Positions 1 through 38,542 of a stretch of DNA of 38,542 nucleotides are shown here, in pieces. The notes below the pieces were generated by a model. The model searched no databases. It was not told where the DNA came from and saw only the letters and a list, made by a program, of their open reading frames with translations. Within the stretch, counting starts at the first letter, position 1. Each line of letters begins with the position of its first letter. The translations under genes and the position numbers were made by a program. The DNA is from an uncultured Oscillospiraceae bacterium (GTDB lineage Bacteria > Bacillota > Clostridia > Oscillospirales > Oscillospiraceae): contig CATONV010000019.1 of NCBI GenBank assembly GCA_951801655.1, forward strand, positions 1 through 38,542. The letters are read 5' to 3'.

Positions 1-2323
1 CCAGCTGGGTCAGGTCGTTGGAGCCGAAGGAGAAGAAGTCGGAGTGGGGGGCGATATCGTCGGCGCACATGGCGGCCCGGGGGATCTCGATCATGTTGCC
101 CACCTGATACTTCATATCGGAGCCGGCCTCTTTGATCAGCTCGTCAGCCACGCTGGTGACAATGCTCTTTACGTAGGCAAACTCCTTCAGCTCGCCCACC
201 AGGGGGATCATAATCTCAGGCACCATGGTCCAATCGGGGTGGCGGGCCTGGACGGCCAGGGCGGCCTTGATAACGGCGCGGGTCTGCATCCGGGCAATCT
301 CCGGGAAGGTGACGCTCAGGCGGCAGCCGCGGTGGCCCATCATGGGGTTGAACTCGTGGAGGCCGGCGATGATGGCCTTGATATCGGCCACGGTCTTGCC
401 CATGTCCTTGGCCATCTGCGCGATGTCCTCCTCTTCGGTGGGGACAAACTCGTGCAGCGGGGGGTCCAGGAAGCGGACGGTCATGGGACGGCCCTCCAGG
501 GCCTCATACATGGCCTCAAAGTCGCCCTGCTGCATGGGTTCCAGCTTGGCCAGGGCCTTTTCACGCTGCTCCACGGTGTCAGAGCAGATCATCTCCCGGA
601 TGGCGGGGATACGGTCCTCCTCAAAGAACATGTGCTCGGTGCGGCATAGGCCGATGCCCTGGGCGCCGAACTTGACGGCCTGGGCGGTGTCCCGGGGATT
701 GTCGGCATTGGTGCGCACGTCGATCTGGCGGTATTTGTCGGCCCAGGCCATGATGCGGCCGAACTCACCGGAGATGGAGGCGGGCACGGTGGGGATAGCC
801 TCGCCGTAGATGTTACCGGTGGAGCCGTCCAGAGAAATCCAGTCGCCCTCTTTGTAGATCTTGCCGTCCAGCTCAAACTTCTTGTTCTCCTCGTCCATCT
901 TGATGGCGCCGCAGCCGGACACACAGCAGGTGCCCATACCACGGGCCACCACAGCGGCGTGGGAGGTCATGCCGCCCCGGACGGTGAGGATACCCTGAGA
1001 GGCCACCATGCCCTCGATGTCCTCGGGAGAGGTCTCCAGGCGGACCAGACACACCTTCTCGCCCCGGGCGGCCCACTCCTTGGCGTCGTCGGCGGTAAAG
1101 ACGATCTTACCACAGGCGGCGCCGGGGGAGGCGGGCAGGGCGGTGGCCACGGGGGTGGCCTTCTTCAGGGCGTCGGGGTCGAACTGGGGGTGGAGAAGAG
1201 TGTCCAGGTTGCGGGGGTCGATCATAGCGACCGCCTTCTTCTCGTCGATCATGCCCTCGTCCACCAGGTCGCAGGCAATCTTCAGGGCGGCGGCGGCGGT
1301 GCGCTTGCCGTTGCGGGTCTGGAGCATGAAGAGCTTCTTGTTCTCAATGGTGAACTCCATGTCCTGCATGTCGCGGTAGTGGTACTCCAGCTTGCTGGAG
1401 ATGTCCACGAACTGCTGGTAGGCCTCGGGCATGACCTCGGCCAGCTGGTCGATGGTCTGGGGGGTGCGCACGCCGGCCACCACGTCCTCGCCCTGGGCGT
1501 TCATCAGGAACTCGCCGAAGAGCTTCTTCTCGCCGGTGGCGGGGTTGCGGGTGAAGGCCACGCCGGTGCCGCAGTCGTCGCCCATATTGCCGAAGGCCAT
1601 GGACTGTACGTTGACGGCGGTGCCCCAGGAGCCGGGGATATCGTTCATGCGTCGATAGACAATGGCCCGAGGGTTGTTCCAGGAGCGGAAGACGGCCTTG
1701 ATGGCGCCCATGAGCTGCTCCTTGGGGTCAGAGGGGAAGTCGGCGCCGATCTTGGCCTTGTACTCGGCCTTGAACTGACCGGCCAGTTCCTTCAGATCGT
1801 CGGCGTTCAGCTCCACATCCTGGGTGACGCCCTTCTTCTCTTTCATTTCGTCGATGAGCTGCTCAAAATATTTCTTGCCCACCTCCATGACAACGTCAGA
1901 GTACATCTGGATAAAGCGGCGGTAGCAGTCCCAGGCCCAGCGGGGGTTATTGGACTGCTTGGCGATGACGTCCACCACCTGCTCGTTCAGACCCAGGTTG
2001 AGAATGGTGTCCATCATGCCGGGCATAGAGGCCCGGGCGCCGGAGCGGACGGAGACCAGCAGGGGGTTGGACAGGTCGCCGAACTTCTTGCCGGTGATCT
2101 TCTCCAGCTTGTCGATATACTCCATGATCTGGGCCTGAATCTCGTCGTTGATTTTCTCGCCATCCTCGTAGTATTGGGTGCAGGCCTCAGTAGTGATCGT
2201 GAAGCCCTGGGGGACGGGCATGCCGATGTTGGTCATCTCGGCCAGGTTGGCACCTTTGCCGCCCAGCAGGTCGCGCATGTCTGCGTTGCCCTCGGAAAAG
2301 AGGTACAAGAATTTAGTGGCCAT
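1..2323 (-). CDS. ppdK: Pyruvate, phosphate dikinase (C-terminus cut by window edge)
   Basis: Interconverts pyruvate + ATP + Pi and PEP + AMP + PPi; in anaerobes with PPi-based glycolysis it commonly works in the pyruvate-forming direction. About 774 residues are visible of a family length near 875; the missing part is the end of the C-terminal PEP-binding barrel, beyond base 1. The start MATKFLYLFSEG is the usual family N-terminus. An AAAGGA site lies 13 nt upstream, a slightly long spacing. The swivelling phosphohistidine motif GGMTSHAAVVARGMG places the catalytic histidine at residue 455, the same number as in the well-studied Clostridium symbiosum enzyme. The N-terminal nucleotide-binding domain (GGKGANLAEM, SVRSGARASMPGMMDT) and barrel motifs (FGAQGIGLCRTEHMFF, GHRGCRL) are intact. 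It is transcribed alone from a consensus promoter. Identification is very secure. Confidence 0.97.
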   Translation of the reverse strand, partial: MATKFLYLFSEGNADMRDLLGGKGANLAEMTNIGMPVPQGFTITTEACTQYYEDGEKINDEIQAQIMEYIDKLEKITGKKFGDLSNPLLVSVRSGARASMPGMMDTILNLGLNEQVVDVIAKQSNNPRWAWDCYRRFIQMYSDVVMEVGKKYFEQLIDEMKEKKGVTQDVELNADDLKELAGQFKAEYKAKIGADFPSDPKEQLMGAIKAVFRSWNNPRAIVYRRMNDIPGSWGTAVNVQSMAFGNMGDDCGTGVAFTRNPATGEKKLFGEFLMNAQGEDVVAGVRTPQTIDQLAEVMPEAYQQFVDISSKLEYHYRDMQDMEFTIENKKLFMLQTRNGKRTAAAALKIACDLVDEGMIDEKKAVAMIDPRNLDTLLHPQFDPDALKKATPVATALPASPGAACGKIVFTADDAKEWAARGEKVCLVRLETSPEDIEGMVASQGILTVRGGMTSHAAVVARGMGTCCVSGCGAIKMDEENKKFELDGKIYKEGDWISLDGSTGNIYGEAIPTVPASISGEFGRIMAWADKYRQIDVRTNADNPRDTAQAVKFGAQGIGLCRTEHMFFEEDRIPAIREMICSDTVEQREKALAKLEPMQQGDFEAMYEALEGRPMTVRFLDPPLHEFVPTEEEDIAQMAKDMGKTVADIKAIIAGLHEFNPMMGHRGCRLSVTFPEIARMQTRAVIKAALAVQARHPDWTMVPEIMIPLVGELKEFAYVKSIVTSVADELIKEAGSDMKYQVGNMIEIPRAAMCADDIAPHSDFFSFGSNDLTQL

Positions 2324-2449
2324 TGGTAAACATCATTCCTTTCTAGCGTATACGGCGCTCCAGCCGTCCGTCTCCCAGCGGAAACGCCGTGGTGCGGAAA
2401 AATCGGGACTAGAAATATTGTCCGCAGTTTCTGGAATACCGTGCATAAC

Positions 2450-2478
2450 ATTATACAGATGGCTGGATGAGATTGCAA
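2450..2478 (-). promoter_or_regulatory. Sigma-A promoter of ppdK
   Basis: On the minus strand TTGCAA (2473-2478) and TATAAT (2450-2455) are separated by exactly 17 bp. The ppdK start codon is about 125 nt further on, so the mRNA has a leader of roughly 120 nt with no recognised riboswitch. Confidence 0.75.
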
Positions 2479-2522
2479 GATTGTTTAGAAAATTTCCCAT
2501 AGAAATTCCAGCCGAAATTTTG

Positions 2523-2551
2523 TTGAAAAAGGCGGTTGAAGAGAGTATAGT
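2523..2551 (+). promoter_or_regulatory. Sigma-A promoter of the DUF1294 gene
   Basis: TTGAAA (2523-2528), a 17-bp spacer and TATAGT (2546-2551) lie just upstream of an ACAGGAGG ribosome binding site. The promoter is divergent from that of ppdK, about 70 bp away. Confidence 0.6.
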
Positions 2552-2586
2552 TATAATAGGGGAATTTATTTACAGGAGGCTGCCAT

Positions 2587-2865
2587 ATGATACAAACAGT
2601 TTACCGGCTGATGGGACTTTACCTGCTAGCTGTGAATTTGGGGGCCTTCGGGTTGATGGGAGAGGACAAGCGGCGGGCACGGAAAGACGCGTGGCGTATC
2701 TCAGAAAAGACGCTGTTTCTTCCCGTCCTGTTGGGGGGAGCCCTGGGAGGAGTACTGGGAATGCGGATCTTCCACCACAAGACCAGACACTGGTACTTCC
2801 GCTGGGGCTTTCCGCTGCTGCTGATTTTCCAGCTGGCCGGTCTGTTTTGGCTGTTTGTAAAATGA
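2587..2865 (+). CDS. DUF1294 family small membrane protein
   Basis: 92 residues. Two hydrophobic segments (about residues 4-23 and 72-91) flank a basic stretch and a Gly-rich hydrophobic region. The DUF1294 signature is clear: LMGEDKRRARKDAWRISEKTLF, then a GGALGGVLGMRIFHHKT block. The family's molecular function is unknown. The ATG has a strong ACAGGAGG site 6 nt upstream. The gene is monocistronic, between its own promoter and a terminator that starts 4 bp after its stop codon. Confidence 0.9.
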   Translation: MIQTVYRLMGLYLLAVNLGAFGLMGEDKRRARKDAWRISEKTLFLPVLLGGALGGVLGMRIFHHKTRHWYFRWGFPLLLIFQLAGLFWLFVK

Positions 2866-2868
2866 GAA

Positions 2869-2904
2869 GCGGGCGATACCTGAACGGCATCGCCCGCTTT
2901 TTGT
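2869..2904 (+). terminator. Intrinsic terminator after the DUF1294 gene
   Basis: A 9-bp GC-rich stem (2869-2877 with 2889-2897) and an 11-nt loop are followed by TTTTTGTG. It probably also helps insulate convergent spoVT, whose stop codon is at 2929. Confidence 0.85.
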
Positions 2905-2928
2905 GTCGGCTGCGGAAAGGTAATTTGT

Positions 2929-3471
2929 TTAACTCTCCATATGCCGCCCCAGAAATCCGGCGATGGACTGGGCCAGCTTGTACTCCACCTCGCCGCCGGT
3001 AAGACGGTCGCCGGTCCCCGCAAAGAGGACACAGCCCAGCACATCACCCTCGGACAGGATGGGAGCGGCAGTGGACAGAGAGTACTTTTCGCTGTCGGCG
3101 CACAGGGGAATGGCCTCCTCGCCCGGCTTGTACTGATAGACCTGCCGGCCCTCCATCAGCCTCTCCATTTGGGGAGAGACAGTCTTCTCCGTCAGCTCCC
3201 GGCGGGGGACACCCGCCACGGCAATGCAAGTGTCCCGGTCGGTGATGACAGTTACTTGGCCGGTGGTGCGATGGAGCGTCTCGCACAGCTGGCCGGCGAA
3301 GTCTACCAGTCCGCCCATCAGAGAATACTTTTTAAAAATGACGCCGCCGTCCTTGTCGGTGTATATCTCCAGAGGGTCGCCCTCCCGAATACGCATGGTA
3401 CGGCGAATTTCCTTGGGTATTACTACCCGCCCCAGGTCGTCGATGCGGCGCACGATACCAGTTGCTTTCAT
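2929..3471 (-). CDS. spoVT: Stage V sporulation protein T (AbrB-type transition regulator)
   Basis: DNA-binding regulator of forespore genes, 180 aa. The N-terminal AbrB-type swapped-hairpin domain (MKATGIVRRIDDLGRVVIPKEIRR, residues 1-50) is nearly identical to Bacillus SpoVT. The C-terminal 130 residues form the GAF-like domain (TVITDRDTCIAVAGVPRRE, GCVLFAG). The start is the ATG at 3471, with AAAGGAG 8 nt upstream; an in-frame TTG two codons earlier would sit 2 nt from that site and is rejected. SpoVT is sigma-G dependent in Bacillus. A weak sigma-G-like pair occurs at about 3499-3528 on the minus strand (GTATA, then CATAGCT after 19 bp), but the spacing is 1 bp long and I would not rely on it. 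The gene shows that the organism is, or recently was, a spore former. Confidence 0.95.
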   Translation of the reverse strand: MKATGIVRRIDDLGRVVIPKEIRRTMRIREGDPLEIYTDKDGGVIFKKYSLMGGLVDFAGQLCETLHRTTGQVTVITDRDTCIAVAGVPRRELTEKTVSPQMERLMEGRQVYQYKPGEEAIPLCADSEKYSLSTAAPILSEGDVLGCVLFAGTGDRLTGGEVEYKLAQSIAGFLGRHMES

Positions 3472-3766
3472 GTCCAAAACTCCTTTTTTCTGTTGTCAGC
3501 TATGTCTGTCTGGCAAAAGATAGTATACGCAAACTTTCCCTCTCAATACGACTGAACTCTTGGAGATGTTTGGAAATTGCCGGAAACAATTGTAACATCT
3601 CCCTGCAGAGGAGCCGCTGTGGTTTGGGCAAAGATCATAGAAGACATAAATGGTCAATGTATGGCTGGCTGTTTTATCAAGCGCCAAGTCCTTCGATGGA
3701 GACAGACTTGAGACAACTGGAGGAGTTGATTCTGAGAGGTAACATCATAGAGAAGGCTGAAGAGAA
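3472..3766. other. Gene-poor gap between spoVT and the rpsI terminator
   Basis: About 295 bp with lower GC than its neighbours. It must hold the spoVT promoter. The plus strand can be read as a short peptide ending in METDLRQLEELILRGNIIEKAEENKK (spanning 3699-3785), but it lacks a ribosome binding site and I do not recognise it. It may be a decayed gene fragment. Confidence 0.4.
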
Positions 3767-3795
3767 TAAAAAACTGCCAGCCTGATGGCTGGCAG
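3767..3795 (-). terminator. Intrinsic terminator of the rplM-rpsI operon
   Basis: A perfect 9-bp stem (3774-3782 with 3787-3795) with a 4-nt loop is followed on the minus strand by TTTTTTA (3767-3773). It begins 14 bp after the rpsI stop codon. Confidence 0.9.
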
Positions 3796-3808
3796 CTGAA
3801 AAACGAAA

Positions 3809-4213
3809 TTAACGCTTGGAGAACTGGGGGGCGCGGCGGGCGGCTTTGAGGCCGTACTTCTTACGCTCCTTCATACGAGGATCGCGGGTGAGGAAGCCGG
3901 CGGCCTTCAGGGCGGGACGGAACTCCTCGTTGGCCAGCAACAGGGCACGGGCGATACCATGGCGGATGGCGCCGGCCTGACCGGTGACGCCGCCGCCGGT
4001 GACAGTAGCGACCACATCCACCTTACCCACCTGCTCGGTGGCAACCAGGGGCTGGCGGACGATGAGCTTCAGGGTTTCCAGACCGAAGTAATCGTCAATG
4101 TCACGGCCATTGATGGTAATGGCGCCGGTGCCATTTTCAAACAGATGGACGCGGGCCACGGAGGACTTCCGGCGGCCGGTACCATAGAAATAAGGCTTCT
4201 TGCTCTTATACAT
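3809..4213 (-). CDS. rpsI: 30S ribosomal protein S9
   Basis: 134 aa, full length for S9. It has the family motifs [12 protein letters not shown] near the N-terminus and [20 protein letters not shown] in the middle. The typical basic tail ends [16 protein letters not shown], whose terminal SKR contacts P-site tRNA in the 30S subunit. It follows rplM by 14 bp in the classic L13-S9 operon and is followed by a terminator. Confidence 0.98.
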
Positions 4214-4227
4214 ATCTCAAATCCTCC

Positions 4228-4659
4228 TTACTCGGCGTCCCAGGACTCAGGCCTCTGGGCGGCGTGGGCATGCTCGCTGCCGCGATAGATGTGCAGGCGG
4301 GTCATAGACTCCCGGGACAGGCTGTTCTTGGGCATCATGCCTTTGACGGCCAGCTTCATGGCCAGCTCAGGCTTGGTCTGCATCAGAGTGCGGTAACGGG
4401 TCTCCTTCAGGCCGCCCACCCAGCCGGAGTGGGTGCGGTAGAACTTCTGATCCAGTTTCTTGCCAGTGAGAACCGCCTTTTCAGCGTTGATGATGATGAC
4501 AAAGTCGCCGCAGTCGGCGTTGGGTGTAAACTCGGGCTTGCGCTTGCCCCGCAGCAGGTCGGCGGCGATGACAGCGGTCTTGCCCATGGGCTTGCCGGCG
4601 GCGTCAATGACGTACCACTTCCGCACGATGCTGCCCTTGTTGGCCATGAACGTGGACAT
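4228..4659 (-). CDS. rplM: 50S ribosomal protein L13
   Basis: 143 aa, standard length. Diagnostic segments are RKWYVIDAAGKPMGKTAVIAADLLRGK, the KLDQKFYRTHSGWVGGLK region and AVKGMMPKNSL. The start is the ATG at 4659 (MSTFMANKG), with TTGGAGGT 8 nt upstream; an in-frame ATG seven codons earlier lies before that site and would put it inside the gene. First gene of the rplM-rpsI operon. Confidence 0.97.
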   Translation of the reverse strand: MSTFMANKGSIVRKWYVIDAAGKPMGKTAVIAADLLRGKRKPEFTPNADCGDFVIIINAEKAVLTGKKLDQKFYRTHSGWVGGLKETRYRTLMQTKPELAMKLAVKGMMPKNSLSRESMTRLHIYRGSEHAHAAQRPESWDAE

Positions 4660-4674
4660 AGGTGAAACCTCCAA

Positions 4675-4712
4675 TTTCATTTATATGAAAAATGCCTCTT
4701 TCAAAGCATTTT
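4675..4712 (-). promoter_or_regulatory. Possible L13-operon leader RNA with two hairpins
   Basis: Between the promoter and the rplM ribosome binding site the minus strand has two stems. One is AAAATGC pairing with GCATTTT (4689-4695 with 4706-4712). The other is a perfect 6-bp TTTCAT/ATGAAA stem with a 4-nt loop (4675-4680 with 4685-4690) that ends next to the Shine-Dalgarno. Autoregulatory L13 leaders are known in Firmicutes; whether this matches that family needs a covariance-model search. Confidence 0.4.
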
Positions 4713-4744
4713 GCCCCGAAAAGCGTACGAATGGAGCGTGTTGT

Positions 4745-4773
4745 ATTATAGTACGGGGGCGGGCAGGTGTCAA
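4745..4773 (-). promoter_or_regulatory. Consensus sigma-A promoter of rplM-rpsI
   Basis: On the minus strand there is a perfect TTGACA (4768-4773), a 17-bp spacer and a perfect TATAAT (4745-4750). A strong unregulated promoter is expected for ribosomal protein genes. Confidence 0.92.
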
Positions 4774-4875
4774 CGGGTTTTTGAGGAAATTTTTAAAAAA
4801 ACTTTATTATCTTTTGATTTCTCTGTTTTTCTCCTGAATACTCGTGAAATCTCGTGTTTGATTTTCGTTTTTTGC

Positions 4876-4904
4876 TTGCGGAAAACTGCACTCTATGGTA
4901 GAAT
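4876..4904 (+). promoter_or_regulatory. Promoter of the TtcA-like gene
   Basis: TTGCGG (4876-4881), 17-bp spacer, TAGAAT (4899-4904), closely followed by the AAAGGAGGG ribosome binding site. The short distance implies a very short leader. Confidence 0.6.
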
Positions 4905-4928
4905 ACCCGTGTGAAAGGAGGGTTTTCC

Positions 4929-5693
4929 ATGAATAAAATCCTCTCCCTTACCCGCCGGTGTGTGGAGGACTACCGCATGATAAGCCCTGGCGACCGGATT
5001 GCGGTGGGGGTGTCCGGGGGAAAGGATTCCCTCATGCTGCTGATGGCCCTGGCCAAGCTGCGGTCGTTTTACCCTGTCCCCTTTACCCTGGAGGCCATTA
5101 CGCTGGACCTGGGCAGCGCGGATTCCGCGCAGAAAAGCGATTTCGGGCCGGTAGCCCGGCTGTGCCAGGAACTGGACGTGCCCTACACGGTGATTCCAAC
5201 CCAGATCCGCTGGGTCATTTTCAGCGGCCGTCAGGAGAAAAATCCCTGTTCTCTGTGTTCCAAGATGCGCCGGGGTGCCATTCACGCCGCCCTTCAGGAG
5301 AGGGGGATTTCAAAAATTGCCCTGGGACACCACTACGACGACGCGGTGGAGACCTTTTTTATGTCCCTGATTTTTGAAGGGCGGCTGTCCTGCTTTCAGC
5401 CCGTCACCTACCTGGACCGGACGGGGATCACCCAGATCCGTCCCCTTCTTTACTGCGGGGAGAACCTGATCCGCCACACCGCCCGGCGGCTGGAGCTGCC
5501 GGTGGTGCGCAGCACCTGCCCCGCCGACGGGAACACCAAGCGCCAGGAGATCAAGGAGCTGATCTATGAGCTCCAGGGCCGTTATCCCGGCCTGAAGGCC
5601 CGGACCTTTGGGGCCATGCAGCGGCTGCCTCTGCCTGCCTGGGAACCTGCGGAGAACCGGCGCCGGCCGCTTCCCGAAGAATTGGAGGAGTGA
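4929..5693 (+). CDS. TtcA-like tRNA 2-thiocytidine synthetase (PP-loop ATPase)
   Basis: 254 aa. The PP-loop SGGKDS is at residues 29-34, and CSLC (Cys107, Cys110) plus Cys197 (STCPADG) give the three cysteines that hold the [4Fe-4S] cluster in TtcA enzymes. TtcA activates C32 of certain tRNAs with ATP and inserts sulfur delivered by a cysteine desulfurase. The start ATG has AGGAGGG 6 nt upstream; a GTG six codons earlier would place that site inside the gene. The stop codon is 3 bp from the next ATG, so the downstream MBL-fold gene is probably co-transcribed, although no functional link is known. Firmicute members of this family are often of unproven specificity, so the symbol is withheld. 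Confidence 0.85.
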   Translation: MNKILSLTRRCVEDYRMISPGDRIAVGVSGGKDSLMLLMALAKLRSFYPVPFTLEAITLDLGSADSAQKSDFGPVARLCQELDVPYTVIPTQIRWVIFSGRQEKNPCSLCSKMRRGAIHAALQERGISKIALGHHYDDAVETFFMSLIFEGRLSCFQPVTYLDRTGITQIRPLLYCGENLIRHTARRLELPVVRSTCPADGNTKRQEIKELIYELQGRYPGLKARTFGAMQRLPLPAWEPAENRRRPLPEELEE

Positions 5694-5696
5694 ATC

Positions 5697-6770
5697 ATGA
5701 GCAGAAAGCGACAAAAGCAACAGCCCGGCTGGGTTTTGATCTTCCTGTTCATCATGCTGGTGCTGGCGCTGGCCTATGTCCTGTACAGCAGGCAGGATCA
5801 GAGTGGTGATTCCCCCGGGGAGGGAGGCGGCTTAGAGGTCCACTTCATCGACGTGGGCCAGGCGGACGCGGCCCTGGTAATCTGCGAGGGGCACTATATG
5901 CTCATTGACGGCGGCAACGCTGAGGACTCCGACCTGGTGTACTCCTATTTGGAGAGACAGGGGGCGAAGCACATCGACTGCATGGTGGCCAGCCACGCCC
6001 ACGAGGACCATATTGGCGGGCTGTCCGGCGCACTGAACTACGCCTCGGTGGACACCGCGCTGTGTCCGGTGACGGAGTACAATTCCAAAGTCTTCCGGGA
6101 CATGGTAAAGTACCTGGGGGAGCAGGGGAAGTCCATCACTGTCCCCAAACCGGGGGATCGATTTGAGCTTGGTTCCGCCCAGGTGGAGATTTTGGGGCCT
6201 GTGAAGGAGTATGAAGACACCAACGACACCTCCATCGTCCTGCGCATTGACTATGGCGATACCTCCTTCCTGTTCACCGGAGACATGGAGACGGGGGCGG
6301 AAGGGGATTTGCTGGACGCGGGGGCCAATGTGCGGGCCACTGTTCTGAAGGCGGGCCACCACGGAAGCGACACCTCCACTGGCTATCGCTTCCTGCGGGA
6401 GGTCGGCCCTCAATACACGGTCATATCGGTGGGAGAGGGCAACAGCTACGGCCACCCCTCTGATGAGGTGCTCAGCCGCTTCCGGGATGCGGGGACGCAG
6501 GTCTACCGCACCGACATGCAGGGCCATATTATCGCGCAGAGCGACGGGAAAACGGTTACCTTCCGCACGGAGAAGGAGGCGGACACGGCGACCAACCCCA
6601 CGGGCGGCCCCTCTGTCCAGTTCTACATCGGCAACGCGGGAACGAAGAAGTTCCACCTGCCCGACTGCGCCTCTGCCAAAAATATCCAGGACGACAAGCG
6701 AGAGGTTTTCCTGACCAGGCTTCAGGCGGTGCTGGAGGGCTATGAGCCCTGCGGGCGGTGCAAGCCCTGA
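5697..6770 (+). CDS. ComEC/Rec2-type metallo-beta-lactamase-fold exported protein
   Basis: 357 aa. A membrane anchor/signal segment (about 12-30) follows a basic N-terminus. Residues 46-290 form the MBL domain seen at the end of ComEC: VHFIDVGQADAALV, then HAHEDH at 100-105, FTGDME and KAGHHGSDTS. The last 45 residues (FYIGNAGTKKFHLPDC...CGRCKP) resemble the Cys-rich Ada-type metal-binding module often attached to extracellular MBL or nuclease proteins. ComEC itself has many more membrane segments, so this is a stand-alone relative, probably an extracytoplasmic hydrolase or nuclease of unknown substrate. It starts 3 bp after the upstream stop codon, with GGAGGAG overlapping that gene's end. 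Confidence 0.88.
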   Translation: MSRKRQKQQPGWVLIFLFIMLVLALAYVLYSRQDQSGDSPGEGGGLEVHFIDVGQADAALVICEGHYMLIDGGNAEDSDLVYSYLERQGAKHIDCMVASHAHEDHIGGLSGALNYASVDTALCPVTEYNSKVFRDMVKYLGEQGKSITVPKPGDRFELGSAQVEILGPVKEYEDTNDTSIVLRIDYGDTSFLFTGDMETGAEGDLLDAGANVRATVLKAGHHGSDTSTGYRFLREVGPQYTVISVGEGNSYGHPSDEVLSRFRDAGTQVYRTDMQGHIIAQSDGKTVTFRTEKEADTATNPTGGPSVQFYIGNAGTKKFHLPDCASAKNIQDDKREVFLTRLQAVLEGYEPCGRCKP

Positions 6771-6779
6771 AATTTCAAA

Positions 6780-6806
6780 GCGTCCGCCGGGATAACCGGC
6801 GGACGC
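6780..6806. terminator. Hairpin terminator between the convergent MBL and pyk genes
   Basis: An 11-bp perfect GC-rich stem (6780-6790 with 6796-6806) and a 5-nt loop are followed by TGTTTCGTCTTTT on the plus strand. It lies between convergent genes and could serve both. Confidence 0.75.
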
Positions 6807-6845
6807 TGTTTCGTCTTTTGCCTCGATAGGACGGGGCGGCTGTTG

Positions 6846-8276
6846 TCACATGGACTCCTCGTCAATGACCTGGGCTTTGATGAGGTTGGTGGAGCCGCTC
6901 TTGCCCAAGGGGACGCCGGCGGTAATGACCACGGTGTCGCCGTTTTGAACCAGCTTCTCCTTCAGGGCTACCTCGGCGGACAGGGAGAAAATGCGGTCGG
7001 TGGAGGTGACTTCTCCGGTGAGGTAGGGCGTGACGCCCCAGGAAATATTCAGCTGCCGGCGCACCTTTTCGTGCATGGTGAGGGCGGCGATGGGGCAGGC
7101 GGGACGGAACCGGCAGATCATCCGGGCGCTGCGGCCGGAGTTGGTGGCGGTAAGAATGGCCCTGGCGTTCAGGTCCTTGGCGGTGAGACAGCAGGTATGG
7201 GTGATGGCGTCGTTGATATTGGAGGCAGGAAGGACCCGCTGTTTCTGGAACTGCTTCCAGTAGTCGATGGCGCCTTCCGTTTCAGTGACGATGTCCACCA
7301 TGGCCTGGAGGGCCTCCACGGGGTACTTGCCCCCGGCGGTCTCGCCGGAGAGCATGACACAGCCGGTGCCGTCGTATACGGCGTTGGCCACATCGGATAC
7401 CTCAGCCCGGGTGGGCCGGGGGTTGCGCATCATAGAGTCCAGCATCTGGGTGGCGGTAATCACCGGCTTGCCCGCCTGGAGGCCCTTGCGGATCATCTGC
7501 TTTTGCAGAATGGGCACCCGGGCGGCGGGAATCTCCACGCCCAGGTCGCCCCGGGCCACCATGATGCCGTCGGCGGCCTGAAGGATCTCGTCCAGGTTGT
7601 CCACGCCCTCCTGGTTTTCGATTTTGGCAATAATTTTTACGTCGTCCGCGCCGCACTCCCGGAGGACGGTCCTGACGGCCTCCACATCCGCCGCCCGGCG
7701 GACGAAGGAAGCGGCGATAAAGTCAAAGTCGTTCTCCACGCCGAAGCGGATATCGTCTATGTCCTTTTCCGTAAGTGCGGGGAGCTGGATATGGACGCCG
7801 GGGATATTGATGGATTTGTTGGCCGACAGGGCGCCGCCGTTTTCCACCGTGCAGATAATGTTCGTCCCTTCGATTCTCTCCACTCGGATGGCCACCAGAC
7901 CGTCGTCGATCAGGATCTCCTGACCGGGGGAGAGCTCCTGGTGGAGTCGGGGGTAGGTGACGGATACCCTCTCCCGGCTGCCCGACACGTCCTCGGTGGT
8001 GAGGGTAAAGGTGTCGCCGGGTTCCAGGGTGATGAATTTCTCCGCAAAGCTCTTAATACGGATTTCCGGGCCCTTGGTGTCCAGAATAGTGGCCACCGGC
8101 CTTCCCATGGCGTCCCGGACGGCCTTGAGCATGTTCAGCCTCTCCAAATGCTCGGGGTGGCTGCCGTGGGAAAAGTTGAACCGGGCCGCGTCCATGCCGG
8201 TGCGGATCAGAGTGCGGATCATGTCCTCGCTGTCCGCCGCGGGACCCAGGGTGCAGATAATTTTTGTTCTTCTCAT
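6846..8276 (-). CDS. pyk: Pyruvate kinase
   Basis: 476 aa, the length of the short form without the extra PEP-utiliser-like C-terminal domain of Bacillus Pyk. Converts PEP + ADP to pyruvate + ATP. The N-terminal motif KIICTLGPA, NFSHG (33-37), the barrel segment KIENQEGVDNLDEI and the active-site MVARGDLGVE are all present, and the C domain ends with the usual LGKSGSTNLIKAQVI. The ATG is preceded by GAAGGAGGTAATC at good spacing. It is monocistronic. Together with ppdK in the same window, both PEP-to-pyruvate routes are encoded, one ATP-yielding and one PPi/AMP-linked. Confidence 0.97.
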   Translation of the reverse strand: MRRTKIICTLGPAADSEDMIRTLIRTGMDAARFNFSHGSHPEHLERLNMLKAVRDAMGRPVATILDTKGPEIRIKSFAEKFITLEPGDTFTLTTEDVSGSRERVSVTYPRLHQELSPGQEILIDDGLVAIRVERIEGTNIICTVENGGALSANKSINIPGVHIQLPALTEKDIDDIRFGVENDFDFIAASFVRRAADVEAVRTVLRECGADDVKIIAKIENQEGVDNLDEILQAADGIMVARGDLGVEIPAARVPILQKQMIRKGLQAGKPVITATQMLDSMMRNPRPTRAEVSDVANAVYDGTGCVMLSGETAGGKYPVEALQAMVDIVTETEGAIDYWKQFQKQRVLPASNINDAITHTCCLTAKDLNARAILTATNSGRSARMICRFRPACPIAALTMHEKVRRQLNISWGVTPYLTGEVTSTDRIFSLSAEVALKEKLVQNGDTVVITAGVPLGKSGSTNLIKAQVIDEESM

Positions 8277-8397
8277 CGTGATTACCTCCTTCGGGTATCA
8301 TAGTTCATTCCTTGCGTACGCCCCTAATGTTACAGGAAAAACCTCTGGATGGATAGAGACGAATTTCATAAAAATGTAAGCTGCCCGGCTGAAAAAG

Positions 8398-8426
8398 TGT
8401 GCTGTCTCTCCAAGAGAGACAGCACA
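8398..8426. terminator. Intrinsic terminator of the metG transcript
   Basis: A perfect 12-bp stem (8399-8410 with 8414-8425) with a 3-nt loop. On the minus strand it is followed by ACTTTTT, and on the plus strand by ATTTTA. It lies 24 bp beyond the metG stop codon. Confidence 0.88.
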
Positions 8427-8449
8427 TTTTACGGATTATTTACAGGAAT

Positions 8450-10492
8450 TTAACACATTTTGGCTCCAGCGGGGATTTTATCGTCCAGAATCAGCAGGTT
8501 CAGCGCCTCCTCGCCCTTCTCGGTGTGGACGGCGGAGATGAGCATGCCCTGACTCTCCTGCCCCATCATCTTCCGAGGGGGCAGGTTGACGATGGCCATA
8601 AGGGTCTTGCCGATGAGGTCCTCGGGCTTGTACCACTTGGCGATGCCGGACAGGATCTGCCGGTCGGTGCCGGTGCCGTCGTCCAGGGTGAAGCGGAGTA
8701 GCTTGTCGCTCTTTTTCACATTCTGGCAGTCCTTCACCTTCACAGCCCGGAAGTCAGACTTGCAGAAGGTGTCGAAGTCCACCTTCTCGGTGAGCTGGGG
8801 CTCGATCTCCAGGTCGGGGAGGGCGGCCTTTTTGGCGGCTTCGGCCACCGCTTCCAGCTCATTGAGGGCCTTGTCCGTGTCGATGCGGGGGAACAGGTTC
8901 TCCCCCCGCTGGACAGCCACCGTACTGGGCAGGGAGCCCCACTGTGCCGCGCTATCCCAGGTGGAGCAGGCCGCGTCCGCGCCGATCTGCCGCAGCACCT
9001 CAGCGGCGGAGGTGGGGATGAAGGGGGTGAGAAGAATGGCGCACACCCGAAGAGTTTCCAGAAGGTTGTACATCACATGGGCCAGCCGGGGGCCGTTGGC
9101 CTCCATGTCCTTGGCCAGCACCCAGGGGGCGTTCTCGTCGATATACTTGTTGGCCCGGTCGATGACCTTGAAAATCTCCGCCAGACCGTTCTGGAAGGCG
9201 AAGTGCTCCATCTGCTCCTCGTAGCGGCTGCGTAGTCCCGCCGCCAGAGAGATCAGCTCCACGTCACAGGCGGTATCCCCCGGTTCGACGGTCACACCGA
9301 AGCAGTTGGGCTGGGCGCAATGCTCCGCAAGTCGAGACTCCTCCTCAGACGGGCCGCAGCCAGTGGGCAGCCGTCCGCCGAAGTATTTGCCCACCATGGA
9401 CACGGTGCGGCTGAGAAGGTTGCCCAGGTCGTTGGCCAGGTCCACGTTAATGGTCTGGATGAGGGCCTCGTTGGAGAAGTTGCCGTCGGAGCCGAAGGGG
9501 AAGGTGCGCAGCAGGAAGAAGCGCAGGGCGTCTACCCCGAACATCTCGGCCAGAATATAGGGGTCCACCACATTGCCCTTGGACTTGGACATCTTGCCTC
9601 CGTCCAGCAGAAGCCAGCCGTGTCCAAAGACCTTTTTGGGCAGAGGCAGTCCCAGACTCATGAGCATGGCGGGCCAAATGATGGAGTGGAAGCGGACAAT
9701 TTCCTTGCCCACGAAGTGGACGTCGGCGGGCCAGAACTTCTCGTAGTCGTCATACTGGTCGTTGTCATAGCCCAGGGCGGTGATATAGTTGGACAGGGCG
9801 TCCACCCACACATAGACCACATGACCGGGGTCGAAGTCCACCGGCACGCCCCAGGTGAAGGAGGTGCGGGACACGCACAGGTCCTCCAGGCCGGGCTTAA
9901 TGAAGTTGTTCACCATCTCGTTGACCCGGGAGCGGGGCTCCAAAAAGTCGGTGTCCTCCAGCAGACGCTGGATTTTGTCCGCGTACTTGCTCAGACGGAA
10001 GAAGTAGGCCTCCTCCTCCGCGTCCTGGACCTCACGGCCGCAGTCGGGGCACTTGCCGTCTGCCAGCTGAGACTCCGTCCAGAAGGACTCGCAGGGCTTG
10101 CAGTACTTGCCTACGTACTTGCCCTTGTAGATGTCCCCGTTGTCGTGAAGTTTTTTGAAAATCTTCTGAATCGCGGAGACATGGTAGTCGTCGGTGGTGC
10201 GGATAAAGCGGTCGTTGCTGATGTTCATCAGCCGCCACAGATCCAGGATGCCCCGGTCCCCCTGGACAATGCTGTCCACAAACTGCTGAGGGGTAACCCC
10301 CGCTTCCCGGGCCTTGTCCTCAATTTTCTGGCCGTGCTCGTCGGTACCGGTGAGGAACATCACCTCACAGCCGGTCAGCCGCTTGTAGCGGGCCATGGCG
10401 TCGGTGGCCACGGTGCAGTAGGTGTGGCCGATGTGCAGCTTGTCGCTGGGGTAGTAGATGGGGGTGGTGATATAAAAACGTTTGTTTTCCAT
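8450..10492 (-). CDS. metG: Methionyl-tRNA synthetase
   Basis: 680 aa. Charges tRNA-Met. HIGH motif at residues 20-23 (KLHIGHTY), zinc-knuckle cysteines CKPC...CPDC in the connective domain, KMSKSKGNVVDP, an anticodon-binding helical domain and a C-terminal EMAP/Trbp111-like tRNA-binding domain (FCKSDFRAVKVKDCQNVKKSDKLLRF). It resembles the zinc-binding, dimer-forming bacterial type. The start is the ATG at 10492 (MENKRFYITTP), with GGGAG 7 nt upstream; an ATG seven codons further up has no ribosome binding site. It is the last gene of a cluster with mnmA, and a family 1 repeat lies just upstream in its leader. Confidence 0.98.
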   Translation of the reverse strand: MENKRFYITTPIYYPSDKLHIGHTYCTVATDAMARYKRLTGCEVMFLTGTDEHGQKIEDKAREAGVTPQQFVDSIVQGDRGILDLWRLMNISNDRFIRTTDDYHVSAIQKIFKKLHDNGDIYKGKYVGKYCKPCESFWTESQLADGKCPDCGREVQDAEEEAYFFRLSKYADKIQRLLEDTDFLEPRSRVNEMVNNFIKPGLEDLCVSRTSFTWGVPVDFDPGHVVYVWVDALSNYITALGYDNDQYDDYEKFWPADVHFVGKEIVRFHSIIWPAMLMSLGLPLPKKVFGHGWLLLDGGKMSKSKGNVVDPYILAEMFGVDALRFFLLRTFPFGSDGNFSNEALIQTINVDLANDLGNLLSRTVSMVGKYFGGRLPTGCGPSEEESRLAEHCAQPNCFGVTVEPGDTACDVELISLAAGLRSRYEEQMEHFAFQNGLAEIFKVIDRANKYIDENAPWVLAKDMEANGPRLAHVMYNLLETLRVCAILLTPFIPTSAAEVLRQIGADAACSTWDSAAQWGSLPSTVAVQRGENLFPRIDTDKALNELEAVAEAAKKAALPDLEIEPQLTEKVDFDTFCKSDFRAVKVKDCQNVKKSDKLLRFTLDDGTGTDRQILSGIAKWYKPEDLIGKTLMAIVNLPPRKMMGQESQGMLISAVHTEKGEEALNLLILDDKIPAGAKMC

Positions 10493-10516
10493 AACGGTCT
10501 CCCTTTTGTTCATATT

Positions 10517-10600
10517 TGTATGGGCCGCCGCCCTCGGCGGCCCATGTCCTTACGATATGCGGCGGGGAAATGCGGACCGGCGAGGGCGCCGGCCCCTACA
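10517..10600. repeat. Family 1 palindromic repeat, copy A
   Basis: 84 bp with TGTATGGGCCG...CGGCCCCTACA ends. Each end folds into a short GC hairpin around a CCCTCG/CGAGGG core. It fills nearly all the space between metG and the upstream membrane-protein gene, ending 2 bp from that gene's stop codon. Related to copies B-E. Confidence 0.85.
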
Positions 10601-10602
10601 GA

Positions 10603-11448
10603 TTATTCCTCCTGATCTTCCTCCTCTGCGGGAGGCATTCGGTCGGGCCAGGGCCCGCCCAGCAGGGCGTGGGCAAAGCCCAGACAGGACAGGGAGAAGG
10701 CGGTGGTGGCGGCCATGGTGAACACATCTCCCTTGCCATATCCGTCCGCCAGGGAGGCGATGCCCACTGCAGCGCCCGCCAGCGTGCAGAACAGGGTCCG
10801 CCGGGGGCGGGGCTTGCCGTAGAAAAACCCGGCGATATAGTAGTGGGCCAGAGTAAACAGCAGCACGGCAAAAAGAGAGGGGGCATACTTCATCAGCACC
10901 GGCTCGGTGCCGTGCTTCAGGTGGGTGGCAAAAAGCCACACCAGTCCTGCCAGGGCGGGGATGGAGGAGAGAAGACAGCCGGTGTGGTTCAGCGCACCCC
11001 GGTAGGCCATCCGTCCCATGGACAGTACGGCGAAGCCGGCCGGAACAAACAGCGCCCCTGCCAGCAGCAGAGAAGCGGGGAGGGAGAGCTGATACATCTC
11101 CGGGGCGGCCCGCCACAGCCGAAAGGCCCGAAAGCCGTCCCGCAGGCCAAAGCATCCGGCGGCGAACATGAGAAGACCGGCGGCGGCCAGAACAGTCATC
11201 TGTTCCGTCTTCGGAGAGGCGAACGCGGGGAGAAAATCATCAAGTCCCTCCCGCTTTTTCAGGGAGAGAAGCAGAAAAATAAACGTCAGCGCGGCGGTGA
11301 AGCCCAGCAGGACCACGGTGGCGGGGGCGCCGTGGACAAAGAGGCCCGCCTCGGGCCGGTAGGCGGAGGACAGCTGCCACCGCCGCAGGAAACAGCCGGC
11401 CACGCCCCCCAGTGCTGCCAGAGCAGGCAGGGTAATGTCTTTTCTCAT
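10603..11448 (-). CDS. Polytopic membrane protein of unknown function
   Basis: 281 aa, strongly hydrophobic, with about seven or eight predicted membrane segments separated by short basic loops (LKKREGLDDF, YGKPRPRRT). The acidic tail is PAEEEDQEE. I do not recognise the family, and there is no transporter or enzyme motif that I can see. It lies between a small membrane protein gene and metG, has its own promoter, and may be co-transcribed with metG through the repeat that separates them. Confidence 0.7.
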   Translation of the reverse strand: MRKDITLPALAALGGVAGCFLRRWQLSSAYRPEAGLFVHGAPATVVLLGFTAALTFIFLLLSLKKREGLDDFLPAFASPKTEQMTVLAAAGLLMFAAGCFGLRDGFRAFRLWRAAPEMYQLSLPASLLLAGALFVPAGFAVLSMGRMAYRGALNHTGCLLSSIPALAGLVWLFATHLKHGTEPVLMKYAPSLFAVLLFTLAHYYIAGFFYGKPRPRRTLFCTLAGAAVGIASLADGYGKGDVFTMAATTAFSLSCLGFAHALLGGPWPDRMPPAEEEDQEE

Positions 11449-11493
11449 TGTGTGTCAGTTCCTCTCGTGGTAAGGTATTCCATAATAGAAGTT

Positions 11494-11522
11494 ATCATAT
11501 ACCATGCGGACGGAAAAATCAA
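11494..11522 (-). promoter_or_regulatory. Promoter upstream of the membrane protein-metG pair
   Basis: Minus strand TTGATT (11517-11522), 17-bp spacer, TATGAT (11494-11499). The leader to the start codon is about 40 nt. Confidence 0.6.
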
Positions 11523-11537
11523 CAGGAATCTGCACCG

Positions 11538-11837
11538 CTACAGGGCCGGTCCCCCGCCAAAGCCGCCGCCCTTGGGGCCGAACAGGAGCCACAGGGAGAC
11601 GAGCAGCAGCACGACGGCGGCCGCGGTGCACAACGCGCCCGCCAGCGGAGAAATCAATCCGTTAAGCTCCAACAAAGAGGCAATGGCCAGAAAGACCAGA
11701 TCTCCCCACAGCAGCGCCCTCCCGGCGGGGTTCCAGCGATTTTTGACTCGGTTCTTGTCATCGGTCAGCTTCTCCTGGGCCAGCTGCCGCTTTCTCTCCA
11801 CTGTGCGGCTGTGCTGCCGTTTTTTATTCTTTTTCAT
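11538..11837 (-). CDS. Small two-segment membrane protein overlapping mnmA
   Basis: 99 aa. The very basic N-terminus (MKKNKKRQHSRTVERKRQ) is followed by an amphipathic linker. Two hydrophobic segments (about 50-67 and 69-90) and a Gly-rich end (GPKGGGFGGGPAL) complete it. AAGGAGGTATCC precedes the ATG, and the start overlaps the end of mnmA by 14 bp, which implies translational coupling. No family recognised. An upstream in-frame ATG would give a 144-residue product lying over mnmA and is not supported. Confidence 0.75.
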   Translation of the reverse strand: MKKNKKRQHSRTVERKRQLAQEKLTDDKNRVKNRWNPAGRALLWGDLVFLAIASLLELNGLISPLAGALCTAAAVVLLLVSLWLLFGPKGGGFGGGPAL

Positions 11838-12888
11838 GGATACCTCCTTGGAGAATGGTGGCTCCGCCCACAACCAGATCGCCGTCGTAAAGCACCACGG
11901 TCTGACCCGGGGTAATGGCCCGCTGAGGCTGGTCAAAGGTGACGCGTATAACATCCTCGCCTGTCTGCTCAACGGTGCAGGGCTTCTCTGCCATGCGGTA
12001 GCGGATTCTGGCCAGCAGGCGGACAGGGCCGTCCAGCCGCTGGCAGGGGATCAGGTTCAGGTGGTTGGCCGTCAGGGTGCGGGCAAAGAGACTTTCGTTG
12101 ACAGACAGCACCACCGTATTCTGTTCAGGGATAATGGACTTTACATACAGCCGTCCCAGACCGGAGGACACGCCCAGTCCCCGGCGCTGACCCACAGTGT
12201 AGTCTACAATCCCCTTGTGACAACCCAGCAGGGTTCCGTCCTCATACAGGAAGGGGCCCGTCGGATAATCCTTTCCGGTGTGACGGCGCAGGAAGGCGCC
12301 GTAGTCCCCGTCGGGGATGAAGCAGATGTCCTGACTTTCTCGCTTGTGGGCATCGGGCAGGCCAGCCTGTTCCACGATGGCCCGCACCGCCTCTTTGGAC
12401 AGCGCGCCCAGAGGGAACAGAGCCCGGGAGAGCTGCTGCTGGGTGAGACTAGCCAGCACGTAGCTCTGATCCTTCTTGGGATGGACCGCCTTTTTCAGCA
12501 GCCAGCGGCCCGACCCGGCATCGAAATCCAGGCGGGCGTAGTGGCCGGTGGCCAGCCGGGCGCAGCCCAACTCCTCCGCCCGCTGGAGCAGGGCCCCAAA
12601 TTTGATGCTTCGATTGCACCCCACACAGGGATTGGGGGTGCGGCCCTCCTCATAGCTGGCGATAAAGGGCGCGATGACCTCCTCCTGAAACACCTGACGC
12701 ATGTCCAGCGTCCGGTGGGGAAACCCCAGGCGAGAGGCGGCGGCGGCGGCGTCCCGGCCATCCTCCGCGCCGGAATCAGAAAGGCGCAGGGTGAGACCCA
12801 GCAGCTCCCGCCCCTCCCGGAGGAGAAGCAGAGACGCGGCGGAGCTGTCCACGCCGCCGCTCATGGCAACGGCAGTTTTTTCTGTCAT
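11824..12888 (-). CDS. mnmA: tRNA-specific 2-thiouridylase
   Basis: 354 aa. Installs 2-thiouridine at U34 of Lys, Glu and Gln tRNAs, using ATP and persulfide sulfur. PP-loop SGGVDSS at 10-16; NPCVGCNRSIKF supplies Cys91 (equivalent of the E. coli catalytic Cys102) and an additional Cys88; SQDICFIPDG supplies Cys190 (equivalent of E. coli Cys199). The DYTVGQRRGLGV motif and the C-terminal beta domain are present. The extra CxxC cysteine is of the kind seen in variants proposed to bind an Fe-S cluster. The start is the ATG at 12888 with GGAGGT 4-5 nt upstream; the longer reading extends into the promoter. Confidence 0.96.
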   Translation of the reverse strand: MTEKTAVAMSGGVDSSAASLLLLREGRELLGLTLRLSDSGAEDGRDAAAAASRLGFPHRTLDMRQVFQEEVIAPFIASYEEGRTPNPCVGCNRSIKFGALLQRAEELGCARLATGHYARLDFDAGSGRWLLKKAVHPKKDQSYVLASLTQQQLSRALFPLGALSKEAVRAIVEQAGLPDAHKRESQDICFIPDGDYGAFLRRHTGKDYPTGPFLYEDGTLLGCHKGIVDYTVGQRRGLGVSSGLGRLYVKSIIPEQNTVVLSVNESLFARTLTANHLNLIPCQRLDGPVRLLARIRYRMAEKPCTVEQTGEDVIRVTFDQPQRAITPGQTVVLYDGDLVVGGATILQGGIHEKE

Positions 12889-12925
12889 AGAGACCTCCAT
12901 GGGCATTTCGCTGAAATTTAACTGA

Positions 12926-12954
12926 AGTATACCACATTTTACCTCCGCTGGCAA
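12926..12954 (-). promoter_or_regulatory. Promoter of mnmA
   Basis: Minus strand TTGCCA (12949-12954), 17-bp spacer, TATACT (12926-12931), about 37 nt before the start codon. Confidence 0.75.
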
Positions 12955-12998
12955 CGGCAAACCCCTGGAAAGAGCGGATTGTAGGATGTAAAAAAATG

Positions 12999-13055
12999 AT
13001 TATACATCTTGTATTCAGAGATGCAAACTTAAAAAAATAGCACAAGATATAGTGG
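12999..13055 (+). promoter_or_regulatory. Putative NrdR-box pair upstream of nrdD
   Basis: The 16-mer at 13040-13055, GCACAAGATATAGTGG, matches the NrdR consensus ACACwATATATwGTGT at about 13 positions and overlaps the nrdD -35 hexamer, a good place for repression. A weaker candidate lies 41 bp upstream at 12999-13014 (ATTATACATCTTGTAT), close to four helical turns away, as expected for paired NrdR boxes. The nrdR gene is not in the window. The first box is fairly convincing, the second is tentative. Confidence 0.6.
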
Positions 13056-13081
13056 ACAAAGGGGAGAGGGTGTGCTATAAT
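13053..13081 (+). promoter_or_regulatory. Promoter of nrdD
   Basis: TGGACA (13053-13058), 17-bp spacer, perfect TATAAT (13076-13081). Confidence 0.85.
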
Positions 13082-13091
13082 CCCTATTGCG

Positions 13092-13135
13092 CTTCCGCCA
13101 TGGAGGAACCGCTTTGGGCGGAGGTGCGGTTTTTT
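13092..13135 (+). promoter_or_regulatory. Possible attenuator in the nrdD leader
   Basis: The leader holds AACCGC (13107-13112), which can pair with GCGGTT (13126-13131) and is followed directly by a run of T, like a terminator. CTTCCGCC (13092-13099) can pair with GGCGGAGG (13117-13124), whose 3' arm lies in the loop of the first stem. The two foldings are therefore mutually exclusive without a pseudoknot. This looks like a terminator/antiterminator switch, but the ligand or sensor is unknown. Confidence 0.4.
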
Positions 13136-13166
13136 AGTGTCTTTTACCAATGAGAGGAGAACAGGA

Positions 13167-15293
13167 ATGAAAGTCATTAAACGGGACGGAACCAGCGTGG
13201 ATTATGACCGCAGCAAAATTGTGATCGCCATTGAGAAGGCCAATGCTGAGGTTCCCGAGGCGGAGAGGATTGATCGGGAGGGCATCGACGCCATCATCGA
13301 CGGCATCGAGGAGCCCAGGCGCCCCCGCATGCTGGTGGAGGACATTCAGGATCTGGTGGAGCAGGGGCTGGTGGCTGCCAACAAGTTCCACCTGGCCAAG
13401 AGCTATATCATCTATCGCTATAACCGGGCCCTGGTTCGGAAGGCCAATACCACTGACGAGTCTATCCTGGCCCTGCTGCGCAACGAGAACAAGGAACTGG
13501 CTGAGGAGAACTCCAACAAAAATACCATGATTGCCGCCACCCAGCGGGACTATATTGCCGGCGAGGTGAGCCGGGACCTGACCCGGCGCATCCTTTTGCC
13601 CGAGCACATCTCCAGGGCCCATGACGAGGGGGCCATTCACTTCCATGACGCGGACTACTTTGTGCAGCCCATCTTCAACTGCTGCCTGATCAACATCGGC
13701 GACATGCTGGAGAACGGCACGGTGATGAATGGCAAGCTGATTGAGAGCCCCAAGAGCTTCCAGGTGGCCTGCACGGTGGTCACCCAGATTATCGCCTGCG
13801 TGGCCTCCAACCAATACGGCGGTCAGAGTGTGGACCTGCGCCACCTGGGCAAGTATCTGCGCAAGAGCCGGGAGAAATTCAAGGCCCACATCGCCTATGA
13901 GTGCGCCGGCAAGGTGGACGAGGACACCATGGACCGCCTGGTGATGGATCAGCTTCAGTGTGAGCTGAAAAACGGGGTGCAGACCCTCCAATACCAGATC
14001 AACACCCTGATGACCACCAACGGCCAGTCCCCCTTTGTCACATTGTTCCTCAACCTTCAGGAGGGCGATCCCTACATTGAGGAGAACGCCATGATTATCC
14101 ATGAGGTTCTCCGTCAGCGGCTGGAGGGCATTAAGAACGAAAAGGGCGTATACATTACCCCGGCCTTCCCCAAGCTGGTCTATGTGCTGGACGAGCACAA
14201 CTGCCTGAAGGGGGGCAAGTACGACTACCTCACCGAGCTTGCCGTTCAGTGCTCCGCCAAGCGGATGTATCCCGACTACATCTCCGCCAAGAAGATGCGG
14301 GAGAACTACCAGGGCAACGTCTTCTCCCCCATGGGCTGCCGCTCTTTCCTGGCACCCTGGAAAGACGAGAAGGGAAACTACAAGTTCGAGGGCCGCTTTA
14401 ACCAGGGCGTGGTCTCCCTCAACCTGCCCCAGATCGGCATTCTGGCCGGGGGGGACGAGGAAAAGTTCTGGTCCTTGCTGGAGGAGAGGCTGGAGGTGTG
14501 CTTCGAGGCCATTATGTGCCGCCACAACGCGCTGAAAAAGGTGCGTTCCGACTCTTCTCCCATTCATTGGCAGTACGGGGCTATCGCCCGCCTGTCCAAG
14601 GGGGCCTCCATTGAGCCGCTGCTCTACGGCGGCTACTCCTCCATCTCTCTGGGCTACATCGGCCTGTATGAGCTGACCAAGCTGGTCAAGGGCGTCAGCC
14701 ACACCCAGCCCGGCGGTATTGAGTTTGCCCTGGCGGTAATGAACCGGCTGAGAAAGGCCTGCGACGACTGGAAGGCCAAGACCAACATCGGGTTTGCCCT
14801 CTATGGAACTCCCGCCGAGAGTCTGTGCTACCGCTTTGCCCGCATCGACAAGGAACGCTTCGGCACCATTCCCGATGTCACCGATAAGGGCTACTACACC
14901 AACAGCTATCACGTGGACGTGCGGGAACACATTGACGCCTTCGACAAATTTACCTTTGAGAGCCAGTTCCAGAAAATTTCCACCGGCGGCTGCATCTCCT
15001 ACGTGGAGATCCCCAACATGCGCCACAATCTGGAGGCCCTGAAGGATGTGGTCCGGTTTATCTACGACAATATCCAGTACGCCGAGTTCAACACCAAGAG
15101 CGACTACTGCCAGTGCTGCGACTTCGACGGAGAGATCGAGATCAACGAGGAATTCCAGTGGGAGTGCCCCGTGTGCCACAACACCGATCAGTCCAAGATG
15201 AACGTCACCCGGCGTACCTGCGGCTATCTGGGCGAGAACTTCTGGAATGTGGGCAAGACCAAGGAGATCAAGGCGAGGGTTCTGCATCTGTAA
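13167..15293 (+). CDS. nrdD: Anaerobic (class III) ribonucleoside-triphosphate reductase
   Basis: 708 aa. Reduces NTPs to dNTPs with a glycyl radical. An N-terminal ATP-cone (residues 1-90, MKVIKRDGTSVDYDRSKI) gives allosteric control. The middle is the glycyl-radical barrel (IHFHDADYF, QTPPGG-type motif replaced here by HTQPGGIEF). Near the C-terminus four cysteines (CQCC, CPVC) form the zinc site, and RTCGYLG carries the radical Gly686. The ATG at 13167 has AGAGGAGAACAGG upstream; the ten extra upstream codons lack a site. The activase gene nrdG follows after one intervening gene. The enzyme is oxygen-sensitive, which fits a strict anaerobe. Confidence 0.97.
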   Translation: MKVIKRDGTSVDYDRSKIVIAIEKANAEVPEAERIDREGIDAIIDGIEEPRRPRMLVEDIQDLVEQGLVAANKFHLAKSYIIYRYNRALVRKANTTDESILALLRNENKELAEENSNKNTMIAATQRDYIAGEVSRDLTRRILLPEHISRAHDEGAIHFHDADYFVQPIFNCCLINIGDMLENGTVMNGKLIESPKSFQVACTVVTQIIACVASNQYGGQSVDLRHLGKYLRKSREKFKAHIAYECAGKVDEDTMDRLVMDQLQCELKNGVQTLQYQINTLMTTNGQSPFVTLFLNLQEGDPYIEENAMIIHEVLRQRLEGIKNEKGVYITPAFPKLVYVLDEHNCLKGGKYDYLTELAVQCSAKRMYPDYISAKKMRENYQGNVFSPMGCRSFLAPWKDEKGNYKFEGRFNQGVVSLNLPQIGILAGGDEEKFWSLLEERLEVCFEAIMCRHNALKKVRSDSSPIHWQYGAIARLSKGASIEPLLYGGYSSISLGYIGLYELTKLVKGVSHTQPGGIEFALAVMNRLRKACDDWKAKTNIGFALYGTPAESLCYRFARIDKERFGTIPDVTDKGYYTNSYHVDVREHIDAFDKFTFESQFQKISTGGCISYVEIPNMRHNLEALKDVVRFIYDNIQYAEFNTKSDYCQCCDFDGEIEINEEFQWECPVCHNTDQSKMNVTRRTCGYLGENFWNVGKTKEIKARVLHL

Positions 15294-15431
15294 GAAGCGC
15301 CGGATTCCCGGGTAGGGGAGCTTGGACCGGAGCGAGGGGCGCAAACCAAGTGGGGCCAGCGGCCCGGCTGTTTGTGGCCCTAGTCGAAGGGAAAGCGACC
15401 CGGCCGCCCGGGGACCGAGGCGTGACAACAT
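15294..15431 (+). repeat. Family 2 structured repeat, copy 1 (after nrdD)
   Basis: Begins directly after the nrdD stop codon. Shares with the copy after dnaK the blocks TGGACCGGAGCGAGGG, CAAACCAAG, GGGCC-NNN-GGCCC, TGTTTGTG and AGGGAAA. It folds as an 11-position outer stem (15336-15346 with 15370-15380) enclosing a 5-bp GGGCC/GGCCC hairpin (15353-15357 with 15361-15365). The element is bounded by a 19-bp imperfect direct repeat, GAAGCGCCGGATTYCYGGG, at 15294-15312 and 15432-15450. Confidence 0.75.
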
Positions 15432-15447
15432 GAAGCGCCGGATTTCT

Positions 15448-15469
15448 GGGGCCTCCACCCGGAGGCCCC
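15448..15469 (+). terminator. GC-rich hairpin before the YcxB-like gene
   Basis: A perfect 9-bp GGGGCCTCC/GGAGGCCCC stem with a 4-nt loop. Only GATTT follows, so termination would be weak. It may be a partial terminator or a processing site within the nrdD operon. Confidence 0.45.
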
Positions 15470-15494
15470 GATTTACCACAGGAGATGGTTTGAA

Positions 15495-16010
15495 ATGGAA
15501 CAGTACCGAACGATCGGCGTGATGGACAAAGCGGCCCTACAGGAAGTTCAAAAATACCTGTTCCGCTCCCGGCTGGACTGGGTCAGGTGGATTGCTGTGG
15601 CGGTCATTGCCGGATGCGCCTTGCTGGCCCTCATTGCGAGGGACTGGTTTGACGGGGGGCTGTATCTGTTTTTAGCGGCATTCGTTTTTCTATTTCCCCG
15701 CCTGATCCAAAGGCGGTATGTCAAGAATCAGCTTGCCCGAATGCGGGAGAACTCGCTGGAGGGGGTCACCCGCTACGAGAGCTTTTTCACGGTGGACGGC
15801 GTGGTTTTGCGCAATCACACCATACACGGAGAGGTTCTCATGCGGTATGAGAACCTGTCTTTTGTTGCGTCCACTCCCAACCTCTTTTTTGTTATGAGCA
15901 AATCCCGGCAGTTTTTCCTGGTGTTCAAGGACTGCCTGACCCCGGAGCAACAGAAGAGTTTTCCGCCCTTTTTGAAAGAGAAATGCCCTAAACTGAAAAT
16001 CATGCGCTGA
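15495..16010 (+). CDS. YcxB-like domain membrane protein
   Basis: 171 aa. Two hydrophobic segments (about 31-48 and 53-69) are followed by a soluble domain with the YcxB-like pattern: TRYESFFTVDGVVLRNHT, then LMRYENLSFVASTPNLFFVMSKSRQFFLVFKD. Function unknown; the fold resembles PH-like membrane-associated domains. AGGAGATGG precedes the ATG. It lies between nrdD and nrdG, 10 bp from the latter, so it is probably co-transcribed with the reductase genes. I know of no established link to ribonucleotide reduction. Confidence 0.8.
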   Translation: MEQYRTIGVMDKAALQEVQKYLFRSRLDWVRWIAVAVIAGCALLALIARDWFDGGLYLFLAAFVFLFPRLIQRRYVKNQLARMRENSLEGVTRYESFFTVDGVVLRNHTIHGEVLMRYENLSFVASTPNLFFVMSKSRQFFLVFKDCLTPEQQKSFPPFLKEKCPKLKIMR

Positions 16011-16020
16011 GGAGAACATT

Positions 16021-16542
16021 ATGAACTACGCCGATATTAAAAAGGTAGACGTGGCCAATGGCCCCGGGGTGCGGGTGTCTCTGTTCGTATCCGGCTGCAC
16101 CCACCGCTGTGAGGAGTGCTTCAATCCGGAGGCCTGGGATTTTTCCTACGGTTCCCTCTTCGGAGAGGAGCAGATTGCGCAGATCATCTCCCTGCTGGAC
16201 AAGTCCCACATCCGGGGGCTGTCCCTGCTGGGGGGCGAGCCCTTTGAGCCGCAAAACCAGGACTCTGTCCTGGAGCTGGTCCGCCGGGTGCGGGAACAGC
16301 TGCCCGGGAAGACAATCTGGTGCTACACCGGCTGGCGGTATGAGGAGCTGGCCGCCGGCAAAATCGGGGACCAAAGCCGGGAGCTGCTGGAGCAGCTGGA
16401 TGTGCTGGTGGACGGCCCCTTCGTCCTGGCCAAGAAGGACCTGGGACTGCGGTTCCGGGGTTCCTCCAACCAGCGAATCATCGACGTGCCCGCCTCCCTG
16501 GCGGCAGGAGAGGTCCGGCTGGCAGAGGAATATATGCAATAA
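16021..16542 (+). CDS. nrdG: Anaerobic ribonucleotide reductase-activating protein (radical SAM)
   Basis: 173 aa. Uses S-adenosylmethionine and a [4Fe-4S] cluster to make the glycyl radical on NrdD. The radical-SAM cysteines are CTHRCEEC (Cys26, Cys30, Cys33), followed by LSLLGGEPFEPQN and TIWCYTGWRYEEL, as in this family. Length matches the short NrdG type (about 155-175 aa). It is downstream of nrdD in the same orientation, separated only by the YcxB-like gene, and ends at a strong terminator. Confidence 0.96.
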   Translation: MNYADIKKVDVANGPGVRVSLFVSGCTHRCEECFNPEAWDFSYGSLFGEEQIAQIISLLDKSHIRGLSLLGGEPFEPQNQDSVLELVRRVREQLPGKTIWCYTGWRYEELAAGKIGDQSRELLEQLDVLVDGPFVLAKKDLGLRFRGSSNQRIIDVPASLAAGEVRLAEEYMQ

Positions 16543-16546
16543 AACG

Positions 16547-16587
16547 ACGCCCATATCCCGGCATATAATCGGGATATGGGCGTTTTT
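16547..16587. terminator. Strong terminator after nrdG
   Basis: A perfect 14-bp stem (16547-16560 with 16570-16583) and a 9-nt loop are followed by TTTTTA-like sequence on the plus strand. It begins 4 bp after the nrdG stop codon and probably blocks convergent ABC transcription too. Confidence 0.92.
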
Positions 16588-16598
16588 ATGATATAAAT

Positions 16599-16682
16599 TG
16601 TAGGGGCCGCTGCCCTCGGCGGTCCGCGTCAAACCTTTCGCAACGCATGGAAGACGGGGCGCCGAGGGCGTCGCCCCCTACA
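16599..16682. repeat. Family 1 palindromic repeat, copy B
   Basis: 84 bp, TGTAGGGGCCGC...GCCCCCTACA ends, each with the CCCTCGGC/GCCGAGGG hairpin core. Its terminal TGTAG on the minus strand supplies the TAG stop codon of the ABC ATPase gene, so the insertion defines the end of that protein. Confidence 0.88.
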
Positions 16683-17262
16683 GGGCAGCTTTCAGCGGCG
16701 GGCCGTCCAGCTCGATCACGGCGTCGGCGCGGGTGAGGACGGCCGGCTCGTGGCTGACCAGCAGAACGGAGGCGGGCAGGGTGCGTAGCCTTTCCAGAAT
16801 GCGCAGGGCCCTGGGCAGATCCAATCCGGCAAAGGGTTCATCCAGCAGATACAGCCGGGCAGGCAGGGCCAGGCACCGGGCCAGGGCCAGTCGGCGGCCC
16901 ATTCCTCCGGACAGGGCGGCGGGATAGGCGTACGCTTCTCCCACCAGCTCGGCCAGGGCCAGCAGCTCAGAGACCTCGCCATGGCGGTTTCCGGGCAGCA
17001 CGTCGGTGAGGTGCTGCTCCACCGTCCGCCAAGGCAGCAGGCGGTCGTCCTGAAACAGCAGGGAAGTCTGACGGGGTGTGACCCCCTCCACCGTTCCGCT
17101 TTGGGGCTGTTCCAGCCCGGCCAGCACCCGCAGGAGGGTGGTCTTGCCGCACCCGGAGGGCCCGCTGAGGGCGGTGACGCCCTTCTCTGGAATGGTCAGG
17201 GAAAATCGGTCTAAAACCGCCTTGTCTCCGAAGGAGACGGTGAGATTTTTACAGAGTATCAC
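16678..17262 (-). CDS. ABC transporter ATP-binding protein (SsuB/TauB-like)
   Basis: 194 aa, short for the family (often 240-260). Walker [10 protein letters not shown] (34-42), Q-loop LLFQDD (68-73), signature [13 protein letters not shown] (117-129), Walker B LYLLDEP (137-143), SHEP H-loop. It powers the adjacent importer. It starts with a GTG whose last two bases overlap the TGA of the permease gene, which implies coupling. The reading frame stays open upstream, but only because it runs over the permease. The stop codon comes from repeat copy B, so the native C-terminal extension may have been lost. Confidence 0.88.
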
Positions 17263-18011
17263 CTGTCCCACCCCTTTCCCCACCGGGCCAGGCAGGCCCG
17301 GAGCAGGTGCTCCAGCGCCAGACTCAGGGCCACGGTGACCGATGTCCAGGCGAACAGCTCCGGGATGTCCAGGTAATACTTGGTGTAATAAATGCGCTGG
17401 CCCAGAGAGGGTTCGGGCAGACAGAGAACCTCGGCCGCCACCCCCGACTTCCAGGCCAGTCCGGTAGCGGTGGTGAGGGCGGAAAGAATATGCGGCCGCA
17501 GAGAGGGCAGGTAAATAAGGCGAACCGTTTTTCCGCTGGAAAAACGGTACACCTTTGCCAGTTCCAGCAGCTTGGCGTCCATGGCTTGGATGCCCCGGGA
17601 CAGGCTGTCCCATACCAAGGGAGTGACCATCATGGCGGAAATCACCGCCGGGACGTTGTTTCGCCCGGTCCACAGCAGCACCAGCAGAATGAAGGAGGCT
17701 ACTGGGGCGGCCCGCACCACCCGAATGGCGGGGGAGAGGAGACGATCCGCCCAGACAGAGGCGCAGGTGAGAACGGCCAGCGCCGCCCCCGCCAGTACGC
17801 CGCAGGTCAGTCCCAGGGCGATGCGCCCCAGAGAAGAGAGTACTGTTCCCCAAAAGGCCCCTGTCCCCACCAGGCAGACCAGAATATTCCAGACGGAGGC
17901 GGGATAGGGCAGAAGCAGCTCATTGCCCCGGCCGTCCACATGCCGGTCCACCAAAAAGGCGCAGACCTGCCAGACCCCCAGCCAGAAGGCGGGGGCCGGC
18001 AGGGTGTACAT
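17259..18011 (-). CDS. ABC transporter permease (TauC/SsuC-like)
   Basis: About 250 aa, usual length. About six membrane segments. The cytoplasmic EAA-like loop reads [33 protein letters not shown], typical of BPD-type permeases of the nitrate/sulfonate/taurine class. The chosen start is the ATG at 18011 ([10 protein letters not shown]), which gives a normal N-terminus but has only a distant GGGGAGGGG site. An alternative ATG at 18077 overlaps the upstream gene by 14 bp and adds 22 residues unlike a permease. The substrate is not predictable from the sequence. Confidence 0.85.
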
Positions 18012-18063
18012 TATTTTTTTGACCCATTCCCCTCCCCTTCGGGGAGGAGAACAGGAGGAAATA

Positions 18064-19134
18064 TCAGGAGACGCCATAGTAGAAGGAGTCGTAGGGCAGG
18101 CCGCCGCCGATGGACTTGGGCTCCAGCTGGAACAGAACTTCGTAGTAGTCCTCCAGCATGGTTTTCATCTCCTGGCCGGTGACAAAGGTGAGGGAGCACT
18201 GGGGGATGGCCTTGGCGGCCACCTTGTCATTGGGAGCGAACTCGTACTGAGACACCAGAGAAGAGGCGTCGGCGCTGTTGGCGGGGTCGCTGATATAGCT
18301 GATGGACTTCTCATAGGCGGCCAGGAAGGCCTCCACACCCTGGGGGTTCTCCTCAACATACTCGGTGCGGGCCACCACGCAGCCCATGGGCAGGGGGGAG
18401 CCCTCCAGGTCTTGCCAGGCGTCAGACAGGGAAATGGCCTCACGGACGGAGCCGTCTTTCACCAGCAGGGCGGTGGCGGCAGGGACGGGAAGCATGCACA
18501 GCCCTGCGTCAGAGGAGGTCATCTTGGCGGTGATCTCCTGGGGGGTGAGCCACTCGATGCTGACCTTAGAGGTGTCCACGCCGCTGCCCTTCAGCAGGTG
18601 GTTGAGGATGTGCTCCGGGTTGGCCCCCTTGGTGTTGGAGGGGGCGTACAGGGTCTTGCCCGCCAGGTCGGCCATGGAGTGGACGGTGTCCCCCTTCTCC
18701 AGAATATAGAGGACGCCCAGGGTGTTGACCGCCAGCACCTGGATGCCCCCGTCACTTTTGGCGTAGAGGGCGGCGGCGGCATTGGTGGCGATGGCGGCGA
18801 CGTCGACACTCTTGTTGGTCAGGGCGGTTTGGACCTGGGTGTTGTCGGTGACGATCTCATAGGAGGCAATGGCGCTGTTTTGAGCGTCCGCGTCGTGGTC
18901 GGCCATCAGCTTGGCCGCGCCCACGCCGGTGGGGCCGGAGAGGGCCATAAACCGGATGGAGGGGCCGGAGGCCGCGCTGGTATCTCCGGCAGAAGAGGCG
19001 TCCCCGGACCCGTCCGGCTGGCTTGAGCTGGGGGCGGAGGAGGAAGTCCCGGCGGGGGGATTCTTGGGGCCGCAGCCCGCCAGCAGGGACAGAGACAGCG
19101 CGGCGGTGAGGAACAAAGAGAGGGTGCGTTTCAT
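18064..19134 (-). CDS. ABC transporter substrate-binding lipoprotein
   Basis: 356 aa. Signal peptide MKRTLSLFLTAALSLSLLAGCG with a clear lipobox (LLAGC, Cys21), then a low-complexity Ser/Pro/Gly linker (about 22-60), then a periplasmic-binding fold of the NMT1/TauA/SsuA type (TALTNKSVDVAAIATNAAAALYAK, LAGKTLYAPSNTKG). It captures an unknown small ligand outside the cell for the permease and ATPase. The start at 19134 has AAAGGAAG upstream; the longer reading would cover repeat C. The linker is typical of Oscillospiraceae lipoproteins. Confidence 0.9.
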   Translation of the reverse strand: MKRTLSLFLTAALSLSLLAGCGPKNPPAGTSSSAPSSSQPDGSGDASSAGDTSAASGPSIRFMALSGPTGVGAAKLMADHDADAQNSAIASYEIVTDNTQVQTALTNKSVDVAAIATNAAAALYAKSDGGIQVLAVNTLGVLYILEKGDTVHSMADLAGKTLYAPSNTKGANPEHILNHLLKGSGVDTSKVSIEWLTPQEITAKMTSSDAGLCMLPVPAATALLVKDGSVREAISLSDAWQDLEGSPLPMGCVVARTEYVEENPQGVEAFLAAYEKSISYISDPANSADASSLVSQYEFAPNDKVAAKAIPQCSLTFVTGQEMKTMLEDYYEVLFQLEPKSIGGGLPYDSFYYGVS

Positions 19135-19158
19135 AAAAATCTTCCTTTCCGATTGGAA

Positions 19159-19241
19159 TGTAGGGGTCGCCGCCCTCGGCGACCCGCTTGCCACGGCGTG
19201 ATTTCTGTAAAGACGGGCCGCCGAGGGCGGCGGCCTCTACA
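19159..19241. repeat. Family 1 palindromic repeat, copy C
   Basis: 83 bp, TGTAGGGGTCGCCGCC...GGCGGCCTCTACA ends. It lies between the regulator and the lipoprotein gene, inside what appears to be one operon. Confidence 0.88.
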
Positions 19242-19289
19242 GGCGAAATTGCCCCGCCCAGGTGGTCGGAGCCCACATTGGTTATGAGG

Positions 19290-19937
19290 TCACAGCACCG
19301 TCTCCAGCCCGGCGGGGTCGATGACTGTGATGGTCTTGCCCGTTCGGACAATGAGGCCGCTGTCCTCCAGAGAGGAAAAGGCTCGGTAGAGGGAGGCCCG
19401 GCTTATCCCCAGCCGCTGGCACAGCTCCGTGGCCGGGCAGGTGAGAGTGCCCCCGCCAGAGGCCAGCAGGTAGCGGACAAGCTTGCCCTCCACGCCTGGC
19501 TGGGACAGAGTCTGAAGCCGCCCGGAGAGAAAACGGATCCGTCCGGTGAGATAGCGCAGGTAGTTTTCCCGGATTTTCCTCTGCTCAGCCAACAGATGGT
19601 CCACCAGTTGCTGTTCCAGCATCAGGCAGACACTGGGACACCTTGCGGTGATGGTGGTGGCGAACTCCGCCTCGTCGCTGTATAAAGCGGCGGCCCCAAA
19701 CAGGTCGCCCGCCTCCAGAACGCTGACAGCCAGCGTCCCCTTGGTCACCTGGAGCCGTCCAGACAGCACCACGGCCAGGGAGCGGCGGAAGTGACGGGGA
19801 CCGTATACCAGACCGGGAGAGAACTGAACCCGACCGGCCCCCTCCAGCTCCAGAAGGGATTGCAGGAAGGTCGCGTCCACCCCCCGGAACAGAGGGCCTG
19901 CGGTGAGAAGGGCGATTTCCTCACAGGTGAGGGACAA
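19290..19937 (-). CDS. Crp/Fnr family transcriptional regulator
   Basis: 215 aa with the TTG start at 19937, which has TTTGGAGG 8 nt upstream; no ATG fits. The N-terminal cyclic-nucleotide-binding fold (residues about 10-125; LAVVLSGRLQVTKG, LEAGDLFGAAAL) is followed by a dimer helix and a winged helix-turn-helix (ATELCQRLGISRASLYRAFSSLEDSGLI). There is no N-terminal cysteine cluster, so it is not an Fe-S Fnr; the effector is unknown. It is adjacent to and upstream of an ABC importer with no obvious separate promoter, so it probably controls that operon and itself. Confidence 0.88.
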   Translation of the reverse strand: MSLTCEEIALLTAGPLFRGVDATFLQSLLELEGAGRVQFSPGLVYGPRHFRRSLAVVLSGRLQVTKGTLAVSVLEAGDLFGAAALYSDEAEFATTITARCPSVCLMLEQQLVDHLLAEQRKIRENYLRYLTGRIRFLSGRLQTLSQPGVEGKLVRYLLASGGGTLTCPATELCQRLGISRASLYRAFSSLEDSGLIVRTGKTITVIDPAGLETVL

Positions 19938-19955
19938 ATTTGCCACCTCCAAAAC

Positions 19956-19971
19956 TGTCTTATTTGAGACA
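19956..19971. promoter_or_regulatory. Inverted-repeat operator at the Crp/Fnr gene promoter
   Basis: TGTCT-N6-AGACA, a perfect 5-6-5 dyad of the layout bound by Crp/Fnr proteins. It lies just downstream of the -10 box and upstream of the ribosome binding site. Position suggests autorepression by the encoded regulator. Confidence 0.6.
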
Positions 19972-19977
19972 TTTTGG

Positions 19978-20006
19978 ATTATACAGGAGGAGGGAAAAAA
20001 AGTCAA
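19978..20006 (-). promoter_or_regulatory. Promoter of the Crp/Fnr-ABC operon
   Basis: Minus strand TTGACT (20001-20006), 17-bp spacer, perfect TATAAT (19978-19983). Confidence 0.85.
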
Positions 20007-20052
20007 CCCTGGAAATTGCCCGGGCCCCAAGAACGGCGTTTTCGCATCAAGT

Positions 20053-20089
20053 AAAAAACTCCGAAAATCCCTGATTTTCGGAGTTTTTT
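20053..20089. terminator. Bidirectional terminator after the cheY-like gene
   Basis: A 17-position stem (20053-20069 with 20073-20089) with a 3-nt loop, rich in A on one arm and T on the other, so both strands read as a hairpin followed by T. It ends the signalling cassette 5 bp past the stop codon. Confidence 0.92.
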
Positions 20090-20093
20090 TACG

Positions 20094-20456
20094 TTACAGC
20101 AGGGCCTGCTCAAACACCTTCAGCAGCTGCTCCTGGTGGAAGGGTTTATCTACAAAGCCTTTGGCGCCAATGGCCTTGGCCCGTTCAAAGGTGTCGTCGT
20201 ATGCCAAGGAAGAGACCATTACGATTCTGGCGTTGGGATCATGCTTCAAAATAACCTCCGCCGCGTCCAGTCCGTCCATCCCCTGCATAATAATATCCAT
20301 GGTTACCAGGTCGGGCTTCACCGTGGAGTACTGCTCAATGGCTTCTTCACCGCTGCGGCAGTATGCAGCCACCTCGTAATCCGTACCCTTTAAAACATCC
20401 TCAAGCTGGACTCTGACCAGCCGGGAGTCGTCCACTATCATGATTTGCCTGCTCAT
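20094..20456 (-). CDS. CheY-like single-domain response regulator
   Basis: 120 aa, a lone receiver domain. Acidic pocket Asp9/Asp10, phosphoacceptor Asp54 (LVTMDIIM), Ser82 switch (VMVSSLA) and Lys104 (VDKP) are all in place. No output domain, so it must act by protein contact or as a phosphate relay or sink. Its ATG overlaps the cheX stop codon by 4 bp, and the pairing with a CheX phosphatase suggests that CheX dephosphorylates it. Whether it reaches a flagellar motor cannot be told from this window, which has no other chemotaxis or flagellar genes. Confidence 0.9.
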   Translation of the reverse strand: MSRQIMIVDDSRLVRVQLEDVLKGTDYEVAAYCRSGEEAIEQYSTVKPDLVTMDIIMQGMDGLDAAEVILKHDPNARIVMVSSLAYDDTFERAKAIGAKGFVDKPFHQEQLLKVFEQALL

Positions 20457-20956
20457 TTGATATGCCCCTCCTGTTTTGTTTCGCCTGCTCCGTCCTCACT
20501 GGAACAGGGCACATGGTGGATCAGCTGCGCACCTTCGCTGTGTTCATCGGAGTAGGTGAGAATAAACTGTACCTCCTGTCCCTCCGGTTCGTACCGCCCG
20601 TGATAAAACACAGGCTGACCGAAATGGGCTGGGATCTGTGTGGCACGAAACATCGCCCCGGTTACTTTGCCGCAGAGAACATTGAGATATTCCTTGCTGA
20701 ACTCCTCTAAATCCTCCTGTGTCACCGCGTCCTCGTGAAAGGAATTGCGCGCCATGCGGGCAAGCAGACTGGTGTCGGCGCAGAGGGTGAGGCTGGTGTT
20801 AAATCCTCTGTCAAAGGTGATATGCACGGTACACAAGTCTTCGCCCGGCGGCTGGTCTCCCTGATGCAGGCGCACGCCGGCGGTTCTCTCCGTTACGTCC
20901 TGAAGGGCCTGGTCTAGCACCTGCGTAAGTTCTTCTTTGGTCATGGCAGTATTCAT
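20453..20956 (-). CDS. CheX-like phosphatase
   Basis: 167 aa. CheC/CheX/FliY-type fold with one catalytic signature, EFSKEYLNVLCGKVTGAM, which holds the E-x2-N pattern used to dephosphorylate CheY-P. An acidic, Ser-rich tail follows the core. It sits between two receiver genes, overlapping the downstream one by 4 bp and starting 3 bp after the stop codon of the upstream one. CheX normally ends a chemotaxis signal; here the only kinase nearby is a membrane hybrid kinase, not CheA. Confidence 0.8.
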   Translation of the reverse strand: MNTAMTKEELTQVLDQALQDVTERTAGVRLHQGDQPPGEDLCTVHITFDRGFNTSLTLCADTSLLARMARNSFHEDAVTQEDLEEFSKEYLNVLCGKVTGAMFRATQIPAHFGQPVFYHGRYEPEGQEVQFILTYSDEHSEGAQLIHHVPCSSEDGAGETKQEGHIK

Positions 20957-20959
20957 GCG

Positions 20960-21391
20960 TCAACACTCCTCTGCCTTGCTTGGGGGCGTACGGTTCTCCT
21001 CGCTGGATTTCAGCGCCCGCTGAATCCTCTCCAGCAGGTCCTCGGGGAAAAAGGGCTTTAGGATATAGTCGCATATCCCCAGCTTAATACCCTCCATGAC
21101 AAATTTTTTGTCCTCCACGCCGGTGAGCATAATAACCGGGATATCTGCCCGGTCTTCCATAGCGCGGATATCCTGAAGCGTCTCAAAACCGTCCTTGGGC
21201 ATCATGCGGATATCCAGCAAAATCAGGTCGGGCTTTTCCTTTTCCAGATAGCGCAAGGCCCGCACACCGGAATTCACTGTGACTACGTCGTAATATTCCT
21301 CCAAGGCGTCCATAATCTTCCGCAAAATGATGACGGCGTCATCGACTGCCAAAATGCGCTTTTTAGCAGTCCCTTTCTCCGGTTTAAGCAT
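20960..21391 (-). CDS. Stand-alone response regulator receiver
   Basis: 143 aa. Receiver domain with Asp17/Asp18 (AVDDA), phosphoacceptor Asp60 (LILLDIRMMPKDGFETL), Thr90 and Lys112 (LKPF). A short charged tail (KSSEENRTPPSKAEEC) replaces any output domain. It overlaps the end of the hybrid kinase gene by 8 bp, so the two are co-translated, and it is a probable partner of the kinase's HPt domain. Confidence 0.88.
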   Translation of the reverse strand: MLKPEKGTAKKRILAVDDAVIILRKIMDALEEYYDVVTVNSGVRALRYLEKEKPDLILLDIRMMPKDGFETLQDIRAMEDRADIPVIMLTGVEDKKFVMEGIKLGICDYILKPFFPEDLLERIQRALKSSEENRTPPSKAEEC

Positions 21392-24239
21392 TTACGCCTT
21401 CCTCCTTTTCAAGTTTGTGCAGAAGCTGGCCCAGCAGTGCCTCTGCGGCGTCGTCCTCATACAGCTTCAGCTGTTTCTGAATTTCTTTGAGGCTGTCCGC
21501 TGTGTCCTGCGGAAGCTGGTGGCGCAAAACGTCGGCCACAATACCGGCACACTCCCGTGATCTGAAATCCTCCAGCTCATGCAGGGCCGTTTCCACCTGC
21601 TCTCTCAGCTCCTGGCCGGGCAGAGCGGGAAGCTTTTCCTCCTGAGAGACATCTTGACGCAGTCTCTCCAAAAACATTCCAATATTCATCAAAAGCGTCT
21701 CATAGGTCTCCAGCAGGGCGGGAAAGTTCTGGGAAATAAACTCCGTGTCGCCCCGATTTGCGGCGTTCTCCTGGGCGCGGGCCATTTCTGAAACCTCCAT
21801 AGCTCCGATATTGGCGGAGGCGCTTTTCAGCCCGTGTACCTCTACGCAGTAGCGGGAGAGATCGGAGCAGGACAGCTCGTGCAGAAGGGTCGCTTTGCGC
21901 TGTCCATCTGTGTAGTAGAGGTCCAGAAGATCGGCGAAGCCTGCCTCATCGCCAGTGTAGTAGCGGGACGCCGCCTCCAGGTCGATCCCCCGAATTTGAA
22001 AGGAACTCAGATCCACAGCTTCCCCGACCGCCTTGCCGCCCGGACCGCGCCGCCTCTCCTCCGGGACCCAGTGTGCCAGCAGGTTGCCCAATTCTTTCCG
22101 GTCCAGCGGTTTGGCGATGAAATCCTGAAAGCCGCGGCTCAGGAACTGCTCTCGCATCCCCTCCATGGCGTTGGCAGTCAGGGCAATGATTGCGGGCGCG
22201 GTTCCGTTCTCTCCGCAGTCCCGGCGGATAATCTCCGCCGCCTCAATGCCGTCCATCATAGGCATCATATGATCCATGAAAATGATATCATACCGGTTTT
22301 GGCGTACCAGCTCAATGGCCTCCGGCCCGCTCTCGGCCTCAGAAAGGTCAAAGGCGTATCGCTTTAAGAGGCCTCTGGCCACCTTGCGGTTGATCACGTT
22401 GTCGTCCACAATAAGAATTTTCACGCTGGGAGCGGTAAACTGTTCGGTGCATTCCATCTCGGCCTGAGGAATTTCCGGCATCTCCGCAATGGAGCGCCGG
22501 TCCACAATTTTCTGGGGGATGGTGATAAAGACCGTGGTCCCCTGGCCGTAGACACTCTCCACGCGGATGGTGCCGTGCATCAGCTCCACCAGATGCTTGA
22601 CGATGGCCAGTCCCAGGCCGGTGCCCTCCACACTCCGGTTGCGTTTGGCGTTCACCTGACGGAAATCCTCGAAGATTTTTTCCAGGTCGCTCTCCCGAAT
22701 GCCGCAGCCGGTGTCCTCCACGCGGAAGGTAATCAGCTCCTCATCCTCCTGTTCGCCCGGCTCGCCGGTGACATAGGCTCTGACGTAGCCCTCGTTGGTA
22801 AACTTGATGGCGTTGTTGAGGATGTTGATCAAGATCTGCTTGATGCGGCCCTCGTCGCCGTTGTAGCGGCAGGGGAGAGTGTCGTCGCATTCGTATTTCA
22901 AGATCAGGCCGCGCTTGGAGGCGGCCATGTCCATCATGCCCGCCACCTCGTCCACAAGGGTTTTCAGGTGATAGTCCGTGTTCACCAGTTCCATTTTACC
23001 CGCCTCCACCTTAGATAGATCTAAAATGTCGTTGATGATGGCCAGCAGGTTTCTGGCTGCGGACTGTACGTCCTTGGCATGGGTGTAAATCTGGGGATCG
23101 GAGCATTCCTCCATGATAATATCATTCAGACCGATAATAGCGTTCATAGGGGTGCGGATCTCGTGGGACATGTTGGCCAGAAACTCGCTTTTGGCGATAT
23201 TTGCCTTCTCAGCCTGCTGCCGCACCCGCTTGATCTCATTGATATAGGCCTTAATATCGGTCATATCCAGAATCAGGACGACACAGCCCTGTTTCCGCCC
23301 GTTTTCATCCACAATCTGCTTGCTATGGCATTCATAGTGCTGGCCGCTGATGGAAAAGCTCCAGGGGATGTTCTCGTTGAGCATCTCCTCCCGAAAGTCC
23401 TCCACCACCCGTATATTTTCACCCAGCTTGTGGGCGGGCAGACTGGTGAAAATGTGGGCGGCGGCCCGGTTGTAGCTGATCAGTCTGTCGTGATCGTCCA
23501 GGGCGATCACGCCGTCGCCCAGACTTTCCAATACCTTCTCCGCCGCCAGGTGGCGGAAATCGTAGTTGCGTCGGCTCCACACCACGATGACCACCATGGA
23601 CATGGCAATCGCCAGCGTGACCGGGGTGAAGTCGAACACCGTGGTAAGCTTGAACACATAGATGACCAGCACCACGACGGGCAGAGAGGAGATACAGAGG
23701 ATGGTCCAATACTGCCGGCTGACCTGCTGGTCTGAGCGCAGACGCACCGCCCGCGCCAGAGTATGGATGGACAGCACGTAGGGGATTACGATGCGGGTAA
23801 CCATAAAAAGACCGTACAGCGGACCATAGGTAATGCTGATGTAGTGGAATCCGTCTAAAGTGGATAGCCACTGACATTCCCGGTAAAAAAGGCCGTTCCA
23901 GTTAAAAAATACGGTCGGAAGTACAAAAAAATTGATGATGCCAAGGGCACGCAACAGCTTTTTGGGCGGGCGGGCGTAGCAGTAAGTATAGGTAAACCAG
24001 CAATAACAAAGCGGAACAAAGGCGGAGCCCACGTTTTCCACTGTCACTGCGGCGACGGCGGCCTCCAGGGTGGGAGCCGTCAGATCCAGCAGATAGCCCA
24101 CGTTCTGCACCAACGAACCGCACATAATAAAAATCAGCAGCTTTTGCTCCCGGGCCCCGTCTCCGTTGAGCAGCAGGAGCAAAGCTACAAAGGTCAGACA
24201 TATGCCGAAGCATTCCAACACAATGACAAAGTTTACCAT
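21384..24239 (-). CDS. Hybrid sensor histidine kinase (7TM-PAS-HisKA-HATPase-REC-HPt)
   Basis: 951 aa. Residues 1-222 hold about seven membrane segments of the histidine-kinase N-terminal 7TM type; 232-335 a PAS domain (GVIALDDHDRLISYNRAAAHIF); a coiled linker; HisKA with SHEIRTPMNAIIG (phospho-His359); HATPase with N-box (INILNNAIKF), G1 (EDTGCGI) and G2 (GTGLGLAIV); REC at 606-725 with Asp656 and Lys710; HPt with VHGLKSASANIG (His802); and a helical tail to 951. All phosphorelay residues are intact (His-Asp-His), so phosphate could leave to either lone receiver encoded downstream. The ligand is unknown. Confidence 0.93.
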   Translation of the reverse strand: MVNFVIVLECFGICLTFVALLLLLNGDGAREQKLLIFIMCGSLVQNVGYLLDLTAPTLEAAVAAVTVENVGSAFVPLCYCWFTYTYCYARPPKKLLRALGIINFFVLPTVFFNWNGLFYRECQWLSTLDGFHYISITYGPLYGLFMVTRIVIPYVLSIHTLARAVRLRSDQQVSRQYWTILCISSLPVVVLVIYVFKLTTVFDFTPVTLAIAMSMVVIVVWSRRNYDFRHLAAEKVLESLGDGVIALDDHDRLISYNRAAAHIFTSLPAHKLGENIRVVEDFREEMLNENIPWSFSISGQHYECHSKQIVDENGRKQGCVVLILDMTDIKAYINEIKRVRQQAEKANIAKSEFLANMSHEIRTPMNAIIGLNDIIMEECSDPQIYTHAKDVQSAARNLLAIINDILDLSKVEAGKMELVNTDYHLKTLVDEVAGMMDMAASKRGLILKYECDDTLPCRYNGDEGRIKQILINILNNAIKFTNEGYVRAYVTGEPGEQEDEELITFRVEDTGCGIRESDLEKIFEDFRQVNAKRNRSVEGTGLGLAIVKHLVELMHGTIRVESVYGQGTTVFITIPQKIVDRRSIAEMPEIPQAEMECTEQFTAPSVKILIVDDNVINRKVARGLLKRYAFDLSEAESGPEAIELVRQNRYDIIFMDHMMPMMDGIEAAEIIRRDCGENGTAPAIIALTANAMEGMREQFLSRGFQDFIAKPLDRKELGNLLAHWVPEERRRGPGGKAVGEAVDLSSFQIRGIDLEAASRYYTGDEAGFADLLDLYYTDGQRKATLLHELSCSDLSRYCVEVHGLKSASANIGAMEVSEMARAQENAANRGDTEFISQNFPALLETYETLLMNIGMFLERLRQDVSQEEKLPALPGQELREQVETALHELEDFRSRECAGIVADVLRHQLPQDTADSLKEIQKQLKLYEDDAAEALLGQLLHKLEKEEGVNA

Positions 24240-24310
24240 CTTTTCTCTTCACCCGTACGTGTTTTTCTTGATCCCAGGACATATCAAGCGCAACAGTTTT
24301 TACCATACTA

Positions 24311-24339
24311 ACTGTAGTACATTTTCGCTATGATGTCAA
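24311..24339 (-). promoter_or_regulatory. Promoter of the hybrid kinase-CheX operon
   Basis: Minus strand perfect TTGACA (24334-24339), 17-bp spacer, TACAGT (24311-24316). Confidence 0.75.
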
Positions 24340-24415
24340 GAGATTCAGCCTCTTATTTCCGGTATTGCGGCTGTCTGCCAAGGCGTGCGCGCCCGACTCT
24401 AAGCGGAAATGAAAT

Positions 24416-24439
24416 GTCCCTCCGGCACTCCGGAGGGAC
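24416..24439 (-). terminator. Hairpin terminator after dnaJ
   Basis: A perfect 10-bp GTCCCTCCGG stem (24416-24425 with 24430-24439) with a 4-nt loop, followed on the minus strand by ATTTCATTTCC. The T tract is interrupted, so efficiency may be moderate. Confidence 0.7.
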
Positions 24440-24444
24440 GCAGT

Positions 24445-25590
24445 TTATTTTTTCTTTTTCTTTTTGTCAAAGAAGCTCTTCAGCCCGCCCTCGGGGACCT
24501 CCTCGCCCATGGCCGCAGCGAAGGCGTGAAGGGCCGCTTTCTGCTCGGCGTTGAGGGAGGTGGGCACTTGGACCTTGACGGTGACATACTGGTCGCCCCG
24601 GCCCCTTCCCCGCAGCTCGGGAATCCCCTTGCCCCGGAGGCGGAAGGTAGTGCCGGTCTGGGTGCCGGCGGGGAGGCTGTACTTTACCTTGCCGTCGATG
24701 GTGGGAATCTCCAGCTCCGCGCCCATGGCCGCCTGGCAGAAGCTCACCGGACACTCGTAGACCACGGTGGTGCCCTCCCGCTGGAACTGGGGGTGGGGCT
24801 TGATCTGCACCCGTACCAGCAGGTCGCCGGCGGGGCCGCCGTTGACGCCGGCGTTGCCCTGGCCGCGCATGGAGACGGCCTGGCCATCATCGATGCCCGC
24901 CGGGATGGTGACCGACACCCGCTGCTTTTTCCGGACGCCGCCCGCCCCGCCGCACGTCTTGCAGGGGGTATGGATGATCCTGCCTGTGCCCCGGCATTTG
25001 GAACAGGTGGTGGTGGTGGAGAAGGCGAAACCGCCCGCCCCCCGCTGAATGCGCACCTGGCCGGCGCCCCGGCAGTCGGGACAGGTCTCGGCGGTGGTGC
25101 CCGCCGCGCAGCCGGAGCCCTTGCACTCCTCGCAGGTCTCCGTGCGGCTGAGCTCGATCTCCTTGGTACAGCCGAAGGCCGCCTCCTCAAAGGTGAGGGT
25201 CAGGTTGACCCGCAGACTCTCCCCCTTTTGAGGACCGTTCCGTCGGCCCCCGCCGCCGAAGCCGCCCCCAAAGCCGCCGCCGAAGAAGGAGCCGAAGATG
25301 TCGCCCAGGTCGATGTCGCCCATATCAAAGCCGAAGCCGCCGCCTCCGCCGTAGCTGGGGTCCACCCCGGCAAAGCCGAACTGGTCGTACCGGGCCTTCT
25401 TTTCCGGGTCGGACAGGATGCCATAGGCCTCGTTGATCTCCTTGAACTTGGCCTCCGCGTCCTTGTCCCCGGGGTTCACGTCGGGGTGGTACTTCTTGGC
25501 CAGCTTGCGGTAGGCCTTTTTCAGTTCCTCCTCGGTTGCCCCCTTGGACAGACCCAGGACCTCGTAATAATCTCGTTTTTGTTCCGCCAT
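24445..25590 (-). CDS. dnaJ: Chaperone protein DnaJ
   Basis: 381 aa, full length. J-domain with HPD at 35-37, which stimulates the DnaK ATPase; a Gly/Phe-rich linker ([26 protein letters not shown]); four zinc-finger repeats CxxCxGxG ([32 protein letters not shown]); and two C-terminal substrate-binding domains. It ends in a poly-Lys tail. AAGAGGTGATATAAC precedes the ATG. Last gene of the hrcA operon, separated from dnaK by a family 2 repeat. Confidence 0.98.
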
Positions 25591-25619
25591 ATGTTATATC
25601 ACCTCTTGACATGGAAGGT

Positions 25620-25644
25620 GAGCGGGACGGATAAGATCCCGCTC
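25620..25644 (-). other. Hairpin between dnaK and dnaJ
   Basis: GAGCGGGA pairs with TCCCGCTC (25620-25627 with 25637-25644) with a 9-nt loop. It has no T tract on either strand and sits directly beyond the family 2 repeat, so it may be part of that element or an mRNA processing or stability hairpin. Confidence 0.5.
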
Positions 25645-25650
25645 TACCTC

Positions 25651-25783
25651 CTGTCACGCTATGCCTGTTCGCGACGCACGGTTTCCCTCCAACTCGGGAC
25701 ACAAACATCCGGGCCTGCGGCCCTCCTTGGTTTGTATCCCTCGCTCCGGTCCATCCGTGCTGCTCACGACGGCTCCGCGCTTC
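25651..25783 (-). repeat. Family 2 structured repeat, copy 2 (after dnaK)
   Basis: Read on the minus strand it starts directly after the dnaK stop codon with GAAGCGCGGAG and ends GCGTGACAGG, collinear with the copy after nrdD. Outer stem 25730-25740 with 25696-25706 (11 pairs including one G-T), inner GGGCC/GGCCC hairpin. Differences from copy 1 mostly keep pairing. Confidence 0.78.
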
Positions 25784-27631
<1,848 letters not shown>

Positions 27632-27674
27632 GATGTTTTCCTCCTGAATATATGAAAGATTGGTGTTAACGGAT

Positions 27675-27742
27675 TGTAGGGGCCGCCGCCCTCGGCGGCC
27701 GGTTTTAATATTTTGCCCTGTTTGCCGGAATACGGGCCTACA
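27675..27742. repeat. Family 1 palindromic repeat, copy D (short)
   Basis: 68 bp, TGTAGGGGCCGCCGCCC...GGGCCTACA. The left end hairpin is intact, the right end hairpin is eroded. Lies between the 34-aa peptide gene and dnaK, inside the operon. Confidence 0.8.
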
Positions 27743-27749
27743 GAAAAAT

Positions 27750-27854
27750 TTAACGCAGGAGCATCGCTCCAACCGAGAATAAAGCGGACAGCCAGACCAG
27801 CAGCCCGGCGCTGAGAATCAGGGTGAAGATGACGTTTTTGCGGGGTTTACACAT
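27750..27854 (-). CDS. 34-aa single-pass membrane peptide between grpE and dnaK
   Basis: A short open frame preceded by a full AAGGAGGT ribosome binding site 9 nt before the ATG. The product starts [10 protein letters not shown], with a basic N-terminus, and continues as one hydrophobic helix (about residues 8-32) ending in Arg. The charge pattern (positive inside) and strong site argue for real translation. I recognise no family. Its position within the heat-shock operon suggests HrcA control. It could be a membrane stress peptide; the function is unknown. Confidence 0.65.
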
Positions 27855-27943
27855 GTCGGTCTGACCTCCTTCTTATCGCGTAGGGCACGACAACCCGTCT
27901 CGGCGTAACGGACATTCCGCGCATGGGGCGCGCCCGGCACGCC

Positions 27944-28525
27944 TTAATTGGCCACCTGGACCATAGCGAAGCGGATGACCTTCTCTCCCAGCATGAACCC
28001 GGCCTGAAAGACCTGGGCTACGGTGTTTTCCCCAAGATTTTCGTCTTCAATGTGCATAACGGCGTTGTGGAGGTTGGGGTCAAAGGGTTTTCCCTGGGCC
28101 TCGATCTCGGTGATCCCCAGCTTGGCGAAGACCTCTTTAAGCTGGTTCATGGTCATCTCCACGCCCTTCTTGTAAGCCTCGTCGGAGGTATCCTGCTTCA
28201 GGGCCCTCTCCAGGTTGTCGTAGACGGGGAGAAAAGCCTGGACGGTGTCCGCCTTGGCGTCGGTCCAGAGGCTTTCCTTCTCCTTGGCGGTGCGCTTGCG
28301 GTAGTTGTCGTACTCGGCGGCCAGGCGGAGGAACTGGTCCTTGGGGACCACCTGCTCCACCACGGCCGCTTCCTCCTCCGGCGTTTCCGACTCGGGGCCG
28401 GGGGTGTCGGCCTGGGACTCCTCCGGGTCAGGGGCAGCTTCCGCTGTCTCGGTCTGTTCCTCCAGGACCTCCTCTTCGGGGGCCTGCTGGACGGGAAGAT
28501 CTTTCTTCTCTTTCTTCTTACTCAC
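27944..28525 (-). CDS. grpE: Nucleotide exchange factor GrpE
   Basis: 193 aa. A long acidic, disordered N-terminus (about 1-60, rich in Glu and Pro), a coiled-coil helix (QFLRLAAEYDNYRKRTAKEKE), and the C-terminal beta domain with the signature FDPNLHNAVMHIEDENLGENTVAQVFQAGFMLGEKVIRFAMVQVAN. It releases ADP from DnaK. Start is GTG, with AAGGAG 8 nt upstream. It follows hrcA with a repeat element in between. Confidence 0.97.
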   Translation of the reverse strand: MSKKKEKKDLPVQQAPEEEVLEEQTETAEAAPDPEESQADTPGPESETPEEEAAVVEQVVPKDQFLRLAAEYDNYRKRTAKEKESLWTDAKADTVQAFLPVYDNLERALKQDTSDEAYKKGVEMTMNQLKEVFAKLGITEIEAQGKPFDPNLHNAVMHIEDENLGENTVAQVFQAGFMLGEKVIRFAMVQVAN

Positions 28526-28554
28526 AACTCATGCTCCTTCGCAGGTATATTCTG

Positions 28555-28604
28555 TGTAGGGGCGGCTGCCAGCCGCCCACGAGCGCATCATATGCGCCCA
28601 TACA
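28555..28604. repeat. Family 1-like palindromic repeat, copy E (divergent)
   Basis: 50 bp, starts TGTAGGGGCGGC and ends GCCCATACA. Contains two small hairpins (GGGCGGCTG/CAGCCGCCC and GCGCAT/ATGCGC). It shares the ends but not the CCCTCGG core, so it is a derivative or a sister family. Lies between hrcA and grpE. Confidence 0.6.
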
Positions 28605-28621
28605 TCGGGCAATTGCAATCA

Positions 28622-29680
28622 TTACTCCTCGGTGCTTTCCTCCGGGGACGGCAGCTCTTTGCCGAACATCCGGGTCAGACTGTCGGCAAAGTAGGACAGG
28701 CGGGCGGTCACCTTGGAGTAGTCCATGCGGGTGGGGCCAACCACCCCGATCACGCCCCGCATGTTGTCCCCAATGTCGTAGCTGGCCATCACCACGCTGG
28801 TGTCCTTCAGCGCGTCGTTCACGTTCTCCGGCCCGATGAGGATGTTCATGTTCTTGCTGGTGTCCAGGGTGGCGGGCAGGCGGGGGGCGTCGTTTTCCTC
28901 GCTGAGGTAGGCCATCAGGGGCTTGGCCTTGTCCAGACTGCGGTACTCGGGGTGTTCCAGCAGGTGGGTGATGCCGGCGGTGCGGAACTTCTGCTGTCCC
29001 TGATCGGCCAGCACCTCCATGGCGAACTCCACCACCATGGCGATGAGATCAAAGGCCCCCGGCGCGGTTCGGGTCTCCATCTTGTCCAGCGCCTCTCCCA
29101 TCTCCTCACGGGACAGGCCCACAAAGGAGGAGTTGAGGACGGCGGACAGCATTTGCAGCTGGGGATCGGACAGCCCGCCGGGGATGTGGATCAGCTTGTT
29201 TTTCACCACGCTGGTGTCCGTCATGACCACGGCAATAAAGGCGTTGTCCTCCACCATCAGCAGGTCAAACCGCTTGACGGTGACCTTCTCCCGGGCGGCG
29301 GCCATGGTGAACACGGGGTAGTCGCTGATCTGGGAGAGGACCTTGCTGGCCCGGTCGAGGCAGCGGTCCAGCTCCTCCATTTTCAGGTTCAGCGCGTCGT
29401 TGATGCGCTGGGTCTCCTGAATGGTGAGCTGCTGGCGGTCCATCAGCTCGTTGACATAGAGACGGTAGCCGGCAGCGGAAGGAATCCGCCCGGCGGAGGT
29501 GTGAGGCTGTTCCAGGTAGCCCAATTCGGTGAGGTCGGCCATCTCGTTTCGGATGGTGGCGGTGGACACGTCCAGCCCGGCCAGCTGGGCCACAGCCTTG
29601 GAGCCAACCGGCTCGGCGGTGGCGATATAGGTTTCCACAATCGCCCGCAGAATGCGCTTTTTTCGGTCTGACAGTGCCAC
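28622..29680 (-). CDS. hrcA: Heat-inducible transcription repressor HrcA
   Basis: 352 aa. N-terminal winged helix (ALSDRKKRILRAIVETYIATAEPVGSKAV, STATIRNEMADLTELGYLEQPHTSAGRIPS) and the C-terminal HrcA domain with ligand-like core and MRGVIGVVGPTRMDYSKVTARLSYFAD. It binds CIRCE and represses this operon; GroEL activity normally keeps it folded. The start is GTG at 29680, with AGGCGGTG 6 nt upstream. An ATG 13 codons earlier lies inside the CIRCE itself and is rejected. Confidence 0.95.
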   Translation of the reverse strand: MALSDRKKRILRAIVETYIATAEPVGSKAVAQLAGLDVSTATIRNEMADLTELGYLEQPHTSAGRIPSAAGYRLYVNELMDRQQLTIQETQRINDALNLKMEELDRCLDRASKVLSQISDYPVFTMAAAREKVTVKRFDLLMVEDNAFIAVVMTDTSVVKNKLIHIPGGLSDPQLQMLSAVLNSSFVGLSREEMGEALDKMETRTAPGAFDLIAMVVEFAMEVLADQGQQKFRTAGITHLLEHPEYRSLDKAKPLMAYLSEENDAPRLPATLDTSKNMNILIGPENVNDALKDTSVVMASYDIGDNMRGVIGVVGPTRMDYSKVTARLSYFADSLTRMFGKELPSPEESTEE

Positions 29681-29708
29681 GGTACTCACCGCCTTTCGTT
29701 GAGTTTGT

Positions 29709-29735
29709 TTAGCACTCATATTCCTCGAGTGCTAA
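29709..29735. promoter_or_regulatory. CIRCE operator
   Basis: A perfect TTAGCACTC-N9-GAGTGCTAA dyad, the consensus HrcA binding site, between the promoter and the hrcA start. It should control the whole hrcA-grpE-dnaK-dnaJ operon. Confidence 0.98.
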
Positions 29736-29739
29736 AGAT

Positions 29740-29768
29740 AATGTACCACTCCCCCCCAAAATTGTCAA
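29740..29768 (-). promoter_or_regulatory. Sigma-A promoter of the heat-shock operon
   Basis: Minus strand perfect TTGACA (29763-29768), 17-bp spacer with a run of G, and TACATT (29740-29745), just upstream of CIRCE. Confidence 0.85.
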
Positions 29769-29802
29769 TAGCCACTTTATGAATTTATTATAAACAAATT
29801 AT

Positions 29803-29832
29803 CCCCGGCCATTCCTTGCAGAATGACCGGGG
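29803..29832 (-). terminator. Terminator after the MBL hydrolase gene
   Basis: CCCCGG-C-CATTC pairs with GAATG-A-CCGGGG (29803-29814 with 29821-29832), one mismatch, 6-nt loop. The minus strand then reads ATAATTTGTTTATAA. It insulates the heat-shock promoter. Confidence 0.75.
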
Positions 29833-29844
29833 CTGTGCTAAAAA

Positions 29845-30684
29845 TTAAAAGTTCAATACCTGCCCGGTGGCCAGGGCGTGACAGCCGGGGCCGAAATACT
29901 CCTGAAGAAGGGACAAGGCCATTTCGCCGGTGCAGTGGCCGGTGTGAATTTCTTCCACCCCTGACTCCTTGAGGGCGCGGGCCACCTGGGAGACGTATTC
30001 AGAGGAGCAGTTCATGCCGCTTTTACCCCGGCTGAACATGTGCAGGCCGCCCACCACGGCAAAAATATTTCTGCCCAGCTGTTCCCGCACGCCGCGCACG
30101 ATGTTGACGATCCCCCCGTGGCTGCACGAGTTAAAGACCACCAGGCCCTTCTCCCCCTCCAGCACCAGCGACTGCTCATGGCGATAGTCGTCGGGGATAA
30201 AGTCGTCCTCTCCGCGCTTAAGCAGCAGATCGGCGGCCTGACCGGCGAAGGCGGGGTCATGGACGGTCTCCGGAACCAGCCATCCCCCCTCGGTCAGGGG
30301 GTACAGGCCCTCCACCTCTATAAAGCGTTTTCTGCTGTCCTCCCAGATGTCCCGGCCCACGCCGATAAACCGGTAGGCGTCCGGGTCTTTGGCGAAGTAA
30401 GCGCCTCCGGCTCCCGGGCGGACGTACACCGGGGCCCGGTCGTTGACCTGGAAAAACCGGCGCAGACCGTCGGCGTGGTCATAGTGGCCGTGGGAGAGAA
30501 TGGCCGCCTCCACTGCAGACAGCTCCGCGCCTAGGGCCTGCGCGTTGTCGGCGAATTTTCCCGAGGACCCGGCGTCCAGCAGCAGCGTGTGCCCGCGGTG
30601 CTGGATGTACAGGGACAGCCCGTGCTCTGGTGTCAGGCCGCAGCCCTGGGGGGCAGTGTTTTCCATCAGGACGGTTACTTTCAT
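29845..30684 (-). CDS. MBL-fold metallo-hydrolase (COG1237-like)
   Basis: 279 aa. MBL motif HGHYDH at 65-70 followed by ADGL, HEQSLVLEGEKGLVVFNSCSHGGIVNIV and a C-terminal HTGHCTG histidine motif. This arrangement is typical of the family annotated as ribofuranosylaminobenzene 5'-phosphate (RFA-P) synthase-like hydrolases; in bacteria the real substrate is unknown. TAAGGAGGTATCC precedes the ATG. It starts 19 bp after the MATE gene and should be co-transcribed with it. Confidence 0.85.
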   Translation of the reverse strand: MKVTVLMENTAPQGCGLTPEHGLSLYIQHRGHTLLLDAGSSGKFADNAQALGAELSAVEAAILSHGHYDHADGLRRFFQVNDRAPVYVRPGAGGAYFAKDPDAYRFIGVGRDIWEDSRKRFIEVEGLYPLTEGGWLVPETVHDPAFAGQAADLLLKRGEDDFIPDDYRHEQSLVLEGEKGLVVFNSCSHGGIVNIVRGVREQLGRNIFAVVGGLHMFSRGKSGMNCSSEYVSQVARALKESGVEEIHTGHCTGEMALSLLQEYFGPGCHALATGQVLNF

Positions 30685-30703
30685 GGGGGATACCTCCTTA
30701 TAA

Positions 30704-32080
30704 TTATGCCCGCGTCAGGTCCCGGACCCAACGTCCGGAGTACAGCCGGCGGATACCCACAAAAAACTTGACCACCTGCTCCAACGGAAAGGACATGTAG
30801 ACCCAGAACACGGAGGTTTTCAGAGTCAGCCCGCACAAAGCGGCGTAGGGGATAGCCGCCAGCCACAGCGGGCCGATGTCGATGAGGGTGGCTGCCTTCA
30901 CGTCGCCGCCGCCCCGGAGAACGCCGACAATGTTCACAGTGTTGAAATCCTTCAGCGGCATGGACAAAGCCATGATTCCCATCATCATGGAGGCCACCGC
31001 CGCCGCGCCGGGGGACAAGTGAAACAGGGGATATACCCATGCGGGGGCGGCAAACCGCACAAAGGTCAGCAGCAGTCCGCCCAGAACGACCCCGCAGACC
31101 ACCGCCAGGGTATTCAGGGCCTTGCCCACGTCCAGCAGCTTGTCCTGCCGGCCCGCGCCAATCTCCCGGCCGATAATAATGGCGGCCGTGGAGGCCAGCC
31201 CGAAGGAGGCAACCATGACAATCTTTTCCATGTTGCCGGCGATGGTATAGGCGGCCAGAATTTCTGTGCTGCCCGCCATGTGGCCCATGATGGTGGGAAA
31301 GATGGAGGTGCCCAGACCCCACATGGTCTCGTTGCACACCACCAGTCCGCCGTATTTCAGAAAACGGCGGGTCATGTCCATCCCGGGCCGCAGCAGCAGG
31401 TGGAGATGAATCCGGAAAAAGCGGTTTCGCATCATGTGGAGGACTACGATACTCACTTCAAGCACCCGGGCCGTCAGCGTGGCAACGGCCGCCCCCCGGA
31501 CGCCCAGGGCGGGGGCCCCAAGCCTGCCGAAAATAAACACCCAGTTGAGAAAGGTGTTCACCAGCATGGAGCCCACCAGGATGTACAGCCCCAGCTGGGG
31601 CCTCTCCATGCTGCGGTAGGCGGCCACATACATCATAGTAAAAGCGTTGCATACATAGGACAGCCCGGCGATGGAGCCATACTGCGCCGCCAGGCGGATT
31701 ACCTCCGGCTCATTGCCGAACAGGCTTAAAAATTCCATCGGGCACACCAGAAGGACCCCGGCAAAGAGGGCAGACACGGTCAGTACCACCCACAGGGCCA
31801 CACCCAGCACCCGGTTGATAGACTCCATCTCCTGCTTGCCCCAGTACTGGCTTACCAGCACGGAGGCGCCGCTCTGAACTCCGAAAATGAACATCTGCAG
31901 GGCAAACAGAGGGATGTTGGCCAATGTCACCGCCGCCATGGGGACCTCCCCCAGCATGCCCACCATAAAGGTGTCCGCCATGGCCAGGGCGCTGGTGATC
32001 AGATTTTGCAGTACGATGGGGGCGGCCAGCAGGGCCACCTGTTTATAAAATCCAGGTTTTTGCTTCATAAACGCGAACAT
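30704..32080 (-). CDS. MATE family efflux transporter
   Basis: 458 aa with about 12 membrane segments in two related halves. The first half has MADTFMVGMLGEVPMAAVTLANIP and FGVQSGASVLVSQYWGK; the second half has AAYTIAGNMEKIVMVASFGLASTAAIIIGREIGAG. It probably exports organic cations or drugs in exchange for Na+ or H+; the substrate is unknown. AAGGAGTCTTTCCC precedes the ATG. Second gene of the unit that starts with a cysteine desulfurase. Confidence 0.93.
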   Translation of the reverse strand: MFAFMKQKPGFYKQVALLAAPIVLQNLITSALAMADTFMVGMLGEVPMAAVTLANIPLFALQMFIFGVQSGASVLVSQYWGKQEMESINRVLGVALWVVLTVSALFAGVLLVCPMEFLSLFGNEPEVIRLAAQYGSIAGLSYVCNAFTMMYVAAYRSMERPQLGLYILVGSMLVNTFLNWVFIFGRLGAPALGVRGAAVATLTARVLEVSIVVLHMMRNRFFRIHLHLLLRPGMDMTRRFLKYGGLVVCNETMWGLGTSIFPTIMGHMAGSTEILAAYTIAGNMEKIVMVASFGLASTAAIIIGREIGAGRQDKLLDVGKALNTLAVVCGVVLGGLLLTFVRFAAPAWVYPLFHLSPGAAAVASMMMGIMALSMPLKDFNTVNIVGVLRGGGDVKAATLIDIGPLWLAAIPYAALCGLTLKTSVFWVYMSFPLEQVVKFFVGIRRLYSGRWVRDLTRA

Positions 32081-32134
32081 GGGAAAGACTCCTTATCTGG
32101 TGTCATTTGGTGTGCGTCTCCCCCCTGGATCCGT

Positions 32135-33286
32135 TTACGACAGAGTGGAAAACAGCGCGTCTCTGGCCGCCGACAGCCCGTTGACAAGGGCGTCCACGTC
32201 CTCCTCCGACGTATCGTAGGAGAAGCTGACCCGCAGCGCGCCGTCCAGGACAGGCTTGGGCAGCTTGAGGGCGGCAAAGACGTGGCTGGGTCTGCCCCGG
32301 TGACAGGCGGACCCGGAGGAGAGAAATACCCCCCGGTCACTGAGAAAGCGGACAATAACCTCGCTCTTATAGCCGGGCAGTGAGATGGGCAGAATGTGGG
32401 GGGCGCCCTCCGGGGCGATGACCACCGCCTCCGGGAGTTCCCGGGCCAGCCGCGCCACGGCGTAGTTCTTTAGCCCGGCCATGCGGGCGGTATCCTCCGC
32501 CATAGAGGCGGCGCCCAGCCGGGCGGCGGCGGCAAAGGCGGCAATTTGACTGGTGGCCTCCGTTCCCGAGCGCAGGCCGTGTTCCTGTCCCCCGCCGCAG
32601 ATGAGGGGGGGAAACCGCTTGGAATCGGCCAGCTCCTTCCGTACGTACAGCGCCCCCACTCCCTTGGGGGCGTGGATTTTGTGGCCGCTGACGGACAGCA
32701 GGTCCACCCCCAGCTCCTTCGGGGTGAAGGGCACCTTCAAAAAGCCCTGGACCGCGTCGCAGTGGACCAGGGCGGGACAGCCCGCCTGCCTGACGGCCCG
32801 GGCCGCCTCCCTCACGGGGAGGACGGCGCCCAGTTCGTTGTTTACCAGCATCATGGACACCAGCACCGTGTCCGGGCGGAGGGCGTTCGTCAGCTGGGCG
32901 GGACCGATGTTCCCCGCGTGGTCGGGCTGGAGATAGGTGACCTCATAGCCCCGCCTTTCCAGGGCCTTGACCGGCTCCAGCACGGCGGCGTGCTCCACGG
33001 CGGTGGTGACGATATGCTTGCCCTTCCGCCGGTTCCACTCCAGTGCGCCGTGGATGGCCCAGTTGTCGCTCTCCGACCCACAGGAGGTGAAGAACACCTC
33101 CTCGGGTCGGCAGCCCAGGGCGTGGGCCACGTCGGAGCGCCAGCCCTGCACCTGAGTCGCCGCTTCCTTGCCCAGGGCATATTGGGACGAGGGGTTGCCC
33201 CAACCCCCGGTCATGGCCTCCAGCGCCGCCTGGGCGGCTTCGGGCCGCACCGGCGTGGTGGCGGCGTTGTCTAAATAGTGGAACAT
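32135..33286 (-). CDS. Cysteine desulfurase (NifS/IscS family)
   Basis: 383 aa. PLP-Lys203 in SVSGHKIHAPKG, His100 (AVEHAA) and the active-site loop SSGSACHRG with Cys328, which takes sulfur from cysteine as a persulfide. LDNAATTP opens the protein, as in all members. The start is the second ATG (MFHYLDNAATT) because GGGAG stands 9 nt upstream of it and abuts the first ATG. No iscU-like scaffold follows, so it may serve tRNA thiolation (MnmA and the TtcA-like enzyme are in this window) or thiamine rather than being a dedicated Isc enzyme; that is inference. Confidence 0.92.
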   Translation of the reverse strand: MFHYLDNAATTPVRPEAAQAALEAMTGGWGNPSSQYALGKEAATQVQGWRSDVAHALGCRPEEVFFTSCGSESDNWAIHGALEWNRRKGKHIVTTAVEHAAVLEPVKALERRGYEVTYLQPDHAGNIGPAQLTNALRPDTVLVSMMLVNNELGAVLPVREAARAVRQAGCPALVHCDAVQGFLKVPFTPKELGVDLLSVSGHKIHAPKGVGALYVRKELADSKRFPPLICGGGQEHGLRSGTEATSQIAAFAAAARLGAASMAEDTARMAGLKNYAVARLARELPEAVVIAPEGAPHILPISLPGYKSEVIVRFLSDRGVFLSSGSACHRGRPSHVFAALKLPKPVLDGALRVSFSYDTSEEDVDALVNGLSAARDALFSTLS

Positions 33287-33322
33287 GGCGTCCATCTCCC
33301 AAAAGCAGAGTCAGTATCGGCT

Positions 33323-33351
33323 ATTTTATGCTGATATTCCGGGAAAGTCAA
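33323..33351 (-). promoter_or_regulatory. Promoter of the cysteine desulfurase-MATE-MBL unit
   Basis: Minus strand TTGACT (33346-33351), 17-bp spacer, TAAAAT (33323-33328). Confidence 0.75.
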
Positions 33352-33364
33352 TACCTATTTCCCC

Positions 33365-33393
33365 TTGCAAACCGCCTCTGACTTGTATATAAT
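33365..33393 (+). promoter_or_regulatory. Promoter of the thiamine pyrophosphokinase gene
   Basis: TTGCAA (33365-33370), 17-bp spacer, perfect TATAAT (33388-33393). Divergent from the cysteine desulfurase promoter with only 13 bp between the two -35 boxes. Confidence 0.82.
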
Positions 33394-33431
33394 GGAAACC
33401 AAAATACACACTGCCAAAGGAGTGGCGCACA

Positions 33432-34097
33432 GTGAATCCAAATATTTGTTACATCGTGGGGGCCATGTCCCTCACTCCGGACCTGCGGCCCTATCCACTG
33501 GCGGGGGACTACGTCATCGCGGCCGACCGGGGGTTTGACTCTCTGATCGCCTACGGCGTCAACCCGGACCTGGCGGTGGGGGATTTCGATTCCCTGGGCC
33601 ACCGGCCCAACCACCCCAACGTCATCCAGCTCCCCGCCGAGAAGGACGACACTGATATGGTCTATGCCATCCGAAAGGGGCTGGAGCTGGGCTACCGCCG
33701 ATTTGTCCTGCTGGGGGGCGTGGGCGGACGGCTGGAGCACACGCTGGGCAACCTTCAGCTGCTGGACTGGCTGGCCTCCCAGGGCGCCCAGGGCTTTCTG
33801 GTGGGGGAGAAGACGGCGGTTACCTGCATCCGAGACGGAAAAGCGGTCGCCTTCCCGCCCTCCATGCTTGGTTATCTGTCTGTTCTGTGCAACAGCGGGA
33901 CGGCGGAGGGCGTCAGTCTGACCGGACTGAAATATCCCCTGGACAAGTATACCCTTACCGGCAGCTTCCCCCTGGGGGTGAGCAACCAGTTCCAGGGTGA
34001 GCCGGCCATGGTGTCGGTGAAAAAAGGCAGTTTGCTGCTGATCTGGGAGGACAGGGGGGACTTCTATGCCCAGCTCCCCAAGCTGTGGGCCAAATGA
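33432..34097 (+). CDS. Thiamine pyrophosphokinase
   Basis: 221 aa with a GTG start preceded by AAAGGAGTGG. Transfers pyrophosphate from ATP to thiamine to make the cofactor TPP. Motifs: AADRGFDSLIAYGVNPDLAVGDFDSLG, EKDDTDMVYAI, LGGVGGRLEHTLGN (the usual GGxxGRxDH has Glu here) and a C-terminal beta domain GLKYPLDKYTLTGSFPLGVSNQF. In many Firmicutes this gene is near rsgA/rpe, a context absent here. Confidence 0.93.
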   Translation: MNPNICYIVGAMSLTPDLRPYPLAGDYVIAADRGFDSLIAYGVNPDLAVGDFDSLGHRPNHPNVIQLPAEKDDTDMVYAIRKGLELGYRRFVLLGGVGGRLEHTLGNLQLLDWLASQGAQGFLVGEKTAVTCIRDGKAVAFPPSMLGYLSVLCNSGTAEGVSLTGLKYPLDKYTLTGSFPLGVSNQFQGEPAMVSVKKGSLLLIWEDRGDFYAQLPKLWAK

Positions 34098-34105
34098 CTT
34101 TTTCC

Positions 34106-34134
34106 TTGCCTTTTGGGATGTGATGTGGTATAGT
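34106..34134 (+). promoter_or_regulatory. Promoter of smpB
   Basis: TTGCCT (34106-34111), 17-bp spacer, TATAGT (34129-34134). It starts 8 bp after the preceding stop codon. Confidence 0.6.
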
Positions 34135-34165
34135 TACTTGATCTTTCGGGAGAGGAGGTGTCCGC

Positions 34166-34627
34166 ATGGGCGAGGCGGTGAAGATTGTCGCCAAGAATAA
34201 CAAGGCCTATCACGACTATTTTATTGAGGAGAAGTACGAGACCGGCATTGAGCTGGCGGGCACCGAGGTTAAATCCATCCGCTTGGGCAATGTGAACCTG
34301 AAGGACTCCTTCTGCCTTATTAAAGATGGGGAAATCTCCGTCTTGGGCATGCACATCAGCCCCTACGAAAAGGGCAATATCTTTAACAAGGATCCCCGCC
34401 GTACCCGCCGGCTGCTGATGCACAAGCGGGAAATCCTGCGCCTGTTCGCCAAAATTAAGCAGGACGGCTACTCTCTCATTCCCCTGTCCATCTATTTCAA
34501 GGGTCCCCGGGTCAAGCTGGAGATCGGGCTGGCCAAGGGCAAGAAGCTCTACGACAAGCGGGAGTCCGCCGCCCGGCGGGACGCCAAACGGGAGATGGAC
34601 CGGGTGATGAAGACCCGAAACCGGTAA
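34166..34627 (+). CDS. smpB: SsrA-binding protein SmpB
   Basis: 153 aa. Carries tmRNA to stalled ribosomes. N-terminal [31 protein letters not shown], the [27 protein letters not shown] block and the basic tail [24 protein letters not shown], which forms a helix in the mRNA channel. GGAGGTGTCCGC precedes the ATG. Its RNA partner ssrA lies 1.8 kb downstream on the same strand. Confidence 0.98.
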
Positions 34628-34652
34628 GTAATCCCGAGAAAGGATGATTTAT

Positions 34653-35174
34653 ATGGCACAAAATCCCATTGTTACCATCGAGATGGAGAACGGCTCTGTT
34701 ATGAAGGCCGAGCTCTACCCCGAGGTGGCCCCCAACAGCGTGAACAACTTTATCTCTCTGATCCGGAAGGGCTTTTACAACGGCCTCATCTTCCACCGCT
34801 GTATCCCCGGCTTTATGATCCAGGGCGGCTGTCCCCAGGGCACCGGCATGGGCGGCCCGGGCTACTCCATCAAGGGCGAGTTTGCCCAAAACGGCTTTGC
34901 CAACGACCTGGTCCACGACCGGGGTGTGCTGTCCATGGCCCGGGCCATGGACCCCAACTCCGCCGGTAGCCAATTCTTTATCATGGTGGACAAGGCCCCC
35001 CACCTGGACGGCGGCTACGCCGCCTTCGGCAAGGTCATTGAGGGCATGGAGACCGCCGACGCCATCGTCTCCGGCAAAACCGACTGGAACGACAAACCTC
35101 GGCAGAAGCAGGTGATGAAGAAGGTCACCGTGGAAACCTTCGGCGTGGACTACCCCGAACCGGAAACCGTGTAA
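34653..35174 (+). CDS. Cyclophilin-type peptidyl-prolyl cis-trans isomerase
   Basis: 173 aa, small cytosolic type without a signal peptide. Cyclophilin motifs YNGLIFHRCIPGFMIQGG (catalytic Arg), GTGMGGPGYSIKGEF, GVLSMARAMDPNSAGSQFFIMV and HLDGGYAAFGKVIEGM. The start is the second in-frame ATG, with AAAGGA 8 nt upstream; the first ATG overlaps that site. It follows smpB by 25 bp and is probably co-transcribed. Helps proline isomerisation during folding. Confidence 0.94.
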   Translation: MAQNPIVTIEMENGSVMKAELYPEVAPNSVNNFISLIRKGFYNGLIFHRCIPGFMIQGGCPQGTGMGGPGYSIKGEFAQNGFANDLVHDRGVLSMARAMDPNSAGSQFFIMVDKAPHLDGGYAAFGKVIEGMETADAIVSGKTDWNDKPRQKQVMKKVTVETFGVDYPEPETV

Positions 35175-35180
35175 TTCCTC

Positions 35181-35210
35181 CCCCGCCCTGACACAGGACG
35201 GGGTTTTATT
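35181..35210 (+). terminator. Terminator of the smpB-cyclophilin unit
   Basis: CCCCG-C-CCT pairs with AGG-A-CGGGG (35181-35189 with 35195-35203), followed by TTTTATTTG. Confidence 0.82.
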
Positions 35211-35231
35211 TGTCATCGCTTGGTATTATGT

Positions 35232-35258
35232 AAACACTATGCAGCCGGCATAGTGTTT
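35232..35258. repeat. Perfect 11-bp inverted repeat upstream of the LRR gene
   Basis: AAACACTATGC - 5 nt - GCATAGTGTTT, flanked by AT-rich sequence. It could be an operator of the leucine-rich-repeat gene, a second terminator (TTTTCC follows), or a mobile element remnant. Confidence 0.6.
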
Positions 35259-35343
35259 TCCAAATTTGAATGTAGTAAAATAAAAATAAAGCGGGAATTG
35301 GGTGTCTGTTCGGCCCTGTAAAAACGTCGAAAGGAGAATCACG

Positions 35344-35664
35344 ATGGCAAATATTTCAAGCGCGAGGGGCACGCTGGCCCTGTCGGGGGACTGGGCCCCG
35401 GAAGACATTGAGCTGGCAAACCAGGTGATTAGAGCCTGGGAATTTTGGGGAGAATTCGGGCTGCGGACAGCCGGCCCGCTGTCTTTGAAGAGTAAGAGGA
35501 CAAAATTCGAGGGCACATGCCGGTGGAGCCTGGCCGACATGCTGGCGGAGTTTGACGAGTGGAACCGGAAGTGTGATGATTCCGGAGGGAGTCCAGGAGA
35601 TCGGCTCGTTGGCTTTTCGTGGCTGCGAGAATCTGAGTTGCATTGTAATCCCAGAGAGCGTTAA
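35344..35664 (+). pseudogene. N-terminal part of a frameshifted LRR-protein gene
   Basis: AAAGGAGAATCACG precedes the ATG. The first 78 or so residues look like a real domain (GTLALSGDWAPEDIELANQVIRAWEFWGEFGL...FEGTCRWSLADMLAEFDEWNRKC) of a type I do not recognise by name. After about 35575 the frame continues as unrelated sequence to 35664, while the leucine-rich repeats continue in the +1 frame. The simplest reading is one gene split by a single-base indel near 35560-35600. A separate short gene or a programmed shift is possible. Confidence 0.6.
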
Positions 35665-36115
35665 AAAAATTGGCAACGGTGCTTTTGAGGGCTGTGTGAA
35701 TCTGAGCCAGGTCACACTCCCCGCAAAAACCTCCGTGAATTTCATCGTATTCCAGGGAACGCCGTGGCTGAAGAGCCTTGGAGAATGGGTTGTGCAAAGG
35801 GGGCGTCTGGTGGGATATTACGGTCCTGGCGGGAATATCGAAATACCAGAACAGGTAAAAATCATAGAGTCCTACATTTTTGAGGGCCGGAGCGACCTGA
35901 CCAGCATCACTCTGCCCCCGAGCATAAAAACCATTCAGATGAAAGCGTTTAAGGGCTGCAAAAAGCTCACCAGCATCACTCTGCCCCCGAGCATAAAAGC
36001 CATTGCGATGAATGCGTTTGAGGGTTGCGAAAAGCTCACCATTCATGCCCCAGCCGGGAGCTTCGCGGAGGAGTACGCCAAGAAGAACAAGATCAAATTC
36101 GAGGCGCTTCCCTGA
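35552..36115 (+). CDS. Leucine-rich repeat (BspA/LRR_5-type) part, frameshifted from its N-terminus
   Basis: From the possible ATG at 35576, about 179 residues of BspA-like repeats: IPEGVQEIGSLAFRGCENL, IPESVKKIGNGAFEGCVNL, ITLPPSIKTIQMKAFKGCKKL and so on, ending in the capping motif FAEEYAKKNKIKFEALP. Such proteins are usually surface or secreted and mediate binding, but no signal peptide is seen in either part. The only starts (TTG 35552, GTG 35573, ATG 35576) lack a convincing ribosome binding site, supporting a broken or shifted gene. Two repeats (23 codons each) are nearly identical in DNA, with a 69-bp period at 35901-36038, a sign of recent duplication. Confidence 0.75.
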   Translation: MTSGTGSVMIPEGVQEIGSLAFRGCENLSCIVIPESVKKIGNGAFEGCVNLSQVTLPAKTSVNFIVFQGTPWLKSLGEWVVQRGRLVGYYGPGGNIEIPEQVKIIESYIFEGRSDLTSITLPPSIKTIQMKAFKGCKKLTSITLPPSIKAIAMNAFEGCEKLTIHAPAGSFAEEYAKKNKIKFEALP

Positions 36116-36174
36116 CGCACAGCACGCCACTTCTTTCCGCAAGACCACTTTGAGGATATAACCCGTTCAGACAA

Positions 36175-36202
36175 CAGGGGGACAGCCCAGCGACGCCCCC
36201 TG
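36175..36202 (+). terminator. Weak hairpin after the LRR gene
   Basis: CAGGGGG pairs with CCCCCTG (36175-36181 with 36196-36202), loop of 14 nt, followed by AAAAATG, not T. Possibly only a stability hairpin. Confidence 0.35.
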
Positions 36203-36243
36203 AAAAATGTCATCAAATCGTAACACAATTCGACCGCGGACTG

Positions 36244-36252
36244 TGGTATACT
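36244..36252 (+). promoter_or_regulatory. Extended -10 promoter candidate for ssrA
   Basis: TGGTATACT, an extended -10 element (TGnTATAAT-like), with no good -35. It lies about 143 nt before the mature tmRNA 5' end. Confidence 0.45.
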
Positions 36253-36268
36253 GAAATTCCTCCTGAAA

Positions 36269-36386
36269 CAGCGGCGCAGCCGCTGTCCAAATCGAAGCCC
36301 AGCGCAGCGGGTCCGATTTGGAGAGGAGGGGCAGCGAAATGAGCAAGCTTTCGGCGCAAGCCGGAAGCGAGGGATATGAAGCTTGC
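36269..36386 (+). other. Structured pre-tmRNA leader with three consecutive hairpins
   Basis: Stem 1: CAGCGGC/GCCGCTG (36269-36275 with 36279-36285). Stem 2: CCAAATCG/CGATTTGG (36287-36294 with 36314-36321). Stem 3: GCAAGCTT/AAGCTTGC (36343-36350 with 36379-36386), enclosing CGGC/GCCG. This would be the 5' precursor removed by RNase P, or a separate repeat element inserted before ssrA. Confidence 0.5.
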
Positions 36387-36394
36387 GACGACGA

Positions 36395-36740
36395 GGGGCC
36401 GTACCGGTTTCGACGGGGGCATAGAAGCAGGAATAGCGAGCGGATGCGCCTAACATCCTAAAAATGGGCACTTATAAATTAAAGAACGATAACGATTACG
36501 TTCTCGCCGCTGCTTAATGCGGCCGTCCTGCCCGGAAGGACCACGAGCCGGGTCTGGGCGTAGCCTTAGTGGTGCCCGTGCGTTCGGAAAGAGTTGACCG
36601 TTCCACGCATTATGACTCTACCAAACTCAATCGTGTGACGACCCACGTTTGAGTGAGGGAATGTAAACGATCGTCTGCGCTCGGAGAAGTTCCTGTGGAA
36701 GTACTTTCGGACGGGAGTTCAACTCTCCCCGGCTCCACCA
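36395..36740 (+). ncRNA. ssrA: Transfer-messenger RNA (tmRNA)
   Basis: 346 nt. The 5' GGGGCCG pairs with CGGCTCC near the 3' end to make the acceptor stem; discriminator A and encoded CCA follow (36737-36740). The 5' CGGTTTCGACGGGGGC and the T-arm GGGAG-TTCAACT-CTCCC are diagnostic. The tag frame reads AAC GAT AAC GAT TAC GTT CTC GCC GCT GCT TAA (36485-36517), i.e. NDNDYVLAAA, with an AAG codon before it. The internal resume codon was not fixed with certainty. Works with SmpB to release stalled ribosomes and tag the product for proteolysis. Confidence 0.97.
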
Positions 36741-36768
36741 ACCTGTGTCGCCAAAAAAGATGCAGGCA

Positions 36769-36805
36769 GAAAACACCGCATGAAAATGCGGTGTTTTCCA
36801 TATTT
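36769..36805 (+). terminator. Terminator of ssrA
   Basis: Perfect 13-bp stem (36769-36781 with 36786-36798) with a GAAA tetraloop, followed by CATATTTT. Confidence 0.9.
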
Positions 36806-36988
36806 TAAAAAGAATACAGCAAAAACAGAGCGAAAAAGTTGCAACTTGAAATTATTGGAAGCGTTATTTTGAAATAACGTGAAAAAGATGCAAAACAGCC
36901 CTTTTCAGCCCTTCTAGAAGGGGTTCCAGAAAGTGAAGGGGTTCGAACTCCCGAGCGATTCCCTGGAGCTTCCAAACAAAGAAAACCA
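36806..36988. other. AT-rich, dyad-rich gap downstream of ssrA
   Basis: No gene seen. It contains a perfect dyad CGTTATTT-TG-AAATAACG (36862-36879), a 14-bp palindrome CCCTTCTAGAAGGG (36909-36922) and a tRNA-like fragment GGGGTTCGAACTCCC (about 36934-36948). Base composition drops sharply from the flanking genes. It is a plausible attachment or junction region for an integrated element. Confidence 0.5.
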
Positions 36989-37039
36989 GCCGCCCTCGGC
37001 CTGTCGGATATGATCCGATGGGCCGAGGGCGGCTTTTTT
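36989..37039 (+). terminator. Strong terminator upstream of the accessory gene
   Basis: A 13-bp GCCGCCCTCGGCC/GGCCGAGGGCGGC stem (36989-37001 with 37021-37033) continues into TCGGA/TCCGA inside the loop and is followed by TTTTTT. It insulates the downstream genes from ssrA. The stem core resembles the family 1 repeat core. Confidence 0.9.
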
Positions 37040-37086
37040 CATTTGTCTGCCAATCAAGAGTTTAAAAATTTAGGAGGAAATTCAAC

Positions 37087-37797
37087 ATGGCATACCGGAA
37101 AGTATATTTTCGCATCCACACCGAGGGTTATGTCTCCGGTTGGTCAAGTGATTCTGACAAGGCCGCCTTCAAAGAGGAAAGCCGCCGCCTGTTCAAATCA
37201 TTGGGTTGGACGCTCACCCTGGGCCACAACGGGTGCTGCGACACAGTGACTAAGGGCCAGCAGGACCTCTACCTGCACCCCAGCAGTTTCAGCGGTGTGC
37301 TGGATGAGGACAACATCCAGTCTTTGCAGGAACAGCTATCGAAAGCGCAGACCTTTCGTTGTTACCATACTGACCGCTATGAGGAATACCGAGATCTGAG
37401 CGACGAGGGATACCGGGCGGAGCTGGAGGCAAAGCGGGATGAGATTACAGAGTATATCCTGAAAAAATGTAGAACAACGCGCAGGAATCTCTATATCGTA
37501 GCTCCTGTTGCGGTCCATGTCGCGGAGCACTTTGAAATCCGCCGCCTTTGTGACAAGGACAGGCGCAACAAGATCGGAAATCAATTTGTGGCTGAGCTTA
37601 TGGATGGACTGCTCCAAAAGGGCTGGCTGGTCTCCGCTGAAACATCCCAAGGAGAGGGTATCCGAACCGCTGCCGATAAAGAACATGGAGACCGTCAGGC
37701 TGTGACGCAGGTAGATGGGCAGATCACCATGGAGGGCCAGCCCAGCCCACCAGAGAAAGCTCCCAAAAGGAAAAAGCCGCCCGCCCCCAGCCTGTAG
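37087..37797 (+). CDS. Accessory protein of unknown function, probably mobile-element cargo
   Basis: 236 aa, soluble, AGGAGGAAATTCAAC before the ATG. N-terminus YRKVYFRIHTEGYVSGWSSDSDK; a middle helical part rich in charged residues (YEEYRDLSDEGYRAELEAKRDEITEYIL); LYIVAPVAVHVAEHFEIRRLCDKDRRNKIGNQFVAELMDGLLQKGWL; a disordered Pro/Lys tail. I recall similar proteins in conjugative elements of gut Firmicutes but know no function. Codon use is less GC-biased than the neighbouring core genes, and it follows ssrA, a common integration site. Confidence 0.7.
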   Translation: MAYRKVYFRIHTEGYVSGWSSDSDKAAFKEESRRLFKSLGWTLTLGHNGCCDTVTKGQQDLYLHPSSFSGVLDEDNIQSLQEQLSKAQTFRCYHTDRYEEYRDLSDEGYRAELEAKRDEITEYILKKCRTTRRNLYIVAPVAVHVAEHFEIRRLCDKDRRNKIGNQFVAELMDGLLQKGWLVSAETSQGEGIRTAADKEHGDRQAVTQVDGQITMEGQPSPPEKAPKRKKPPAPSL

Positions 37798-37825
37798 GAG
37801 ATGTTCCAGCAGGCTGGGGGCTTTT
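37783..37825 (+). terminator. Terminator overlapping the end of the accessory gene
   Basis: GCCCCCAGCCT pairs with AGGCTGGGGGC (37783-37793 with 37811-37821), followed by TTTTCTC. The stem includes the last codons of the gene. Confidence 0.85.
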
Positions 37826-37954
37826 CTCGTCCTCCGTTCTGTTCACATTGGCGCTTATGCTTGCTTTGTCTCTGAATCGTTGGTGGTTGTGGTGATAGCT
37901 TTCGTTTGGCTTTCCCGATATACTTGCTTCACCATCAAGAAGGGAGACAGCAGC

Positions 37955-38356
37955 ATGGAACAACGAAAAAACTTGTGTGCTCAGGTGCCCATCAGCCTCC
38001 ACAATCGAGTAACGGAGGCCAAGGAGGCGCTGGGCCAGACCACCGCAGAGTACATCACCAACCTGCTCACCGAATATTACGAAATGAAGGAAAACGGAGG
38101 TAACACAGCTATGACAAACGGAAAGAATCGGACCATGGCCTTCCAGATCGACGAAGAACTGTTCCAGCGGATCAAGGCTTACCTGGATCGTGAGAGCGCC
38201 CGCCTGGGCAGAAAGGTCACTCAGCGGGAGTTCGTCCTGGGGGCGATCATCGGTGTCCTGAACATGGCCGAGCCCATGGACGTGGATGAGACCGGTGTCG
38301 GCCCCTGTGAGCCCCCGGCTGGCCAGGACGACCCCCAGCCCCCGGAGGAGGGGTAA
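37955..38356 (+). CDS. Ribbon-helix-helix-like small protein of an integrative element
   Basis: 133 aa. The start ATG follows AAGGGAGACAGCAGC. Two related halves each read as strand-helix-helix: CAQVPISLHNRVTEAKEALGQTTAEYITNLLTEYYE, and MAFQIDEELFQRIKAYLDRESARLGRKVTQREFVLGAIIGVLN. The second is RHH-like. An acidic Pro-rich tail follows. Proteins of this layout are commonly found in conjugative elements of Firmicutes, often annotated as translation repressor RelB/StbE-like; a regulatory or DNA-binding role is likely but not shown. Confidence 0.75.
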   Translation: MEQRKNLCAQVPISLHNRVTEAKEALGQTTAEYITNLLTEYYEMKENGGNTAMTNGKNRTMAFQIDEELFQRIKAYLDRESARLGRKVTQREFVLGAIIGVLNMAEPMDVDETGVGPCEPPAGQDDPQPPEEG

Positions 38357-38416
38357 CGGCCCACGTCGGCCAGCGTGTGGGCCGTGTAAGGCATAACTGA
38401 AAACCACAGGCAGAGA

Positions 38417-38461
38417 GCCCCCCGGAGCACCCCAAGACAGGGATGCTCCGGGGGGCTTTTT
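38417..38461 (+). terminator. Strong terminator after the RHH-like gene
   Basis: Perfect 13-bp stem GCCCCCCGGAGCA/TGCTCCGGGGGGC (38417-38429 with 38444-38456), loop of 14 nt, followed by TTTTTG. Confidence 0.92.
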
Positions 38462-38542
38462 GCGTTCTCAGTGGAGGTGATTATCACGTGTCAACGCCGA
38501 TATGAAATTGTAAGAAAACGCCGAAGAAATTTTGTCGTTTTT

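Follow-up and report, generated by a model that had tools for sequence, protein, structure and literature searches.

A dispersed hairpin repeat, probably MITE-like, often found behind stop codons in operons of Pseudoflavonifractor, Flavonifractor and relatives

What is the structured sequence that follows the stop codons of both nrdD and dnaK in a contig of an uncultured Oscillospiraceae bacterium? The window analyzed here is the whole 38,542-nucleotide stretch of contig CATONV010000019.1 (assembly GCA_951801655.1), for which a first-pass annotation had described two collinear segments sharing sequence blocks. Coordinates, collinearity and shared blocks were all borne out on the sequence (Table 1), and a BLAST search of the 2.5-Mb genome with one copy as query recovered its partner (E = 3e-14), a resemblance not attributable to chance. 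Both copies begin directly behind a stop codon (the TAA at 15291-15293 for nrdD, and the dnaK stop) and both contain the GGGCC/GGCCC triloop hairpin, as had been proposed. The base changes quoted for an "outer stem" are present, although they were misplaced and lie in the inner GGGATACAAAC/GTTTGTGTCCC stem of a longer rod. Likewise, the 19-bp direct repeat noted at copy 1 exists (17 of 19 positions identical by eye, the second starting at 15432), and represents a truncated further unit. The operon setting also held, being clear for dnaK-dnaJ and consisting at nrdD of a YcxB-domain gene and a 4Fe-4S protein gene in the same direction. Gene calls on the loci discussed below came from a home-made codon-usage caller, which missed the YcxB gene at 15495 and so gave an overlong downstream distance for copy 1.

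Table 1. Features of the window around the two copies of the hairpin repeat
Feature	Position	Strand	Remarks
nrdD, upstream of copy 1	13167-15293	+	Pfam NRDD, Gly_radical, ATP-cone
Copy 1 of hairpin repeat	15294-15427	+	abuts nrdD stop codon; match to repeat model R1; fold z -4.0
Truncated 5' start of second unit	15432-15450	+	from sequence; arrangement recurs behind many copies elsewhere
YcxB-domain gene, downstream of copy 1	15495-16010	+	Pfam PF14317, E 2.8e-06
4Fe-4S protein gene	16021-16542	+	Pfam Fer4_12; probably nrdG, named from its location behind nrdD
dnaJ, downstream of copy 2	24445-25590	-	Pfam DnaJ, DnaJ_C
Copy 2 of hairpin repeat	25652-25783	-	between dnaK and dnaJ; match to repeat model R1; fold z -5.5
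dnaK, upstream of copy 2	25784-27586	-	Pfam HSP70; true start may be further upstream

Each copy folds as a single rod-like hairpin of approximately 130 nt, base-paired over its whole length. Both window copies folded better than all 200 dinucleotide shuffles, and for five other copies (z -2.3 to -4.2) between 0 and 7 of 200 shuffles were equally good. Among 119 matches from the genus, 37 of 40 pairs showed two-sided pair-preserving changes, with 90.6% of cells paired as against 72.8% after shuffling and a covariation of 0.438 as against 0.151. The same 37 of 40 was obtained with 35 order-wide matches (covariation 0.513 versus 0.142). A structure-blind alignment of 86 copies from outside the model, some of which are close orthologues of model copies, gave -64.3 kcal/mol compared with -16.8 (sd 3.2) for 30 column shuffles. 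On the sense strand G-U combinations outnumbered A-C combinations by 107 to 64 for pairs predicted on both strands, which favours pairing at the RNA level.

Further copies in related genomes, on which the first-pass annotation had made its proposal depend beforehand, were found in abundance: the model of the unit, some 125-140 bp long, matched 236 times across 40 of the 61 congeneric genomes, with up to 13 copies per genome and six in the window's own genome. The window copies scored 91.6 bits (copy 1, E 1.7e-18) and 149.1 bits (copy 2, E 7.1e-32), each being one of the 29 sequences from which the model was built. No match at E<=0.001 was obtained in the other 21 congeneric genomes, nine of which are among the 31 good assemblies. 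An order-wide search detected the repeat in 10 of 245 genomes, nine of these in the same taxonomic family, to which it is almost restricted outside the genus. At the thresholds tried, scans with Rfam 15 rule out a known RNA family: at gathering score they returned only a tmRNA in the window and an S10-Clostridia leader in another locus (L047), both outside the elements, and copy 2 had no match at E<=5. Similarly, phage and plasmid collections gave no match to one copy (L039) and the viral contigs of IMG/VR none to one exact pattern of the repeat, and on these searches such an origin was rejected. No name for the repeat was found in Rfam or in literature searches, so the family is apparently unnamed. 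It would represent a new family of apparently transcribed hairpin repeats, a kind of which our searches found no description in Pseudoflavonifractor, Flavonifractor and related gut bacteria, and it places a structured sequence of about 130 nt inside core operons.

Between co-directional genes, 58 sites were sense and 7 antisense, the latter out of 78 genus sites in total. At 40 of the 58 sense sites the element starts within -12 to +5 nt of the upstream stop codon, compared with a mean of 3.7 and a maximum of 12 in 10,000 random draws; flank grouping had entered some operons twice or three times, and the 40 sites correspond to 33 different upstream genes. The stop codon was TAA at 33 of 42 stop-proximal sites versus 122 of 225 background stops (binomial p 0.0009), an excess to be read with the caveat that 11 of the 33 TAA stops take an A from the element. 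Upstream genes, named by Pfam or translation, include the core genes dnaA, a gyrB type, rpoA, nusG, rplA, infA, rpsJ, rpsO, efp, groES, dnaK, enolase and tpi, and the occupied core operons, with downstream genes mostly named by eye from their N-termini, include rpsJ-rplC, rpsO-pnp, dnaK-dnaJ, dnaA-dnaN, groES-groEL and rpoA-rplQ. Leader regions are occupied as well, and in the case of pnp the element sits at the apex of a conserved leader hairpin. A different palindromic repeat of GTAGGG type, present at 40 places in 170 loci, provided a small control that includes rpsJ loci and in which distance was taken from the GTAGGG motif rather than the repeat end: 11 of its 23 sense cases lie within 15 nt behind a stop codon (1.3 expected, maximum 7 in 2000 draws), and none within 5 nt. 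Stop anchoring as a trait peculiar to the hairpin repeat is thus partly weakened.

The "undescribed dispersed 3'-UTR/intercistronic RNA element" of the first-pass annotation therefore survives in part. The repeat is dispersed, intercistronic, RNA-folding, strongly covarying and without an Rfam 15 match, and it is mostly sense and often directly behind a stop codon (42 of 78 genus sites). A simple 3'-UTR RNA motif was not borne out, given the leader-region and antisense copies and the tandem arrays, truncated 5' fragments and internally deleted remnants that also occur; behind many full copies another unit begins and breaks off. Orthologous sites are filled or empty according to species: in some species rpsO-pnp and rpsJ-rplC carry no copy, in others they have one at either of two places, and the copy 2 site is also filled in other species. 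These filled and empty sites, together with the tandem, truncated and internally deleted units, indicate a MITE-like mobile repeat rather than a classical 3'-UTR motif, and being short, dispersed over many non-orthologous sites and highly base-paired from end to end agrees with that class. We consider it probable (roughly 0.7) that the repeat is a non-autonomous, MITE-like element comparable to ERIC, YPAL and BOX, consisting of one long imperfect hairpin and settled where it does least harm.

On this reading the element would have spread through these genomes as a moving unit, by whatever mechanism, and would have settled in operons, often housekeeping ones, in the gap separating a stop codon from the following gene's leader, or else in loops of leader RNAs. 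Stop-codon anchoring raises the question of targeting versus tolerance, and tolerance would account for the placement. Once transcribed, a copy may form a rod that either acts as a barrier to 3'-5' exonucleases or serves as an RNase substrate; for ERIC the enzyme has been proposed to be RNase E, and for NEMIS RNase III. Such an intercistronic hairpin might change the stability of the upstream message and lead to unequal expression of the genes on either side of it within an operon, in a direction not readable from sequence. The paired filled and empty sites make an effect on operon expression directly testable.

Several observations sit less easily with a MITE-like element. Ordinary MITEs would not be expected to retain such dense covariation after insertion, and in the predicted fold of the filled pnp leader the stem of the leader and the upper part of the rod persist, whereas the lower stem of that particular copy is rearranged. 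No clean target-site duplication emerged among 125 length/offset combinations; the strongest signal, a dinucleotide beside AGCG..TGA (z 6.5), fits terminal base pairing equally well, the terminal bases pairing above shuffled level, whilst the start of the following unit accounts in part for weaker signals, such as 4 bases at offset 4 (z 4.5). Repeats of 5-6 bp were seen in a few arrays. An autonomous relative was sought in the loci around copies with two end patterns that suit the commonest subfamily only (mismatches allowed; 227 and 190 matches); the four unmatched end pairs were spaced 34-71 bp and none lay 230-4000 bp apart. No mobiliser was found in a search covering Y1_Tnp. Y1_Tnp genes occur in 19 of 61 genomes, and copy number shows no relation to them (Spearman -0.06, p 0.65, 61 genomes), the mean being 3.5 copies with and 4.0 without them (Mann-Whitney p 0.58); eight of the nine genomes with at least 10 copies have none, the ninth (12 copies) having six. 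An IS200/RAYT mobiliser was rejected on this basis.

That the repeat is instead a true cis-acting RNA regulator, such as a protein-binding or RNase-processing site, selected at each place for the ratio of neighbouring genes in operons with spread incidental, would explain the sense bias, the stop anchoring, the sense-strand covariation and the many core genes upstream. Evidence for selection on pairing in situ is mixed. At orthologous sites pairs were mostly kept at 10-20% divergence (53 versus 14 broken, 8 comparisons) and 20-30% divergence (242 versus 114, 27 comparisons), but decay was near-neutral in the 12 closest comparisons (up to 10%), where 23 single changes kept and 21 broke a pair, a share only slightly above the approximately 41% expected by chance. 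Such a regulator is also hard to reconcile with operons filled or empty depending on species, with the congeneric genomes lacking copies, with antisense and leader-region copies, and with a different palindromic repeat that by eye fills the same post-stop gap at rpsJ, and we regard it as unlikely. A SINE-like retroelement, whose transcript would undergo reverse transcription in trans and integrate close to the stop codons of genes being transcribed, is consistent with RNA-strand covariation, sense bias, 5' fragments behind full copies and anchoring often at genes expected to be highly expressed; selection would likewise yield a sense bias, no poly-A or similar 3' tail was noticed at the junctions, and we hold it to be very improbable. 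Slightly less far-fetched, though still a long shot, is the broader proposal that insertion is tied to translation termination or to RNA transcripts, in which a SINE-like or stop-codon-programmed hairpin would repeatedly re-enter the post-stop base of highly expressed genes and displace older copies downstream, RNA selection keeping it foldable. An intrinsic terminator or attenuator is the least credible reading. The hairpin behind the stop codon is strong and GC-rich, and a terminator scan flagged the inner hairpin in both copies on both strands (2 per region versus 0.3-0.4 expected), but the T-rich run picked out in sense belongs to the rod itself, as its pairing arm GTTTGT, and is no free U-run, neither window copy is followed by a T-run, and termination inside operons such as rpsJ-rplC would be expected to do harm.

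Amongst known repeats, which were compared by description, the sections on ERIC in PMC2229807, PMC3049150 and PMC2267715 describe an element whose effect on mRNA stability depends on orientation. ERIC is an enterobacterial element of 127 bp with 5'-TA-3' ends. The hairpin repeat shares with ERIC (IRU, RU-1) one long stem-loop, similar length, intergenic location and the operon setting in which ERIC is co-transcribed, but differs in its Oscillospiraceae hosts and in its ends, which are TA..TA in only 20 of 119 copies and GA..CA in 61. YPAL (RU-2), as portrayed in its section of PMC2229807, is likewise not A+T-rich, lacks regular TA ends and shows empty and filled sites, target sites beside dyad symmetry and variable duplications; it differs in belonging to Yersinia and measuring about 168 bp, and that section makes no mention of stop-codon anchoring. 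BOX of Streptococcus pneumoniae, in the passages of PMC3049150 devoted to it, is intergenic and often provides the upstream gene's stop codon (36 of 58 CDSs overlapping a BOX), but is built of boxA, boxB and boxC modules with ends tied to ISSpn2; neither the Y1_Tnp search nor the end-pattern search of loci found a comparable IS here. REP/BIME sequences are similarly palindromic, intergenic and located within operons, but REPs, which the relevant part of PMC3733652 associates with a length of 20-40 bp, go with RAYT transposases, whereas the repeat described here is about 130 bp and has no Y1_Tnp link. Set beside the known kind, it stands out by its unusually strong covariation and its stop-codon anchoring.

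Both repeat segments reported by the first-pass annotation were re-read in the sequence, which agreed with their coordinates and with their starts right after stop codons, and the genes neighbouring both copies were confirmed by Pfam. The element, a hairpin-forming repeat of ~130 nt, had been proposed to be dispersed, and a BLAST search of the genome to which the window belongs bore this out, returning further copies C4, C20 and C15 beside the two in the window. A covariance model, R1, was built from 29 copies, including the five found by BLAST in this genome, and detected 6 copies there. Five of these lie in sense 0–3 nt past the upstream stop (nrdD, dnaK, rpsJ, an ABC solute-binding gene and a beta-CASP-domain gene) and the sixth is located in the rpsO-pnp leader.

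Element copies and other features located in the window
Feature	Position	Strand	Remark
Copy 1 of element	15294-15427	+	first base directly after nrdD stop
YcxB-domain gene	15495-16010	+	between nrdD and 4Fe-4S protein gene
Copy 2 of element	25783-25652	-	first base directly after dnaK stop, ahead of dnaJ
tmRNA gene	36395-36740	+	Rfam RF00023, 145.9 bits

Within the genus, element copies were found by BLAST in 37 of 61 genomes (own genome counted) and by R1, scoring at most 55 candidates per genome, in 40 of 61, or 22 of 31 good assemblies, with 236 matches summed at E<=0.001; two of the 40 positive genomes, G002 and G037, have a single match each, near threshold. An order-wide draw gave 10 positive genomes among 245 (R1, E<=1e-4); one belongs to another family and 9, the window's own genome among them, to the same family, for which the draw listed 20 genomes. 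The match outside the taxonomic family is weak (35 bits, locus L101, 1501-1635), has its start repeated behind it and is perhaps a distant relative. An exact element pattern was present in 50 stretches from named genomes, whose titles give Oscillospiraceae, Flavonifractor, Pseudoflavonifractor, Colidextribacter and Candidatus Enterenecus, the remaining titles being unspecific (uncultured bacterium, Firmicutes, Bacillota, Clostridiales); judged by these titles, the taxonomic family is probably Oscillospiraceae. Genome G020 has sequence in common with P. phocaeensis An858, and GC content of element copies ranges from 0.49 to 0.75.

To describe placement, 154 aligned matches were reduced to 151 with distinct surroundings by dropping 3 repeats. 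The majority (112/151) have a sense gene on either side. In 16 both flanking genes are antisense, 8 and 3 fall between neighbours that differ in direction, and for 12 the stretch lacks a neighbouring gene. Grouping the 119 genus matches by their upstream flank gave 78 sites, of which 58 are sense, 7 antisense and 7 mixed, a neighbour being missing in the other 6. The element starts at -12 to +5 of the stop codon in 40 of the 58 sense sites, where uniform placement expects 3.7 and reached a maximum of 12 in 10,000 draws, and none is within 5 nt of the next gene's start. Over all sites 42/78 are stop-proximal, some of the 78 being later array units, which dilutes the stop signal. At offsets -3 and -10 the element itself provides part or all of the upstream stop codon. 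The 40 stop-proximal sites represent 33 upstream gene families, dnaA being counted three times and dnaK, rpsJ, rpsO, rplA and dapA twice each. Thirty of their upstream proteins were scanned for families and 29 assigned one (L134 none), nrdD and the solute-binding protein were scanned separately, and the other 8 (dnaK, rpsJ, rpsO, dnaA and rplA copies) were identified from translations. The upstream genes include dnaA, gyrB type, rpoA, nusG, rplA, infA, efp, groES, enolase, tpi, prfA type, class II tRNA synthetase, thyA, dapA, mraY type and relA/spoT, alongside others such as a phage portal gene, DUF1385 and a response regulator.

The predicted RNA is a single rod in which a terminal stem is followed by a longer irregular stem, by internal loops containing GGAGCGAG and GAGTCGGAGGGAA, by an inner ACAAAC/GTTTGT stem and finally by an end hairpin that varies between copies. 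The pair-preserving differences first noticed between the two window copies extend to the genus alignment (119 matches, 118 distinct rows, a few being remnants of 37-44 nt), with changes on both sides in 37 of 40 pairs and 90.6% of cells pairing, against 72.8% when shuffled and 34-42% in slid versions. An order-wide alignment (35 matches in 33 distinct rows), drawn with a single exception from other genera of the family, likewise gave two-sided changes in 37/40 pairs and 88.6% of cells paired. Both alignments were fitted to R1 and lean towards the model, and therefore 86 non-model copies were aligned without structure. RNAalifold energies for this alignment were -64.3 kcal/mol in sense and -49.4 in antisense, and -16.8 kcal/mol (sd 3.2) for 30 column shuffles. 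Among the 32 pairs common to the sense and antisense predictions G-U exceeded A-C (107 vs 64), as it did in the model-fitted alignment (226 vs 85); pairing of the sense RNA is therefore favoured, and DNA pairing could also contribute. In L051 and L204 a second short palindromic repeat type (GGCCGATTCCCCCTGTCAGGGGGAAAT..) lies at the same internal place inside each of two copies.

Orthologous sites were compared by divergence, the comparisons not being independent of one another. In the 12 comparisons with divergence up to 10%, single changes kept the pair 23 times and broke it 21 times; the chance expectation of keeping it, calculated from every comparison with no more than 30% divergence, is ~41%. 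In the 8 comparisons at 10-20%, single changes kept the pair in 25 cases vs 8 broken, and two-sided changes in 28 vs 6; the respective counts were 96 vs 69 and 146 vs 45 at 20-30%, and 44 vs 86 and 210 vs 87 above 30%. Kept pairs could be mimicked by one copy replacing another and, given this and the non-independence, proven function at each site is not claimed.

Certain sites are occupied recurrently. Inspection by eye of 30 rpsO loci identified a full element right after the rpsO stop in at least 4 (L185, L188, L196, L209) and, in at least 6 (L182, L184, L191, L198, L199, L202), one in the pnp leader; other loci contain no element or remnants only, and some have other palindromic repeats. 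The pnp leader is a long hairpin with arms AGCAGTTGAATATGGG/CCCGTATTCAAGTGCT, two element-free variants of which fold at z -6.6 and -5.6. In the predicted fold of a filled leader (L010) the leader stem is retained with the element at its apex, and the element's own lower stem is predicted to rearrange. Among 30 rpsJ loci inspected likewise, L229 having been read on the wrong strand, full elements were present in 4 (L211, L214, L226, L239). By eye, the same rpsJ-rplC post-stop gap holds a different palindromic repeat (GTAGGG..) in L212, L213, L215 and L221-L224, which come from other species. Antisense insertions recur in one leader type (L096, L100, L103, L163), which we take to resemble a T-box leader; Rfam made no T-box call at gathering score in L103, the one such locus scanned. 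In L096, L103 and L163 a CTTGC-like repeat borders the antisense copy at either end. Another recurrent insertion site, shared by 10 loci (L085, L129, L131, L137, L141, L142, L144, L146, L159, L177), comes after the conserved stretch CTCGTCCAAGC and lies upstream of a sense gene; in 6 of the 10 the gene on the opposite side is divergent.

ERIC, YPAL, BOX and NEMIS are short repeats in transcribed gaps, with mRNA effects reported for ERIC and NEMIS (PMC3049150 on BOX, ERIC and Correia; PMC2229807 on ERIC and YPAL; PMC2267715). By description the element is of the same kind, and its host and ends set it apart. The family was not found in Rfam or in the open-access literature searched, and is on that basis regarded as undescribed.

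With regard to mobility, no clean target duplication was found around element copies, and copy number did not track genes for Y1_Tnp, a candidate mobilising transposase family. No matches were obtained in phage and plasmid collections (one element copy as query) or in viral contigs (one element pattern as query). The first and last bases are complementary in 45/119 matches (shuffled mean 29.7, maximum 38) and in 36 of the 43 not starting with G; in G-starting matches the partner of the first base is mostly the last-but-one base. Arrays of the unit with short spacers occur, full copies are often trailed by the truncated 5' start of another unit, and the interior enclosed by near-repeats GTCGTGAGCA and GTCGCGAACA is missing from some remnants. 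In L123 a copy at ~2488-2618 lies directly 3' of a phage portal gene, and the element may therefore ride on prophage. In genome G292, from another genus, copies occur in convergent pairs with ~60 nt between them (L102, L117).
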